Shown here: positions 1-60,672 of the stretch, in pieces
How positions within the stretch are numbered: the stretch's first letter is position 1
Layout: each line of letters opens with the position of its first letter
Assembly (NCBI GenBank): GCA_027452125.1
Contig: DAIDGZ010000011.1
Span: 1-60,672, forward strand
Reading direction: 5' to 3'
DNA from: Acidobacteriaceae bacterium
GTDB lineage: Bacteria > Acidobacteriota > Terriglobia > Terriglobales > Acidobacteriaceae
DNA: 60,672 bases
Translations under genes and position numbers: made by a program
The notes under the pieces: generated by a model
Told to the model about the DNA's origin: nothing
What the model saw: the letters and a program-made list of their open reading frames with translations, nothing else
The model's database searches: none

Positions 1-233
1 GTGATCGTCGTTTTGCCAGACGACTCAGGGCCGAAAACCTCAATCACACGGCCGCGCGGAATGCCCCCCACGCCCAGGGCAGCGTCGAAGCTGATGGAGC
101 CGGTGGAGATTACGGAGATGGGCATGAGCGCCTCGCGCGAACCGAGACGCACGATGGACCCCTTGCCAAATTGTTTTTCGATCTGTGCGAGGGCAAGTTC
201 TACAGCTTTGGCGCGGTCGTCGGCGATAGCCAT
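1..233 (-). CDS. recA: RecA recombinase, N-terminal part (gene runs off the window start)
   Basis: This is the first 77 codons of RecA, the ATP-dependent strand-exchange protein of homologous recombination and SOS induction. The visible product starts [20 protein letters not shown], continues with the conserved [10 protein letters not shown] segment, and reaches the Walker A motif GPESSGKTT just before the window edge. The ATG at 231-233 is preceded on the minus strand by an AGGAG ribosome binding site about 8 bases away. The rest of the gene lies outside the window. Recognition is secure because the N-terminal segment and the Walker A motif are both near-invariant in RecA. Confidence 0.97.
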
Positions 234-523
234 TCAGGGGCTCCTAAAGATGGTCCGCAGGGCGCAGAGGCTGCCAAAACACGGGCATCAGCGCGCGGAC
301 TTGAATTGGATTTCGAAGGGATTGTAGCAGGAGCGAAGCGACAAAGATAGGGAAAAAGAGCGAAGAGATGGGGAATATTTCATCTGAAACACAGGGGAAA
401 GCCGCAGCTCGAGTCCTCTCAATTCAAGGTGATTTTCTAAAGTGATGCCTCAAGAAGCCCTGCAAATGAATTGATATTGAGACTGTTAGGTGTTCAGGTT
501 ACCGCCAGGCGCCTATAGGATTC
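234..523. other. Intergenic stretch upstream of recA, no gene seen
   Basis: These 290 bases separate the recA start from the stop of the ABM-domain gene. I see no convincing ORF or RNA gene. They should contain the recA promoter. I looked for an E. coli-type (CTG-N10-CAG) or Bacillus-type (GAAC-N4-GTTC) LexA box and did not find a clear one. The part nearest recA carries only the AGGAG ribosome binding site. Confidence 0.5.
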
Positions 524-820
524 TCAGACGCTGTATGCCCCGATGCGGGTTTCGCGCGCTGTGAGAGCATCGCAGGCACGGTCAAGCGTCTCATATGCCT
601 GATCATGGTCTCTGCGGAAGGCGCGGAAGTCGTCCTCGCTTGCCCAGCGGTCGATGGTCAGATAGCCGCCGGGAACATAGGCATCGCGCAGCAGTTCTGT
701 GCCCAGGTACTTGTCGGAGGAGCCGAAGAGACGCGCCCATGCGCCTTGCGGGCCATACGCAGCTTCAAACTCTGCAACTTTGTCTTCTTCGATTTCGAAT
801 TGCCAGATCACGACGAACAT
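524..820 (-). CDS. ABM-domain (antibiotic biosynthesis monooxygenase fold) family protein
   Basis: A 98-residue single-domain protein beginning MFVVIWQFEIEEDKVAEFEA. The opening beta strand, the helix ending in F-E-A-A-Y, the YLTIDRWASEDDFRAF block and the closing helix are typical of the dimeric alpha-beta barrel ABM family. Members include quinol and anthrone monooxygenases, haem-degrading enzymes and many proteins of unknown substrate. No cofactor-binding residues are diagnostic here, so the reaction cannot be named. It is cytoplasmic by sequence, with no signal peptide. It lies on the same strand downstream of tRNA-Ser but shows no obvious functional partner. Confidence 0.75.
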   Translation of the reverse strand: MFVVIWQFEIEEDKVAEFEAAYGPQGAWARLFGSSDKYLGTELLRDAYVPGGYLTIDRWASEDDFRAFRRDHDQAYETLDRACDALTARETRIGAYSV

Positions 821-938
821 CAGCGGCTCTCCTGGCTCATGGTAGCAAACTCATGCGACGCAATCGAGTGTGTGGCTCGATAGGCAAACGGCTGTCTTCG
901 GGGGAGGGGATGAAGCGGGAGCGTGGACGTATAGCGGC

Positions 939-1028
939 TGGCGGAGAGAGTGGGATTCGAACCCACGTTAGAGTTTCCCCTAAACACGCTTTCCAAGCGT
1001 GCGCCTTCAACCACTCGGCCATCTCTCC
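939..1028 (-). tRNA. tRNA-Ser (anticodon GGA)
   Basis: The minus strand folds as a class II tRNA. The acceptor arm GGAGAGA pairs with TCTCTCC, followed by discriminator G and an encoded CCA at 939-941. The D-arm contains GGCCGAGTGG. The anticodon stem CGCTT/AAGCG (with the loop around it) presents GGA, a long variable arm follows, and the T-arm carries GGTTCGAATCC. The long variable arm and the GGA anticodon identify serine (UCC/UCU codons). Confidence 0.97.
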
Positions 1029-1107
1029 GCAACGTGTAACGCTTGTATGAATTTACCATACTCGACGCGCGAGGGTGGAAAGGGCGTTTCGCATGCTGCG
1101 GGAGCGA

Positions 1108-1144
1108 TTGAAAGCGTTTACTAACCTGCGCACGTTGATATATA
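1108..1144 (+). promoter_or_regulatory. Candidate promoter with LacI-family-like operator in front of the GH2 gene
   Basis: TTGAAAGCGTTTACTAA at 1108-1124 resembles the near-palindromic operators of LacI-family sugar repressors, with a central CG flanked by AAAG and TTTAC. It overlaps a possible -35 (TTTACT, 1117-1122), and a possible -10 (TATATA, 1139-1144) follows 16 bases later. Both assignments are pattern-based and no LacI-family gene is visible in this window. Confidence 0.35.
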
Positions 1145-1212
1145 GTTCGCAGTTGTTTGCCCTGCGCAGTTTGCCTTGCGCCGAAAACTGAAAAGTCATT
1201 TTTGAGGTCTTT

Positions 1213-3723
1213 ATGCCGTCACTGACTCGCCGTAATCTACTCGTCTCCGGACTCGCCCTCTCCGCATCCTCATTGGCAGCACGGTCGGCCTGGGGACGAG
1301 CCACCGCGCTTTTGGGCGCCTACCCTGAGGTGAAGTCGGCCGAAGCGCTGGCTGCACTGGCTCCGCGCGAGCAGTACCTGATGGATTTTGACTGGAAGTT
1401 TACCTTTGGCAATGCCAATGATCCGGCAAAGGATCTGAACTTCGGCATGGGGCAGGGAGACTTTGCCAAAACCGGCAACTTCAAATTTGCAAAATCCGGG
1501 TTCGACGACTCCAAATGGCGCAGCCTGAATCTGCCGCATGATTGGGCGGTTGAGCTGCCTTTTGTGTGGGATGAAGAGCAGAAATCTCATGGCTACAAGC
1601 CACTGGGACGCCGTTACCCGGAAACCAGCGTGGGCTGGTATCGCAAAGAATTCGAGATTCCAGCCAGCGACCAGGGCAAGCGCGTCTGGATTGAGTTCGA
1701 CGGCGCCTTCCGGGATGTGCTGGTCTTTGTGAATGGCTGCTTTGTCGGGCGCAACAATAATGGATACGCTCCATTCCGCTTTGATCTGACTGATTTTCTG
1801 GCTGTGGGCGCAAAGAACTATATCGCGCTGCGCGTCGATGCCAGCTTTGGCGATGGCTGGTTCTATGAGGGAGCGGGAGTTTACCGGCATATCTGGCTCA
1901 CCAAGTACGATTCTCTCCACCTGGGCAAGTGGGAGAGCTACGTCCGCTGCGATCTGAAAGACGGGGCTGCGACCCTCTCCCTGGCGACTGTCGTGGAGAA
2001 TCAGGGAAAGACGGGAGAGTCTGCACGCGTGACCTGGAAGATTCTGGATTCGGCGGGGAAGACGGTTGCCACTGCTGAGTCGGAGGCGCAGAGCATTGAC
2101 GCGGATAGCTCGGCGCACTTCAAGGCTACGGCGCGCCTGGAGAATCCGAGCCTCTGGTCAGTGGATGAGCCCACCCTGTACTCCGCAGTGGTGACGGTGG
2201 AGAGCCAGGGGAAGGCCCGCGATGCAGAGCGGGTGAGCTTTGGGGTGCGCACCGCTCATTTCGACGCGAACAAGGGATTCTTCCTGAATGGAAAGCCGTT
2301 GAAGATTCAGGGAACCTGCAACCACCAGGATCACGCAGGCGTGGGAGCTGCCGTGCCTGATGCGCTGCAATGGTTCCGTGCCGGCGTGCTGAAGGAGATG
2401 GGCAGCAATGCGGTGCGCACCTCGCACAATATGCCGACGCCGGAGTGGGTGGAAGCCTGCGATCGCATGGGTCTGATGATGATGTGCGAGACGCGGCAGA
2501 TGAGTTCGAGCCCTGAAGGGCTGGCGCAACTGGAGACCATGGTCAAGCGCTATCGCAACTCGCCTTCGATCATTATCTGGTCCATCGGCAACGAAGAGTG
2601 GGCGCTGCAAGAGCCCATGGCCGAGCAGGGGGAGAAGATCGCCGCCACCATGGTGGAGAAGTGCCATGAACTGGACCCGACACGTGTCGTCTCTGCCGCA
2701 GTGAATGGCGACAATCTGCAGGGCGTGTCGAACGCGCTGGACATCATCGGTTTCAACTACAACCTGAAATATCCGGATGACTTCCACAAGACGCATCCGA
2801 CGCGGGCCCTCTTCGGCTCCGAGACGGCGAGCGCCCTTTCCACACGCGGCGTGTACACAACCGATCCGTTGCGGAATACGGTGAGCGCCTACGATGTGAA
2901 CCAGCCCGGCTGGGGAGAACTGGCGGAGGAGTGGTGGACGTTCTATGGCACACGCGAATGGGAGGCTGGCGGGTTTGCCTGGACAGGCTTTGATTATCGC
3001 GGTGAGCCGACACCCTACGGCTGGCCTTCAATCAGTTCGCAGTTTGGTATCGTCGACACCTGCGGCTTCCCCAAGGACTCGTTCTTCTACTACAAGGCAT
3101 GGTGGGGGAAGGAGCCTGTCCTGCACCTCTTTCCGCACTGGAATTTTGCCGGTGAAGAAGGGCAGGAGATTCCGGTATGGGTACACTCCAACCTGGATGA
3201 GGTGGAGCTGCTTGTGAACGGAAAGAGTATGGGCAGCAAGAAGGTTCCGCATCTGGGCCATGTGGAGTGGAAGGTTCGCTATGCGCCCGGTGCGATTGAG
3301 GCACGAGGATCAAAGGGCGGCAAGGTGGTACAGACCGTGAAGCGGGAGACCACTGGTGAAGCTGTTACGCTTCGACTTACCTCCGACCGCATGGAGATCA
3401 ATGCCGACGGCCAGGATGTGGCCGTGTTAAAGGTGGAGGCGCTGGATCAACAGGGCCGCCCCGTACCCACGGCGAATCATCTGATTGAATTCAAGGTGAC
3501 AGGCGAAGGCGCGCTGATTGGCGTGGGCAATGGCGATCCTAACTGCCACGAAAGCGACAAGGGGAGCAAGCGCTCGCTCTTCAACGGACTGGCCCAGGTC
3601 ATTGTGCAGGCGAACAAGACTGCCGGCTCCATTCAGATTGAGGCTTCGGGGGGTGATTCACTCGCTTCGGCCAATCTGAGCGTAACAACCAGATCCACAA
3701 CGCCACGGCCGTCTGTTTTGTAG
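1213..3723 (+). CDS. Glycoside hydrolase family 2 beta-galactosidase-like enzyme, exported
   Basis: An 836-residue retaining glycosidase of the GH2 family. The N-terminus MPSLTRRNLLVSGLALSAS is a signal with a Tat-like paired arginine before a hydrophobic stretch, which suggests a periplasmic or extracellular product. A sugar-binding jelly-roll domain (roughly residues 50-220) is followed by an immunoglobulin-like domain and the TIM barrel. The acid/base is E461 in the IWSIGNEEW motif and the nucleophile is E537 in LFGSETAS. NAVRTSHNM and the GFAWTGFDYRGEPTPYGWP segment are also GH2 hallmarks. Two C-terminal beta-sandwich domains follow, the last resembling the invasin/Ig-like DUF4982 region. 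Beta-galactosidase is the commonest activity for this architecture, but beta-glucuronidase or another beta-glycosidase is possible. The ATG at 1213 is favoured because it gives an intact signal. The gene stands alone. Confidence 0.9.
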   Translation: MPSLTRRNLLVSGLALSASSLAARSAWGRATALLGAYPEVKSAEALAALAPREQYLMDFDWKFTFGNANDPAKDLNFGMGQGDFAKTGNFKFAKSGFDDSKWRSLNLPHDWAVELPFVWDEEQKSHGYKPLGRRYPETSVGWYRKEFEIPASDQGKRVWIEFDGAFRDVLVFVNGCFVGRNNNGYAPFRFDLTDFLAVGAKNYIALRVDASFGDGWFYEGAGVYRHIWLTKYDSLHLGKWESYVRCDLKDGAATLSLATVVENQGKTGESARVTWKILDSAGKTVATAESEAQSIDADSSAHFKATARLENPSLWSVDEPTLYSAVVTVESQGKARDAERVSFGVRTAHFDANKGFFLNGKPLKIQGTCNHQDHAGVGAAVPDALQWFRAGVLKEMGSNAVRTSHNMPTPEWVEACDRMGLMMMCETRQMSSSPEGLAQLETMVKRYRNSPSIIIWSIGNEEWALQEPMAEQGEKIAATMVEKCHELDPTRVVSAAVNGDNLQGVSNALDIIGFNYNLKYPDDFHKTHPTRALFGSETASALSTRGVYTTDPLRNTVSAYDVNQPGWGELAEEWWTFYGTREWEAGGFAWTGFDYRGEPTPYGWPSISSQFGIVDTCGFPKDSFFYYKAWWGKEPVLHLFPHWNFAGEEGQEIPVWVHSNLDEVELLVNGKSMGSKKVPHLGHVEWKVRYAPGAIEARGSKGGKVVQTVKRETTGEAVTLRLTSDRMEINADGQDVAVLKVEALDQQGRPVPTANHLIEFKVTGEGALIGVGNGDPNCHESDKGSKRSLFNGLAQVIVQANKTAGSIQIEASGGDSLASANLSVTTRSTTPRPSVL

Positions 3724-3910
3724 ATCTCCACGTAGCCAGTTGCGCGCGTACTGCACAGAGTTGGGCAGGCGAGTCCGCTCTGTACGGTGCGCGCTTGTTT
3801 CTTTGACCAACACAACTCCAGTGGCCCAATTTTTGATTGCCGGGTTGCAGCAGCCCCGGAACATCCTGCGGCAATTGTGCTTTTCGATTTGCTGGTGCAA
3901 CCTTACATGC

Positions 3911-5608
3911 ATGGGATATGTGCGAGCTTTCCTGCCCAAGCGCCGTTCTACCGTAACGTGTTGGATGCTGGCAGCGCTTCTGTTCACGTGCAGCTGCGCT
4001 TTCGCCAATAAGCCTTCCACGAAGGCTAAACCCGCATCGGCTCCGGCGGTTGCAGCGCCGGAGGCCCCGGTCATCGTGAACAGGACAAAGCTGTTCAGTG
4101 TGCGCGGCGTGCTCTCGCTTACGGCTGCTGCGCGCGCGCAGATGATCGAAAAGCGGATTGAGGCACTGTCAAAGGATGTAACGCTTCAATCGCAGCAGCT
4201 CTCCGTCAGCAACACAGAGGCCTCGACAGATATTGTGGCCGGCGATCTGATCGTGATGAGCGTAACGGATCAGGACGCCGCCGGCACGGGCAAGACGCGG
4301 CAGGAGCTCGCGGCCGCATACAGCCAGCAGATCAGCGGACTCCTGGTAGCCTCGCGGCATGCATACAGCCTGAAAAGCCTGATGCTGGGGGCTCTCTATG
4401 CGCTGCTGGCAACGGCCATCCTCATTTTGATCCTCCGCCTGCTCGGCATCATCTTCCGAAAGATTTACAGCAAGCTGAATGCCTGGCGCGGAACCTTGAT
4501 TCCCTCACTGCGCATTCAAAAATTCGAGATGCTCCCCGCCGATCGCATCGCAGACTTCGCCGTAGAGATTGCGCGCTTGTTCCGGCTGGCGCTCGTTCTC
4601 GTGCTGTTCTACTCATACCTCTCTCTGGTGCTTGGATTCTTCCCCTGGACGCGCGGCTACGCGCACATGCTGCTGGGGTATGTGGTTGCACCTTTGAAGG
4701 TGGTGGGCAGCGCAATTGCGAGTTATTTACCCAACCTCTTCTTTATCGCTGTCATCGTCCTGATCTCGTTCTACATCATCAAATTCGTCAAAACCATCTT
4801 CAACGAGATTGAAAAAGAGACGATCGCGATACCGAGCTTTTACTCGGATTGGGCGCAGCCTACGTACAAGATTGTTCGCACGCTGATCCTGGCACTGATG
4901 GTCGTGGTCGCATTCCCGTATATGCCGGGAGCGTCGTCGCCCGCATTTCGCGGCGTTTCCATCTTTCTCGGCGTCCTGGTTTCACTCGGGTCCACGTCGG
5001 CAGTGGCGAACATTGTTGCGGGAGTCATTCTTACCTACATGCGCGCTTTCAAGATAGGGGATCGCGTTAAGATTGCCGATACAGTAGGTGATGTCGTTGA
5101 GAAGACACTTCTGGTCACGCGCGTACTCACGATCAAGAATGTTGAAGTAACCATTGCCAACGCTATGGTCCTGAGCAGCCACATTATCAACTACAGCGCC
5201 TCAGCGCAGCAGGAAGGACTGATCCTGCACACCACGGTGACGATTGGTTATGACGCCCCCTGGCGCACGGTACATCAGTTGCTGATCAATGCGGCCCTCG
5301 CCTGTGAAGGCATCCTGCAGGAACCCCGGCCTTATGTGCTGCAGACCGCTCTGGATGACTTCTATGTGCACTACCAGATCAATGCTTTTACCAACCAGCC
5401 AAACCGCATGGCGCAGATCTACTCTGATTTGCATGAGCTGATTCAGGACAAGTTCAATGAGGCTGGCGTTGAGATCATGTCGTCGCACTACGCCAACGTG
5501 CGGGACGGGAACAAGACCACAATTCCGGAAAATTATCTATCCAGGGACTACATCACGCCGAGTTTTCGCGTGGAGATGGAGAAATCTCCGGGGAACGGCC
5601 GCGACTGA
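3911..5608 (+). CDS. MscS-family mechanosensitive channel with N-terminal periplasmic domain
   Basis: About 565 residues from the ATG at 3911, which is chosen because it gives a signal peptide (MGYVRAFLPKRRST then a hydrophobic stretch ending at CAFA). The 57 upstream in-frame codons look non-coding. A periplasmic segment of roughly 130 residues is followed by about five membrane segments. The conserved MscS pore/beta domain contains VSLGSTSAVANIVAGVILTY and FKIGDRVKIADTVGDVVEKTLLVTRV. A C-terminal cytoplasmic alpha-beta vestibule domain follows, with ANAMVLSSHIINYS and TTVTIGYDAPW. Such channels relieve turgor on osmotic downshock. It sits between the GH2 gene and a MATE exporter with no obvious operon link. 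Confidence 0.9.
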   Translation: MGYVRAFLPKRRSTVTCWMLAALLFTCSCAFANKPSTKAKPASAPAVAAPEAPVIVNRTKLFSVRGVLSLTAAARAQMIEKRIEALSKDVTLQSQQLSVSNTEASTDIVAGDLIVMSVTDQDAAGTGKTRQELAAAYSQQISGLLVASRHAYSLKSLMLGALYALLATAILILILRLLGIIFRKIYSKLNAWRGTLIPSLRIQKFEMLPADRIADFAVEIARLFRLALVLVLFYSYLSLVLGFFPWTRGYAHMLLGYVVAPLKVVGSAIASYLPNLFFIAVIVLISFYIIKFVKTIFNEIEKETIAIPSFYSDWAQPTYKIVRTLILALMVVVAFPYMPGASSPAFRGVSIFLGVLVSLGSTSAVANIVAGVILTYMRAFKIGDRVKIADTVGDVVEKTLLVTRVLTIKNVEVTIANAMVLSSHIINYSASAQQEGLILHTTVTIGYDAPWRTVHQLLINAALACEGILQEPRPYVLQTALDDFYVHYQINAFTNQPNRMAQIYSDLHELIQDKFNEAGVEIMSSHYANVRDGNKTTIPENYLSRDYITPSFRVEMEKSPGNGRD

Positions 5609-5679
5609 CGTTCAAAGCGATACCTGCCTTCGTGCGAGCATCTGAGGTACTGCAAGGCGAGTCACGATAAAGTGAAGAG

Positions 5680-7044
5680 ATGCAGCACGGGAAAGCCATG
5701 TGGAGAAGGGAACTGCGCGCCATGGTTGCGCTCGCGGTTCCGGTGGTGCTCAGCGAACTTGGCTGGATGGTGCAGGGCATCGTGGACACCATCATGGTGG
5801 GCCGTTTGGGGCCTGCGGCCATCGGCGCAGTGGCCCTGGGGAATGCGGTCTACTACACCCCTTCCTTGTTTGGGATCGGACTTCTACTGGGACTTGATCC
5901 GCTGGTGGCACAGGCCTATGGCCGAGGCGACCACGACGGCTGCCATCGCTGGCTGGCGCAGGGCGTCTATCTTGCCTGCCTGGCTACACCTCCGCTTATG
6001 CTGCTGGTCGTGTTGGGCAGCCTGGGGATCACGCATTTTGGCGTGGCGCCTGCTGTGGCCGGACCGGCAACCGGCTACCTGCTTCTGCTGAACTGGGGAA
6101 CGTTGCCGCTGCTGCTTTACGGCGGAGCCCGGCGGTATCTGCAGGGCGTGGGTGAGGTCAAGGTGATCACCATTACGTACGTCCTGGCGAATCTTCTGAA
6201 CTGGTTCGGCAACTGGGTGCTGATCTACGGCAAGCTGGGTTTTCCGGCGATGGGCGTCCAGGGATCGGCGCTTTCGACCGTGGCTTCACGCATCCTGATG
6301 GCAGCGGCCCTGCTGGGCTTCGCCTGGCGCTATGAGCGAAAGCGCGGGCATCCGCTCTTCAAACATTGGTCTGGTCCCCATTTGAAGCAAATAAGAGAGT
6401 TAATCAAGATTGGCGCTCCGGCGGCAGGCCAGATCCTGTTGGAGGTGGGAGCATGGAACCTGGCAACTTTTTCCGCTGGGCGGTTGACGCCCGTGGCGCT
6501 GGCAACCCACACAATCGCGCTGAACTACGCAAGCCTGACCTACATGGTGCCGCTGGGCGTTTCAGCCGCGGCGGCCGTGAGCGTGGGACACGCCATGGGA
6601 GCAGGTGATGCGGCACGGGCACGACGCGCCGGTTGGCTGGCCCTGGGCATGGGAACCAGCTTTATGCTGCTGGCGGCGCTTCTATTCTTCACCCTGCCCG
6701 GTCCCTTGATTCTGCTGTACACACGCGATCCCCGGGTGCTGGCGGTGGGCCCGGGGCTGCTTGGACTGGCAGCTATTTTCCAGGTATTTGATGGCATTCA
6801 AACGGTTTCCACCGGGGCGCTCCGCGGTCTGGGCGAGACGCGCGCTCCCATGTTGGCCAATCTGGCGGGCTACTGGGTTCTGGGGCTGCCTATCGGATTT
6901 TTCCTTTGCTTCGGCTTGCAATGGGGCATCTACGGCCTTTGGATCGGGTTGACGGCGGCGCTGATCGTGATTGCTTCGTCGCTCCTGTGGCGCTGGCAAA
7001 AGGATTCGGCAAGATTGCAGATGAGTTCACTGGCCAATGGGTAG
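5680..7044 (+). CDS. MATE-family multidrug/cation exporter
   Basis: A 454-residue inner-membrane protein with about twelve hydrophobic segments in two homologous halves. The VPVVLSELGWMVQGIVDTIMVGRLG segment (residues about 20-44) and the repeat-like second half starting KIGAPAAGQILLEVGAW are typical of NorM-type MATE transporters, which export cationic drugs or metabolites with Na+ or H+ antiport. Length is normal for the family. A second ATG at 5698 is possible, but the one at 5680 is equally well placed. There is no adjacent regulator. The substrate cannot be told from sequence. Confidence 0.92.
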   Translation: MQHGKAMWRRELRAMVALAVPVVLSELGWMVQGIVDTIMVGRLGPAAIGAVALGNAVYYTPSLFGIGLLLGLDPLVAQAYGRGDHDGCHRWLAQGVYLACLATPPLMLLVVLGSLGITHFGVAPAVAGPATGYLLLLNWGTLPLLLYGGARRYLQGVGEVKVITITYVLANLLNWFGNWVLIYGKLGFPAMGVQGSALSTVASRILMAAALLGFAWRYERKRGHPLFKHWSGPHLKQIRELIKIGAPAAGQILLEVGAWNLATFSAGRLTPVALATHTIALNYASLTYMVPLGVSAAAAVSVGHAMGAGDAARARRAGWLALGMGTSFMLLAALLFFTLPGPLILLYTRDPRVLAVGPGLLGLAAIFQVFDGIQTVSTGALRGLGETRAPMLANLAGYWVLGLPIGFFLCFGLQWGIYGLWIGLTAALIVIASSLLWRWQKDSARLQMSSLANG

Positions 7045-7086
7045 CGGATCGTGTGCATGTGATTCAAACTACTGGCTCGTGAATTC

Positions 7087-7158
7087 CATCAAGTGGGACT
7101 CAGGTCAACCAACTTGATGCCTGGCCGGGAGACGCAGGTCACCACCGGTGACTATAAT
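7087..7158 (+). promoter_or_regulatory. Candidate promoter and operator of korAB
   Basis: The perfect inverted repeat GTCACC-ACC-GGTGAC at 7138-7152 directly abuts a consensus TATAAT at 7153-7158, as expected for a repressor or activator site on a promoter. The matching -35 region is weak. A second, wider inverted repeat, CATCAAGT at 7087-7094 with ACTTGATG at 7112-7119, lies upstream and could be another operator or the end structure of the MATE transcript. It is not followed by a T-run. Confidence 0.45.
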
Positions 7159-7222
7159 CACAAGTGGGCGCTTGGTATTTTGTGCCTCATTTCAGAATTT
7201 TCTTTGAAGGGAATCCCGCCAA

Positions 7223-9064
7223 ATGGCGACTGGAGACCTAGCTCTGGGTCAAGAACAGAGCGCACTCAACGCGCGCCAGCGCGTCGTAAATGATTTCAGC
7301 ATCAACGTAGCAACGGTGAACGGGTCCGGCTCGCAATCCGCCAATAGCGTGCTGCTGAAGAGTATCTTCGGAATGGGAGTTCCGGTTAGCGGAAAAAATC
7401 TCTTCCCGTCGAACATTGCCGGACTGCCCACCTGGTACACGATCCGGGCCAGCAAGGATGGGTACATCGCCCGCAAGCGCACCTCTGAGGTTCTGGTTGC
7501 CCTGAACCCGGAAACCGCGCGTGAGGATATTCTTGCGCTGCCCACCGGTGGCGTGGCCATCTACGAAGAAAACCTGAACCTGAAGCAGTACCGCGAAGAT
7601 GTGGTCTGCTATCCGGTGCCGTTCGACAAGCTGACCGCCGCGGTTTGCCCTGAGGCAAAGCTGCGCAAGCTGGTCAAGAACATGGTCTACGTCGGCGTGG
7701 TGGCGCAGCTGCTGCTTCTTGACCTGACCGTTGTCGAGCAGAGCGTCAAGAAGCAGTTCTCGAAGAAGCAGAAGGTATTCGACCTCAACTTCGGCGCAGT
7801 CAAGGCGGGCTACGACTACGCGCAGGCCAACTTCACCAAGCAGGACCCGTATGTGGTCGAGCCGATGAACGAGACTGCCGGCAAGATCATCATCGACGGC
7901 AATGCGGCGTGCGGCATGGGTGCGGTTTTCGCAGGCGTCACTGTGGTGGCCTGGTACCCGATCACGCCTTCCACATCGCTGGTGGAAGCAGCCACTGACC
8001 TCCTTAAGAAGTTCCGCGTGACCCCCGAGGGCAAGGCGACCTTTGCCGTGGTGCAGGCTGAGGATGAGTTGGCCGCGATCGGTATGGTGCTTGGCGCCGG
8101 CTGGGCTGGCGCACGCTCGATGACTGCGACCTCAGGCCCGGGCGTTTCGCTGATGGCCGAATTTGCCGGCCTTGGCTACTTTGCCGAGATCCCCGGCGTC
8201 ATCTTCGACGTGCAGCGCAGCGGCCCCTCCACGGGCATGCCGACGCGCACCTCGCAGGCCGATCTGCTCTCCACTGCATTTCTCTCGCATGGCGACACCA
8301 AGCATGTGGTCCTGTTGCCGGGCAACGTAGGGGAGTGCTTCCAGTTTGGCCACGACGCGTTCGACCTGAGCGAGCGTCTGCAGACGCCGGTCTTCGTGCT
8401 CACCGATCTTGACCTGGGCATGAATAACTGGATGTCGGAGCAGTTCCAGTATCCGGAGACTCCGCTGGATCGCGGCAAGGTGCTCACCGCCGAGGATCTG
8501 GAGCGGCTGGGCGGCTTTGCCCGCTACAAGGATGTGGACGGCGACAGCATCGGCTGGCGTACGCTGCCGGGAACCAAGCATCCCAAGGCGGCCTACTTCA
8601 CTCGCGGTTCGGGGCACAACGCCTCTGCCGGCTACACTGAGAAGCCCGAAGAGTACCTGTACATCATGGACCGCCTGGCGAAGAAGTTTGAGAGCGCGCG
8701 CAAGCTCGTTCCGGCTCCAGTCGCGGTGAAGAACGGCACCTCGAAGATCGGCTTCCTCGCCTACGGCACAACCGATTTCGCGCTGGTTGAGAGCATGGAT
8801 CAGATCAAGAAGGAGTACGGACAGGATGTGGACTACATGCGCATCCGGGCGTACCCCTTCGCGCAGGAGATCCATGATTTTGTCGCCTCGCACGAGCGTG
8901 TCTACGTGGTGGAACAGGATCGGGACGCCCAGCTGGCCAGCCTGCTCAAGCTGGACCTGCCTGCTGAGCAGACCACGAAGCTGCGCAGCATTCTGCACTA
9001 CAACGGTCTGCCGATCGACGCCCGCACCATCACCGAAGAGTTCGCGACGAAGGAGGGCTTCTAA
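7223..9064 (+). CDS. korA: 2-oxoacid:ferredoxin oxidoreductase, fused gamma-alpha subunit
   Basis: A 613-residue subunit of the oxidoreductase that decarboxylates 2-oxoglutarate (or a related 2-oxoacid) to the CoA ester with ferredoxin as electron acceptor. The first 200 residues form the gamma-type domain (GSGSQSANSVLLKSIFGMG, then FPSNIAGLPTWYTIR). The alpha domain begins near residue 225 (GNAACGMGAVFAGV) and carries WYPITPSTSLVEAA and AGWAGARSMTATSGPG. The gamma-alpha fusion and the pairing with a beta gene match the two-subunit KorAB type used in the oxygen-tolerant TCA cycle of several soil phyla. The stop TAA overlaps the korB ATG by one base (TAATG), so the two are translationally coupled. 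Specificity for 2-oxoglutarate rather than pyruvate is inferred. Confidence 0.93.
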   Translation: MATGDLALGQEQSALNARQRVVNDFSINVATVNGSGSQSANSVLLKSIFGMGVPVSGKNLFPSNIAGLPTWYTIRASKDGYIARKRTSEVLVALNPETAREDILALPTGGVAIYEENLNLKQYREDVVCYPVPFDKLTAAVCPEAKLRKLVKNMVYVGVVAQLLLLDLTVVEQSVKKQFSKKQKVFDLNFGAVKAGYDYAQANFTKQDPYVVEPMNETAGKIIIDGNAACGMGAVFAGVTVVAWYPITPSTSLVEAATDLLKKFRVTPEGKATFAVVQAEDELAAIGMVLGAGWAGARSMTATSGPGVSLMAEFAGLGYFAEIPGVIFDVQRSGPSTGMPTRTSQADLLSTAFLSHGDTKHVVLLPGNVGECFQFGHDAFDLSERLQTPVFVLTDLDLGMNNWMSEQFQYPETPLDRGKVLTAEDLERLGGFARYKDVDGDSIGWRTLPGTKHPKAAYFTRGSGHNASAGYTEKPEEYLYIMDRLAKKFESARKLVPAPVAVKNGTSKIGFLAYGTTDFALVESMDQIKKEYGQDVDYMRIRAYPFAQEIHDFVASHERVYVVEQDRDAQLASLLKLDLPAEQTTKLRSILHYNGLPIDARTITEEFATKEGF

Positions 9065-10101
9065 TGGCTACCGCAACTCCAAATCCTAAAGTCAATCACA
9101 TCGGCCTTCCCATCCTGGACTATCGCGGCGGCAAGACGACGCTTTGCGCCGGCTGCGGCCACAACGCCATCTCTGAGCGCATTATCGATGCGATGTTTGA
9201 GATGGGTGTGGAACCAGAGCGGGTTGTGAAAATGAGCGGCATCGGCTGCTCCTCGAAGAGCCCGGCCTACTTCATGAGCCGTTCGCATAGCTTCAACAGC
9301 GTGCACGGCCGCATGCCCTCGGTAACCACAGGCGCGCTGCTGGCCAACCAGGACCTGACGGCGCTCGGCGTCTCGGGCGATGGCGACACGGCATCGATCG
9401 GCGTGGGCCAGTTTGTGCACATGATGCGCCGCAATCTTCCGATGATCTACATCATCGAAGATAACGGTGTATATGGCCTGACCAAGGGCCAGTTCTCGGC
9501 TACTGCGGACATCGGCTCCAAGCTCAAGACGGGCGTCATCAATGATCTGCCCCCGATCGACACCTGCGCTCTGGCGATTCAGTTGGGTGCAACGTTCGTG
9601 GGCCGCTCCTTTTCTGGCGACAAGAAGCAGCTGCTCTCTATGCTGAAGGCTGCCATTGCACACAAGGGAACCGTGATGCTCGATGTGATCAGCCCCTGCG
9701 TGACCTTCAACGATCACGAGGGCTCCACCAAGAGCTACAAGTTCCTGCAGGAGAACGAGGAGCCAATCAACGAGATCGGGTTCATCCCCAGCTTCTCCGA
9801 CATCGAAATTGACTATGACTCCGGTCAGGTCTACGACGTGGAGATGCACGATGGATCGAGCCTGCGTCTGCGCAAGTTGCTCGAAGACTACGACCCGACG
9901 GACAAGGCGAGCGCGGTGCGTACGCTGATGGAAGCCCACGAGCGCAACGAAGTCCTCACGGGCATCTTCTACATCGACACGCAGAAGCCCACGTTCATCG
10001 ACCAGCTGAACATGGTGGATGGCCCTCTGGCCACGCTGCCCGAGTCGCTAACGCGTCCTACCAAGGCCGCTCTCGATACGCTGATGGCCAATCTGCAGTA
10101 G
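9064..10101 (+). CDS. korB: 2-oxoacid:ferredoxin oxidoreductase, beta (TPP-binding) subunit
   Basis: A 345-residue partner of the preceding subunit. It binds thiamine diphosphate and an iron-sulfur cluster. The N-terminus shows TTLCAGCGHNAISERI, where CxxC supplies cluster cysteines, then KMSGIGCSSKSPAYF. The TPP-binding loop is SGDGDTASIGVGQFVHMMRRN with a downstream IIEDNGVYGLTKGQ. Length and motifs match KorB/PorB. The start overlaps the korA stop by one base, and a strong intrinsic terminator follows 16 bases after the stop, so korA-korB form a closed two-gene operon. Confidence 0.94.
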   Translation: MATATPNPKVNHIGLPILDYRGGKTTLCAGCGHNAISERIIDAMFEMGVEPERVVKMSGIGCSSKSPAYFMSRSHSFNSVHGRMPSVTTGALLANQDLTALGVSGDGDTASIGVGQFVHMMRRNLPMIYIIEDNGVYGLTKGQFSATADIGSKLKTGVINDLPPIDTCALAIQLGATFVGRSFSGDKKQLLSMLKAAIAHKGTVMLDVISPCVTFNDHEGSTKSYKFLQENEEPINEIGFIPSFSDIEIDYDSGQVYDVEMHDGSSLRLRKLLEDYDPTDKASAVRTLMEAHERNEVLTGIFYIDTQKPTFIDQLNMVDGPLATLPESLTRPTKAALDTLMANLQ

Positions 10102-10117
10102 CTGATTCCAGTACTTG

Positions 10118-10152
10118 ACAGGCCGGTTCCATGACGGGACCGGCCTGTTTTC
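10118..10152 (+). terminator. Intrinsic terminator of korAB
   Basis: ACAGGCCGGT (10118-10127) pairs perfectly with ACCGGCCTGT (10139-10148). The inner bases TCC/GGG extend the stem around an ATGAC loop, and TTTTCTTTT follows. It lies just after the korB stop and just before the convergent addA-like gene end. Confidence 0.88.
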
Positions 10153-10172
10153 TTTTGCACTGACTACAGACT

Positions 10173-13100
10173 CTACTTGATCTCCCACCAGTCGAAAGCC
10201 GCCAGGCGCGGATAGTACAGTGCGCAGCGAACCGTGGCGCCGCCGCCATGCAGATTGCGCAGGATGCGGGCATAGGCCTCAACCTGAGGCGCGAAGAGAG
10301 GACGCAGACCGGCAACTCCTGTGGCATCGTCCGGTGAGTCACCGACAGTGGTTTTGTAGTCAACGATCCACCATGCTTCGTTTCCACTGCTTTGAGGTTG
10401 CAGACCCGCGCGAAAGACGCGATCTACCTGCACGGTGCGAAGCGAGCCGTTTACGACTCCAGTCCAGCGAACTTCACTGGCGGCCTCAGGGTGCTGCGCC
10501 AGTATCCATAAGGCGAGCGGATCGGCAAGAGCATTGCGGACGATGGCAACAGCCTGGCTAGCCATCTGCTCTGCACGTTCTAATGGGACGCCCATTGATC
10601 GCACGTCCGCGACGATACGAGGGCGCATCGCTGTCAAAGCGGATTCCGCGGCCAAGTCACTTGCGATGGCCCGCGAGAGTTCTTCCAGAAGCAGATGCAC
10701 GGCTCGTCCCAGCGCACGCGAAAGCAGGCCACCCTCATGGCGAGAGTAGAGCCGATCCGAATCTGTTCCAACGACGGCTGATTCCGAATCGGCATGCGCG
10801 ATCACTGCCCGTGGCTTGTAGTCCGTTGGCAACCGATGCAGAAGGTTGGGCTTGCTGGCCGAGGGCATCACAACAAGATTGCTCTCGGCGGAGGCTGCAA
10901 GCGATAACAGTTCCGCAGGCTCCCGCGTGATAGTTCTCTGCCAGAGTGCGAACTGCCGTTCGGCTTCGCTCTGTGCTGCCGGCCATGCCGTAGCAAGCAG
11001 GGAATTCGTTGGCTCGACCAGGCTCGGTGAACCATCATCCGCTATTTTGTAGGCAGGGCGTGCAAAAAAGTGCAACTCATTGCGTGCGCGGGTAGCTGCC
11101 ACGTAGAGAAGGCGGCGCAACTCCTGCGACTCTCGCTCACGGCGCGCCTGATCAACCCAATAACGTGTAGGGCTGCGCTCCGCTCCCTTGGATTGCAATG
11201 GAGCGACCAGGAACTCCGTGACTTCTGCGTCTTCGGGCTGCGAAGCCGGATTTACCTTTGCAGCGCGGCCACGCTCAAGCCATGAAAGTAGATCTCGGTT
11301 TACGCGTCCTCTGCCTGTCTGCAGATCGGGTACGATGACCACTTCAAACTCCAACCCTTTCGACTTGTGAATGGTCATCAACTGTACGCCATGCTCGGTG
11401 CTTGCCTGCGGGTCAGGCTGGGCCTGCAGGTCGGCGAGAGCCGCATCGAGAGCTGGTCCCAGCAAATCAGGCTCGCCAGCCGGCAGCTGATCCAGCGAGC
11501 GCCAGAGCAAATCGAGATTCGCCGCGGCTGTCGCGTCCACACAATGTTCGCCGCCCAGGCTAAGCCATACCTGTTGGATCCATGAACCAAGCGATAATGC
11601 AGGCTGGCTGAAGCGAAGATCTGGCGCAGCATGCATGGCCTGCAGCACTCGCGCGGCAGCCAACCGCCCTGGCTCGCTCAGAGAAGACAGCCGCTCGGCA
11701 AGGACTGTGGGGATGGGACGCCTGAGCGACTCTGCATTGTCGCCGCCGGCAGCTATGTAGAGATCGTTGAGCGATAGTCCGCACCACGGCGCGCGCAATA
11801 CACCAAGCCACGCCACACGGTCCTGTGGATTGAGCGTGGCGCGCACTAATGCCAGAGCGTCCAGAATTTCTGGGCGCGTCTGCAGCGGCTCAAGATCGAC
11901 GGCGCGGAAGGGAATCCCCGCCTCCCGAAGCGCTGCCGCGACGGGCCGCAGCGCATTGCGAGCACGCCCCAGCACAGCAATGCGGAATTTTTCTCCATTG
12001 GCACGGGCTTCCTCCGCCGCCGCCAGATGCTTCTGGATCAAGCGGACGATCTCCGCGGCCTGATCTGAGGCTGCCTGCATGCGCAGATCCTTGATCGCCT
12101 GGCCCTGCCTCTGAGATTCGCTGTCCATGCGGTTCCGCGTGCTGGTCCGTGGAACGAAGCTGAAGTGCCAGTTCATGCGGATGGCGTTGTCTGCTTCGGG
12201 CAATTGTCTCGCAGCCTGCGCTGCCGTGAAGCTGACTCCACTGCCATCGTTGAGCGCGAATACCTGTTCAAAACAACCATTCAGACGTTCCACGAGTGTG
12301 GGCACGGTGCGGAAGTTGGCAGTGAGCTGAACCGGATCATGCAGGAGTGGCGGGGCATTGGGAATTTCCAGCCCAACTTCGCGAACGCGCGGAAACAGTT
12401 CCGCGTCCGCATCGCGAAAGAAGTAGATGGACTGCATGGGATCGCCCACGACAAAGCAGGTGCGGCCCTCACGCTCAGGCCATGCCGCGATGAGATGAGC
12501 CAGAAGCTGATGCTGACGACGGCTGGTGTCCTGAAATTCATCTACCAGAAGATGATGAATTTGATCGGCAGCAGCAATCGCAGCATCGGAGGGAAGCCCA
12601 TCTTCGGAGCGGAGAAGATTTTCGGCAATCTGCGCGATCTCGGTAAAGTCCGCGCAGCCTGCCTCGGCAAAGACCACCTTGAGTTCTGCGGCGGCACGGC
12701 TGAGCAAGGTAAAGCAAGCGCGCAGGATTTGCCAGTCATCCTCCGAGTAATGCAGAGGCGCAAGCTGCAGAGTCTTTGCCAGAGTGACTTGAAGATTCGG
12801 AATACTGTCGAGGCCCGCGATGAGTTTGAGAAGTCGGTCCTTCTCCGCTTTACGATCCGCGGGAAATCCATGATTTTTGTCGATGCGTTTGCGGAATCCG
12901 CCGCCGTCTTTTGTGAGAGTCAGCACAGCGAGGCCGACACTGGCCTGGCATGCAGTCTCCAGTTGCTCCGGATCGACGAACGGTGAACGGGGAAACTCGA
13001 CCAATTCGGCGAGTTCGCGATGCACTGTAGTGTTCTGAGTGCAGGCGAATCGGGCCAGTGCCAGTGCTTCGTTACGTGCATTGGGGAGCTGATCGAGCAG

Positions 13101-13829
13101 ATGGCTCAGGTGAGTCAGAGTCGCAGTAGCTGCCTCTGCAAAGGGACGTTCCAGACGAGCGCGCAAAGCATCCCAATCCTGCTCGCGGCGGAGCACGAAT
13201 CCATGCATCCAGCGGTCCCGCTGGCCCAACATGGCAACCAGCAGGTCTTCCATCTCCTGCCAGCCATTGTCACGCCAGAGAAGAAGCGACTCAACAGCCG
13301 TGCGCAGTGCGGCATCCTCTCCGCTAATCCGCGCAAGGGTGCGGCGGGCAGCCAGACGGTATAGCTCCGCGGGCTGGCTGGTTGTGTCGAGCCCGCCACC
13401 CAAACCAGAGAGAAGCGGCTGCTGCAGGGCGAACTCGCGGCAGAAAGAATCGATGGTCGAGATACGCAGTTGTCCCGAAAGATGAATGAGATTCCAGCCG
13501 AGGAGTTCTGAGCGCTGGTAGGCGCGATAGGCCAATACCGCCATCGACATTGGATCCGCGCCGGCAGCGGGTGCGTCTGCGCGGGCAGCCTTTTCCAGCT
13601 CGGCCAGGATACGATGGCGCATCTCAGCGGCTGCTGCCCGCGTGAAGGTGATGGCGACAATCTGCCCCGGCTCGTCGACCTGTCCAAGCAGAAGCAAAAA
13701 GCGGCGGGTGAGCAGGTCGGTTTTACCTGAACCCGCGGGAGCCTGCACGAGTACGGATCGCGATGCATCCAGAGCGCGCAGGCGTTCGTTGTGATCCGGA
13801 GGCAATGGACGAGCGATGGATTCAGGCAT
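10173..13829 (-). CDS. addA: AddA-like UvrD-family helicase/exonuclease
   Basis: About 1218 residues from the ATG at 13827-13829. This start overlaps the upstream gene's stop by 8 bases (ATGCCTGA), which is why I prefer it to longer in-frame versions. It is a superfamily 1 helicase with Walker A APAGSGKTDLLTRRFL (residues about 30-45), Walker B LLVDEFQDTSRRQ, QLTANFRT, the VQLMTIHKSKGLEFE motif and LLYVAATRAR. A C-terminal PD-(D/E)XK nuclease segment is visible as VDRVF followed by WWIVDYKTT. Together with the AddB-like partner it should resect double-strand breaks to load RecA. The pair resembles the RecB-like plus probable-DNA-repair-protein arrangement of other Gram-negatives as much as Firmicute AddAB, so the gene symbol is provisional. 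Confidence 0.87.
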   Translation of the reverse strand: MPESIARPLPPDHNERLRALDASRSVLVQAPAGSGKTDLLTRRFLLLLGQVDEPGQIVAITFTRAAAAEMRHRILAELEKAARADAPAAGADPMSMAVLAYRAYQRSELLGWNLIHLSGQLRISTIDSFCREFALQQPLLSGLGGGLDTTSQPAELYRLAARRTLARISGEDAALRTAVESLLLWRDNGWQEMEDLLVAMLGQRDRWMHGFVLRREQDWDALRARLERPFAEAATATLTHLSHLLDQLPNARNEALALARFACTQNTTVHRELAELVEFPRSPFVDPEQLETACQASVGLAVLTLTKDGGGFRKRIDKNHGFPADRKAEKDRLLKLIAGLDSIPNLQVTLAKTLQLAPLHYSEDDWQILRACFTLLSRAAAELKVVFAEAGCADFTEIAQIAENLLRSEDGLPSDAAIAAADQIHHLLVDEFQDTSRRQHQLLAHLIAAWPEREGRTCFVVGDPMQSIYFFRDADAELFPRVREVGLEIPNAPPLLHDPVQLTANFRTVPTLVERLNGCFEQVFALNDGSGVSFTAAQAARQLPEADNAIRMNWHFSFVPRTSTRNRMDSESQRQGQAIKDLRMQAASDQAAEIVRLIQKHLAAAEEARANGEKFRIAVLGRARNALRPVAAALREAGIPFRAVDLEPLQTRPEILDALALVRATLNPQDRVAWLGVLRAPWCGLSLNDLYIAAGGDNAESLRRPIPTVLAERLSSLSEPGRLAAARVLQAMHAAPDLRFSQPALSLGSWIQQVWLSLGGEHCVDATAAANLDLLWRSLDQLPAGEPDLLGPALDAALADLQAQPDPQASTEHGVQLMTIHKSKGLEFEVVIVPDLQTGRGRVNRDLLSWLERGRAAKVNPASQPEDAEVTEFLVAPLQSKGAERSPTRYWVDQARRERESQELRRLLYVAATRARNELHFFARPAYKIADDGSPSLVEPTNSLLATAWPAAQSEAERQFALWQRTITREPAELLSLAASAESNLVVMPSASKPNLLHRLPTDYKPRAVIAHADSESAVVGTDSDRLYSRHEGGLLSRALGRAVHLLLEELSRAIASDLAAESALTAMRPRIVADVRSMGVPLERAEQMASQAVAIVRNALADPLALWILAQHPEAASEVRWTGVVNGSLRTVQVDRVFRAGLQPQSSGNEAWWIVDYKTTVGDSPDDATGVAGLRPLFAPQVEAYARILRNLHGGGATVRCALYYPRLAAFDWWEIK

Positions 13830-16521
13830 CGTAATCCTCCTCGCTGTTCTCATCGTCCTCGATCTCGTCGACCGCGTCCTGCGCAGCTGCCTGAATACGG
13901 CAAACGGTTTGCAGGCCACACTGTTCGCAGGTCTTGATCGGATCCCGTGGATCAACGTTGGAGCGGCCAGCGAGGAAGTCACCTGCCAGCTGCTCAATGC
14001 TGCGGCGCCAGGCATCGAGCTCCTCCAACGTTAGCTGGGTCTTCATCCATTTCTTTCCATTGCGTGCGTCGGCAAAGAGCGTGGTCTGTGGCGCAAAGAG
14101 GCGTCCGGCAAACTCGGTTTCACCCGCCCGGACCTTGGCAAAGGTCAACCCGCCCAGCGGTTCGGCTTCGCGATCCAGAGCGAAGCCCGCATAGAGGGGA
14201 AGCTGCACATCGTCAGCACGGGGAAGCTGCCATGCCTTGGGGGAGACATCGCCCGTCTTGTAGTCAACCACAAGCACCGTCTGATCCACGAGCCGGTCAA
14301 TGCGGTCCAGCCGCAATTTCAACTGCAAGCCGGCGATGCTGATCTGCGTGTCAGACTCGACCTTCTCCACCATGAAAGGAACGCGTGCCGCCTCATACTC
14401 GAGCCATTCGGTAATCAGACGTGTAAGGCGCTCTCGTTCCAGTTCCAGATACTCGGCGGGCATCAGCTCCAGGGCGGCTCTGGGCATCTTCTCGTCCAAA
14501 ACACTCCCCACGATGCGCGCCACGAACGACGGCAAATCGCTGAGGGCCATTAATTCCGCATGGCTGCGTATTCCTTTCGGCGGTCCTCCCCACACAGCAT
14601 GCAACACCTCATGCAGCAGCCTGCCTCGCTGCGATGCGCTTAGCCCGGACTGTGCAGGCTGCCAGCGTGTCGCATCCAAACGCTCTGTGACAAAGGCCTT
14701 GAAGGGGCATTGCGACTGGTAGGTCAGCAGCGACGATCCGCCGAGGGCCTGCCCAGGCGGAAAGGGAATCTGGCTCGTATCCTGCACGAGCTGCGTGCGC
14801 GGAGCAGGTAGAGGAGATGCGGTATACGCGGGAGGAAGCGATTGCGGGACACCGGCCATCTGCACAATCAGACGGGAAGGGCGCTCTTCAACATCGCCCG
14901 CCAGCCTGGCATAGCTGAAGTGAACCTCGGGGGCAGAGATAAGAAGACGCTGCGTGATTGCATGAGCCAGCTCCCAGTCGAGCTGTGGGTGCGCATGCGG
15001 CATGGCAAACTGGCGCTGAATGCCTATGGGAAGCATGGGATGTGCAGTGCCGCCCTGCGGCCATTGCCCCTCGCTGGCGCCGAGAAACCAGATGCCATCG
15101 GCGACGAGACCGGCAGCTTCTGCCGCACCGGCAATGAGAATGGAAGGATCGCCGGATTCTGACGCGAACAGCGTCTCGCTGAGAATACGGTCGAGCGCAT
15201 CGAGAAACGCGGTGTAGGTGAGAGAACTTCCGTCGAACGCCAGTGAGCCCGCCGCGTCCAGCGCCTGCTGCCAGCGGTTGTAGGCCTGAAACTCCGCGCT
15301 CGACAGCGACCGGCTGCCCGGCCAGCCGAGCAACTGAAGCAGATGTGTCAGCAGCTCTACCCAATCAAGCGGGCTTTGCGCTGAAGCTGAGGAGCGCAGG
15401 CGCAGGCGTGCCGAATCCATTCGTTCACGCCACGCAACAGGCAGGGAGGTTCCCACCCCCCGGGAAGGCTCGAAGAAAGCAGATAACGACCAGCGGTTTC
15501 GCTCCAGGCCACGATGTCGCAGGCGCCGCATGTAGGTGGTCAGAGCCTCCGCCTCTTGTGCATCCGCGACCAGATACGCAGTGGAGAGGAGCCAGTCCAA
15601 CTCGTGCTCCTGCAGAGGGGATGCGAGCCACTTGAGCGCGAGATAGGCGCTGCGGCCTAAAGCGGTTCGGCTAAGCGGTACGCCGAGCGAGAACTCCAGG
15701 CCCGGCGCCGAAGGCAGGGTGGAAAGATGTAGCCGAAAGATACGCTCCATTTCACCGCGGCGCGTGGGAACCTCCTGCGTGAGAACGAGCAACCGCGCCT
15801 GTGGATTCGCCGCAAGTTGCTGGCTGCACCATCGGGCGCAGGCCTCAAGCTCTGCCTGCTGGCCCGGAGCGTCGTAGTAGCAGACCTGCCAGGCTGGATT
15901 GCCGGCAGCGGCACTTCGCCAGCGCCCCCAGGCTTCCAGCAAGGCACGTTGCGCGGGGAGGATGCGGTCAAAGCCAACAAGCAGCAAAGGCGGCCGAGAA
16001 GAGGTGGAGGAGGCAAGCTGGTCTGCAAGCTGGTACGCGAGTCGTGCGGAACTGATCAGCTGATCTTGCCGGCAGACATCGTCGAATTCTGCGAGCCATA
16101 CGCTGAAGGCGGCTGCATCCTGATCCCAGCCGATACGTGCCCGGGCCTGCAGGAACTGCGGCGCATAGCGGCAGAGCAGGCTGTGCGCTTCCATCGCCAT
16201 GTCGGCGAGGCGATAACGATTGCCTTCCAGCGCTGCGGCCAGCGGCGAGTGCGCCGCGATCAATTGGGCCCAAAGCTGGCGCTCCTGCGCGGTATTCAGC
16301 AGCAGCCGGGCATCGGCTGCATAGCTTTCCCAGGAGGTTCGAACGAAACGGCTCCAGTCGAGGATCTGAGGGCTGGGCCAGGCGGCCAGGCCCTCCGCGC
16401 GGCGTGCCTTGTGGAAGCTGGAGGCGAGAGCCCGGGCGGCGCGCTCGCTGGCTGCCACTACGACTCCGCCATCCCGCAGCCAGGCATCCACATCCGTGAG
16501 CATCGCGGAGTTTGTCTCCAT
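13822..16521 (-). CDS. addB: AddB-like PD-(D/E)XK nuclease with probable iron-sulfur cluster
   Basis: About 899 residues from the ATG at 16519-16521 (METNSAMLTDVDAW). An ATG six codons later is also possible. The N-terminal two thirds is an inactivated helicase-like region without a Walker A motif. The C-terminal nuclease domain starts near SLLTYQSQCPFKAFVTERLDA, carries LRLDRIDRLVDQTVLVVDYKTG, and ends with CEQCGLQTVC. The cysteine in QCPFKAF plus the three in CEQCGLQTVC form the four-cysteine pattern of 4Fe-4S AddB/RecB-like nucleases. It is the first gene of a two-gene operon, with 8 bases of overlap to addA. The divergent neighbour is the GH79 gene, 95 bases away. Confidence 0.85.
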   Translation of the reverse strand: METNSAMLTDVDAWLRDGGVVVAASERAARALASSFHKARRAEGLAAWPSPQILDWSRFVRTSWESYAADARLLLNTAQERQLWAQLIAAHSPLAAALEGNRYRLADMAMEAHSLLCRYAPQFLQARARIGWDQDAAAFSVWLAEFDDVCRQDQLISSARLAYQLADQLASSTSSRPPLLLVGFDRILPAQRALLEAWGRWRSAAAGNPAWQVCYYDAPGQQAELEACARWCSQQLAANPQARLLVLTQEVPTRRGEMERIFRLHLSTLPSAPGLEFSLGVPLSRTALGRSAYLALKWLASPLQEHELDWLLSTAYLVADAQEAEALTTYMRRLRHRGLERNRWSLSAFFEPSRGVGTSLPVAWRERMDSARLRLRSSASAQSPLDWVELLTHLLQLLGWPGSRSLSSAEFQAYNRWQQALDAAGSLAFDGSSLTYTAFLDALDRILSETLFASESGDPSILIAGAAEAAGLVADGIWFLGASEGQWPQGGTAHPMLPIGIQRQFAMPHAHPQLDWELAHAITQRLLISAPEVHFSYARLAGDVEERPSRLIVQMAGVPQSLPPAYTASPLPAPRTQLVQDTSQIPFPPGQALGGSSLLTYQSQCPFKAFVTERLDATRWQPAQSGLSASQRGRLLHEVLHAVWGGPPKGIRSHAELMALSDLPSFVARIVGSVLDEKMPRAALELMPAEYLELERERLTRLITEWLEYEAARVPFMVEKVESDTQISIAGLQLKLRLDRIDRLVDQTVLVVDYKTGDVSPKAWQLPRADDVQLPLYAGFALDREAEPLGGLTFAKVRAGETEFAGRLFAPQTTLFADARNGKKWMKTQLTLEELDAWRRSIEQLAGDFLAGRSNVDPRDPIKTCEQCGLQTVCRIQAAAQDAVDEIEDDENSEEDYDA

Positions 16522-16551
16522 TTCAGGGTTATACGACAAGCGGGCCGGCCC

Positions 16552-16582
16552 TTGCCAGATGCGACACATTGAAGCCTATACT
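16552..16582 (+). promoter_or_regulatory. Candidate promoter of the GH79 gene
   Basis: TTGCCA at 16552-16557 and TATACT at 16577-16582 resemble -35 and -10 boxes, but the 19-base spacer is longer than ideal. They lie 35-65 bases before the ATG at 16617, in the short divergent gap shared with the addB-like gene. Confidence 0.35.
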
Positions 16583-16616
16583 TGGTGTTCACCGAAATCT
16601 TGAAAGGCGGGATCCG

Positions 16617-18212
16617 ATGAAACGAGTGACGGGAATTGTCATGATTGCCGGCAGTTGCTTCTTTCTGGGAGGCGTATCAAGGATGAGCGCACAGGAGAGT
16701 GCTGCACCACAGATCAAGCTGGCGCCAGCGGCCATGGCACGCATAGGATCGGTCGATCCGCGTTTCCAGTCGTACAACATAGAGATGGTCGAAGTGACTG
16801 GAGGGCGCTTCTGGAAGCCCTACGCCAGCAAAGCTGAGGCGCCGGCAAGTGCGCCGCAGAAGCTATCGGCTCCGGGAGGGCCGGATCCCTCGCTGTTCGA
16901 GTACAGGCCTCCGCTGGACATGAGCAATGCGCGTCTGCGCAAGCTGGCCGCGGCGCTGGGACCCGCCTATCTGCGCGTGAGCGGAACCTGGGCGAACTCG
17001 GCCTACTTTCAGGATTCCAATGCGCCCGCCCCGAACACCCCGCCAAAGGGATTCGGCAGCGTGCTGACCCGCGCCGAGTGGAAGGGAGTGGTGGACTTTG
17101 CCAAGGCCGCCAACGCGAAGATTGTCACCTCCTTCTCGATAAGCGAGGGAACGCGCGATGGCAGCGGCGTGTGGACGCCGGAGCAGGCGCAAGCATTCCT
17201 GCGCTATACCAGGTCCATTGGCGGAAGCATCGCCGCAGCGGAGTTTATGAATGAGCCGACATTTGCCGCGATGGGCGGGGCTCCCAAGGGCTACGATGCC
17301 AAAGCATACGCCAGGGACTTTGCTGTCTTCCATAAATTTGCCGCCCATGCCGCGCCGCACATGATCATCCTGGGCCCCGGAGGCGTAGGGGAGGGAACTG
17401 CGCTGACGGCCACTCCGATGCCGGGCATGATCAAGACAGCGGACATCCTGGCAGCTACGGGACCGGTGTTTGATGTCATCTCCTATCACTCCTACGGAGC
17501 CGTATCAAGCCGTTGCGCGCGCATGGGAGTAGCGGCCACCACATCCGAAGATGCCGCGCTGACAGCGGAATGGCTGGCACGCAGCGGGGAGATGGAGCAG
17601 TACTACGCGAAGCTGCGCGATGAGTACGAACCCGGGAAGCCGATGTGGAACACGGAAACCGGGCAGGCTGCCTGCGGTGGAGACCGCTGGGCGGCAACCT
17701 TCCTTGACACGTTTCGCTATCTGAACCAACTGGGAACACTGGCTCGGCTGGGCGTACAGGTGCAGATGCACAACACCCTGAACGCCAGCGACTACAGCCT
17801 GCTGGATGAGACCACGTACGAGCCGCGGCCGAATTACTGGGCGGCTTTGCTCTGGCATCAGCTGATGGGGACAACGGTGCTTGATCCGGGCCCGTCGTCG
17901 TCGCCTGATCTTCACGTATATGCCCATTGTCTGCCGGGCAAGTCAGGCGGCATTGCCGTGCTGGCCATCAACGCCGATCGATCCGGAGCACATACGGTCG
18001 AAGCTCCGCTTGCCGGTACGCGCTATACCCTGACGGCGAAGAACCTGCTCGACAAGACGGTCGATCTGAATGGAACTGAGCTGAAATTGGGAGCGGATGA
18101 CGCTCTGCCTGCCATGCGGGGAGCCAAAATCAGCGCCGGAACCATCACGCTTGAGCCGGCCAGCATCACGTTTCTTGCTTTTCCAGAGGCGGGAAATGCA
18201 AGTTGCCGTTAA
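16617..18212 (+). CDS. Heparanase-like glycoside hydrolase, family 79, exported
   Basis: A 531-residue protein with a signal peptide (MKRVTGIVMIAGSCFFLGG) and start ATG 16617 behind AAAGGCGG. The fold is the TIM barrel plus C-terminal beta domain of GH79. The acid/base is E213 in EFMNEPTF and the nucleophile is E347 in MWNTETGQAACGG. The C-terminal region lines up well with animal heparanase, in the order LGVQVQMHN, then DETTYEPRPNYWAALLWHQLMG, then VDLNGTELKLGADDALPAM. GH79 enzymes release glucuronic acid or cleave glucuronide-containing chains. The natural substrate here (plant, fungal or bacterial uronide glycan) is not shown by sequence. It stands alone, followed by a SCO1 gene. Confidence 0.83.
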   Translation: MKRVTGIVMIAGSCFFLGGVSRMSAQESAAPQIKLAPAAMARIGSVDPRFQSYNIEMVEVTGGRFWKPYASKAEAPASAPQKLSAPGGPDPSLFEYRPPLDMSNARLRKLAAALGPAYLRVSGTWANSAYFQDSNAPAPNTPPKGFGSVLTRAEWKGVVDFAKAANAKIVTSFSISEGTRDGSGVWTPEQAQAFLRYTRSIGGSIAAAEFMNEPTFAAMGGAPKGYDAKAYARDFAVFHKFAAHAAPHMIILGPGGVGEGTALTATPMPGMIKTADILAATGPVFDVISYHSYGAVSSRCARMGVAATTSEDAALTAEWLARSGEMEQYYAKLRDEYEPGKPMWNTETGQAACGGDRWAATFLDTFRYLNQLGTLARLGVQVQMHNTLNASDYSLLDETTYEPRPNYWAALLWHQLMGTTVLDPGPSSSPDLHVYAHCLPGKSGGIAVLAINADRSGAHTVEAPLAGTRYTLTAKNLLDKTVDLNGTELKLGADDALPAMRGAKISAGTITLEPASITFLAFPEAGNASCR

Positions 18213-18254
18213 CTTCGCGGCACGTGGTCAGTCCACTGGTTGTACACTGTGAGT

Positions 18255-19160
18255 GTGAGATCTCGATTTCTATCCTTTGCCCTGTTGGCTTCATTTTGTC
18301 TGGCCGGGTGCCACTCGACCCCTGTCGATGCACCCACTGGGCAGACGGATGCTGCGTATACGATCTACCACCTGCGGGGCAAGGTGATTTCCAGCGATAC
18401 CGCGCACGGCCTGGTAATGATCGACCATGAGGCAATTCCCGGCTTCATGGAAGCCATGACCATGCCGTACCAGTTGAAGGACCCGGGAATCGCTTCGGAA
18501 CTGCATCCTGGCGATGTGATTACGGCCGATGTTCTGGTGTCAAAAACCTCGGAACAAACGGTGCTGCTGGATCATATTGTTGTTGTGGCGCAGGCCAAGC
18601 CGGATTACAAGCCCGCGGTGCAATATCACGTTCCCCAGCCGGGCGATGCCGTACCGGATTTCCGTCTGAAGAATCAGGATGGGCGCACCCTTCATCTGGC
18701 CCAATTTCGCGGCAAAGCAGTTCTGATCACCTTCATCTATACACGCTGCCCGCTACCCAACTTCTGTCCGCTGGTCACACGCAACTTTGCGGCGATCAAC
18801 AGGCAGTTGGCCAGCGACCCTGGGCTGTACGCGAAGGTACATCTGCTCAGCGTCAGTTTCGACCCGGACCATGACACGCCGGAGAGGCTGCGGGACTACG
18901 GTGAAGGCTACATCGGCAGCGATGCGAAGACCGCTTTCAGCCATTGGGATTTCGCAACCGGGCCAAAAGCGGACCTGAAAAAGATGGCGGAGTATTTCGA
19001 CGTAGGCCTCTCGTACAATGCAGATGGCACCATCACACACACGCTTTCAACCACATTGATCGGGCCTGATGGAAAGGTTGCGGCGTTCTATGCAGGGAAT
19101 GACTGGACGCCCGCCCAGGTTATTGCAGACATCCACAAGCTGAATGGAAACGCCGGCTGA
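18255..19160 (+). CDS. SCO1/SenC-family copper chaperone lipoprotein with N-terminal CusF-like domain
   Basis: About 301 residues. The reading frame opens with TTG (18240) and two GTG codons (18249, 18255); the last gives the neatest lipoprotein signal, MRSRFLSFALLASFCLAGC. After the lipid cysteine comes a domain like the CusF/YHS-adjacent copper-binding fold (residues about 25-110, IPGFMEAMTMPYQL with the Met-rich ligand loop). It is followed by the thioredoxin-fold SCO domain with the copper site TRCPLPNFCPLVTRNF and later a DPDHDTPERL block. SCO proteins deliver copper to the CuA site of cytochrome oxidase. The double domain suggests that one envelope-anchored protein both buffers and hands over copper. 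No oxidase gene is adjacent. Confidence 0.87.
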   Translation: MRSRFLSFALLASFCLAGCHSTPVDAPTGQTDAAYTIYHLRGKVISSDTAHGLVMIDHEAIPGFMEAMTMPYQLKDPGIASELHPGDVITADVLVSKTSEQTVLLDHIVVVAQAKPDYKPAVQYHVPQPGDAVPDFRLKNQDGRTLHLAQFRGKAVLITFIYTRCPLPNFCPLVTRNFAAINRQLASDPGLYAKVHLLSVSFDPDHDTPERLRDYGEGYIGSDAKTAFSHWDFATGPKADLKKMAEYFDVGLSYNADGTITHTLSTTLIGPDGKVAAFYAGNDWTPAQVIADIHKLNGNAG

Positions 19161-19233
19161 GAGACTTCCGAGGCCGGCAAACCTACAGAGCAGAGCGATT
19201 TTTAGTACACATAAGAAACAGGAGACCAGGAGA

Positions 19234-20316
19234 ATGAGTCACGGATTGCAGATCCGCAAAGACGCAGAGTTGGATTTTCTTGCACTGGGAGCATTGATCC
19301 ATCGGCTTGACCCGGGCATCATCCCATTTCGCAAGGCAACTGAATGCAGCATCCACGTCAGCGGCGGCGAGTTCAACGTAGCCGCCAACCTGTCAGACTG
19401 CTTTGGCATGAAGACAGCGATTGCGTCCGCCATGGTGGACTATCCCATCGGCGACCTGATCAACGAGCGTGTGCGCGCGATGGGCGTGAAGCCCTTCTAC
19501 AAGCGCTTCGAGCACAACGGCGTGAATGGCCCGAACATGGCCACGGTCTACAGCGATCGCGGCGCCGGTGTGCGCGCTCCAGTTGTCTTCTACAACCGCT
19601 CCAACGAGGCAGCGGCGCAGTTGAAGCCGGGTGACTTTGACTGGAAGGCGATCTTCGCCGGCGGTGTGCGCTGGGTTCATTGCGGCGGCATCTTTGCGGC
19701 TCTTTCAGCCACCACCGCTCCCCTGGCAGCCGAGATGATGAAGGCGGCCAAGGAGGCAGGCGCGATTACGTCGTTTGATCTGAACTTCCGCGAGAAGCTG
19801 TGGAAGATCTCCGGCGGCGCAGAGAAGGCAGTGGAGACCATCGCGTCGATCGTGGAGAACGTAGACGTGCTGGTGGGTAACGAAGAGGACCTGCAGAAGG
19901 GCCTGGGAATTCCAGGGCCCGAGGTGGCTGCAAAGTCCAAGCTCGATCCCAGCGTCTTCTTTGGCATGATCGATCAGGTGGTGAAGAAGCATCCGCAGGT
20001 GAAGTGCGTTGCCACGACGCTGCGCGAGGTGCACACAACCAACCGGCATAGCTGGAGCGCAGTGACCTGGATTGACGGCAAGACCTACGCTGCGCCCACG
20101 GCGGAGTTGGACGTGATTGATCGCGTTGGCGGCGGCGATGGCTTCGCGGCAGGCTTTATCTACGGGCTGCTGAGCGGCGCTGCTCCCGAGGAAGCGCTGA
20201 AGCTGGGCTGGGCGCACGGCGCGTTGCTGACCACGTTCCCCGGCGACACGACCATGGCCACCCTGGATCAGGTGAAGTCCTTCGCCAAGGGCGGTTCGGC
20301 ACGTATCCAGCGCTAA
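19234..20316 (+). CDS. PfkB-family sugar kinase, probably 2-keto-3-deoxygluconate kinase
   Basis: A 360-residue ribokinase/PfkB-fold kinase starting at ATG 19234, behind AGGAGACCAGGAGA. N-terminal GALIHRLDPG and SGGEFNVAANLSDCFG form the sugar-binding part. The PfkB signature DRVGGGDGFAAGFIYGLL (near residues 287-304) contains the catalytic aspartate. VLVGNEEDLQKGLG is the conserved N-E-x-E-type segment. KDG kinase is the best guess because of the overall resemblance and the nearby uronide-type glycosidase, but 5-dehydro-2-deoxygluconokinase or fructokinase cannot be excluded. An intrinsic terminator follows 30 bases after the stop. Confidence 0.8.
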   Translation: MSHGLQIRKDAELDFLALGALIHRLDPGIIPFRKATECSIHVSGGEFNVAANLSDCFGMKTAIASAMVDYPIGDLINERVRAMGVKPFYKRFEHNGVNGPNMATVYSDRGAGVRAPVVFYNRSNEAAAQLKPGDFDWKAIFAGGVRWVHCGGIFAALSATTAPLAAEMMKAAKEAGAITSFDLNFREKLWKISGGAEKAVETIASIVENVDVLVGNEEDLQKGLGIPGPEVAAKSKLDPSVFFGMIDQVVKKHPQVKCVATTLREVHTTNRHSWSAVTWIDGKTYAAPTAELDVIDRVGGGDGFAAGFIYGLLSGAAPEEALKLGWAHGALLTTFPGDTTMATLDQVKSFAKGGSARIQR

Positions 20317-20346
20317 CTGGGTTGCCGGATTGCTTATTGTTGCAAC

Positions 20347-20387
20347 GAACGGGGCTGCTCGAAGAGGGTAGCTCCGTTCTGTTTTTT
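20347..20387 (+). terminator. Intrinsic terminator after the PfkB kinase
   Basis: GAACGGGGCT (20347-20356) pairs with AGCTCCGTTC (20370-20379), with one G-T wobble, across a 13-base loop. TGTTTTTT follows. It ends the kinase transcription unit before the next gene at 20443. Confidence 0.85.
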
Positions 20388-20442
20388 GCGCGTCCCCCTA
20401 AAATAGACTTGATCGAAATCTTTGGGACGACAGGTTGGATAC

Positions 20443-21048
20443 ATGCGCGACGAGACTCCGCGGAATACCCTCTCTTCAGAGCGCAGTCTGCGTCGTGCTG
20501 TGCTGACAGTTGCGTTGACCAACTTTGGCTACTTCTTCGTGGAGTTCTTCATGGCGCGGCACATCGGTTCGGTGTCGCTGTTTGCCGATAGCATCGATTT
20601 CCTTGAAGACACCGCACTCAACCTGCTGATTCTGGTCGCACTCGGCTGGTCGCCGAGATGGCGCGCACGCCTGGGGACAGTGCTGGCCGGCATCCTGCTT
20701 GTACCCACGACCGCCGGGATATGGACCGCGTGGCACAAGTTCAACATGCCTGTGCCGCCGGAGCCGTGGTCGCTCTCGCTGACAGGCCTGGGCGCGTTGG
20801 CCGTCAACTTCGGATGCGCCGTAACGATGGCACGCTTCCGGCATCACAGTGGAAGTCTGACGCGCGCGGCCTTTCTTTCTGCGCGCAATGACGTGCTGGC
20901 CAATCTGGCCATCATCGCTGCAGGCCTCGTGACTCTCTTCTGGCTCTCCGGCCGGCCCGATCTGATTGTAGGCGTGGGAATCGTCTGGATGAATGTGGAT
21001 GCAGCAAAGAAGGTCTGGACGGCAGCGCGGCTTGAACGCAGCGCCTGA
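20443..21048 (+). CDS. Cation-diffusion-facilitator-like membrane protein
   Basis: A 201-residue integral membrane protein starting at ATG 20443 (MRDETPRNTLSSERSLRRAV). Five to six hydrophobic segments are present. The first contains NFGYFFVEFFMARHIGSVSLFADSIDF, whose acidic residue pattern matches the metal-site helix of CDF transporters (HSxxD-like, here ADSIDF). A second metal-helix-like segment is FLSARNDVLANLAIIAAG, which retains the ND..AN pattern. It lacks the usual C-terminal cytoplasmic domain, so it is a short CDF relative. The metal cannot be named and may not be transported at all. Confidence 0.72.
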   Translation: MRDETPRNTLSSERSLRRAVLTVALTNFGYFFVEFFMARHIGSVSLFADSIDFLEDTALNLLILVALGWSPRWRARLGTVLAGILLVPTTAGIWTAWHKFNMPVPPEPWSLSLTGLGALAVNFGCAVTMARFRHHSGSLTRAAFLSARNDVLANLAIIAAGLVTLFWLSGRPDLIVGVGIVWMNVDAAKKVWTAARLERSA

Positions 21049-21133
21049 TTGTCTGTAACTTTCCGCATCAACCGGCGCCTGAGACGCATCCATCCAACTG
21101 GTATGCTTGCCTTGTAACTTCAGGAGGTTTTTT

Positions 21134-21514
21134 GTGGCAAAGGTAACCCTTATTTTTGCGGTTTTGCTGGCGGCTCTTGGCGTGGGCAGCTACGTCGGTA
21201 CGGGCAGCGCGCATCCCACCGCTCTGATTCCTCTGTGGTTTGGCCTGGCCCTCGGACTCTTCGGATTCCTCGCCATCAGCCCCAACGAAGGCCGCCGCAA
21301 GCTGTTCATGCACATCAATGTGACCATCGGACTGATTGGCTTGATTGGAGCACTGGTGGTAGCCGTTCAGGGTTACGCACATGCCCGCGCCGCGGGGGTT
21401 GCACCGGACCAGATTGCGCTGATCTGCAAGCTGGCCATGGCCGCTCTGCTGCTGGTTTATGTGAATCTCTGCGTCCGCTCCTTCATTGCCGCCCGGCGCG
21501 CGAGGAAGGTCTAG
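21134..21514 (+). CDS. Small membrane protein, function unknown
   Basis: A 126-residue protein starting at GTG 21134, chosen because a perfect AGGAGGT lies 5-6 bases upstream (21122-21128). Four hydrophobic helices are visible (VTLIFAVLLAALGVGSYVG, LIPLWFGLALGLFGFLAIS, VTIGLIGLIGALVVAVQGY, LAMAALLLVYVNLCV), ending in an arginine-rich tail. It starts 85 bases after the CDF-like gene and ends 4 bases before the ABC exporter start, so it is probably co-transcribed with the exporter. I do not recognise a named family. Confidence 0.72.
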   Translation: MAKVTLIFAVLLAALGVGSYVGTGSAHPTALIPLWFGLALGLFGFLAISPNEGRRKLFMHINVTIGLIGLIGALVVAVQGYAHARAAGVAPDQIALICKLAMAALLLVYVNLCVRSFIAARRARKV

Positions 21515-21518
21515 CCGC

Positions 21519-23417
21519 ATGGGTGCATTTCGCGGCGGAGCAGTGGGGTTCGGCAGCAGTGCCGAGCGGATGCCACACGGGCGCGGCATGCGCGCAGGTC
21601 ACGGAGACTTGCCCAAGCGCAAGCCGGATCTGAAGAAACTTGGGCCGCAGGTGTGGGCGCTGGTGGCGCCGCGCAAGGGCCTGCTGGCAGGCGGACTGGC
21701 CCTGATGGCTGTCAATCGCGTGGCAGGCCTCGTGCTTCCGCTCGTCTCCAAGCCATTGCTCGACCGGGTACTCACCCCGTTGCATGCGAACCCGGAACTG
21801 CTGTCGCGCATCATCGGCATCGTTCTGCTGGCAACCGTTGTGCAGGCGATTACCTCGTACGCGCTCACCCAGTTGCTTTCCGTCGCAGGACAGCAGTTGA
21901 TCGCCGATATGCGCCGGCAGGTACAGAAGCACGTAGGCCTACTGCCCGTCCGCTATTACGACGAGAATCGCACGGGGACCCTGGTGGCGCGCATCATGAC
22001 CGATGTGGAGGGCGTGCGCAACCTGGTCGGCACGGGACTGGTCCAATTTGTCGGCGGCCTGCTTACGGCTGTTCTGGTCTTCTTCTTCCTGCTCTACCAA
22101 AGCGTCACTGTGACCCTGGCTGTTTTTGCCGTGGTGGGTGCGTTTGTTTTTGTTCTTCAGTACGGATTCAAGGTGATTCGGCCCATCTTCCGCGAGCGCG
22201 GCAAGATCAACGCAGAGGTCACAGGGCGTCTCACAGAGTCCTTGGGCGGCGTGCGGGTAGTGAAGGGCTACCATGCGGAGAACCGTGAGCACGAAGTCTT
22301 CTCACTGGGCGTGGATCGGCTACTGCAGAACGTAATGAAGTCGCTGACCATGACCAGCGTGCTTTCGTCGGCCTCGACCACCGTGCTGGGCGTTGTGTCC
22401 GCACTGGTAATGTGGCTGGGCGGGCATCTGGTGCTAAAGAACACGTGGACGGTCGGTTCCTACTTTCAATACAACATGTTTCTCGCCCTGATGGTTGCGC
22501 CGGTCTTCCAGATGGTCAACATTGGAACGCAGCTCACCGAGGCATTTGCCGGTCTGGACCGCACCAACGAGATTCTTGCGGAACTGGAAGAGAACCAGGA
22601 TCCGCAGCGCACGGTGAAGATGCCATCGATCCGCGGCGATATTCGCTTTGATCAGGTGGAATTTGCCTACACGCCCGAGAAGCCGGTGCTGCACGGCATC
22701 AGCTTTGACGCGGCGCCGGGAACAGTGACGGCGTTGGTGGGCTCTTCCGGCTCCGGTAAATCTACGATCATCAGCCTGCTCTGCGCCTTCCACATGCCGG
22801 TGAAGGGAAGCGTGAGCGTGGATGGAATCGATCTGTCATGCGTGGACCTGACGACGTTCCGTTCGCAGCTCGGCGTCGTGCTTCAGGACTCTTTCCTGTT
22901 TGACGGCTCGATCCGCGAGAACATCCTCTTCTCGCGCCCGCAGGCAAGTGAAGAGCAGTTTCTGGCCGCGTGCCGTACAGCTCGCGTGGATGAGTTTGCG
23001 GAGCGGTTCCCGGAAGGGTACGACACGATTGTGGGAGAGCGCGGCGTGAAGCTCTCAGGCGGGCAGCGCCAGCGACTCTCCATTGCACGTGCGCTGCTGG
23101 CCGAGCCACGTGTCCTCATTCTGGACGAAGCCACGAGTTCGCTCGACTCGGAGTCCGAGGCAATGATTCAGGCGGGGCTGGCTGAGCTGATGCGGGGACG
23201 AACGACGTTTGTGATCGCGCACCGGCTTTCCACAATCCGCAGGGCCGATCAGATCCTCGTGGTGGAACAGGGGCGCATCGTGGAGCGCGGAAACCATGCC
23301 GAGCTCTACGCGATGGGCGGACGTTATTATGACCTCTACACGCGACAGCATGGGCTTGAAGCGAATCTATTTCTCGCGCCCGGCGAAGGCGACACCATCT
23401 CCGTAGAACGCTCCTGA
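21519..23417 (+). CDS. MsbA-like ABC exporter (fused membrane and ATPase domains)
   Basis: A 632-residue half-transporter. A glycine/methionine-rich N-terminal tail of about 35 residues precedes six membrane segments (about residues 50-340). The nucleotide-binding domain has Walker A ALVGSSGSGKSTIISLL, a Q-loop (VVLQDSFLFDG), the signature LSGGQRQRLSIARAL, Walker B VLILDEATSSLDSES and the H-loop VIAHRLST. This is the lipid-A/lipid or peptide exporter type that acts as a homodimer in the inner membrane. The substrate is unknown. It follows the small membrane protein by 4 bases and is ended by a terminator hairpin. Confidence 0.92.
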   Translation: MGAFRGGAVGFGSSAERMPHGRGMRAGHGDLPKRKPDLKKLGPQVWALVAPRKGLLAGGLALMAVNRVAGLVLPLVSKPLLDRVLTPLHANPELLSRIIGIVLLATVVQAITSYALTQLLSVAGQQLIADMRRQVQKHVGLLPVRYYDENRTGTLVARIMTDVEGVRNLVGTGLVQFVGGLLTAVLVFFFLLYQSVTVTLAVFAVVGAFVFVLQYGFKVIRPIFRERGKINAEVTGRLTESLGGVRVVKGYHAENREHEVFSLGVDRLLQNVMKSLTMTSVLSSASTTVLGVVSALVMWLGGHLVLKNTWTVGSYFQYNMFLALMVAPVFQMVNIGTQLTEAFAGLDRTNEILAELEENQDPQRTVKMPSIRGDIRFDQVEFAYTPEKPVLHGISFDAAPGTVTALVGSSGSGKSTIISLLCAFHMPVKGSVSVDGIDLSCVDLTTFRSQLGVVLQDSFLFDGSIRENILFSRPQASEEQFLAACRTARVDEFAERFPEGYDTIVGERGVKLSGGQRQRLSIARALLAEPRVLILDEATSSLDSESEAMIQAGLAELMRGRTTFVIAHRLSTIRRADQILVVEQGRIVERGNHAELYAMGGRYYDLYTRQHGLEANLFLAPGEGDTISVERS

Positions 23418-23433
23418 TTCAGGACTGGAATAC

Positions 23434-23470
23434 AAAGGCCGCGTAGAGCTTCGGGCTGCGCGGCCTTTCT
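23434..23470 (+). terminator. Terminator-like hairpin after the ABC exporter
   Basis: AAAGGCCGCG (23434-23443) pairs perfectly with CGCGGCCTTT (23459-23468) around a 15-base loop. The following T-run is short, so termination may be partial. Confidence 0.7.
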
Positions 23471-23579
23471 GCGCTTCTCGCGCCTCTTCATGCAATCTTC
23501 CTGGGTGAAACATTCAATAGCTACCCGCAATAAGAGTCTGGGAAGTGCAGCGGGAAGCGGCGCCAGCGTCCAACATGCC

Positions 23580-23605
23580 ATTTCATTCCTTGACACGTAT
23601 TTCAT
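23580..23605 (+). promoter_or_regulatory. Candidate -35 with paired ATTTCAT repeats before the IclR gene
   Basis: ATTTCAT occurs at 23580-23586 and again at 23599-23605, a 19-base phase that places the copies on nearly the same helix face. A perfect TTGACA lies between them (23590-23595). A good -10 at the proper distance is not obvious. The arrangement could be an autoregulatory site for the IclR-family protein encoded just downstream. Confidence 0.3.
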
Positions 23606-23653
23606 ATTTTGAGAAGCTGGTTATGGATTCAATTAGCGAAATTGAGGACCAAT

Positions 23654-24466
23654 ATGCGAGATTCCGCTCCGCAGGGAACCTACAAAGTCCAGGCTCTGGA
23701 CCGTGCCTTTGCCGTGCTTGATCTACTTGGCGAAAGCGATACTCCGCTTGGATTGGCGCAGGTGGCATCTTCTCTGCAGTTGCACAAGAGCACTGCGCAC
23801 CGCTTCCTGATGGTGCTGGAGCGGCATCGCATGGTGGAACGCACCGTGAACGGCAAGTTCCGCCTGGGCCTGCGGCTCTTCGACCTGGGGAATCGCTCCA
23901 TTGAGCAGTACGACCTGCGGGAACGCGCACAGCCTCATCTGCGCAGACTGGTCGCCGAGACCGAAGAGACAGCGCACCTTTGCATTCTCGAAGCGGCGCG
24001 GGTCATCTACATCGACAAGATTGAGCCGGCGCGCTCCGTGCGCATGATTACGCGGATCGGCGCCAGTAATCCGGTTCACTGCACGTCCGTAGGCAAGGCG
24101 ATTCTGGCATTTCTGCCTGAGGATCGCGTCAATGACGTCATTCGCAGAACGCGTTTCGAGCGCCTGACGCATCGCACCATCGCTACGCCGGAAGCGCTGC
24201 GCACGGAATTGGAGAAGACCAGGCGCCGCGGCTATGCGGTGGACGATGAGGAACTGGAGGAGGGGCTGCGTTGCATCGCTGTGCCATTGCTCGACGCGCA
24301 GCGTCAGCCTGTGGCCGCGGTCAGCATCTCTGGACCGTCGTTCCGCGTCACAGCGCAGAAGCTTCCGGCGATTGCCAATCATCTGCTGCATTGCGTGCGC
24401 GGCATCTCGGCAGACATGGGATACATCTCCAGCGGGCGCGCAAACCGCGCGACATGGTCTGCGTAG
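23654..24466 (+). CDS. IclR-family transcriptional regulator
   Basis: A 270-residue protein starting at ATG 23654 (MRDSAPQGTYKVQALDRAFA). The winged helix-turn-helix spans about residues 20-80 (LGLAQVASSLQLHKSTAHRFLMVLERHRMV). The C-terminal ligand-binding domain has the IclR signature GLRCIAVPLLDAQRQPVAAVSISGPS and VHCTSVGKAILAFLPED. IclR proteins usually control catabolism of organic or sugar acids. No target operon is adjacent, though the PfkB kinase lies about 3 kb upstream. The effector is unknown. Confidence 0.9.
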   Translation: MRDSAPQGTYKVQALDRAFAVLDLLGESDTPLGLAQVASSLQLHKSTAHRFLMVLERHRMVERTVNGKFRLGLRLFDLGNRSIEQYDLRERAQPHLRRLVAETEETAHLCILEAARVIYIDKIEPARSVRMITRIGASNPVHCTSVGKAILAFLPEDRVNDVIRRTRFERLTHRTIATPEALRTELEKTRRRGYAVDDEELEEGLRCIAVPLLDAQRQPVAAVSISGPSFRVTAQKLPAIANHLLHCVRGISADMGYISSGRANRATWSA

Positions 24467-24641
24467 TCAGGCCACTGCAAGCAATGAAATGATTGTGATT
24501 TTTCCACCGCAGCAGATTGCGTAATTGAAGCAGATTTTCTGTTACACTCAATCTTGTTGCGGTGGTTGCAGCGCAGGGCCAGCAAGTGCTCCCATAGCGC
24601 AAACGGCTGCAACACGATATACTTAGAGCAAGCCCAAACAA

Positions 24642-24718
<77 letters not shown>

Positions 24719-24878
24719 CTTATTCCAAGCGAACGAGTGGCTGACTCAAGTGACAGATTCCTTCCTGTAAACTTCCATTTCACGATTTAATTTTGCCTGG
24801 TTTGCGCAGGGGCTCATGCCAAGCCGCGCCAAAGCAGAACCATCTGTGCTGTGCGACTCACTCGGCTGATGGGAGCTC

Positions 24879-24918
24879 AAAAAAACTTTGGCGCCACATT
24901 GGAAACAATGCAGGCGCC
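24879..24918 (-). terminator. Intrinsic terminator of murQ
   Basis: On the minus strand GGCGCC (24918-24913) pairs with GGCGCC (24895-24890). An inner CATTG/CAATG stem lies around a short T-rich loop, and seven T residues (24885-24879) follow. It lies about 30 bases past the murQ stop. The remaining 24719-24878 shows nothing I can name. Confidence 0.75.
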
Positions 24919-24946
24919 TGAGAAGAGCTGAGATGGGGGAAGTGAA

Positions 24947-25924
24947 TTAGAGTTCGAGAACGTGATCTTCAATCGCCAGGCGGACATTCCCATCTGACTT
25001 GGCAAGACGCCGAACCGCTTCGGGCTTGTCCACACCCGCCTTGAGCATCACCAGAGCAACCGGAACGCTTCGTCCGGCACACTTGATTGTATCGACGGCT
25101 TTGGCCCGATCGATCTTGCACGCGGACATGAGGATGCGGATTCCACGCTCCACAAGCTTGGAATTCTGCATGTGTACGTTGACCATCAGATTCTCGTACA
25201 CGTATCCAAGCCGGGTCATTGCGCCGGTTGTAATCATGTTCAGGACCATCTTCTGGGCGCTTCCCGCCTTCATGCGGGTTGAGCCAGAGACGACCTCCGG
25301 GCCTACCTCCGCCACGATGGCAATGTCGGCTGCGGCAGCGAGCGGCGTTCCCTGGTTGCAGGTAACAGCCGCAGTGAAGGCCCCGCGCGCACGAGCATAG
25401 GCTACAGCCGCAACCACATAGGGGGTACGGCCGGAGGCGGACAAGCCGATGATCACATCCTTACGCGTGGGGCGACGGCGCGCGATGTCACGCTGTCCCA
25501 ATTCTTCCGAGTCTTCATTGACCTCTACCGAAGACGCAAGAGCCTTGGGTCCGCCCGCCATGATGTATTGCACCTGGCCGGGCGCAGTGGAGTAGGTGGG
25601 AGGGCACTCGGAGGCGTCAAGAGCCGCAATTCTGCCGCTGGATCCGGCGCCTACATAAATCAGCCGTCCACCATCCCGCAGGCTGCGCGCCACGTGGTCA
25701 ATGACCTGGGCAATTTCAGGAATTGCCTTCTTGACCGCAGCCGGAACTCTTGCATCCTCGTGGTTGATGATGCGCGCAATCTCAATTGCTGACTTCGTGT
25801 CAAACCCTTGAGATGCTTCGTTTTGGCCCTCGGTCGTCAGGTGCTGGAGGAGGGAAGCCTGATCAACTTTATTCCCGTTCAATGGAAGGCCTGTTGTCTC
25901 CTGGATCGTCGTGCTGGTAAGCAT
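24947..25924 (-). CDS. murQ: N-acetylmuramic acid 6-phosphate etherase
   Basis: A 325-residue cytoplasmic SIS-domain enzyme that cleaves the lactyl ether of MurNAc-6-phosphate to GlcNAc-6-phosphate in peptidoglycan recycling. Start ATG 25922-25924 gives MLTSTTIQETTGLPLNGNKV; in-frame sequence further upstream looks non-coding. Diagnostic stretches are NEASQGFDTKSA, the phosphate-binding YVGAGSSGRIAALDASECPPTY with the catalytic glutamate, GLSASGRTPYV, and MKAGSAQKMVLNMITTGAM. Length is normal. It lies 97 bases downstream of a beta-lactamase-fold hydrolase on the same strand, so the two are probably one operon. Confidence 0.94.
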   Translation of the reverse strand: MLTSTTIQETTGLPLNGNKVDQASLLQHLTTEGQNEASQGFDTKSAIEIARIINHEDARVPAAVKKAIPEIAQVIDHVARSLRDGGRLIYVGAGSSGRIAALDASECPPTYSTAPGQVQYIMAGGPKALASSVEVNEDSEELGQRDIARRRPTRKDVIIGLSASGRTPYVVAAVAYARARGAFTAAVTCNQGTPLAAAADIAIVAEVGPEVVSGSTRMKAGSAQKMVLNMITTGAMTRLGYVYENLMVNVHMQNSKLVERGIRILMSACKIDRAKAVDTIKCAGRSVPVALVMLKAGVDKPEAVRRLAKSDGNVRLAIEDHVLEL

Positions 25925-26021
25925 CGCGTCAGTCCCCGAGTTTTTATTGTAGCTGGAATTTGCGCAATAGCGAGAGAGAATTCTGCCATCGGGTGTGCAA
26001 ATGGCAGCCCGGAATATGCTT

Positions 26022-27149
26022 TTAGAGCGCCTTGCGCACGGCATCGTGAAAGGCCGGGCGAACCTGACGAATCGATTGATTTCCACGGTCCGGCCAGGTT
26101 CGATTGGTGAGCAGAACCACCGAAATCGAAGCTTCCAGATCAATCCACAAAGAGCAGCCGCTATAGCCAAGATGGCCAATCGAGTAAGGAGAGAAATAGC
26201 TGCCAGAGGAGGATGGTGCGGACGGGGTATCCCAGCCAAGCGCGCGGGAACTGCCCTGTGGCAACTGTCTCTGAGAGAAACAAGTCATTGTTTCACGACT
26301 GAAAAGCGCAGGGCTGGAGCCATGTGACAAAGTTCCGGTATGCAAAACTGCCTGGGCAAACCTGAGCAGGTCAGGCACATTCGAGAACAAGCCGGCATGG
26401 CCGGCGACGCCGCCGAGAACTGCTGCATTTTCGTCCTGCACCTCACCCTGGATGCAACGGTGACGGAAGGATTGATCTATTTCAGTCGGGGGAATGTGCG
26501 AGGCCGAGGCCGCATCTGGACAGAATCCAGTTGCGAGCATCGCCGACGGCTGAAAGAGTTCGCGCTGCGTCCAGGTGGAAAGAGACTCGTGCGCGACCAC
26601 CTCCAGCGCCTTGCCGAGCAAAATGAAGCCGGGATCGGAGTATTCGGCGCGAGTCCCCGGATCGGCTTCCAGAGGCAAGCCGAGGCAGGCTTCATAGAGC
26701 GCAGCAGGGGTTGTCGCAGTGCGAAAGAGTTGTACGTAGCCCGGCAGGCCTGAGTTGTGCGCCAGCAGGTGGCGCAGCCGCACCTCGCGCGCAGGAGCCT
26801 GATCCTGGTGTGGGCGGCGAATGACAAACGCCGGGAGCAGGTCACCCAGGCGGGCTTCCAGGTCAAGTTGGCCGCGCTGCCAGAGCAGCATGGCCATGGC
26901 CGTGGTGGCTACAACCTTGGTCAGGCTGGCGACATCGTAGCGCGTCTCCGGATTTACGAGGGGACTGTCCTCCTGATAAGTGAACCGTCCCAGGGCGTCC
27001 CATAGGACGACCTTGCCGGCAAACAAGACCCCGAAAGCGCAGCCGGGAAAGGCTTGATGGACAATCGCTTCTTCCAGCACACGATACGCCGCGGAAAAGC
27101 ATTCGCGTTGCACTTGCCGCAAGTTTACAGGGAGCGCTGATTCATCCAT
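26022..27149 (-). CDS. Beta-lactamase-fold serine hydrolase (class C/PBP4*-like)
   Basis: A 375-residue protein from ATG 27147-27149 (MDESALPVNLRQVQRECFSA). The catalytic SxxK motif is S75-L-T-K78 in YDVASLTKVVATT. The second motif is Y170-S-D in RAEYSDPGF, and a third-motif-like HLGYSGCSLWID lies near the C-terminus. No signal peptide is visible, so it may be cytoplasmic. Family members act as D-alanyl-peptidases, esterases or muropeptide-modifying enzymes rather than resistance beta-lactamases. Bacillus subtilis also has a beta-lactamase-fold gene (ybbE) in its murQ operon, which supports a role in muropeptide recycling. That role is inference. Confidence 0.82.
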   Translation of the reverse strand: MDESALPVNLRQVQRECFSAAYRVLEEAIVHQAFPGCAFGVLFAGKVVLWDALGRFTYQEDSPLVNPETRYDVASLTKVVATTAMAMLLWQRGQLDLEARLGDLLPAFVIRRPHQDQAPAREVRLRHLLAHNSGLPGYVQLFRTATTPAALYEACLGLPLEADPGTRAEYSDPGFILLGKALEVVAHESLSTWTQRELFQPSAMLATGFCPDAASASHIPPTEIDQSFRHRCIQGEVQDENAAVLGGVAGHAGLFSNVPDLLRFAQAVLHTGTLSHGSSPALFSRETMTCFSQRQLPQGSSRALGWDTPSAPSSSGSYFSPYSIGHLGYSGCSLWIDLEASISVVLLTNRTWPDRGNQSIRQVRPAFHDAVRKAL

Positions 27150-27282
27150 CTTGAAGGCATGGTAACGCGGTCTGCCTGCGTACTGCATCTTATGCCGATT
27201 TCATCGGCGGCGAGCGCACATCTGGGCTATCCTTGGGGGCATACAGGCCGTCTATTTCCAAGAGAACTGGAAAGGGAATTCC

Positions 27283-28158
27283 ATGCGCCGGAACGAGGGA
27301 CTGCGGGCAGTGGCAGCTGGAATAGGCTTACTGGCAGGGTCTGGCCTTGCGCTCTATGCGCAGACTTCTTCGGTGAATGCAGCAGAGGCATCTGCAAAAG
27401 CCGCAGCCGCGCCGGAAGGAACCGCGCAGGCAGCTCCACGGCCGAAAACCTATGTTGTGCCAGCCGGCACCAGGGTCTTGCTGGAGTTGCGCAGCGCCAT
27501 CGACACGCGAAGCGCAAAGCCCGGCGACGGTGTCTATCTCAGTTCAACATTTCCTGTGGTGATGGGAAACCGGGTAATGATTCCAGCTGGTGTGTACGTG
27601 CAGGGCGTGGTAGATCGCGTGGCTCGGGCCGGGCGTTTCCACGGCAAGGCGCAGCTGGATATGCACTTCAGCTCGATCATCTTTCCCAATGGGACGGTGG
27701 TTGAAATTCCGGGGATGGTCAACAGTCTGCCGGGAGCCAAGCACCAGTCGGTTGCAAAGAACGGGGAAGGCACGATCCAGGAAGACTCCCAGAAGGGGCG
27801 GAACGCGGGGAAGGTTGCAGAGGTGACGGTTCCAACCGGCGCCACCATCGGCGCGATCGATGGCGCGGTGACGGGACATCCACTGGCCGGTACTCTCGGC
27901 GGTGTAGGCGCCGGACTGGCTGCCATGGGACTGGCCACGCTGTTTACGCGTGGAGCCGACGTGGATATTCCGTCGGGAACCCAGGTGGAAATGGTGCTGC
28001 AACGGCCGCTGGTGCTGCAGGAAGAGAATCTGACCAGCGCATCCGGACCAGGCGCCGCGCCGGCTCTGATTCCGGCGGCGGATCAACCACGCCCGCTGGA
28101 AAAGCCGCACCGCCCGATTCACATGATCTGTCCGCCCGGAGGACTGGGTTGCGAGTAA
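27283..28158 (+). CDS. Exported hypothetical protein with TrbI-like beta domain
   Basis: A 291-residue protein with an N-terminal signal (MRRNEGLRAVAAGIGLLAGSG), ATG 27283 behind AAAGGGA. An Ala-rich linker is followed by YVVPAGTRVLLELRSAIDTRSAKPGDGVYL, a domain with VMIPAGVYVQGVVDRVARAGRF, and later IPSGTQVEMVLQRPLVL. The repeated pattern of PAGT-x-V and IPxG-x-x-V strands resembles the C-terminal barrel of TrbI/VirB10-type proteins, but no conjugation gene is near. A glycine-rich hydrophobic segment (ATIGAIDGAVTGHPLAGTLG) lies in the middle. Function is unknown. It precedes lepB by 15 bases and is probably co-transcribed with it. Confidence 0.7.
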   Translation: MRRNEGLRAVAAGIGLLAGSGLALYAQTSSVNAAEASAKAAAAPEGTAQAAPRPKTYVVPAGTRVLLELRSAIDTRSAKPGDGVYLSSTFPVVMGNRVMIPAGVYVQGVVDRVARAGRFHGKAQLDMHFSSIIFPNGTVVEIPGMVNSLPGAKHQSVAKNGEGTIQEDSQKGRNAGKVAEVTVPTGATIGAIDGAVTGHPLAGTLGGVGAGLAAMGLATLFTRGADVDIPSGTQVEMVLQRPLVLQEENLTSASGPGAAPALIPAADQPRPLEKPHRPIHMICPPGGLGCE

Positions 28159-28173
28159 TCTATTAGAAAGGCG

Positions 28174-28782
28174 ATGGTAACTCTTCCTCCCGATTCCCCA
28201 ATGCGCGCACCAGAAACCGAAAACTCAGCTGCCGAGGCACAGACAGCCCCCGTTGCAGGAGAGCCTCGCAAGCCGAGTTCCATGGGGCTTTGGCTGCGCG
28301 ATCTCATTATTTCAACCACGGTCTCGGTGCTGATTATCACCTTTCTCTACCAGCCGGTGCGGGTGGAAGGCACCAGCATGCTGCCCCGGCTGGAAAACAG
28401 CGATCGCCTGTTCATCAACAAGTTTGTCTATCACATCGCGGCCATCCGGCGGGACGATGTGGTCGTCTTCCACTATCCACTGGACCCGGCAAAGAGCTAC
28501 ATCAAGCGCGTCATCGGCCTTCCGGGAGATCGCATCTGGATTCAGCACGGGCAGGTCTGGTTGAATGGCAAACCTTTGCCCGAGGGCTATGTTCCGGAGG
28601 AATATCGCGATGACCGCTCGATGGCAGCGATGGTGGTGCCGCCGCACGAGTACTTTGTGATGGGCGATCACCGGTCAATCTCCTCAGACAGCAGGGACTT
28701 CGGGCCGGTGCAACGCTCACTGATTTACGGGAAGGCAGAGTTTGTCTATTGGCCGGCGCGGGACATGGGCGTAGTGCATTAG
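28174..28782 (+). CDS. lepB: Signal peptidase I
   Basis: A 202-residue inner-membrane protease that removes signal peptides from exported proteins. One membrane anchor (residues about 40-58) is followed by the catalytic Ser68 in VEGTSMLPRLENSDRLFINK and the general-base Lys111 in SYIKRVIGLPGDRI. The last conserved box is YFVMGDHRSISSDSRDFGPV. Length is typical of a minimal SPase I. ATG 28174 follows GAAAGG. It sits between an exported hypothetical protein and carA. Confidence 0.95.
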   Translation: MVTLPPDSPMRAPETENSAAEAQTAPVAGEPRKPSSMGLWLRDLIISTTVSVLIITFLYQPVRVEGTSMLPRLENSDRLFINKFVYHIAAIRRDDVVVFHYPLDPAKSYIKRVIGLPGDRIWIQHGQVWLNGKPLPEGYVPEEYRDDRSMAAMVVPPHEYFVMGDHRSISSDSRDFGPVQRSLIYGKAEFVYWPARDMGVVH

Positions 28783-28807
28783 GGCCATTGCGCGATAATT
28801 GGCCCCG

Positions 28808-28839
28808 GCGTGATTTTCGTCACGCAAACCTGCTAAAAT
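28808..28839 (+). promoter_or_regulatory. Candidate operator and -10 element before carA
   Basis: GCGTGA (28808-28813) and TCACGC (28820-28825) form a perfect inverted repeat across six bases. A TAAAAT box follows at 28834-28839, 28 bases before the carA ATG. The position suits control of pyrimidine/arginine supply, but I cannot match it to a known ArgR or PyrR site. Confidence 0.35.
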
Positions 28840-28866
28840 CGATTGAATCCACTCCTCGGAGAGGCA

Positions 28867-30024
28867 ATGCAGGCTATATTGGCGCTCGAAGACGGGCGCA
28901 TCTTCCGTGGCCAAGGCTTTGGACATCAAGGTGAATGCCTGGGCGAGGTCGTTTTTAATACTTCCCTAACCGGTTATCAGGAGATCGCAACGGATCCTTC
29001 CTATGCCGGACAAATCGTCGTTCTCACCAATCCCCAAATCGGCAATTACGGCACAAATCATGCAGACAATGAGGCGGCAAAGCCCTTCATTGAAGGATTG
29101 ATTGTGCGCGAACTGTCGCACATCAGCTCCAACTGGCGCTCCGAACAGGTGACCGACGAGTACATGGAGCGCTACCAGGTTCCGGTGCTGGCGGAGATCG
29201 ACACGCGCGCGCTGGTCCGCCATCTGCGCAATCAGGGCGTGATGCGCGGAGTCATCACTACCAGGGCGGGAGAGTTTACCGCGGCGGATGTGGATGGACT
29301 GGTCGCCAAGGCGCGTTCGATCCCCAAGATGGAAGGAACGGACCTGGCCAAGGTGGTATCGACCAAGTCGGTATATACCTTCGACGCCGACGATGTGCGG
29401 AACCAGACCGGCGACACGCTGTTGCCTGGCATGCCGAACGGGGACAAACGAAAGCTGCTGCACGTGGTCGCCTACGACTTCGGCATCAAGCAGAACATCC
29501 TGCGCATGCTCACGCGCGAGGGCTGCCGGGTTACGGTGGTTCCTGCCGGAACCAAGGCAGAGGATGTACTGGAGATGAAGCCCGATGGAGTCTTCCTGTC
29601 GAACGGACCGGGAGATCCCGAGCCTGTGGATTACGCAGTGAAGGCGATTCGGCAGATCATCGGACGCATCCCGGTCTTCGGCATCTGCCTGGGACACCAG
29701 CTTACGGGCCTTGCGCTTGGCGGACGTACCTACAAGCTCAAGTTCGGGCACCACGGCGGTAATCACCCGGTGCGGAACAACAAGACCGGCAAGGTGGAGA
29801 TCACTGCGCACAACCACAACTTTGCGGTTGATCCGGAGTCGATCAACGCCAACGAAGTGGAACTGACGCACGTAGACCTGAACGACAACACGCTGGAAGG
29901 CCTGCGCCACAAGTCGCTTCCCCTGTTCAGCGTGCAGTATCACCCAGAGGCAGCGCCGGGGCCCCACGACTCGCACTACCTGTTCCGCGACTTCCGCGCC
30001 ATGATGGAGGAGTGGAAGGGATGA
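28867..30024 (+). CDS. carA: Carbamoyl-phosphate synthase, small (glutaminase) subunit
   Basis: A 385-residue subunit that hydrolyses glutamine to feed ammonia to CarB for carbamoyl phosphate (pyrimidine and arginine synthesis). ATG 28867 follows GGAGAGG. The N-terminal CarA domain ([33 protein letters not shown]) is followed by a class I amidotransferase domain. It carries the nucleophile Cys274 in [16 protein letters not shown] and the His-x-Glu pair in [14 protein letters not shown]. The stop TGA overlaps the next gene's ATG (ATGA), so the following hypothetical gene is translationally coupled to it. carB is 1.4 kb further on. Confidence 0.96.
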
Positions 30025-30548
30025 AAAAGACTCCCCTCATCCTGTTTATGTTCTTGGGATTGGGGAGTTGTTTTTCTTCTGCACAGGGCCAACAAGATAT
30101 AGGCCCCTTCGACAGATATCTGGCTGGTCTCAAGATGAAGCAACCAGAAGCAGAATTGGTCCGCTTCGCAGGAGAATGCGGTGTGGACCTCAAGGCGGTC
30201 GCGCCTCGTTTTGCCCAAAGCCCAAATCAGAAGTGGATTCCGGTCAAGGACCTTTCCAGTGCCTTGAAAGACCAAGAGACCGATTTCTATGCAACCGTTT
30301 CAGTTTGGCATATTGGAGACACGGTTTTGCTTGAAGAATGGGGCATGAAATTGGACACCGGTAGTTTTTCGCGACAGTTGGTTTGTTTGAAGGGCTCAAA
30401 GATCAGTTTCTTTGAGGGTGTGGACTGGACAATCCCGGTCGAGGGAGAAAGCTCCTCCAATCCGTCATGGGATTATCAACAGTTCTGGAGAGCCGGGCAG
30501 AACGGTGCTTATACGAAGATGTGGAGTATATCCATGAGCGCCCAATGA
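30021..30548 (+). CDS. Small exported or lipoprotein-like hypothetical protein, coupled to carA
   Basis: A 175-residue protein of unknown function. ATG 30021 overlaps the carA stop (ATGA), so it is read by ribosomes leaving carA. The N-terminus [17 protein letters not shown] is a signal peptide with a lipobox-like LGSC. The mature part ([20 protein letters not shown], then [21 protein letters not shown]) is a mix of strands and helices I do not recognise. Its codons are visibly less GC-rich than carA and carB, suggesting later arrival. It begins the 1.4-kb block that separates carA from carB. A tiny ORF follows with another ATGA overlap. Confidence 0.65.
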
Positions 30549-30649
30549 AAGCGCCGGCATTGGATGCAGAAACAAAGAGAGATCTTGATTGGAAATGGGA
30601 AGTTCATACCTGGAAAGATCTGAATTACCCAGACGCGCTTTTGAAATGA
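30545..30649 (+). CDS. Tiny ORF or frameshifted tail after the carA-coupled gene
   Basis: A 34-codon frame starting [20 protein letters not shown] and ending at TGA 30647-30649. Its ATG overlaps the stop of the preceding gene (ATGA). The composition is protein-like (charged helix followed by WKDLNYPDALL). It may be a real small coupled protein, or the original C-terminus of the upstream protein lost by a frameshift. I cannot decide from one sequence. Confidence 0.3.
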   Translation: MKAPALDAETKRDLDWKWEVHTWKDLNYPDALLK

Positions 30650-30676
30650 CTCCCAACTTGGAGTGCCTTGAAGGGG

Positions 30677-30826
30677 CACGGCTTTAGCCGTGGCGCTACG
30701 GATGCAAAGGAATTGACGGCTTTAGCCGCTGAGGAACGATGGGCACGGCGACCGAATGAAGGGTACGGCCTTTAGGCCGTACGTTAGAAGCAGTAGAACA
30801 CCCGGGCTTTAGCCCCTGAGGGAATG
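30677..30826 (+). repeat. REP palindromes on the left side of the RAYT gene
   Basis: Several short palindromes built on GGCTTTAGCC or GGCCTTTAGGCC lie in about 150 bases. They are CACGGCT-TT-AGCCGTG (30677-30692), GACGGCTTTAGCCGCTGAGGA (30715 on), a 20-base palindrome GTACGGCCT-TT-AGGCCGTAC (30763-30782) and GGGCTTTAGCCCC... (30804-30826). The last one returns as an exact 23-base inverted copy at 31259-31281. These are typical REP/BIME-like elements mobilised by a RAYT transposase. Confidence 0.85.
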
Positions 30827-30828
30827 GG

Positions 30829-31404
30829 ATGCGTCCAGCAAGAGAGCCAAATCGGAACAGTGACGCCACCTATTTTGTCTCCACCCAGACGGCAGGTCGA
30901 AAGCCATTTTTTCGTCACAAACGCTGGGCGCGGTTGATGATGGCAACTCTCCAACGTTATGCCGAGAAAGATTTCATCCTTCACGCCTATGTCATCATGC
31001 CGGACCACCTGCACCTGCTCATCACTCCAAATGAGAGTCTTGAGAAAGCCGTTCAGTTGATCAAGGGCGGATTTTCTTTCCGAGCGAAGCGCGAACTCGA
31101 TTACAAGTTCGACATCTGGCAGCCGGGATTTACCGATCACCGCATTCGCGATGAGGAAGACTGGAAGCGCCATCTTGAATACATCCGCAGCAATCCCCTT
31201 GAAGTCAGGTTGGTGGAAGATTCTGTCCTCTACGAGTACATGGGCTTTCCTAACATCGCATTCCCTCAGGGGCTAAAGCCCCGCGAGTTAAGCGATGTGG
31301 ATGTACGGCCTGAAGGCCGTACCCTTCAACCCAAAGGCCGCATTCGTCAACCTGAGGGCCGTACGCTTCAAGAAGACAACAAGCAAGTTTGTCCCCCAAA
31401 GTAA
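30829..31404 (+). mobile_element. REP-associated tyrosine transposase (RAYT, IS200-like Y1 family)
   Basis: A 191-codon gene for a single-domain Y1 transposase that cuts and joins single-stranded REP hairpins. The HUH-like metal motif is H60-L-H62 in IMPDHLHLLI, and the catalytic tyrosine is Y118 in HLEYIRSNPLE. Conserved RAYT features also include the N-terminal ATYFVSTQTAGRKPFF segment and FDIWQPGFTDHRIRDEEDW. The conserved domain ends near residue 142. The last 48 residues (from IAFPQGLKPRELS) are simply the translation of REP palindromes, giving repeats of the RPEGRTLQ kind. ATG 30829 lies two bases past the left REP. The unit is inserted between carA and carB, on the same strand, and may still be transcribed with them. 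Confidence 0.9.
31259..31370 (+). repeat. REP palindromes on the right side, inside the RAYT 3-prime codons
   Basis: CATTCCCTCAGG... at 31259-31281 is the exact 23-base inverse of 30804-30826. A 20-base palindrome GTACGGCCT-GA-AGGCCGTAC follows at 31303-31322. Two half-units then follow (AAAGGCCG near 31333, CCTGAGGGCCGTACGCTTCA at 31351-31370). All are translated in frame as the RAYT C-terminal tail. Confidence 0.85.
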
Positions 31405-31422
31405 AGGTCAAAGAAGAAGAGA

Positions 31423-34400
31423 ATGCCACGCAGAAATGACATCCAGAAGATCCTCGTGATCGGCTCCGGCCCGATCGTGATCGGCCAGTCGGCCGAGTTC
31501 GACTACTCCGGCACACAGGCCTGCAAGGCGCTCAAGCAGGAAGGCTATGAGGTGGTGCTGGTCAATTCCAACCCGGCCACCATCATGACCGATCCGGAAC
31601 TGGCGGACCGGACCTATATTGAGCCGCTGAGCCGCGACTATCTGGAGGAGGTCATCCGCATCGAGTCGGAGATGCTGGCCACGCAGCCGGGCGCGGGCAA
31701 GTTTGCCCTGCTGCCTACGGTAGGCGGGCAGACGGCGCTCAACCTGGCCGTGGATCTTTCCGATGCGGGCATTCTGGAGAAGTATGGCGTTGAGCTGATT
31801 GGCGCCAAGCTGGATGCCATCAAGAAGGCGGAAGATCGCCTGCTCTTCAAGGATGCGATGATTCGCATCGGCCTGGACGTGGCGCGCTCGGCGCTGGTGA
31901 ATAATCTGCGCGACGGCATGGACTTTGCCGGCAAGATGGGCTTCCCGGTGTTGATCCGGCCCAGCTTTACGCTCGGCGGCTCCGGCGGCGGAATCGCCTA
32001 CAACCGCGAAGAGCTGATGGAGATTCTCTCCCGCGGTCTCGATCTCTCTCCCGTCCACGAGTGCCTGATCGAAGAGAGCATCCTCGGCTGGAAGGAGTAC
32101 GAACTGGAGGTGATGCGCGACCTCGCGGACAACGTCATCATCATCTGCTCGATTGAGAACTTCGATCCGATGGGCGTGCACACCGGGGACTCCATCACCG
32201 TGGCTCCGGCGCAGACGCTTACCGATCGCGAGTACCAGAAGATGCGCGATGCCGCGCTGGCCGTGATGCGCGAAATCGGCGTGGAGACTGGCGGCTCCAA
32301 CGTGCAGTTCGCTGTGAACCCGCAGGATGGCCGCATGATCGTCATCGAGATGAACCCGCGCGTCTCGCGTTCCTCGGCGCTGGCCTCGAAGGCTACCGGC
32401 TTCCCGATCGCCAAGATTGCGGCCAAACTTGCTGTGGGTTACACGCTGGACGAGATTCCCAATGACATCACGCGCAAGACGCCGGCCTGCTTTGAGCCCA
32501 CCATCGACTACGTGGTGGTAAAGATTCCCAAGTGGCAGTTTGAGAAGTTCCAGGGCGCGGATGACACGCTGGGTCCGCAGATGAAGTCTGTGGGCGAGGT
32601 GATGGCCATGGGCCGCACCTTCAAGGAAGCCCTGATGAAGGCTTGGCGCGCACTGGAGACCGGCAAAAAGACCGGCTCCGAGGTGCTGGAGCCGAAGCGC
32701 CTGACGCAGATGCTGGTGACGCCGCGGCCGGAGCGCCTGGGCTATATCCGCTTTGCCTTTGAGCGCGGCATGAGCGTACGCGAAGTGGCGCGGCTCACCG
32801 GCATGGATCCCTGGTTCCTGCACCAGATTCGCGAAGTGACGCAGGCGCAGGGCGCCATCAGCCACACTACGCCGGACGCCATCTCTGCCGAGGAGCTGCG
32901 CCGCCTGAAGCGCCTGGGCCTGAGCGACGAGCGCATCGCCACCGAGTGGAAGCTGGAAGGGCACGAGGGCGTGCGCAAGGTGAGGGAACTGCGCGAGAGC
33001 AAGGGAATTCGCCCGGTCTTCAAGCTGGTGGATACCTGCGCCGCGGAGTTTGAGTCGATGACACCCTACCTCTACTCGACCTACGACGAAGAGGACGAGG
33101 CGGCACCGACCGACAAACCCAAGATCATCATCCTCGGTTCGGGACCGAACCGCATCGGCCAGGGCATTGAGATCGACTACTGCTGCTGCCATGCAGCCTT
33201 TGCACTCAAGGACGACGGCTACGAGACCATCATGGTCAACTGCAACCCTGAGACCGTCTCCACTGACTACGACACCAGCGACCGCCTCTACTTTGAACCG
33301 CTGACGCTGGAAGACGTGCTCGCCGTCTATCACCACGAAGCACAATCCGGCGCCCAGGTGGGCATGATCGTGCAGTTTGGCGGACAGACGCCACTGAACC
33401 TCGCGCAGCGTCTGCGTGCCGCGGGCGTGCCGATCGTGGGCACCTCGCCGGAGTCGATTGATCTGGCCGAGGATCGCAAGCGTTTCGGCAAGCTTCTGGA
33501 GGAGTTGCAGATTCCCCAGCCGCAGGGCGGAACAGCGACGAGCGAGAAGGAAGCTCTGGCCGTGGCGGAGCGCATTGGCTATCCCGTGCTGGTGCGGCCC
33601 AGCTACGTGCTGGGTGGCCGCGCCATGGTCATCGCATACGACGCCAACGCCGTGGCGCATTACATGCGCGAGGCAGTGGAGTACTCGCAGGAGCGCCCTG
33701 TGCTCATCGATCACTTCCTGGAGAATGCCGTTGAGGTGGACATCGACGCGCTGTGCGACTCAGAGGACGTGGTCATCGCCGGCATCATGCAGCACATTGA
33801 AGAAGCCGGCATTCACTCCGGCGACTCCTCCTGTGTGCTGCCTGCAGTGAGCATCCGCAAGGAAACACTGGACACGCTGCGCAACTACACGCGGAAGCTC
33901 GCGATGGCGCTGAAGGTAATCGGCCTGGTCAACCTGCAGTTCGCCATTCAGCGTGACGAGCAGGGCAACGACAACGTCTATGTGATCGAAGTGAACCCAC
34001 GCGCCTCGCGCACGGTGCCGTATGTCTCCAAGGCTACGGGGATTCCGCTGGCCAAGATTGCTTCGCGCCTGATGACCGGCCGCAAGCTGCGCGAACTGCT
34101 TCCGGAACAGCTTGCCAGCGGCAAGGATCTGGATACCGGCTCGTATTACTACGTCAAGTCTCCGGTCTTCCCGTGGGGCAAGTTTATCGGCGTGGATACG
34201 GTGCTTGGCCCGGAGATGAAGTCCACCGGCGAGGTAATGGGCGTGGCTTCGAGCTTTGGTGAGGCCTTTGCCAAGGCACAACTCTCCGCTGGGCAAACAC
34301 TACCCACCAGCGGAACAGTGTTCTTCAGCGTGAATGATCACGACAAGGCTGCCGCAGTGGATCTGGCGCGCCGCTACCAGCATCTCGGCTTCAAGCTGGT

Positions 34401-34716
34401 GGCTACGGAAGGCACAGCCAATGCACTGGAGGGCGCGGGCCTGATTGTAGAGCGGATCTTCAAGGTGAAGGAAGGCCGGCCCAACATTGTGGACCTGATC
34501 AAGGAAGGCCGGATTCAGCTGATCGTGAATACGCCGCAGGGGCAGGACACCTTCTTTGACGAGAAGGCAATCCGCCGCGCGTCAGTGCTTGCGCGGATTC
34601 CTACCATCACCACCATTGCTGCGGCTCAGGCAGCTGCTGAGGGCATCGCGGCGCGCCAGCGGCACAGCACCACGGTCTACGCCCTGCAGCAGCTTCACAA
34701 GGAAAAAGGCGCCTGA
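31423..34716 (+). CDS. carB: Carbamoyl-phosphate synthase, large subunit
   Basis: A 1097-residue synthase that makes carbamoyl phosphate from bicarbonate, two ATP and ammonia delivered by CarA. The two homologous ATP-grasp halves are evident: [20 protein letters not shown] near the N-terminus and [21 protein letters not shown] near residue 570. Metal-binding [16 protein letters not shown] and [16 protein letters not shown] repeat the same motif. The C-terminal methylglyoxal-synthase-like allosteric domain (from about residue 960, [20 protein letters not shown]) is present. A GAAGAAGAG ribosome site precedes ATG 31423. The stop lies inside a 12-bp hairpin (34708-34734). Confidence 0.97.
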
Positions 34717-34734
34717 GAGATCCTCTCAGGCGCC
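34703..34734 (-). terminator. Terminator shared by the convergent gene ends of carB and the membrane protein
   Basis: GGCGCCTGAGAG (34708-34719) and CTCTCAGGCGCC (34723-34734) form a 12-bp perfect stem with a 3-base loop. Read on the minus strand it is followed by five T residues (34707-34703), so it is a good intrinsic terminator for the minus-strand gene. The carB TGA stop lies within it, and read on the plus strand it lacks a T-run. Confidence 0.8.
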
Positions 34735-34753
34735 CGTCCCTGCAAAGCTGGCT

Positions 34754-35263
34754 CTACGAACGTTTGCGCAGTGCCAGCTTTGCTCCGATGGAGTAGCCCA
34801 CCAGGGCCGCGCACGGCCAGGTGGCAAAGAAGGGTCCGTCGTTGTCGATCAGCCCGCTCGGGCTGGGCAGGCTGAAGAAGGTACGCGTCAGCTTCTCGGT
34901 CGCTCCACACTGCAGGCACTGATTCGGCCCCGTCGGCATATCCAGAATCCACAGACTGAGGATCAGCATCCAGATCAGGCCGAAGAGCCAGATAGTGGGA
35001 GCCATATCGTCCTGACGGAAGCGATTAATGGCAAACCCGGCCGCCAGCGGCACTGTGACCGACAGAGTAAGAATCAACAACTGCGAAACAGATTGTGGAT
35101 TGACGGCGTAGCCCAGCAACATGAGCAGAAGCCAGGTGGACAGCGCCAGCAAGATATGCACGACGAAGGACACGGCCTGACGGGAAAGTCTTGAAGAGGC
35201 ATCCTCTTCTTCATGCAGCAAAGAGTCCATCTGCGCGGCTCCTGAATTCGTATTATCCAGCAC
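34754..35263 (-). CDS. Hypothetical membrane protein with four hydrophobic segments
   Basis: A 169-residue protein starting MLDNTNSGAAQMDSLLHEEE (ATG 35261-35263, with a second ATG 11 codons later). Four membrane helices are visible (FVVHILLALSTWLLLMLLGY, LLILTLSVTVPLAAGFAIN, TIWLFGLIWMLILSLWIL and a C-terminal WPCAALVGYSIGAKLAL). A CLQCG pair in the loop near residue 120 could bind a metal or form a disulfide. I do not recognise the family. It is convergent with carB and divergent from the DapA-like gene. Confidence 0.65.
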   Translation of the reverse strand: MLDNTNSGAAQMDSLLHEEEDASSRLSRQAVSFVVHILLALSTWLLLMLLGYAVNPQSVSQLLILTLSVTVPLAAGFAINRFRQDDMAPTIWLFGLIWMLILSLWILDMPTGPNQCLQCGATEKLTRTFFSLPSPSGLIDNDGPFFATWPCAALVGYSIGAKLALRKRS

Positions 35264-35352
35264 TTGCCATACATTTGAAAGCGATATAGAACAATCGTTG
35301 CCAGGATAGGGAATATCCTTCAGGCAGGTTCCTGAGGTTCTACAATAATCTC

Positions 35353-36408
35353 ATGCTTCTGGAAGGCATTTTTGCTGCTGTTACCACTCCGTTCTATGCA
35401 GACGAGCGCGTCTACTACCGCAAACTCGAGGCCAATGTAGCCCGCTACTCCCGCAGCCTGCTGGCGGGCATGGTGGTACTCGGATCCACGGGCGAAGCCG
35501 TAGCCCTTGACGATGCTGAATCGCTGGAAGCCCTTCGCGTTGCCGCCGAGGCTGCCGCGCCAGAAAAGATGCTGATCGCCGGCGTGGGCCGGGAGAGCGT
35601 AAAGGCAACGCTGACCTTGGCTGACGCTGCGGCAACCAGCAAGTATGATGCGATTCTCGTCCGCCCGCCATCCTACTACTCCGGCCAGATCACTCCCGCC
35701 ATCCTGCACAGCTATTTCTCCGCGGTAGCGGACCGCTCTCCGCTGCCGGTAGTGCTCTACAACATTCCCAAGTGCACGCACATGGAGATTCCCGTAGAGA
35801 CGGTGGCGGAACTGGCACAGCATCCCAACATCATCGGCATCAAGGACTCAAGCGGTGATATGGACCGATTGCGCGACACAATCGCCAAAACCCAGAATTC
35901 TCCGCGGAGAACAGTAACTGTTACCACTATCTTTGAAGCGGTTACCAGCCGCATGCGCACGCCCAGGGTAGAGACGGGCGCGGCCTTTGTGCCGGCGGGT
36001 GAGTTGGCCGGCGGGGTTGCCCTGGCAGTGGCGCCGCCAGCGCCAGAGCTGAAGACACGAACCAAGGAAGTTGGATTCCAAACGTTGATGGGGTCTACCG
36101 GCGGAGTACTGCAGGCATTAGAGGCTGGCGCAGCCGGGGCCATCCTGGCCTTCGCTGCCTGTGCCCCCCAGGCCTGCCAGGAGATCTATCTGGCGTGGAA
36201 GGATCACGACCTGAAGCTGGCAGAAGAGAAGCAGAAGCGTATCGCGGAAGCAGGCAGGCGCATTGTTGGCAGCCTGGGAATTCGCGGCGTAAAATACGCC
36301 TGCGATTTCAACGGCTACTATGGCGGTCGCGCACGATCTCCGCTGCCTCTGGTTACGGCTGAGGAAAAGGGTGAAATTGAGCGCCTGCTGGCTGAGATTC
36401 GAAACTGA
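35353..36408 (+). CDS. Dihydrodipicolinate-synthase-family (DapA-like) aldolase with an insertion
   Basis: A 351-residue class I aldolase of the NAL/DapA superfamily, longer than the usual 290-300. GIFAAVTTPFYADERVYYRK opens the barrel, LGSTGEAVALDDAE is the pyruvate-binding loop, VVLYNIPKCT holds the catalytic tyrosine and IIGIKDSSGD the Schiff-base lysine. About 60 extra residues, from RRTVTVTTIFEAVTSRMRTP to TRTKEVGFQ, are inserted between the lysine strand and the next conserved MGSTGGVLQALEAGAAG segment. The substrate could be a 2-keto sugar acid, 4-hydroxy-2-oxoglutarate or aspartate semialdehyde. The insert argues against a plain DapA. The gene is 15 bases upstream of the VOC gene and may be in one operon with it. 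Confidence 0.82.
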   Translation: MLLEGIFAAVTTPFYADERVYYRKLEANVARYSRSLLAGMVVLGSTGEAVALDDAESLEALRVAAEAAAPEKMLIAGVGRESVKATLTLADAAATSKYDAILVRPPSYYSGQITPAILHSYFSAVADRSPLPVVLYNIPKCTHMEIPVETVAELAQHPNIIGIKDSSGDMDRLRDTIAKTQNSPRRTVTVTTIFEAVTSRMRTPRVETGAAFVPAGELAGGVALAVAPPAPELKTRTKEVGFQTLMGSTGGVLQALEAGAAGAILAFAACAPQACQEIYLAWKDHDLKLAEEKQKRIAEAGRRIVGSLGIRGVKYACDFNGYYGGRARSPLPLVTAEEKGEIERLLAEIRN

Positions 36409-36423
36409 CAGGGGACTTCTACT

Positions 36424-37413
36424 ATGCGATTTTTCTCAGGCCGCGGGAACTCTGCCCGCGGCTTTTTCTGTGCCGCTTTATTGCTGGGAATGGCTTTTCC
36501 CGGACATGCGCAAATCGCAACCGTGCAACGGCCGAAGATCACCGGCATCTCGCATGTCGGCTACTTCGTCTCCGACCTCTCCAAATCACTGGAGTTCTGG
36601 CACGGACTTCTGGGCTTCGACGAGTATTTCTCCATTCCTAAAGCCGGTACCAATCAGGTACGCATGGCCTTCATCAAGATCAACGATCGGCAGCATATCG
36701 AACTGTTCACCGATCCGCCGACCGCACCGCCAAACTGGATGAGCCATCTCTGCTTCACCGTAGACAACGTGGAGCAGATGCGCGCCTATCTGCGCAGCAA
36801 GGGCTACCATGTAGGCCCGGGAAATGGCAGCAAGACGAAAGCTGGGGATTATGCCTTCGAGATCAAGGATCCGGACGGCACGCTGATCGAGTTTGTGCAG
36901 AGCCTGCCCACGGGGGTTGAGGCGGAGAACAAAGGCAAGCTTATGCCGCCCACGCGGATTGCCGACGGAATCTACCATGTGGGCTTTCTTGTAGGGAACA
37001 CCGCGAAATCCCTCGATTTCTATGAGAATGTCCTCGGCTTCAAAGAAACCTGGCGGGGCAGCCGCGACGGAAAGCAGTTGAGCTGGATCAATCTGCAAGT
37101 GCCGGATGGCAGCGACTACATCGAGCTGATGCTTTACGACAAACTGCCCAGGACCTACGGCACGCAGAATCATGTATCTCTGGAGGTACACGATCTGCAG
37201 GCAGCGATTCACACCTTGGAGTCACGGCCGGCGTATCAGTGGTATTTGACCTATCAGAAACCACTCGAACTCCACGTGGGGATCAACAGGAAGCGTCAGG
37301 TGAATCTCTATGACCCCGACGGAACGCGCGTGGAACTGATGGAACCACACACGATGGATGGCAAGCCATCGATTCCATCTACAGCGCCGCCACCTCCGCC
37401 GGCGCATGAGTAA
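36424..37413 (+). CDS. Exported protein with two VOC (glyoxalase/dioxygenase-fold) domains
   Basis: A 329-residue protein. The signal peptide is MRFFSGRGNSARGFFCAALL ending at GHA-Q. The first VOC domain (residues about 38-160) opens ITGISHVGYFVSDLSKSLEFWHGLLGF, and the second (about 175-310) opens ADGIYHVGFLVGNTAKSLDFYENVLGF, each ending in a DPDGT-x-IE or DPDGTRVEL segment. The histidines in SHVGYF and YHVGFL and the terminal glutamates are possible metal ligands. The reaction cannot be deduced. A terminator-shaped hairpin (36440-36467) overlaps the signal-peptide codons. It follows the DapA-like gene closely. Confidence 0.8.
   Translation: MRFFSGRGNSARGFFCAALLLGMAFPGHAQIATVQRPKITGISHVGYFVSDLSKSLEFWHGLLGFDEYFSIPKAGTNQVRMAFIKINDRQHIELFTDPPTAPPNWMSHLCFTVDNVEQMRAYLRSKGYHVGPGNGSKTKAGDYAFEIKDPDGTLIEFVQSLPTGVEAENKGKLMPPTRIADGIYHVGFLVGNTAKSLDFYENVLGFKETWRGSRDGKQLSWINLQVPDGSDYIELMLYDKLPRTYGTQNHVSLEVHDLQAAIHTLESRPAYQWYLTYQKPLELHVGINRKRQVNLYDPDGTRVELMEPHTMDGKPSIPSTAPPPPPAHE
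36440..36467 (+). terminator. Terminator-shaped hairpin inside the VOC gene start
   Basis: GCCGCGGG (36440-36447) pairs perfectly with CCCGCGGC (36455-36462) around a 7-base loop, followed by TTTTT (36463-36467). It lies 16-44 bases into the VOC coding sequence and 32 bases after the DapA-like stop. It could end part of the upstream transcripts or act as an attenuator. It could also be coincidence in GC-rich codons. Confidence 0.55.
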
Positions 37414-37443
37414 TCTCTGCAACAAGGCTCACGCAGGGAATGC

Positions 37444-39024
37444 TCAGTGCGCACCGGGAGGCGCATGCACGTGTGCCGGAGGCTTGTCGAACATCCAGAC
37501 AGCCCCGGCACAGAAGAAAGCCAGAATCGCCGTCCAGCGAAAGACATCCACGTAGGCCAGCAGTGCCGACTGCTGCAGCATCAGGCGATAGATTGTCCCA
37601 TAGGCTCCCGGCTGCGCGGCGGCCGGGTTCAGGCCGTGCGCCAGAAAGTGTCCCAGCATTCCCGTTTTCTGCTGCAGCACCCAGTTGGACGCCGAGAGAT
37701 TGGCTCCCAGATCATTCTGGTGCAGCGCCGAGCGGCGGATCACCGCCGTCGTCGCCATCGCAATACCGACCGACCCGCCGATGTTCCGCAGCATGTTGAA
37801 CAGGCCGGTGGCATTCCCCATCTCCTCGCGGGGAATCGTCAGGGTCGTCATGGTGGCCAGCGGAACAAATACAAAGCTCAGGGCAAAGCCGGTAAGTGTA
37901 ATTGGAATCAGAAGCGTGAACGGACCGATGGTTAGATCGACACGGCCGAAGATATAGGCGCACACGCCGAAGCCAAGAAATCCGGCGCATAGCAGTTTGC
38001 GGTTATCTACCCGTGAACCCAATATCCCAATAATGGGCGATCCAATGAACGATCCAATTCCACGCGGCCCCACCACCAGACCCGCGGCAAATGCCGTGTA
38101 GCCGAGCACCTCCTGGTAGTAAAGCGGCAAGATAGCAATCGTGATGTAGATGCACATGCCCAGCAGGGCAATCAGAATGCATCCTGTGCGGAAGTTTTTG
38201 TCTCGCAAGGCATGCAGGTTCACCAGCCCGTCCGGCTTGGACCATGATCGCCAGATCCAACCGATCAGCGCCACGATCAGGGCCGCCACCGCCCAGCGCA
38301 CCCAGATGGCTCCGAACCAGTCATCCTCCTGGCCCTTGTCCAGCACGATCTGCAGGCAACCGGTCCATACAATCAGCAGGCCGAAACCAAGATTGTCGAA
38401 GGCGCTGACCTTGGCATTTTTAATGTAGGGCGGATCGTGCACAAACCGGCTGATCATGATGACGGCGAGGATGCCTACCGGAATATTGATGTAGAAAGCA
38501 TAGCGCCAGCTGAATGTATCCGTGAGCCATCCGCCCAGCGTCGGCCCCAATACCGGCGCCAGCACAATTCCCAAACCATAGGCAGCCATGGCCATCGAGC
38601 GTTTGGCGACGGGGAAGCTCTCCAGAAGAATCGACTGGGAGATGGGCTGCAAGGCTCCACCACCCGCACCCTGCATGACCCTGGCTAACAAAATAATCGC
38701 CAGAGAGGGCGCTGCACCGCAGAAGAACGACGCGATGGTGAAGATCACAACGCAAGTCAAAAGAAACCGCTTGCGGCCGAAGCGCCGTCCGAACCAGTTG
38801 GACGCGGGCAGAATGACGGCATTTGCCACCAGATAGCTGGTGAGGACCCAGGTTGCCTCAGAGTTGGAGGCGGACAGGCTGCCAGCGATGTACGGCAGGG
38901 CCACGGAGGCAATCGCCGTATCCAACACCTCCATAAATGTAGGCAGCATGACGGAGAGCGTCACGAGCCACGGATTGACCCCTTGGGTCAGCGGATAGCG
39001 AGCTTGCGCGGCGGCAGAGGTCAT
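37444..39024 (-). CDS. DHA2-family (EmrB/QacA type) MFS drug exporter
   Basis: A 526-residue, 14-segment major-facilitator transporter from ATG 39022-39024 (MTSAAAQARYPLTQGVNPWL). The family motif LDTAIASVALPYIAGSL follows the first helix. Motif A is GRRFGRKRF, and motif C is GIVLAPVLGPTLGGWLTD. Length and order match EmrB-like proton antiporters. No EmrA/HlyD or TolC partner is beside it, which is unusual but not rare. It is divergent from the response-regulator gene at 39313. Confidence 0.92.
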   Translation of the reverse strand: MTSAAAQARYPLTQGVNPWLVTLSVMLPTFMEVLDTAIASVALPYIAGSLSASNSEATWVLTSYLVANAVILPASNWFGRRFGRKRFLLTCVVIFTIASFFCGAAPSLAIILLARVMQGAGGGALQPISQSILLESFPVAKRSMAMAAYGLGIVLAPVLGPTLGGWLTDTFSWRYAFYINIPVGILAVIMISRFVHDPPYIKNAKVSAFDNLGFGLLIVWTGCLQIVLDKGQEDDWFGAIWVRWAVAALIVALIGWIWRSWSKPDGLVNLHALRDKNFRTGCILIALLGMCIYITIAILPLYYQEVLGYTAFAAGLVVGPRGIGSFIGSPIIGILGSRVDNRKLLCAGFLGFGVCAYIFGRVDLTIGPFTLLIPITLTGFALSFVFVPLATMTTLTIPREEMGNATGLFNMLRNIGGSVGIAMATTAVIRRSALHQNDLGANLSASNWVLQQKTGMLGHFLAHGLNPAAAQPGAYGTIYRLMLQQSALLAYVDVFRWTAILAFFCAGAVWMFDKPPAHVHAPPGAH

Positions 39025-39312
39025 CGGAACGAGGCTATTGAAAAGACTACATGATCTGCCCGTGTTGCAACTATGCTGGCCGGGCTGGATGTGCCAGGTA
39101 CCGGCACTCCGCATCGACAACTCCATTTTGGGAATTTTCCCGCATCAGACTTTCCCAATGATCTAAATGGTCCACTTTTTCCACAACTGACTTGAGTTCC
39201 TTTTCGCGCAGAGGGAACGTGGAGGCATACCGCAGGTAATGAGATTGCCTTCACCGAGTGGCAGGGGAGACGAAGGCAGCTTCACATGCCGCGGAGATGG
39301 TGCGAGGCATTC
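39025..39312. other. Divergent intergenic region between the MFS exporter and the response regulator
   Basis: This stretch of about 290 bases must hold promoters for both divergent genes. I see no gene and no clear -24/-12 element. GTGGAGGCATACCGC near 39220 has the right bases but is one base short of sigma-54 spacing. An ATG at 39286 could extend the response regulator by nine codons. Confidence 0.45.
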
Positions 39313-40056
39313 ATGCGCATACTTATTGCCGAAGATGACAGGGCACTGGGATCGTTTCTACAGCGTGGGCTTGAAGCCGATGGACACCGAGTCCGGCTGG
39401 TGTATGACGGTGGAATGGCGGTGGCGGCATTTCATCAGGAACCGCCCGATCTGACCATTCTGGATTTGAATATGCCGGTCATGGACGGTGAAAGCGTGCT
39501 TGCCGAGCTGCGGCGGATGGAGGGTGAGCTTCCGGTTCTGGTACTGACCGCACGGCAGGAGGTTGACACGCGTGTCCGCTGTCTCGATCTGGGCGCCGAT
39601 GACCTGATGACCAAGCCCTTCAGCCTGCACGAACTGCGCGCGCGCTGCCGGGCTCTGCTCCGCCGCAAACGGGAAACCCGGCTGCAACTGCGCGCCGGAG
39701 ATCTTGAACTGGACCGCCTGGATCACACTGCCCGCCGCGATGGCATTCCTGTGGTTCTGACCAACAAGGAATTCTGCCTGCTGGAGCATCTGCTGCTGCA
39801 TCGCGGCTACTGTGTCTCACGCGTCGAACTTCTGGATGCCGTATGGAATATGGAGCCGGCGCAGACCACAAATATTGTGGACGTGTACATCAACTACCTT
39901 CGCCGTAAACTGCGCGATCCTGCCCCAGGGTCTCTGATTCGTACCGTGCGTGGACAAGGGTACATGATCCCCATGGATGCGGAACTGATGCAGGCAAAGC
40001 CTGCCACAATAGCCACCCCTGACGCCACGAACAGCGCATTGGCTGATGCCTGCTGA
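39313..40056 (+). CDS. OmpR-type response regulator (orphan)
   Basis: A 247-residue two-domain regulator from ATG 39313 (MRILIAEDDRALGSFLQRGL). The receiver domain has the acidic pair E7/D8-D9, the phosphoacceptor D51 in LDLNMPVMDG, T79 and K101 in LMTKPFSLHE. The C-terminal winged-helix domain (about residues 125-220) includes LTNKEFCLLEHLLLHRGYC and IVDVYINYLRRKLRDP. A low-complexity tail follows. No histidine kinase is adjacent. Position directly before a flagellar sigma-54 activator suggests a link to motility, but that is inference. Confidence 0.9.
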   Translation: MRILIAEDDRALGSFLQRGLEADGHRVRLVYDGGMAVAAFHQEPPDLTILDLNMPVMDGESVLAELRRMEGELPVLVLTARQEVDTRVRCLDLGADDLMTKPFSLHELRARCRALLRRKRETRLQLRAGDLELDRLDHTARRDGIPVVLTNKEFCLLEHLLLHRGYCVSRVELLDAVWNMEPAQTTNIVDVYINYLRRKLRDPAPGSLIRTVRGQGYMIPMDAELMQAKPATIATPDATNSALADAC

Positions 40057-40092
40057 CGCGCTTGATTTGCGATGAACAGCCTGGAGAATGTT

Positions 40093-41418
40093 ATGCACAC
40101 CGCACCTGTTTCTGTCTCGATTCCGACGCCGATTTCCGGCATGCGCACACGAACCGTTCTGATTGCCAGCGCCGACCCGAGCTTTCGCCAGCGGATCAGG
40201 GACGTGCTCTCCGGCCTGCGTTGGCAGGTGCGCGAGGCGGAAGGCGGAGCCCAGGCATGGGCAGAGGCAGAGACCGTCATTCCAGAGGCGCTGATCGTGG
40301 ACTCGTGGTTGCCCGATCTGGATGTCGCGGAATTTTTGCGCGAGTTTCGCGGATGCTTTCCGGGGGTGGATATGGTGACGTCGGATGGCTCTCCGGCTGA
40401 CGAGAATCCCCGTGGCCCGCATCGGCAGGAGATTCTTTATGCACTTCGCTCCTGCCAGGATAGCGATACGGCAGCATGGAACAGCGCCCCAACACTGGTC
40501 AAGACGTCTCTTCCGTCCGTGGCCAGCAAGGAAGGACGGCTCTACTCTCTCCCAATGCTCGATTCCACACCGCATCCCGTGCCTCTCTCCACTGGCGTAC
40601 AAGCTGGGGATGGGACAACAACGGCATTGCGCAAAGTGACTGCGCTACCAAACAGCGAGCGCATACCTGAATTGATTGGCGAATCGCCATGCATGCTTGA
40701 GATCAGCCGGCGCATCCGGCTGGTAGCGCCGCGCATGACACCGGTGCTCATTGAGGGACCCACCGGCTCCGGCAAGGAACTTGTCGCCGAAGCTTTGCAT
40801 CGTCTCTCGCCGCGCAGCCGCAAACCCTTTATCGCCATCAACTGCGCCGCCATTCCCGAGGCGCTACTGGAAGCCGAACTCTTTGGGCATACACGCGGAG
40901 CCTTTACGGGCGCCGTGCAGGGACGCGTTGGCAGAATCGAAGCAGCCGATGGCGGAACGCTGTTTCTTGATGAGATCGGCGAAATGCCCTTGGCCTTGCA
41001 GGCCAAGCTGCTTCGCTTTGTGGAATGCGGCGAATTGCAGAGAATTGGCGACAACGAGACCGTCAAGGTGGATGTGCGGATTCTAGCAGCAACCCATCGG
41101 CCGCTGGTGCAGCATGCGGAGCAGGGAAGTTTTCGATCGGACCTGTATTATCGCCTCGCTGTCTTTCTGATTCGTACGCCTGCCTTATCGGAGCACCTGG
41201 AAGATCTGCCGCTTCTGGTTGAGCACTTCCTTGCAAAACTTGGCCGCGAGATGCCCGTCAAGCGTCTGGACAAAAGCGCGATGAACAGGCTGACCGCCCA
41301 TACCTGGCCGGGAAACGTGCGCGAGCTGGAGCATGTGCTTGAGCGGGGTGCAATCCTGTGCGGAGATGAACCGGTGATGTCGGCAAGCGACATTGACTTC
41401 GGACATGTGGCCGGGTGA
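40093..41418 (+). CDS. Sigma-54 activator of the flagellar locus, degenerate receiver, no DNA-binding domain
   Basis: About 441 residues from ATG 40093, chosen because GGAG lies at 40083-40086. An ATG at 40072 lacks such a site. The receiver-like domain keeps the aspartate in LIVDSWLPDLD but has a single acidic residue (ASADPSF) and no conserved lysine. The AAA+ domain has Walker A GPTGSGKE (222-229), the sigma-54-contacting GAFTGA (269-274), FLDEIGEMPLALQAKLLRF and an R-finger segment. After TWPGNVRELEHVLERGAILC it stops within about 25 residues, with no Fis-type helix-turn-helix. This recalls Helicobacter FlgR, which activates from solution. It sits 22 bases before flgB. Confidence 0.87.
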   Translation: MHTAPVSVSIPTPISGMRTRTVLIASADPSFRQRIRDVLSGLRWQVREAEGGAQAWAEAETVIPEALIVDSWLPDLDVAEFLREFRGCFPGVDMVTSDGSPADENPRGPHRQEILYALRSCQDSDTAAWNSAPTLVKTSLPSVASKEGRLYSLPMLDSTPHPVPLSTGVQAGDGTTTALRKVTALPNSERIPELIGESPCMLEISRRIRLVAPRMTPVLIEGPTGSGKELVAEALHRLSPRSRKPFIAINCAAIPEALLEAELFGHTRGAFTGAVQGRVGRIEAADGGTLFLDEIGEMPLALQAKLLRFVECGELQRIGDNETVKVDVRILAATHRPLVQHAEQGSFRSDLYYRLAVFLIRTPALSEHLEDLPLLVEHFLAKLGREMPVKRLDKSAMNRLTAHTWPGNVRELEHVLERGAILCGDEPVMSASDIDFGHVAG

Positions 41419-41440
41419 GGCCGCGGAAAGACGATTGGCG

Positions 41441-41800
41441 ATGGAGATCAGCACACGATTAAGTGAGCAATTGGGACAGTATGTGACTCTTGCCTCGGAT
41501 GAGGCCAAGCTCACAGCGGCAAACATGGCAAACGTCGATACGCCCGGCTTTCATACGCTTGGCATGGACTTTGAAGGAGCGATGCGCTCCGCCATGGCTC
41601 GCGTCGACACCGGCGTGCCCACAGGAGCCGTGAATGTGCAGGAAGTGGACGGTCTGGTCAGCCGGCCGGACGGAAACAACGTATCGGTCGATCGCGAGAG
41701 CATGCATCTTGCCGAAGCGCAGCTTCGCTTCAAGGCGGGCGTGACCTTGCTCAGACTGGAATACCAGAAGGTTATGGATGCCATTCATGCGGACAAGTAG
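41441..41800 (+). CDS. flgB: Flagellar proximal rod protein FlgB
   Basis: A 119-residue rod protein from ATG 41441 (MEISTRLSEQLGQYVTLASD). The rod-family N-terminal motif TAANMANVDTPGF (about residues 24-40) and the C-terminal SMHLAEAQLRFKAGVTLLRLEYQKV helix are both present. FlgB forms the first rod segment on the FliF-FliE base. It starts 22 bases after the sigma-54 activator stop, so it is probably in the same operon, and flgC follows by 34 bases. Confidence 0.93.
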   Translation: MEISTRLSEQLGQYVTLASDEAKLTAANMANVDTPGFHTLGMDFEGAMRSAMARVDTGVPTGAVNVQEVDGLVSRPDGNNVSVDRESMHLAEAQLRFKAGVTLLRLEYQKVMDAIHADK

Positions 41801-41834
41801 ACACGTGGGCACGGACAGGCTGCGGAGGAATGAA

Positions 41835-42308
41835 ATGAATCTGTTTGGGATGATGCAGACATCGGGTGGTGCGATGCAGGCGGAACGCATACGCGCAGAA
41901 GTGGTTGCGACCAACATGGCTAATGCAGAGACGACCCGGACCAGCTCCGGTGGGCCGTACCGCAGACAAGAGGTGGTTTTTGCCGCCAATCCCAGCGATC
42001 GCAATTTTATGGATTCCTTCCGTGCGGAATCTGCAGGTCTGCCATCACTCCCAGCGCTTGGAAACGAACGCACTACTCCGGGGGTCCACGTAGCTCAGGT
42101 GGTTACCGATCCGACTCCACCGCTGAAACGCTACGATCCCGGTCATCCTGACGCGGATGCCCAGGGGTATGTCTCCTACCCAGACATTAACCCACTCACA
42201 GAGATGGTGGATCTGATGGGGGCAACGCGTGCCTACGGACTCAATGGCTCAGCAATCCAAGCGGAGAAGAGCATGATTCTCTCAGCTCTGGACATTGCCA
42301 AGAGCTAG
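41835..42308 (+). CDS. flgC: Flagellar proximal rod protein FlgC
   Basis: A 157-residue rod protein from ATG 41835, with GGAGG at 41824-41828. The N-terminal NLFGMMQTSGGAMQAERIRA and VVATNMANAETTR, then YRRQEVVFAAN, are FlgC hallmarks. The C-terminal VSYPDINPLTEMVDLMGATRAY and SMILSALDIAKS helices polymerise in the rod. It lies between flgB and fliE. Confidence 0.95.
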   Translation: MNLFGMMQTSGGAMQAERIRAEVVATNMANAETTRTSSGGPYRRQEVVFAANPSDRNFMDSFRAESAGLPSLPALGNERTTPGVHVAQVVTDPTPPLKRYDPGHPDADAQGYVSYPDINPLTEMVDLMGATRAYGLNGSAIQAEKSMILSALDIAKS

Positions 42309-42342
42309 CGGCTTTTGCGCACAGCAAAGTGAGGATGAAAGC

Positions 42343-42648
42343 ATGTGGTCTCCCATCAGCACGTTGTCCATTTCAGGCTCGGCAGCGCAGTCTTCGTTAT
42401 CGCAGCAACAGGCAGGTGCAGCCTCTGCACCTGCGTTCTCTGATTTGCTCTCCGACGCGGTTGGAGAAGTGAACACGCTCGAGGCGCAGGCCCGCAGCGC
42501 CGTGGACGGCCTCATGTCGGGAACAGGCGTGGATGTGCATGAGGCAATGATCGCCAGCGAGAAAGCGAGCATGGCATTTGAGCTGGCGTTGGCGGTTCGC
42601 AATAAGGCTGTGCAGGCCTACCAGCAGGTAATCGGAATGCAGTTCTAA
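42343..42648 (+). CDS. fliE: Flagellar hook-basal body complex protein FliE
   Basis: A 101-residue protein from ATG 42343 (MWSPISTLSISGSAAQSSLS). The FliE core is FSDLLSDAVGEVNTLEAQARSAVDGLMSGTG, followed by VHEAMIASEKASMAFELALAVRNKAVQAYQQVIGMQ, the conserved C-terminal helix. FliE joins the MS ring to the rod and is the first rod substrate exported. It follows flgC by 34 bases. Confidence 0.93.
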   Translation: MWSPISTLSISGSAAQSSLSQQQAGAASAPAFSDLLSDAVGEVNTLEAQARSAVDGLMSGTGVDVHEAMIASEKASMAFELALAVRNKAVQAYQQVIGMQF

Positions 42649-42710
42649 AAATCATCGACGAGTCAAATCGCAGATGAAAGACGCAACCATCGACCAATGC
42701 CGGGAGTTGC

Positions 42711-44393
42711 GTGACACGACAGGGGCAGGAAGCGGAGACGATGGCGCCGGCAAACCAATTAGAACGGAACGTGGTGCCACCTCCAGGACAGTCGGCCTGG
42801 CATGATCCTTTGCGGATGCTCTGGAATCGTATGCGTCTTCGCTGGCTGGAGTTGTCTCCTTCACAACGCCGTTGGACGTCCGCAGCGGTTCTCTCGATCG
42901 CGGCGATTTCGGTTGGCCTGCTTTGGTATGGGCTACGGACGGACTGGAGGACACTATACGTTGGCCTGGACCCGGACGATGCGCGGCAAATCGTTCAGGT
43001 TCTCAATCAAGCAGGTATTTCCTATCAGGCGACGACGGATGGTACGGGAATTCGCGTTCCAGTGCAGGAGATCGATAAGGCGCGTCTGGCCACTGCCGCG
43101 AAAGGAAGTGTCAAGAGTGGCCGTCTTGGCTTTGAGTTGTTCGACAAGCCGAACTGGGTGGGTTCCGAGTTTGATGAACGGGTAAACTATCAGCGCGCAC
43201 TTGAGGGTGAACTGGAAAAGACCGTGAGCTCCCTCTCGGACGTTGCCTCGGCGCGTGTGCACCTGGTTCTGCCACACGATTCACTATTTCGCGATCAGGA
43301 TCGTCCCGGCAAGGCCTCCGTAGTCATCAAACTGCGCCATCGCAGCCTGGCGGATGGAGAGGCTGATGCAATTCGCAATCTGGTTGCGTCCGCAGTGGAT
43401 GGACTGACTCCCGACAGGGTCGTGCTGGTGGATGCAGACGGCCATCTTCCCCTGGGCCCCAAGACGGCAGAGGCCATGAAACTGTCGGCTGAAGAAGCTC
43501 TTGAAGAAAAGCTGGTCACGACCCTTGAACCAGTAACAGGACCCGGCAATGTCCGTGCTTCCGTCACGGTGGATTACAACGATCAGGCGAATGAAGTAAC
43601 GCAGGAGATCTACGATCCGGATAAGAGCGCGACTCTCTCCATGCAACGCACAGAGCAGACTGCGGGAAGTCAACCGATCGCCGCAGGGGTTCCCGGGACT
43701 GCGTCGAATGCGCCCAACACGCAAACTCTTCCTGTGTATCCACAACAATCCACAGCGCCGCAGTCAGCCAAAACAGAGTCCGGGACCTACGGCGTCTCCA
43801 AAACAGTTCGTCACTCCGTGGAGAATCCTGGACATATCCGTCGCCTGACCGCAGCCATCGTTGTCAATGATCGTTTGATGCAGCGTGCATCTCGGGGCAA
43901 GACAGCAGTGTGGCAGCCCTGGCCTCCGGAGCAGCTACGCAACCTTACCCAACTGGCGCAGGCTTCAATTGGCTATGACGCCTCGCGCGGAGATCTTTTG
44001 ACTGTGGAGGATCTCGCCTTTGAAGGAAATCAGGCTACGATTCAGGCGCCAATGCCCGAACAAGTTTTGACACAGATAGAGAACTTCCCCGTGCTGGTGA
44101 AATACGTAACGATTTTCCTCTGCCTGTTAAGTGTTCTTCTGTGGGGAGTACGTCCTGTATTGCGTCATGCGATGGGCCCAGCATCGAGCCGTGCTTCCAG
44201 AAAGAATGCAGTCAAGCCGGCAGTGAAGGAATTACCGGAGTCCAGCCAGACGTCCTTGGAATCGTCTGAGATAAGCGAGGCCGATCCCGAGCGGATCCGC
44301 GCCCAACAGATCTTTGACCAGGTTGCCGAACACTTGAAACAGGAGCCGACACAGAGTTCCCGTCTGCTCCAAAGCTGGATTCACTCCGAATAG
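42711..44393 (+). CDS. fliF: Flagellar MS-ring protein FliF
   Basis: A 560-residue ring protein from GTG 42711 (GGGAG four bases upstream); an ATG at 42741 is an equal alternative. A membrane helix near residues 67-85 precedes the ring-building domains (LYVGLDPDDARQIVQVLNQAGI, then LEGELEKTVSSLSDVASARVHLVLP). The C-terminal helix (FPVLVKYVTIFLCLLSVLLW) leads to a cytoplasmic tail that binds FliG. Length and order fit FliF. It is the largest early gene of the operon and is followed by fliG. Confidence 0.95.
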   Translation: MTRQGQEAETMAPANQLERNVVPPPGQSAWHDPLRMLWNRMRLRWLELSPSQRRWTSAAVLSIAAISVGLLWYGLRTDWRTLYVGLDPDDARQIVQVLNQAGISYQATTDGTGIRVPVQEIDKARLATAAKGSVKSGRLGFELFDKPNWVGSEFDERVNYQRALEGELEKTVSSLSDVASARVHLVLPHDSLFRDQDRPGKASVVIKLRHRSLADGEADAIRNLVASAVDGLTPDRVVLVDADGHLPLGPKTAEAMKLSAEEALEEKLVTTLEPVTGPGNVRASVTVDYNDQANEVTQEIYDPDKSATLSMQRTEQTAGSQPIAAGVPGTASNAPNTQTLPVYPQQSTAPQSAKTESGTYGVSKTVRHSVENPGHIRRLTAAIVVNDRLMQRASRGKTAVWQPWPPEQLRNLTQLAQASIGYDASRGDLLTVEDLAFEGNQATIQAPMPEQVLTQIENFPVLVKYVTIFLCLLSVLLWGVRPVLRHAMGPASSRASRKNAVKPAVKELPESSQTSLESSEISEADPERIRAQQIFDQVAEHLKQEPTQSSRLLQSWIHSE

Positions 44394-44413
44394 CGCGCAT
44401 CGAGGAACAGCTC

Positions 44414-45508
44414 TTGCCAGAAGCCGAAGTACAAAATCGGAGTTCAGAGAACGCGGCATCGCCGTCAGCCGCCGCATCGCCCACCATGCGACGCCGCAAG
44501 GCGGGTAACATCACAGGAGTACGCAAAGCCGCAATCCTGTTGATGACGATGGGCGAGGACCTGGCAAAGGAGATCCTGCGTGCTCTTCCGGAAAGCGATG
44601 TGCAACGGCTGACGGAGGAACTGGCCGACATGCGCGCGGTTCCTCCCGACGTCTCGTCGGAGATCATTGAAGAATTCTGGCAACTACTGGAGACGCAAAA
44701 CTTCATGATCCATGGCGGCCTGGACTATGCCAGCCGTCTTCTGATCGAAGCGTTTGGCCGGGACCGCGCCGATGAACTGCTCACACAGGTGAGACGGTCA
44801 CAGGAGGCCTCGCAGGGGAACCTGGCCAAACTACAGCGCACCGATCCGCAACAGCTGGGAAAGCTGCTGGACTCAGAACATCCGCAAACGATCGCGCTCG
44901 TCCTCGCACATCTGGATCCGCGTCGAGCCTCCATGGTCCTGGATAACCTCAGCGAAGAACACAAAGTCGTATCGATTCAGCGATTGGCCGAAATGCGCCA
45001 GTTCTCACCTGAAATGGCGCAGAAGGTAGCTCATATTCTGCATCGCCGGCTCGAGAGTGTAGGTGACACGGCACGGAAGAGTTACTCCGGCTTCAAGGCA
45101 GTTGCCGATTTGCTCAACCGGCTCAATGCTGACCAGGCGCGCAAAATTCTCGAGGCGGTGGAGGAAAGCGACCCGGAGATGGCCCTGAATATACGCAACC
45201 TGATGTTCACCTTCGAGGATCTGATCACGGTGCCACCGGCAACTATTCGCGAGATCGTATCCGGCGTGGACAAGCGTCAATTGGCAATGGCCATGCGCGG
45301 AGCCAATGATGAACTGCGCGCACAGATATTCAAATCGATGAGCTCGCGCGCTGTGGAAATGCTCAAAGAAGATATGGAAGTTCTCGGGCCGGTGCGATCG
45401 CGGGAGGTGATGCAGGCGCAGCAGGAGATTCTGACATTAGCACGCCGGCTCGAGGCTGAAGGTAAGGTTGTGCTGAAACTTGAAACCGGAGACGAAATGC
45501 TTGCCTGA
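44414..45508 (+). CDS. fliG: Flagellar motor switch protein FliG
   Basis: A 364-residue rotor protein from TTG 44414 (GAGGA at 44402-44406). The next ATG is 24 codons later at 44486, within an Ala/Ser-rich tail. The N-terminal domain (GVRKAAILLMTMGEDLAKEIL) binds FliF. The middle part has EHPQTIALVLAHLDPRRASMVL. The C-terminal torque domain has DLITVPPATIREIVSGVDKRQLAMAMRGA and MLKEDMEVLGPVRSREVMQAQQ, with the charged residues that meet the stator. Motor stator genes are not in the window. Confidence 0.95.
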   Translation: MPEAEVQNRSSENAASPSAAASPTMRRRKAGNITGVRKAAILLMTMGEDLAKEILRALPESDVQRLTEELADMRAVPPDVSSEIIEEFWQLLETQNFMIHGGLDYASRLLIEAFGRDRADELLTQVRRSQEASQGNLAKLQRTDPQQLGKLLDSEHPQTIALVLAHLDPRRASMVLDNLSEEHKVVSIQRLAEMRQFSPEMAQKVAHILHRRLESVGDTARKSYSGFKAVADLLNRLNADQARKILEAVEESDPEMALNIRNLMFTFEDLITVPPATIREIVSGVDKRQLAMAMRGANDELRAQIFKSMSSRAVEMLKEDMEVLGPVRSREVMQAQQEILTLARRLEAEGKVVLKLETGDEMLA

Positions 45509-45551
45509 TATTCCCGATGAGGCAACGCATGCACAGAAGGCTTGATTGGAC

Positions 45552-46310
45552 ATGATGCTCAAGGCGGACAGCGATGGAACCGGAGAATGGACAGCCTTTG
45601 AATATCCATCTTGCGGCGATCCAGCGGCAACAATGGAGTGGCAGGATCAAGCAGCCGGATACGATAATCCCTCTCTCCAATCAGGAATCGAAGTCGCATC
45701 TACTCCAGGAGAGGAAGAACTCAACCAGCCAAGGGAAGGTTTTATCGATGAAGTACGCCAGTCATTCGAGGCAGGACGCGAGCAGGGCCGCACGGAAGGC
45801 CGTCAATTGGAGCGCGAGGCGCATGCGGCGGCCCTCAGCGCAGCTGACTCCCAACGCCGTCTCGACACTATAAAGCTCATTGAAGAATTTGCCCAGGAGC
45901 GCAACCGATATCTACAGGCTGTTGAGCATGAGGTTGTGGAACTGGCTTTGCTTGTGGCTGCGCGCATCCTTCGCCGCGAAGCGCAGATGGATCCGCTGCT
46001 ACTCACAGGCGCTGTACGCGTCGCTCTTGGTCAACTCGCTGCAGGCACCAATGTTCGTCTCCATGTCCCCGCCTCTGAACTGAGTCTCTGGAAGGAGACT
46101 CTGGCTTTGCTTCCGAATCTTGCAGTCAAGCCGACAGTGGAAGCAGGGAATGGGATGCGTGCCGGCGAGTGCGTAATTGATACAGACCTTGGCACTGTTG
46201 ATCTGGGCATGCGTGCACAGCTTGCCGAGATCGAGCGTGGATTTTTTGACCGTGTTGGCAAGGCTCCCATAAAACATCGTGACCAAGAGAACACCGAGGA
46301 GTCGCAATGA
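45552..46310 (+). CDS. fliH: Flagellar export-apparatus protein FliH
   Basis: About 252 residues from ATG 45552; a TTG two codons earlier is possible. The protein has a variable acidic N-terminus and a central FEAGREQGRTEGRQLEREAHAAA helix with the G-x3-G-x3-G pattern typical of FliH/YscL. A C-terminal V1-ATPase E-like domain follows (VEHEVVELALLVAARILRREA, then MRAGECVIDTDLGTVDLGMRAQLAEIERG). FliH holds the FliI ATPase inactive and links it to the export gate. Its stop overlaps the fliI start (ATGA), implying coupled, near-stoichiometric translation. Confidence 0.88.
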   Translation: MMLKADSDGTGEWTAFEYPSCGDPAATMEWQDQAAGYDNPSLQSGIEVASTPGEEELNQPREGFIDEVRQSFEAGREQGRTEGRQLEREAHAAALSAADSQRRLDTIKLIEEFAQERNRYLQAVEHEVVELALLVAARILRREAQMDPLLLTGAVRVALGQLAAGTNVRLHVPASELSLWKETLALLPNLAVKPTVEAGNGMRAGECVIDTDLGTVDLGMRAQLAEIERGFFDRVGKAPIKHRDQENTEESQ

Positions 46311-47620
46311 CGCGCTTGCTTGAGCGCTACTATGGCCGGATAATGCACAAGCAGCCGTGGCTGTGGCATGGCTATGTGCTCAAATCCGTCGGGCAGACTG
46401 TTGAGTCTTCTGGTCCGCTGGCGTCTGTGGGGGAGTGCTGTGAGATCCATGACCAGAACGGCAGAGTGCATGCCGCGGAGGTCATTGGATTTCGCGGCAA
46501 TCATGTGCTTTCCATGCCAGTCGAGACGGTTCAGGGCATTCGTTATGGCGACATGGTTGAAGCGCTCGGAGTCCGCGCTGAATTCGGAGTTGGCCCGGTC
46601 CTGATCGGTCGTGTTCTGAATGCGCTGGGCCTGCCGATCGATGACGCACCTTGTCCCATGCCTGCCTCTTCTCTGCCGCTGGAAGGGACACTGCGCTCAC
46701 CTTTGGAGCGTACTCCGATCCGCGTGCCTCTAGCGACAGGGATTCGTTCTATCGATGCTCTGCTGACTGTTGGTCGCGGTCAGCGCGTCGGCATCTTTGG
46801 CGGGTCCGGCGTCGGCAAAAGCACATTGATTGGCATGATGACCAGGAACACAGAAGCCGATATCACAGTTGTCTGTCTGGTCGGCGAGCGGGGACGTGAA
46901 GTCGCCGAGTTTCTTGATGGTCCTCTTGGTGTCGAAGGACGTGCGCGCTCCATAGTCGTCGTATCCACTTCAGATGAGTCACCCCTCCTGCGCATGCGCG
47001 CGGCGTTAAGCGCAACAACCATTGCAGAGTACTTCGCTGGGCAGGGCAAGAATGTTCTTCTGGTTGTCGATTCGCTCACGCGCTTCGCCATGGCAGCGCG
47101 AGAGATTGGTCTGGCAGCGGGAGAGCCTCCAACAGCCAAGGGATATACACCTTCTGTCTTTGCCTCTTTGGCGCGCCTGGTGGAACGGGCCGGACACTTT
47201 ACCACCGGATCGATTACAGCCTTCTATACCGTTCTGATGGAGGGTGACGATCAGCAAGACCCTCTTGTCGATGCGGCGCGCTCTCTGCTCGATGGGCACG
47301 TTGTTCTGTCACGAGATTTGGCCGCGGAGGGATGGTACCCGCCCATTGCAATCCTGGAATCCATCAGCCGCCTCATGCCTGCGGTTACCACGCCCGAACA
47401 TCGCGAACAGGCTGGATTCATTCGCCGGTTGATGGCCACATATGCGCGCTCGGAGGATCTAGTGCGTATTGGAGCTTACAAATCAGGCGCCGACCAGGAC
47501 CTTGATCGTGCGCTTGCGGCACGAGCATCCACACGCACTTTTCTTATGCAGGAGGCGAGTGAATCTGTGACCTTTGAGAGCACTTTGCAGAAATTAGCTT
47601 CGCTGGCGAATGAGCTTTAA
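46307..47620 (+). CDS. fliI: Flagellar export ATPase FliI
   Basis: A 437-residue F1-type ATPase that powers or gates flagellar protein export. Walker A is GGSGVGKS (165-172) in GIFGGSGVGKSTLIGMM. Walker B lies in KNVLLVVDSLTRFAMAAREIG, and ERGREVAEFLDG and GSITAFYTVLMEGDDQQDPL are family-specific. ATG 46307 overlaps the fliH stop by four bases. Length and motifs match FliI. Confidence 0.96.
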   Translation: MTRLLERYYGRIMHKQPWLWHGYVLKSVGQTVESSGPLASVGECCEIHDQNGRVHAAEVIGFRGNHVLSMPVETVQGIRYGDMVEALGVRAEFGVGPVLIGRVLNALGLPIDDAPCPMPASSLPLEGTLRSPLERTPIRVPLATGIRSIDALLTVGRGQRVGIFGGSGVGKSTLIGMMTRNTEADITVVCLVGERGREVAEFLDGPLGVEGRARSIVVVSTSDESPLLRMRAALSATTIAEYFAGQGKNVLLVVDSLTRFAMAAREIGLAAGEPPTAKGYTPSVFASLARLVERAGHFTTGSITAFYTVLMEGDDQQDPLVDAARSLLDGHVVLSRDLAAEGWYPPIAILESISRLMPAVTTPEHREQAGFIRRLMATYARSEDLVRIGAYKSGADQDLDRALAARASTRTFLMQEASESVTFESTLQKLASLANEL

Positions 47621-47623
47621 TCC

Positions 47624-48121
47624 ATGACGATCCTGCGATCTTTCAAGCGCCTGCTCCATGTGCGAGACATCGAGGAAGAGCAAGCCCGGATCTCTCTCGA
47701 AGCCGCACTGCATCGATTCAATGAACTTCAGACCGCGGCACAAAGAGTCCAGCAGCGCGATCAGGAAGGACGGCGCATGCTGATCAGTGGGATTGAGCAA
47801 GGGGACGGTGCAGAGCGCATTGCAGGCATGGAAGAATCACGTTGCGCTGCGCAGCAATCACGCCATCTCAAGCCACAAATGGAGGAAGCCGAAGCCAGCG
47901 TATCCATCCTTCGTCGGCAACTGATGGAGCGCAGGCTGGCCCGCCGCCAGGCAGAAACCATACTGCAGGGCGCCGACATCAAAGCCCATCTCGAATCACT
48001 GCGCCGCATGCAGCAGGCAAGCGATGAGCGCTTCCTTGATCGTCGAGAGCAAGCAGTGCATAAGCTTGACGAAACACCAACGGAAGTCAAGAATCATCGG
48101 CCGGACATGCCTGAATCTTGA
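47624..48121 (+). CDS. fliJ: Flagellar export chaperone FliJ
   Basis: A 165-residue protein, almost entirely helical and rich in Gln, Arg and Glu, as expected for FliJ, the coiled-coil partner inside the FliI hexamer. The N-terminal FKRLLHVRDIEEEQARISLE and the middle QMEEAEASVSILRRQLMERRL form the two antiparallel helices. The family is weakly conserved, so the call rests mainly on size, coiled-coil character and position 3 bases after fliI. It ends the first flagellar block; 119 bases then separate it from fliK. Confidence 0.85.
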   Translation: MTILRSFKRLLHVRDIEEEQARISLEAALHRFNELQTAAQRVQQRDQEGRRMLISGIEQGDGAERIAGMEESRCAAQQSRHLKPQMEEAEASVSILRRQLMERRLARRQAETILQGADIKAHLESLRRMQQASDERFLDRREQAVHKLDETPTEVKNHRPDMPES

Positions 48122-48211
48122 ACCTAATTAATCATTGTTGAAGGCTGCATTTCCTAAAGTGGCATAGGCGTCACCTTTATGGCAACGCTCTAACACCTGA
48201 TCCTTGTGATT

Positions 48212-48227
48212 TGGCAAACTAGCTGCA
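48212..48227 (+). promoter_or_regulatory. Candidate sigma-54 (-24/-12) promoter of fliK-flgD-flgE
   Basis: TGGCAAACTAGCTGCA has GG at 48213-48214 and GC at 48225-48226, exactly the 12-base offset of -24/-12 promoters. The initiation point would fall near 48238, only about 3 bases before the ATG at 48241. A sigma-54 activator gene lies upstream in the same locus, which supports the call. Confidence 0.6.
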
Positions 48228-48240
48228 ATCTATCCGCTGC

Positions 48241-50004
48241 ATGACTGCAAACCTCGCCATTATGATCGCGGCCAAGGCAGGCTCCGGGCCGGAAGCGAAT
48301 CAGCCGTCACTTGCCGGCATCCGTCTCCGCGTCGTATCCGCGACGCAGTTTTCTTCCTTGCATTCCGCTACTGGCCCCGGCAGTAATATCACCCTGGAGA
48401 GCTTCGCTTCGGGGTGGCTGCGCCTTCTACATAATCTGGATTCAATTGCCTGTGGCAATCAACAGGGAACCAGCGCACCGCAATCGAAGGTCATCGAGCA
48501 GGCGCTCACCGACGGTACAGACAATGCGTCCGGCACCGCCTCCGCAATCCGAGCAGATTCCAATCCAATTTCTACGGAAGAAGCCAAGACAGCACTTAGA
48601 ACTGCTGCGGAAGATGGCTCTGATACCGCGAGTGCTTCTGTGCCCAGGGGAGAGATCGCTTCCACCGAGACGCTTCTTACAAAAAAAGGCATGCACACAA
48701 AAAGCCATTTCACATGCAAGGAGAACGCTCAAGCTGCATCGGCCGACAAATGGAAGCATCCTGACGATCGGAGTGGACCTGCGAACGCAGTTTCCTCTGC
48801 GCTTCCAGGTGTGGTTATGCCCTGGAACATGCCTGCTCCGCTTTCTGGCGAATTGCAGGTGCGCGTGGATCAGGAAGAGCAATCACCGGCCTCTCCGGCA
48901 GTATTTCTTCACGAAGTGCACGGCCGGTCCGTGCCTCAGACGGATATGCAGCCTGCATCTCAGCATAAGTTTCCAGCCGACACAATGCAGGAAAAGGCGA
49001 CTTCAACGCTGCCTTCTCAGGTTGCCTGTCTTCAGGGACAGAGCAGGGAATCAGCATTCGCCCCTCCTCCGCCTGTGGAGCAGCCGCTCACCAACGAATT
49101 TCAGAAATTTATTTCAACGGCTGGATCACAAACGCAGATTGACGCTGACTCCCCAGCGAGCATGAAGCAAGAACTGCATCCAACCATTTCCACCACCTTG
49201 TCTTCGCATTTGCCCGTTGCAGCAGCCTTGTCCGCTCCTGCCGATTTGCATCATGCAGCACCGTCCGCTGGCAAGCCGCTGTCTTCGGCCAAACAGAGCA
49301 CAACAAATACAGAGCGTCGAGACAGCTCCGAGGGTGAATTGGAGGCCAGACAGACCTTCACGGGAGCGCATCTGGTGCTGGCCTCCCACCCGCAAGCAAC
49401 CGTCCATGGTATTCCCGTGATGCAATCCTCCTCTGGCAACTCGGGGAGTCAGGTCGATCTTCGAGCCGCAACGCCGAGCGCTCTCCGCACCGATCCCCAA
49501 TCGACCTTCAACGGTCTTGACCGTGGCGACGTAAATAGTGGCGCTTCCTGGATTCATGGTGACACACATCATGCAGAGGCCGGCTTTCAGGATCCGGCAC
49601 TGGGCTGGATCGGCGTTAAGGCAGAGACTGTCTCCGGATCCATCCACGCCTCACTCATCGCCAGTACGTCAGACGCTGCACAAGCGCTTGGCGGGCACCT
49701 GGCTGGATTGAATGCATATATGGCCGATCGCTATTCCACCGTCCACAACATTACGGTGGCGGCAAGCGACTCCACAGCGGCCTGGACGGCCAATCAAGAA
49801 GCGAACTCCGGAGCAGGGCAGCATCCGCACCCTGGTGATAGCCACAACGAAGACCGGAATCAATCCACGAGGAGTGACTTTATTCGTGGCGCTCCCTCTC
49901 TGTTGTCTTCTACAACGTCTGTGGCGGACACCAGAACCATCTCCACTGCATTGGGCATTCTTTCTGGAAACTCGGCTGCCAGGGTTATCTCGGTGATTGC
50001 CTGA
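48241..50004 (+). CDS. fliK: FliK-like hook-length control protein
   Basis: A 587-residue Ser/Thr/Ala/Gln-rich protein with little order over residues 60-440, as in FliK, whose long flexible part acts as a hook ruler. A C-terminal globular region near residues 458-505 reads LGWIGVKAETVSGSIHASLI, then LGGHLAGLNAYMADRYS. This matches the pattern of the FliK/Flg_hook domain (LGRVEVRL...VHARF...LRxALxxLRxxLxxQG). Location between fliJ and flgD is the classical fliK site. ATG 48241 almost touches the sigma-54 start point, so an ATG at 48262 is a second possibility. The domain match is by eye. Confidence 0.72.
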   Translation: MTANLAIMIAAKAGSGPEANQPSLAGIRLRVVSATQFSSLHSATGPGSNITLESFASGWLRLLHNLDSIACGNQQGTSAPQSKVIEQALTDGTDNASGTASAIRADSNPISTEEAKTALRTAAEDGSDTASASVPRGEIASTETLLTKKGMHTKSHFTCKENAQAASADKWKHPDDRSGPANAVSSALPGVVMPWNMPAPLSGELQVRVDQEEQSPASPAVFLHEVHGRSVPQTDMQPASQHKFPADTMQEKATSTLPSQVACLQGQSRESAFAPPPPVEQPLTNEFQKFISTAGSQTQIDADSPASMKQELHPTISTTLSSHLPVAAALSAPADLHHAAPSAGKPLSSAKQSTTNTERRDSSEGELEARQTFTGAHLVLASHPQATVHGIPVMQSSSGNSGSQVDLRAATPSALRTDPQSTFNGLDRGDVNSGASWIHGDTHHAEAGFQDPALGWIGVKAETVSGSIHASLIASTSDAAQALGGHLAGLNAYMADRYSTVHNITVAASDSTAAWTANQEANSGAGQHPHPGDSHNEDRNQSTRSDFIRGAPSLLSSTTSVADTRTISTALGILSGNSAARVISVIA

Positions 50005-50075
50005 TTAGCCGAAAGATCAGCAATCTCACCTTGCACGTACTACGGATTCATGGGAATCGGAAAGCGAGAATATCG

Positions 50076-50624
50076 ATGGCGACTCCATCCTCTCTTCATT
50101 CATCCCTGCTCCTGACGAAGCCGCCACAGGCGAACGCGAATGCGCGGCCCATGGCGGCAACCGCAAATACCGGCACATCGAGCGACAGTGCAACGAATTC
50201 AGCTGCAATTTCTGCGAATGACTTTCTGACCCTGCTCGTAACCGAGATGCAAAATCAGGATCCCACAGCAACTACAGATCCCAATGAGTACATTAATCAG
50301 CTCGTGCAGGTGAACAGCCTGCAGCAGCTGATTCAGATCAACCAGACATTGTCTTCTTCGCTGGGAGGAAGTCCGACTGGAACTTCCGCGCAGGTCGCGC
50401 AGAAGACGCAGGCGATGGATTCCTCCAGTTCGGCGCTGCACAGCAATGCAAATCCGCATGCAGACTCTACGGCAGGTATCCCCGCTCAACACGTGGCGGG
50501 GAATTTGACTGTTCGCGATTCCGCGCCGGCAGCTCTGCGGATTGCTCAGGCTCTGAGCGGACAGGCCGAGGCGCGCTCTGCCGTCGCAGGTCTGCTTCCG
50601 GCTCCTGCCATTCATCCACAGTAA
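50076..50624 (+). CDS. flgD: Flagellar hook-cap (hook assembly) protein FlgD
   Basis: A 182-residue protein from ATG 50076. The N-terminal FlgD motif ISANDFLTLLVTEMQNQDPTATTDPNEYINQLVQVNSLQQLIQINQ is unmistakable. It lacks the usual C-terminal tudor/FnIII-like domains, because the rest is a short Ser/Ala-rich tail. Such minimal FlgD proteins are known in some phyla. It caps the growing hook and is needed for FlgE assembly. It follows fliK by 71 bases and precedes flgE by 45. Confidence 0.92.
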   Translation: MATPSSLHSSLLLTKPPQANANARPMAATANTGTSSDSATNSAAISANDFLTLLVTEMQNQDPTATTDPNEYINQLVQVNSLQQLIQINQTLSSSLGGSPTGTSAQVAQKTQAMDSSSSALHSNANPHADSTAGIPAQHVAGNLTVRDSAPAALRIAQALSGQAEARSAVAGLLPAPAIHPQ

Positions 50625-50669
50625 CCCCGAGCAGTCGAGACTCGCTCACACTTTGATTGGAGATCGCAC

Positions 50670-52202
50670 ATGGCAAGCTTTTATATTCCTCTTACCGGCC
50701 TCAGCGCAGATTCCAAGGCGCTCAACACTATCGCCAATAACCTGGCCAACATGAATACCACCGGTTTCAAATCTCAAACCACCAGCTTCAGTGACCTGCT
50801 GTATCAGCAGATCGGCGCATCAGGCTCTGGTGACACAATTCAGGTGGGATCCGGCGTTCAAGTCGCAGCCAACAGCACAGATTTTTCCAACGGCGCAGTT
50901 TCATCCACAGGCGTTTCGTCCAATGCCGCCATTAACGGTTCGGGCTTCTTTGTTCTGGATAACAACGGGAACGAGCTCTACACCCGCAATGGCACTTTTC
51001 AACTCGCATCCGATGGAACGCTGGAGTCCGCCAACGGCCTTGCCGTCATGGGTTACGGGGTCGTCAACGGTACGCTCAACACCAACGGCGGTCTTACCGA
51101 CATCGTCATTCCTACCGGGCAGGTGATGAAGCCCGCGGCAACAACAAGCTTCAGCATGACGCAAAACCTCGACTCGACAAGCACCGCGGGAACCAGCACT
51201 TCAGGCCAGGTGAAGGTGTACGACTCATTAGGAAACAGCTACGAAGCAACTGTCACCTACACGAAGACCGGCACCAATGCCTGGTCCTACAACATCTCCT
51301 TGCCGGACACGCTCACCGACATCGCCAGTACGTCCGCCGGCACGACGACGATCAAATACAACTTCGGCGCAAGCGGCGGCACCCTCGCAACCGTGAATCC
51401 AGGAACCAACCTGACCATCACCGGCCCCACAGCCAGCGGCACGGCCACGATCACGGCGCCCACCGTCACTGCAGGAGAATCCGTGACCAACTACGCGGCA
51501 GCCCTGCAGAGCGCAGTAACGGCCGCGGGCATCACCGGTGTCACGGTCTCGTCCACTGCTGGCGGCCAACTGAGCATCACCGGCGCCAATATTTCCACCT
51601 CCGGCAGCGTGGTCCAGGATCCCGTCGCTTCGGCGGCAGCCGCAGGTTCTCTGCTGTTTGACGCAAGCGGCAACCTGGTCAGTCCTGCGACGGACGTAAC
51701 GGGCATCTCATTCTCCGGCCTGTCTGATGGAGCAGCCGCTCTGAATCTGAACTGGGATCTCTTTGGCGCCAACGGAGCAGGCAGCGTGAGCCAGACCGCG
51801 GTCTCTTCCGCAACCTCCGCCACCCATCAAAACGGTTACGCCAGCGGCCAATACCAGGACTTTTCCATCGGATCGGACGGTACCGTGACCGCTACATACT
51901 CCAACGGGCAGACGCAAACCGTCGGTCAGTTGGTCGTGGCCACTGTCGGAAATGAACAGGGACTGCAGGCCGTAGGTTCTTCGAACTACCGGGCCACCAC
52001 AGCCTCGGGCAGCCCCTCCGTTGGAATCGCCGGTTCAGGCGGACGGGGAAGCATTGAAGGCAGCTCGCTTGAAGCCTCCAACGTAAATATCTCTGCCGAA
52101 TTTTCCAATCTGATCATTGCCCAGCGCGCATTCGAGGCCAACTCCAAGGCCATCACAACCTTCGACACGGTCACGCAGGACACGATCAATATGATCCACT
52201 AA
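50670..52202 (+). CDS. flgE: Flagellar hook protein FlgE
   Basis: A 510-residue hook subunit from ATG 50670, with TTGGAG upstream. The N-terminal FYIPLTGLSADSKALNTIANNLANMNTTGFKSQ and the C-terminal EASNVNISAEFSNLIIAQRAFEANSKAITTFDTVTQD are the paired rod-hook family helices. FlgE features include FVLDNNGNELYTRNGTFQLASDG and a large Thr/Gly/Ala-rich surface domain. The flagellar locus ends here. Later export-gate genes (fliL-R, flhAB), stator and flagellin genes are not in the window. Confidence 0.95.
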   Translation: MASFYIPLTGLSADSKALNTIANNLANMNTTGFKSQTTSFSDLLYQQIGASGSGDTIQVGSGVQVAANSTDFSNGAVSSTGVSSNAAINGSGFFVLDNNGNELYTRNGTFQLASDGTLESANGLAVMGYGVVNGTLNTNGGLTDIVIPTGQVMKPAATTSFSMTQNLDSTSTAGTSTSGQVKVYDSLGNSYEATVTYTKTGTNAWSYNISLPDTLTDIASTSAGTTTIKYNFGASGGTLATVNPGTNLTITGPTASGTATITAPTVTAGESVTNYAAALQSAVTAAGITGVTVSSTAGGQLSITGANISTSGSVVQDPVASAAAAGSLLFDASGNLVSPATDVTGISFSGLSDGAAALNLNWDLFGANGAGSVSQTAVSSATSATHQNGYASGQYQDFSIGSDGTVTATYSNGQTQTVGQLVVATVGNEQGLQAVGSSNYRATTASGSPSVGIAGSGGRGSIEGSSLEASNVNISAEFSNLIIAQRAFEANSKAITTFDTVTQDTINMIH

Positions 52203-52213
52203 CCAGCGCCGCT

Positions 52214-52687
52214 TTAGTCCTCTACGGGGCGGTCGGCTGGCCGCCCCACGCCACCTTGCCGTGGCCGCACCTCAATAAACAAGCCCTTGCTTTTTGCCAG
52301 CACAGTGCCTTCGCCATTCAGGACGCGCGCCTCCGTCCAGTGCTTTCGTCCGTCACTCTGCAAGGCTCGGCCTTCGATGCGGATAGGAGCGCCCGACGGA
52401 ACCGGCCGCAGGTAGTCCACCTCCATGTGCCGGGTCATCGCGGTGAATCCCTTGGCGCGCACGGCCTTGCTCATCGTCTCGTCCAGCAACGTGGCCACGA
52501 TGCCGCCATGCAGATAGCCCGGAGGGCCCTCAAAACGGTCAGAAACCGTGGCCAGGCAGACGACCGAATGGTCTTGTGCCAGCAAAAATTCCAGATGCAG
52601 GCCGGTTGGGTTCGCCTCGCCGCAGCCAAAGCAGCGATTTTGCGCGGTATGCGCCATGGGAGTCAGATTCTCTTGCAGAGCTGTCAT
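52214..52687 (-). CDS. Hotdog-fold thioesterase (PaaI-like)
   Basis: A 157-residue protein from ATG 52685-52687, which overlaps the upstream gene's stop (ATGA). The hotdog signature is GPPGYLHGGIVATLLDETMSKAV, with the catalytic-region aspartate/glutamate in LLDE, preceded by FGCGEANPTGLHLEF. These enzymes hydrolyse acyl-CoA thioesters; the acyl group is unknown. It is translationally coupled to the threonine-dehydratase-like gene and convergent with flgE (11-base gap). Confidence 0.83.
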   Translation of the reverse strand: MTALQENLTPMAHTAQNRCFGCGEANPTGLHLEFLLAQDHSVVCLATVSDRFEGPPGYLHGGIVATLLDETMSKAVRAKGFTAMTRHMEVDYLRPVPSGAPIRIEGRALQSDGRKHWTEARVLNGEGTVLAKSKGLFIEVRPRQGGVGRPADRPVED

Positions 52688-53664
52688 GCCATCCTTTCTG
52701 TTGCGTCGCCCAGCAGGACACGGACGCAAGTGGTACGGTCCACATTCCCACCCGTCAATACAATGCCAATGCGCCTTCCTGCGAGGTGCTCCTTTTCCTG
52801 CAATGCGCCCGCCAGCGCAGCCGCTGCGGCGCCCTCTGCCAGATTGTGCGTATCGTCAAAATAGACGCGCATGGCGTGGGCGATCTCCGCTTCCGTCACT
52901 TCCAGTACGCGCACGACGCGCGTCCAAATCGTTTCCAGAGCCAGGGAATTCGGCTTGCGGCAGGCCAGGCCGTCGGCCAGTTGGGTGCGGGCAGGGAACT
53001 CGACTGGCACGCGCTGCCGAAAGCTGTGCGCGTACGCCGGCGAATCCGCGGCAACTACGCCGACGATTTCCGTCGCCAGGCCCAATGCATCGCGGGCCGC
53101 ACTCACGCCACAGATAGAGGAACCCAGCCCGATCGGGACATACACCGTATCCAATTGCGGCGATCCTTCAAACATTTCAAGAGCGTAGGTGGCCGTTCCC
53201 AGGACGAGTTGCTCATGGAAGGAGTCCAGCAGAGCATAGCCCGTCTCTTCGGCGACTCGATGCGCATGCTCCAATGACTCCTGAAAGTCCTGCCCGTGTT
53301 CTACCAGCTCAGCGCCTTGTGCCCGCATAGCCCGGTTCTTGTCCGGGTTGTTGCCATGCGGCACCACAATGATGGCCTTCAAGCCCAGCAGCCGGGCAGC
53401 CATGCCTACGCCTTGGCCGTGATTACCGCGGGTAGCCGCGACCACACCCTGCAAACCGGGCTGATTCTGCTTCAGCCAGTTGGCGTAGAGCAGGGCTCCG
53501 CGCACCTTGAAGGCGCCTACAGGCGTGTGATTCTCATGCTTGATCCATGCCTCGGTCCCCAGCCGCCGATTCAGCAGTGGCCAGGCATATTGCGGTGTAG
53601 CCGGCATAGCGCCGTACACCAGAGCCTGCGCGGCGCGAATCTCATCGAGAGAGGGAAGTCGCAT
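52684..53664 (-). CDS. Threonine-dehydratase-like PLP enzyme
   Basis: About 326 residues from ATG 53662-53664 (MRLPSLDEIRAAQALVYGAM), with GGAGGAG immediately before it. An ATG 11 codons further out is the alternative. It is a fold-type II PLP enzyme: the Schiff-base lysine is in ENHTPVGAFKVRGA, followed by VAATRGNHGQGVGMAARLLG. The phosphate-binding glycine loop is VYVPIGLGSSICG, and IVLTGGNVDRT is near the end. No C-terminal regulatory ACT domain is present, so it is of the catabolic or serine-racemase-like kind. The substrate is probably L-threonine or L-serine. It forms a two-gene unit with the thioesterase. Confidence 0.83.
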   Translation of the reverse strand: MRLPSLDEIRAAQALVYGAMPATPQYAWPLLNRRLGTEAWIKHENHTPVGAFKVRGALLYANWLKQNQPGLQGVVAATRGNHGQGVGMAARLLGLKAIIVVPHGNNPDKNRAMRAQGAELVEHGQDFQESLEHAHRVAEETGYALLDSFHEQLVLGTATYALEMFEGSPQLDTVYVPIGLGSSICGVSAARDALGLATEIVGVVAADSPAYAHSFRQRVPVEFPARTQLADGLACRKPNSLALETIWTRVVRVLEVTEAEIAHAMRVYFDDTHNLAEGAAAAALAGALQEKEHLAGRRIGIVLTGGNVDRTTCVRVLLGDATERMA

Positions 53665-53734
53665 CTCCTCCAGAATACGCCGCCGCCACTTGACCATTCC
53701 ATCCTTGGCGAAGAGACTGAGGAAGCTGCGCCGG

Positions 53735-54113
53735 AAGGAGTTTTCCTATTTCACTTTCCATCCAAAATGCGCTTTCGCTCACCGCAGGCGGCGCCATTCT
53801 GCTGGCGGCCGCAGCCGGTTGCCACTCCCGCCCGGCGCTGACCGCCCAGCAGGCGGAAGGGCAGCACCTGTATGAGGTGCACTGCGCACACTGCCACCGC
53901 GATAACGATCTGCAATTGAAGAAGGCGCCGCCGGACCTGCACGGGGTTTTCAAACAGGCAACGCTGCCCAGCGGGGCGCCGGCAACCGACGAGCAGGTGG
54001 AGCGCACGATCCTCTCCGGCCGCAATATGATGCCGCCCTTCGCCGGTCGCTTCACCCAGCCGCAATTGGACGCGCTGGTGGCTTACCTTCATACCGGCCT
54101 GCAGGGCGAATGA
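53735..54113 (+). CDS. Lipoprotein c-type cytochrome, apparently started by ATT
   Basis: From ATT 53748 the frame gives 121 residues: a hydrophobic signal (ALSLTAGGAILLAAAAGC, lipid Cys25), the haem site C46-A-H-C49-H50, and a MMPPF methionine-ligand segment, a small class I cytochrome c. No ATG, GTG or TTG occurs in this frame between the upstream TGA (53718) and GTG 53877. GTG 53877 is two codons before the haem motif and would remove the export signal. A perfect AAGGAG (53735-53740) lies seven bases before the ATT. So either ATT is the real start, or a start codon has been lost by mutation or sequence error. It is divergent from the threonine-dehydratase-like gene and precedes miaB by 46 bases. 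Confidence 0.75.
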
Positions 54114-54159
54114 TCCGCCTCTGTACCCAAACTACCGTCGCGATATACTGGAAAGTGTG

Positions 54160-55479
54160 ATGGCAACCGAGAAAACCTTCTATATCGAGACCTTCGGCTG
54201 CCAGATGAATGCCCATGACTCCGAAAAGGTGATTGGCACTCTGCAGCAGCAGGGCTACCGTCAGGTGGAATCCGAAGAGGAAGCCAACCTGATTCTTTAC
54301 AACACCTGCTCCATCCGCGATAAAGCCGAACAAAAGGTCTTCCACCGCCTCAACGACTACAAGGCGCTCTACAAGCAGGGCAAGCGCTTCGGCGTTCTCG
54401 GCTGCGTCGCGCAGCAGGAGGGCGAAAAGATCTTCGAGCGCGCCCCCTTCGTCTCGCTGGTCTCCGGTTCCGCCTCCTACCGCAAGCTGCCCGAGATGCT
54501 GGTGCGGCTGGAAAGCGGCGAAACCCGCATCACCGGACTCGACGATCGCCAGACCGAAGAGACCTTTGAGACGGATTTCACGGCACGACTCAACCCGTAT
54601 CGCAGCTACATCACGATTATCGAGGGCTGCGACAAGTTCTGCGCCTACTGCGTGGTCCCCTATACCCGCGGCAAAGAGCGCAGTCGCGGCTCGGCCTCGG
54701 TCCTCGAGGAAGCCCGCCGCATTGCTGACATGGGGTATACCGAGATTCAGCTTCTCGGCCAGAACGTGAATAGCTACCGCGATCCCGAAGGGAATCGCAG
54801 TTTTGCGGAACTGCTGGCGGCGGTTGGTCAGGTCCCGGGCATTCGCCGCGTGCGCTTTACCACCAGCCACCCTCGAGACTTTACCCGCGATATTGTTGAG
54901 GCAATCGACGCCGTGCCCACCCTCTGTGACCATATTCACCTGCCGGTGCAATCCGGCTCGGCAAAGGTCCTCAAGCAGATGGCGCGCGAGTATACCCCGG
55001 AGTGGTACCTGGAGCGCATCTCCTGGATCAAGGCTGCGCGTCGGCAGATCTCGCTCTCCACCGACATCATCGTCGGATTCCCCGGTGAAACCCCCGACGA
55101 CTTCATCCAGACGATGAACCTGCTGGCTGAAGTAGAATACGACTGCGTCTTTGCCTTCAAGTACTCGCCACGGCCCAATACACCAGCCCTGACCATGATC
55201 GACTCAATCCCAGAGATAGAGAAGTCTGCTCGGCTTCAAGCATTACTTGATCGTCAGCGCGAGATCCAAAGAGTTAATTACGCCAAGCATTTAGGGAAGA
55301 CACTTGAAGTAATGGTCGAAGGTGTTAATCCAGCCAGGGGGCAGATTGCCGGCCGCAGCAGCCAGAATAAGCCGGTGAACTTTACCAGTTCTCATGGAAT
55401 CGCCCCAGCCCCCGGCAGCTATCAGAACGTGCGAATCACGGCAACCCACCCGAACAGCCTGGTGGGTGAGGCAGTCTAG
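54160..55479 (+). CDS. miaB: tRNA-2-methylthio-N6-dimethylallyladenosine synthase
   Basis: A 439-residue radical-SAM methylthiotransferase from ATG 54160 (GTG 54157 is adjacent). The N-terminal UPF0004 domain carries cluster cysteines C14 (ETFGCQMN), C50 (YNTCSIRD) and C82 (VLGCVAQ). The radical-SAM cluster is C156-x3-C160-x2-C163 in EGCDKFCAYC. A C-terminal TRAM domain binds tRNA. It modifies A37 of tRNAs reading UNN codons. It is followed 24 bases later by the bifunctional-nuclease-domain gene, probably in one transcript. Confidence 0.96.
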   Translation: MATEKTFYIETFGCQMNAHDSEKVIGTLQQQGYRQVESEEEANLILYNTCSIRDKAEQKVFHRLNDYKALYKQGKRFGVLGCVAQQEGEKIFERAPFVSLVSGSASYRKLPEMLVRLESGETRITGLDDRQTEETFETDFTARLNPYRSYITIIEGCDKFCAYCVVPYTRGKERSRGSASVLEEARRIADMGYTEIQLLGQNVNSYRDPEGNRSFAELLAAVGQVPGIRRVRFTTSHPRDFTRDIVEAIDAVPTLCDHIHLPVQSGSAKVLKQMAREYTPEWYLERISWIKAARRQISLSTDIIVGFPGETPDDFIQTMNLLAEVEYDCVFAFKYSPRPNTPALTMIDSIPEIEKSARLQALLDRQREIQRVNYAKHLGKTLEVMVEGVNPARGQIAGRSSQNKPVNFTSSHGIAPAPGSYQNVRITATHPNSLVGEAV

Positions 55480-55503
55480 AGGTTTTCGCAGAGGAGGGGA
55501 ATC

Positions 55504-55992
55504 ATGGATATCGAAGTAAGAATTCGCGGTCTGATGATGGACCCATCGACGAACATGCCGATCGTCGTCCTCAAGGACGTAGCCTCGGATACGGTGATGC
55601 CGATCTGGGTGGGAATCTTCGAGGCAAATGCCATCGCCATCGAGATCGAGAAGGTATCCGCGCCGCGCCCCATGACGCATGACCTGACCCGAAACCTTAT
55701 CCATTACTTAAATGCAGAGCTGGAAAAAGTTGTTATCAATGAACTTAAAGATAGTACATTTCTCGCAACGCTTTGGCTGCAGCAGAATGGGGAAAAGCTG
55801 ACCATCGATGCAAGGCCTTCGGATGCTCTGGCTTTGGCTCTGCGCGCAGATTGCCCGATCTATGTGGCTGAAGAGGTGATGCAGAGCGCCAAACTGAGCG
55901 CCACTAACCCGGCGGATGGCCCAACGACTGAACAGTTGCGCGGCTGGCTTGAAGGGTTGAACGACGAAGACCTTGGCCGCTATAAGATGTAG
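55504..55992 (+). CDS. Bifunctional nuclease (DUF151/BFN) domain protein
   Basis: A 162-residue cytoplasmic protein with the BFN fold. Diagnostic stretches are VRIRGLMMDPSTNMPIVVLKD, LPIWVG-like MPIWVGIFEANAIAIEIE, RPMTHDLTRNL and the DARPSDALALALRADCPIYV block. Family members include a Thermotoga protein and plant BFN proteins that cleave RNA and DNA. The role in this organism is unknown. It follows miaB by 24 bases, and its 3-prime end overlaps the convergent amidotransferase gene by 13 bases. Confidence 0.9.
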   Translation: MDIEVRIRGLMMDPSTNMPIVVLKDVASDTVMPIWVGIFEANAIAIEIEKVSAPRPMTHDLTRNLIHYLNAELEKVVINELKDSTFLATLWLQQNGEKLTIDARPSDALALALRADCPIYVAEEVMQSAKLSATNPADGPTTEQLRGWLEGLNDEDLGRYKM

Positions 55993-56699
55993 TCAAGCCA
56001 TTGATTCCAGAATACTTGAGCTGCCGCTTCGAGTGCAGGACAGTGCATCTGGCCGGCACGTCGCAGGTCAGATGCCTTGATATGCCGCGTGTGCAGCTCG
56101 TTCGTGTGCCCAACATACCATCGCTCAAGGCACGTGCGCGTCACCTCCGGGTGAAATTGCAGCGCCAGGCCATAGTCACCCAGTGTAAAGGCTTGATTCG
56201 CGTACATTTCCGTAGCGGCCAGATGTGTGGCGCCGGCGGGAAGATCAAATGTATCTCCATGCCAGTGAAAGAGTTGCAGGCCAGGTTGCAGAAGCGGCTT
56301 GAACCAGCCGGGCACATGCAGATCAGCAACAGGCTGTAGTGGCGCCCAGCCTATTTCTGCGCCGTGGCTGCCGGCATAGACCGCGGCTCCCAGCGCCGCT
56401 GCCATCAACTGAGCACCGAGGCAGATACCCAGCGTCGGCCGCCGTTGTTCTAGTCGCGACTTGATCCAGTGCATCTCCTCCTTGAGAAAGGGATACTCGT
56501 CCGTCTCGTAGACGCCGATCGGTCCGCCTAGTATCACTGCAAGTTCAGCCTCAGTAGAGCTTGCGCAGTCAAAACTGGAAGTGGCAGCATCGCGGTAGTC
56601 GATACGGAAGCCGCGTCGCTCCAGCACAGGTTGCAGGGAACCGAGGTCCTCAAAGGCAACGTGCTGCAAGATGGTGGCGCAGGGTGGGTGGCCAGGCAT
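55980..56699 (-). CDS. Class I glutamine amidotransferase (GMP-synthase-like domain protein)
   Basis: A 239-residue protein starting MPGHPPCATILQHVAFEDLG (ATG 56697-56699). It has the nucleophile Cys93 in LGICLGAQLMAAALG and the His183/Glu185 pair in LQFHPEVTR. AVILGGPIGVYETDEYPFL is the oxyanion region. Such stand-alone amidotransferases act on gamma-glutamyl compounds or donate ammonia; some resemble gamma-glutamylputrescine hydrolases. The partner is not visible. Its end overlaps the BFN gene by 13 bases, and it is divergent from the TlpA-like gene. Confidence 0.88.
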   Translation of the reverse strand: MPGHPPCATILQHVAFEDLGSLQPVLERRGFRIDYRDAATSSFDCASSTEAELAVILGGPIGVYETDEYPFLKEEMHWIKSRLEQRRPTLGICLGAQLMAAALGAAVYAGSHGAEIGWAPLQPVADLHVPGWFKPLLQPGLQLFHWHGDTFDLPAGATHLAATEMYANQAFTLGDYGLALQFHPEVTRTCLERWYVGHTNELHTRHIKASDLRRAGQMHCPALEAAAQVFWNQWLDYIL

Positions 56700-56804
56700 A
56701 TTGAGATCATAGATTTATCGCGCTCAGATTTACTGTACAGAATATACGTTATCGGACATTAGATACAATTGGCCGTTGCTGAGCTACGATCATGTAAGAG
56801 GTCT

Positions 56805-57329
56805 ATGAAAGCGCGCCGCTGGGTCACAATCGGTATCGAATGGACGGTGATTCTGCTTCTGGCGGTATTCCTGCAACGTCGCTTTTCACCTCAGCCGCCA
56901 CAGCCTCCGACACGGGCGAATGCCCGCAGCTTTGTCCTCACAGGACTGGATGGCCGGCCCATCTCTCCTGACAGGTACGCGGGCAAGGCAATTCTGCTCA
57001 ACTACTGGGCTCCCTGGTGCCCACCCTGCCGGGTTGAGATTCCCTGGCTCCAGAAGCTTCAGGCGGCAAACCGTGACAGCCTGGTCGTCGTGGGCGTCGT
57101 TGACGATTCCAGCGAGTACACTCATGCCGCCACCATGATGCGCCAGAAAGGTATCACCTACCTGCTCGCCCGGGACTCCCCGTCGCTTCAGCAAGCCTTC
57201 GGCGAGCCCCGGATGCTGCCCACCACCTTCTACCTCTCCCCCTCGTCTCATGTGGTCCATACGGTAACCGGCCTGGTCCCCGAGTCCATGATGCGCCGCT
57301 ATACAGCAGACGCAATCGGCCAGAAGTAG
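56805..57329 (+). CDS. TlpA-like membrane-anchored thioredoxin
   Basis: A 174-residue protein from ATG 56805 (AGAGG upstream). An N-terminal anchor (WVTIGIEWTVILLLAVFL) is followed by a thioredoxin fold with the redox pair C72-P-P-C75 in YWAPWCPPCRVEIPWLQKL. The cis-proline loop is MLPTTFYL. Such proteins reduce disulfides in the envelope, often for cytochrome c maturation. Its distance from the cytochrome gene, about 2.7 kb, is suggestive only. Divergent amidotransferase gene upstream; tex follows 91 bases downstream. Confidence 0.87.
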   Translation: MKARRWVTIGIEWTVILLLAVFLQRRFSPQPPQPPTRANARSFVLTGLDGRPISPDRYAGKAILLNYWAPWCPPCRVEIPWLQKLQAANRDSLVVVGVVDDSSEYTHAATMMRQKGITYLLARDSPSLQQAFGEPRMLPTTFYLSPSSHVVHTVTGLVPESMMRRYTADAIGQK

Positions 57330-57420
57330 CCGGCGCGCAGCGTAGATGCGTGCTCGGTTTTGCACATATCCCCGTCTCAAATCAGCGACCCCGGCCATGT
57401 ACTATGAACGAGGATTGCTC

Positions 57421-59685
57421 ATGACAGACAAGAAAAACCTCTCCCAGGAAATCCTTCTCCATCTAGCTGAAACCCTGAATATCCCCCTCCGCGGAATCGT
57501 TGCGGTCATCGAACTTCTGGACGACGGCGGTACGGTCCCCTTCATCGCTCGCTATCGCAAAGAAGCCACCGGCAACCTCGATGAGGTGCAAATTCGCGCC
57601 ATCGAGGAGCAGTTGGCCTACTTCCGGGAACTTCTCGACCGCCGGGAGACGATCCTCGCCTCCATTGCCGAGCAAGGCAAGCTGACCGACGACCTGAAGA
57701 CCCGGATCATGGCCACCCTGGACAAGAGTGAGTTGGAAGATCTCTATCTTCCCTACCGTCCGAAGCGGCGCACCAAAGCCACCATCGCCCGAGAAAAAGG
57801 CCTTGAGCCGCTGGCTACGTATCTATGGGCTCAGGAGCCCGGCGCCGAGCCACTGGCCACGCTGGCAGCCAGCTTCATCCATCAGGAACTGCAGGTGGCC
57901 ACGGTGGAAGAGGCGCTGGAAGGCGCTCGCCATATTGTGGCCGAATGGATCAGCGAGGATGCGGACCTGCGCAAGGGGCTCCGCCAGCTTGTCTTCGACG
58001 AAGGCATTGTGATCAGCCGCAAGGTGACTGACGCCGTGGACGAGCAGGAAAAGTACAAGATGTACTACGACTACAAGGAGCCGGTGAAGACAATTCCCTC
58101 CCATCGCATGCTGGCCATCCGGCGAGGCGAGAGCGAGAACGTACTCTACTTCTTGATTGAAGTGGAGCCGGAGCGCGCGCTGGGCATCCTGCAGAGGCAC
58201 GTCCTGCGGCAAGCGGGCGACTGGACGCCGCAACTCGAAATGGCCATCGATGATGCCTGGAAGCGCCTGCTGAACTCCTCAATTCAGGCCGAGGTCCGAC
58301 TCGAATTAAAGCGCCGCTCTGATACCGAGGCCATCCAGGTATTCCGCGACAATCTCTATAACCTGCTGCTGGCGCCGCCCGCGGGCCCTCTTTCGGTTCT
58401 GGGCATCGACCCTGGCCTCCGCACCGGATGCAAAGTGGCGGTGGTGGATGAGACCGGCAAACTCCTGGCCCACGATGTGCTCTATCTGCACACCTCAAAG
58501 GGCGGGAACGCCGAGGCAGCACCGAAGCTTGAAGCGCTGCTACGCAAGCACAACGTGCGCGCCATCGCCATCGGCAACGGAACAGCCTCACGTGAAACCG
58601 ACGCCTTCGTCCGCGGGTTCCTGCGCGACAAGGGCATCCAGGAGATCTTCTCCGTCACGGTAAGCGAGTCGGGCGCCAGCGTCTACTCCGCATCCGATAT
58701 CGCGCGGCAGGAGTTCCCTGACCTCGACCTGACCGTGCGTGGCGCCATCTCCATTGCGCGCCGCCTGCAGGACCCGCTATCCGAGCTGGTCAAGGTCGAT
58801 CCCAAGTCCATCGGTGTGGGCCAATATCAGCACGATGTGGACCAGCGCCAGCTTGCCGAGTCGCTCAACAGCGTGGTGGAGAGCTGCGTCAACCGTGTCG
58901 GCGTGGACCTCAACACCTCCTCCTGGACGCTGCTGCGCTATGTTGCCGGCATCTCGGAACGCACGGCCCTCAACATCGTCAGTTACCGCAACGAGCATGG
59001 CAGCTTCCGCTCACGCACACAGGTGCTGGAGGTTCCGGGCATCGGTCCCAAGACCTTCGAGCAGGCCGCCGGCTTTCTACGCATCCGCAACGGCGATAAT
59101 CCTCTGGACATGACCGCCGTACACCCTGAGTCCTACCCGGTGGTGGAGCAGATTGCGCAGTCGCTCAATACGTCTGTGTCGGATATCATCCGCCAACCGC
59201 AGATGCTGGAGAAGGTGGATGCGAAGCTGCTTGCCGTGGGCGCCTACACGTTGCAGGACATTCTGGCCGAGTTGCGCAAGCCGGGGCGCGATCCGCGCGA
59301 CAAGTTTGTGGCGCCGAGCTTCCACGAAGAAGTGCGCGAAATCAGCGACGTGCAGACGGGCATGGTGCTGGAGGGTGTGGTCACCAATGTGACCAAGTTT
59401 GGCGCATTCGTGGATATCGGCGTGCACCAGGACGGACTTGTTCACATCAGCGAGCTCTCCAACCGCTATATCAAGGATCCGAATGAAGCGGTGAAGACGG
59501 GGCAGATCGTCAAGGTAAAGGTCCTGAGTGTCGATACAAAGGCCAAGCGCATTGGCCTCTCCATCAAGGCGCTCATGGGCCCCAGCGGCCCGCGGCCGAA
59601 TGCAGCCAGACCGGCTCCGCCACCCCCTGCCACCCTCGATGAAAAGCTGGCTGCACTCTCCAACAAGTGGCGCGTGCGTGTTTAG
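57421..59685 (+). CDS. tex: Tex-family RNA-binding transcription accessory protein
   Basis: A 754-residue protein from ATG 57421 (GAGG upstream). Upstream in-frame sequence looks non-coding. The Tex N-terminal helical region (DDGGTVPFIARYRKEATGNLDEVQIR) is followed by a YqgF-like domain (VLGIDPGLRTGCKVAVVDETG), helix-hairpin-helix repeats (VPGIGPKTFEQAAGFLRI) and a C-terminal S1 domain (VTNVTKFGAFVDIGVHQDGLVHISELS). Tex binds nucleic acid and affects transcription, distantly like eukaryotic Spt6. A long hairpin lies 11 bases past the stop. Confidence 0.96.
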   Translation: MTDKKNLSQEILLHLAETLNIPLRGIVAVIELLDDGGTVPFIARYRKEATGNLDEVQIRAIEEQLAYFRELLDRRETILASIAEQGKLTDDLKTRIMATLDKSELEDLYLPYRPKRRTKATIAREKGLEPLATYLWAQEPGAEPLATLAASFIHQELQVATVEEALEGARHIVAEWISEDADLRKGLRQLVFDEGIVISRKVTDAVDEQEKYKMYYDYKEPVKTIPSHRMLAIRRGESENVLYFLIEVEPERALGILQRHVLRQAGDWTPQLEMAIDDAWKRLLNSSIQAEVRLELKRRSDTEAIQVFRDNLYNLLLAPPAGPLSVLGIDPGLRTGCKVAVVDETGKLLAHDVLYLHTSKGGNAEAAPKLEALLRKHNVRAIAIGNGTASRETDAFVRGFLRDKGIQEIFSVTVSESGASVYSASDIARQEFPDLDLTVRGAISIARRLQDPLSELVKVDPKSIGVGQYQHDVDQRQLAESLNSVVESCVNRVGVDLNTSSWTLLRYVAGISERTALNIVSYRNEHGSFRSRTQVLEVPGIGPKTFEQAAGFLRIRNGDNPLDMTAVHPESYPVVEQIAQSLNTSVSDIIRQPQMLEKVDAKLLAVGAYTLQDILAELRKPGRDPRDKFVAPSFHEEVREISDVQTGMVLEGVVTNVTKFGAFVDIGVHQDGLVHISELSNRYIKDPNEAVKTGQIVKVKVLSVDTKAKRIGLSIKALMGPSGPRPNAARPAPPPPATLDEKLAALSNKWRVRV

Positions 59686-59696
59686 CCCTCTCTGGA

Positions 59697-59735
59697 GGCA
59701 GACGAAACAGGGAGCAATTCCCTGCTTCGTCTGCC
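59697..59735 (+). terminator. Long hairpin after tex
   Basis: GGCAGACGAA (59697-59706) pairs with TTCGTCTGCC (59726-59735), and CAGGGA (59708-59713) with TCCCTG (59719-59724), with one A-C mismatch and a five-base loop. It is a very stable stem of 16 pairs, but no T-run follows, so it may terminate weakly or protect the 3-prime end of the tex mRNA. Confidence 0.6.
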
Positions 59736-59804
59736 ATTCATCTGACTTCCCTCGCGCACCAACCTGTGCTTCAATGGAAGCGCCGCATTCCGCGAGGTGC
59801 TGCC

Positions 59805-60332
59805 ATGCGCATCCTCATCGCTGCCCTGATCTGCCTCTTCGCTTTCCCACTCGCCGCTCAGCGTCACCAGCGCGATCCGCTCACAGACAAGCAGGCCCAG
59901 CAGATTGCCGAAGCTGGCATCGATCCCAACGCCCGCATCGGCCTCTACACCAAATTTCTGACGGATCGCGCGGAGGCCCTCAAGGCGCTGGCTGCGCGGA
60001 CTCCATCTGCGGCCCGCGCCAAACGCCTCGACGGCGATCTGCAGGACTTTACCGCCCTGATGGACGAACTGGGCGACAACCTGGACAGCTACTCTGACCG
60101 TAAGGCTGACATCCGCAAGGCGCTCAAACCGCTGAATGAGGCCACTGCGCGCTGGATGCAGATTCTGCAGGCGCTGGCCGGGGAACCCGGCTTTGACCTT
60201 GCCCGGAAAGATGCAATTGAAAGCCTCGAGGATCTTACCGGCCAGGCCAAACGCATGCTTGCCGAGCAGACGCAGTACTTCAATGAGCACAAGGAGCAGC
60301 GCGGCCAGGATCGCTACGAGCCGCCATCCTGA
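59805..60332 (+). CDS. Secreted hypothetical helical protein
   Basis: A 175-residue protein from ATG 59805 (GAGGT upstream) with a signal peptide MRILIAALICLFAFPLAAQ. The mature part is charged and almost wholly helical (LTDKQAQQIAEAGIDPNARI, then KALAARTPSAARAKRLDGDL and IRKALKPLNEATARWMQILQ), probably a periplasmic helical bundle. I do not recognise the family. It is alone between the tex hairpin and the convergent oxidoreductase gene. Confidence 0.7.
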   Translation: MRILIAALICLFAFPLAAQRHQRDPLTDKQAQQIAEAGIDPNARIGLYTKFLTDRAEALKALAARTPSAARAKRLDGDLQDFTALMDELGDNLDSYSDRKADIRKALKPLNEATARWMQILQALAGEPGFDLARKDAIESLEDLTGQAKRMLAEQTQYFNEHKEQRGQDRYEPPS

Positions 60333-60366
60333 GCACATACGCTGACGCTGCACCTGTTCCCAGCGC

Positions 60367-60672
60367 TTAAGGTTCCAGCAGAATCTTGCCTGTGGTCTTT
60401 CTTCCTTCCATGTCAATCTGCGCCTGCGCCGCCTTCTCCAGCGGGTACAGGTGCTCCATGCGCAGCTTGAGCTCTCCGCTGGCCACCCAGCCCAGCACCT
60501 CGCCTGAGCGCCATTCCAGTTCTGCGCGCGTGGCAACGTAGTGCCACAGTGTAGGCCGTGTTATGAAAAGCGATCCCTTGCTGCTGAGTTGAATCAGATC
60601 GAAAGGAGGCACCGGACCGCTGGATCCGCCAAACAGAGCCAGCAGACCCCGCGGACGCAGGCAGTTCAGACT
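60367..60672 (-). CDS. Zinc-less MDR-family quinone oxidoreductase, C-terminal part
   Basis: The last 101 codons of a gene that continues beyond the window. The visible part reads LRPRGLLALFGGSSGPVPPF, then SLFITRPTLWHYVATRAELEWR, and ends in MEGRKTTGKILLEP. That order (Rossmann G-rich strand, catalytic-lobe return, final DMEGRKTTGKILL tail) is typical of NADPH:quinone oxidoreductase (QOR) proteins in the medium-chain dehydrogenase family. The N-terminus and cofactor loop are outside the window. Confidence 0.85.
   Translation of the reverse strand, partial: SLNCLRPRGLLALFGGSSGPVPPFDLIQLSSKGSLFITRPTLWHYVATRAELEWRSGEVLGWVASGELKLRMEHLYPLEKAAQAQIDMEGRKTTGKILLEP

Follow-up and report, generated by a model that had tools for sequence, protein, structure and literature searches.

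The closest described system is the REPtron, which consists of a REP-associated tyrosine transposase (RAYT; TnpAREP in E. coli) and its REPs. In the parts of PMC2817692, PMC3116915 and PMC8266576 considered here, the REPtron combines an HUH/Tyr transposase with inverted REPs on both sides, REPINs, a single-copy, housekeeping-like behaviour and REP stems that change with compensation, and all of these traits are shared by the locus described below. PMC2817692 and PMC3116915 describe the inverted REPs that surround RAYTs, as well as REPINs, the stability of the single copy and compensatory changes in REPs. The role of the RAYT tail is described for E. coli in the relevant section of PMC8266576: TnpAREP without its last 13 residues is more active, removal of 21 or 34 residues damages the enzyme, and the tail, with residues that contact the REP foot, is considered regulatory. 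The locus differs from the REPtron, as far as these sections describe it, in three respects. Its REP foot is not GT[AG]G, its 5' REP supplies an apparent ribosome-binding site, and its 3' REPIN lies inside the coding frame, whereas in PMC2817692 many of the REPs directly follow the stop codon or are located at a very short distance from it.

Acidobacterial RAYT-like genes flanked by inverted repeats were already reported in 2013 (PMC3733652), together with in-frame REPs in many proteins, and legends in that paper carry a mark for repeats overlapping with the gene at its 3' end. By its description, this TIRYT/TIRtron group resembles the present locus, but the portions of PMC3733652 considered contain no report of frame upkeep or of a carAB slot. 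Subclass 2.4 of tnpAREP carries REPs within the transposase gene with the frame kept (PMC6006769, in part), although the inserts there are generally located between the HuH and Tyr motifs, while the 3' REPIN studied here constitutes the C-terminus. The Rickettsia palindromic elements are likewise found in frame in unrelated proteins (PMC10969869 and PMC3733652, in part); in contrast to them, the same palindrome flanks a transposase gene here and encodes its tail. No mobiliser is named for the translated Rickettsia palindromes in the text considered of PMC10969869, and the corresponding passages of PMC3733652 assign RPE-4 and RPE-6 to the CGTC repeats, to which they link no transposase. Translated REPs are already known from these sources, and upkeep of the frame in a RAYT tail appears to be the new part; neither this upkeep in a REP-coded tail nor the carAB slot was found in the open-licence papers searched, as far as their text was covered.

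The locus is part of a window of 60,672 nucleotides, i.e., the whole stretch of DNA analysed, which corresponds to contig G000:C11 of the draft genome of an acidobacterial soil bacterium (2.7 Mb, 178 contigs, 67% complete). It contains a RAYT gene between carA and carB, two genes of pyrimidine synthesis, and shows the following features.

28843 to 30024, plus strand: carA, carbamoyl-phosphate synthase small subunit, the 5' neighbour (TIGR01368, 501 bits).
30012 to 30548, plus strand: small open reading frame that overlaps the carA stop, with an ATG at 30048 and no Pfam or NCBIfam match.
30669 to 30736, plus strand: third, older and degenerate REP pair of the sister (GCACGGC) flavour (REPIN script, span 39; fold z -3.4).
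30757 to 30826, plus strand: 5' REPIN, with outer REP 30757-30782, linker 30783-30803 and inner REP 30804-30826.
30818 to 30823, plus strand: GAGGGA of the inner 5' REP, a putative ribosome-binding site 5 bases upstream of the start codon.
30829 to 31404, plus strand: RAYT, 191 amino acids (NF047646, PF01797, 4er8).
31259 to 31328, plus strand: coding 3' REPIN, with inner REP 31259-31281, linker 31282-31302 and outer REP 31303-31328.
31313 to 31371, plus strand: in-frame tandem repeat of 21 bp, 2.8 copies, of the 3' half of the outer REP (from the sequence).
31423 to 34716, plus strand: carB, carbamoyl-phosphate synthase large subunit, starting 18 bases past the RAYT stop (NF003671, 1650.8 bits).

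The encoded transposase scores 108.7 bits against the NCBIfam model REP_Tyr_transpos (NF047646, cut-off 80) and matches Pfam Y1_Tnp (PF01797). The solved E. coli TnpAREP structure 4er8 is matched at the sequence level (E 1.8e-9) and is also the top Foldseek match of the structure model (E 2.8e-8). His60, His62, Tyr118, Asn122 and Pro123 are invariant in 14 of 14 sequences, and following the parts considered of PMC2817692 and PMC8266576, His60 and His62 (HUH) and Tyr118 with the NP motif are taken as the putative catalytic residues. The 14 named RAYT relatives are all acidobacterial, and the RAYT is the sole such gene found in the draft genome. Classification as an IS200/IS605 insertion sequence was rejected because the profile NF033573 reached 24.2 bits, below its cut-off of 55, and a single copy was found in the draft genome.

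The original prediction described a RAYT bounded by exact 23-base inverted repeats with translated REPs as its C-terminus. The arms are indeed identical, as 30804-30826 is the exact reverse complement of 31259-31281 (23/23 bases), and inverted pairs of this kind are expected by chance at about 2.6e-9 per 600 bp. With the arms lengthened to 28 bases (30804-30831 and 31254-31281), there is a single mismatch (27 of 28), and the start codon at 30829 forms the last three bases of the left arm. The arms do not represent the outer ends, however, because an outer inverted pair at 30757-30782 and 31303-31328 matches in 25 of 26 bases, with a perfect hairpin in each arm. Each 23-bp arm forms the inner half of a REP pair (REPIN), and both pairs have the REPIN-like order of foot, hairpin, linker, hairpin and foot. 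Inner and outer arms are separated by linkers of 21 bases, which show no apparent sequence relation to each other. Both REPINs fold into more stable structures than shuffled sequences (z -2.6 and -3.4). The outer hairpins at both ends of the window copy read GTACGGCCT..AGGCCGTAC, while the type-1 loci L008-L012 and L016 carry GTACGGGCT..AGCCCGTAC at the same place, suggesting that the two ends of the window copy have changed together.

Sequence and folds place AAGG before the outer and CTCA before the inner hairpin as REP feet, and the canonical GT[AG]G tetranucleotide is absent from the foot at the window locus. Since related subclasses without GT[AG]G are described in the part considered of PMC6006769, the gene is filed as a RAYT with non-canonical REPs; the RAYT assignment itself, the inverted REPs on both sides and the translated C-terminus agree with the original prediction. 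The CTGAG with which the 5' REP ends is found exactly 8 bases upstream of the homology-defined start in 18 of the 23 RAYTs that have a 5' REPIN. From the sequence, we infer that the GAGGGA of the upstream REP may act as a ribosome-binding site.

As predicted, the last 48 codons run through the REP palindromes: positions 31259-31401 comprise 47.7 codons and encode the tail AFPQGLKPRELSDVDVRPEGRTLQPKGRIRQPEGRTLQEDNKQVCPPK. The tail follows the pattern PQGLKP...VRPEGRTLQ in the window and PQGLKP...GTAEAVPFQ in the sister form, and the RPEGRTLQ-like repeats of the window tail arise from the 21-bp tandem repeat. This tandem expansion (31313-31371) appears to be local to the window copy, while the REP-coded tail itself appears to be a feature of the clade. 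A RAYT tail lengthened by an in-frame half-palindrome tandem repeat, with NAAPFQSNNDDTIQS as the repeated sequence, was also observed at L014 (G036:C381).

A scan of 30 RAYT loci by script detected 3' REPINs at 25 loci and 5' REPINs at 23. The 3' REPIN is located inside the open reading frame in 23 of the 25, two of which belong to another family, and past the stop codon in two (L012 and L036). The presence of the tail in 23 of 30 loci, including another family, indicates that it is old, contrary to the initial proposal that an original stop codon had been lost. At none of the 30 loci was the RPEGRTLQ tail found to be encoded by non-REP codons. The distance from inner to outer hairpin is 38 or 41 in all 23 coding 3' REPINs, and the outer hairpin is read as GTAEAVPFQ or VRAEARTL. 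A span of 2 modulo 3 is therefore found in 23/23 coding 3' REPINs, compared with 9/23 non-coding 5' REPINs (Fisher 6.8e-6). Assignment to the class inside the reading frame presupposes an open frame to some extent, and the 23 tails share ancestry. Compared with dispersed copies, the figures are 23/23 and 38/147 (Fisher 2.3e-12), the latter set being the 150 REPINs listed for 13 genomes minus 3 that belong to RAYTs, with possible coding copies retained.

Because the RAYT sequences are related, changes were also counted on the tree as minimal numbers. The 3' spans change at least 7 times, from 38 to 41 or back, versus at least 11 changes of the 5' spans and at least 10 of their frame class (Fisher on the minimal numbers, 2.5e-4). 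The frame is also kept in the five RAYTs of the 23 that are located outside the carAB slot (L010, L013, L014, L031 and L034), and the tail of L016, which was missed by the script, is in frame by eye. As read by eye or with a second script, the outer REP of L033 is in the usual frame and the inner REP in another, while a stop codon precedes the outer REP in five of the 30 loci (L012, L030, L032, L035 and L036). The distant homologues L217 and L220 apparently use other frames, as judged by eye. Comparison of the sequences demonstrates that the reading frame across the 3' REPIN is, to all appearances, kept in this clade.

Besides the frame, the conservation appears to concern the palindrome rather than the peptide. 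The protein is modelled with confidence up to about residue 145, and the rest is disordered in the model, with a pLDDT of about 44-58 past residue 150. The tail linker is hypervariable, there is no conservation in the residues that follow the REP, and the loop codon specifies E in some loci and K in others, which suggests that no tail side chain is under selection. When a stem pair changes from G-C to A-T, both codons change together, and the tail residues consequently covary. In the 15 of 30 loci matched by the regular expression used, residues from opposite stem arms are A..A in 10 and T..V in 5, and mixed combinations do not occur. L031 and L034 contain V..T, a further compensated pair, and L013 contains S..A, a broken pair (both by eye). 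The palindrome is mostly preserved through compensatory changes. The peptide follows the palindrome, and what is visibly selected seems to be the palindrome plus the open frame.

A RAYT is present in the carA-carB spacer of 21 of 59 same-genus genomes, the window included, and always on the carAB strand; the spacer was examined in these 59 of the 80 genomes available. carA is found on the same contig in 19 of the 21, and the contig ends before carA in G013 and G030. Among the 25 best RAYT matches listed, 21 are located at this slot. In a RAYT tree of 32 rows, the 16 type-2 slot RAYTs form one clade (SH-aLRT 97), and the 11 rows that represent other loci all fall outside it. The window RAYT belongs to type 1, of which 5 of 7 members in this tree occupy the slot. 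The other two, G001:C13 and G051:C113, are located elsewhere, indicating that the type has moved at some time, and the sister genomes G020 and G030 have different RAYT types in the same slot. The order carA-RAYT-carB is also found in G142, from another family (partial RAYT match), and in L220, where carA and carB show 63% and 69% identity. In a tree of carB, the presence of a RAYT at the slot changes at least 16 times, although this tree is poorly resolved (747 bases; 59 rows, 18 of them with a RAYT because 3 of the 21 were dropped; a damaged G036 row with a branch length of 10), and it provides weak evidence in the choice between a single insertion and repeated occupation of the slot. Empty sites, which the original prediction proposed to look for, did not turn up in clean and precise form among the RAYT-less sisters, which share the carA and carB ends with most of the spacer unalignable. 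A relative of the small open reading frame at 30012..30548, with 36% identity, is present in RAYT locus L025.

In 15 of the 21 genomes, carB starts -17 to +65 bases from the RAYT stop, and in five the two are 112-594 bases apart. In G025, G031 and G036 (L085, L088 and L092), the RAYT stop codon is located 17 bases inside carB, suggesting translational coupling. In G018, a genome rated 100% complete, the RAYT frame continues into carB without a stop (L080 / L021, G018:C41:28667-30134), which predicts a RAYT-CarB fusion.

Further REP copies, which the original prediction requires, are present in the draft genome only in a related flavour. The window hairpin and the 20-base inner arm occur at this locus only, and a looser inner-arm pattern yields one extra match with 1 mismatch. 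A translated-REP profile search of the genome detected two pairs of the sister (type-2) flavour, on G000:C102 (E 1.9e-6) and G000:C175 (E 0.53). These pairs (L225, G000:C102:84-143; L228, G000:C175:6852-6878) have a slightly different foot, ending GTGCCCTG, and their position near contig ends suggests that the short-read assembly may hide more. As the window flavour is found nowhere else in the draft genome, no spread by the window RAYT is visible here. The exact type-2 REPIN pattern is found in 69 of 80 genomes of the genus, with up to 85 copies (G036) and none in the window genome, and its reversed control gives no matches. Matches to the type-1 outer hairpin are present in 48 of 79 genomes; the window genome has two, both in the window (30760-30782 and 31303-31325). 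Type-1 REPs are more common in genomes with a type-1 RAYT (median 9 versus 1, p 0.006), while no link was found between the number of type-2 REPINs and the presence of a type-2 RAYT at the carAB slot (p 0.22).

In relatives of the window genome, and only there, the same palindrome is found in frame in unrelated proteins. A CarB loop near residue 90 contains an in-frame REPIN in 5 of 56 readable same-genus CarBs, confirmed in the DNA (G011, G016, G020 and G030; degenerate in G051), and the loop of the window CarB has no REP insert. The insert is more common in CarBs with a RAYT next door (4/19 versus 1/37), a weak association (Fisher p 0.04). The CarB loop insert of G030 (L016 / L210, G030:C343) contains a translated type-1 REP and several translated type-2 REPs one after another, with about 90 extra residues. 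In G019, a REPIN is located in frame between the two winged-helix domains of an Lhr-type helicase and another within LpxB; G042 carries one at a similar place in an open reading frame that resembles the G019 helicase (by resemblance, with no domain scan). Among the 20 stretches sampled for coding REPINs, L193, L197, L200, L201, L202 and L204 resemble no known protein by eye, and L203, L205 and L209 have no motif in a long open reading frame. In a PurF-like protein (L195), an RlpA-like protein (L199) and cytochrome c (L194, L196), the REPIN precedes the domain and may be part of upstream non-coding DNA. A CarA insert in G011, suspected from a split match, was rejected, as it is not a REP.

The anatomy of the locus, the shared slot and the upkeep of both the palindrome and the frame across the 3' REPIN are evident from sequence comparison. 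Taken together, the locus is probably a RAYT that has settled in the carA-carB operon, apparently as a single copy, with flanking REPINs that double as gene parts. The upstream REPIN, which ends in GAGGGA, would provide the ribosome-binding site of the RAYT, and the downstream REPIN would be translated as its flexible C-terminal tail. By analogy to E. coli TnpAREP, the RAYT may cut and rejoin single-stranded REP hairpins, and in relatives such RAYTs may have spread REPINs, some of which would have landed in frame in housekeeping genes. The REP-coded tail may replace the flexible regulatory tail of TnpAREP, in which case the substrate DNA and the tail of the enzyme would be one sequence. One stretch of DNA, located where the gene of the enzyme presumed to act on it ends, would then apparently be subject to two constraints, hairpin and reading frame. 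A further-reaching idea, which we regard as speculative, is that of a self-referential transposase: its substrate DNA would encode its own regulatory tail and ribosome-binding site, and by spreading a translatable REPIN it would seed host proteins with in-frame peptides. If true, such a RAYT would be the mobiliser so far missing for protein-coding palindromes. With the same module in frame in housekeeping enzymes of relatives, questions about the mobiliser and the RAYT tail become testable in soil bacteria and in E. coli.

The upkeep of the frame could also reflect selection on translation through the hairpins rather than on the peptide, i.e., the passage of ribosomes across the 3' REPIN would keep its hairpins from blocking the transcript or translation before carB. 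The short distances between the RAYT stop and carB in 15 of the 21 genomes, the three overlaps, the in-frame fusion in G018 and the lack of conserved amino-acid identity in the tail linker are in line with this explanation, but the five RAYTs that are in frame outside the carAB slot and the five genomes with carB 112-594 bases downstream argue against it, and on its own it is considered unlikely. A regulatory peptide is favoured over a frame kept for ribosome passage, with chances that we judge to be about even. Neutral read-through, in which a REP happens to cover the gene end and the frame pattern results from shared ancestry and ascertainment, would be consistent with the disordered tail of the model, its hypervariable linker and the five homologues that stop before the outer REP. 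It is rather improbable, however, in view of the repeated 3' span changes, which all preserve the frame, while the changes at the 5' end mostly shift it. The original prediction of a self-contained mobile unit, recently moved and with its stop lost into REP sequence, could invoke the inverted REPs on both sides, the type-1 RAYTs at other loci and the different RAYT types at the slot in G020 and G030. It does not agree with the single copy found in the genome, the slot shared by most of the best homologues or a tail common to the clade and another family, and is very unlikely to be correct.

In this genus, accessory genes other than the RAYTs are also found in the carA-carB spacer, which is a hotspot for them and has lengths of 91-2471 bases in 57 same-genus genomes (window 30025-31422; spacers L067-L126). 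A terminator-like hairpin with a T run, a pattern absent from the window spacer, is located 3' of carA in 11 of 13 same-genus spacers shorter than 200 bases (e.g., L120/G077, L091/G035 and L103/G054). Besides RAYTs, the cargo includes a DNA methylase with an XhoI-type endonuclease in G010 (Pfam), gene pairs of similar length in G023, G045, G055, G065 and G070 (by length alone), weak GIY-YIG-like genes below the cut-off (G044 and G067) and a CarboxypepD_reg-like protein (G012).
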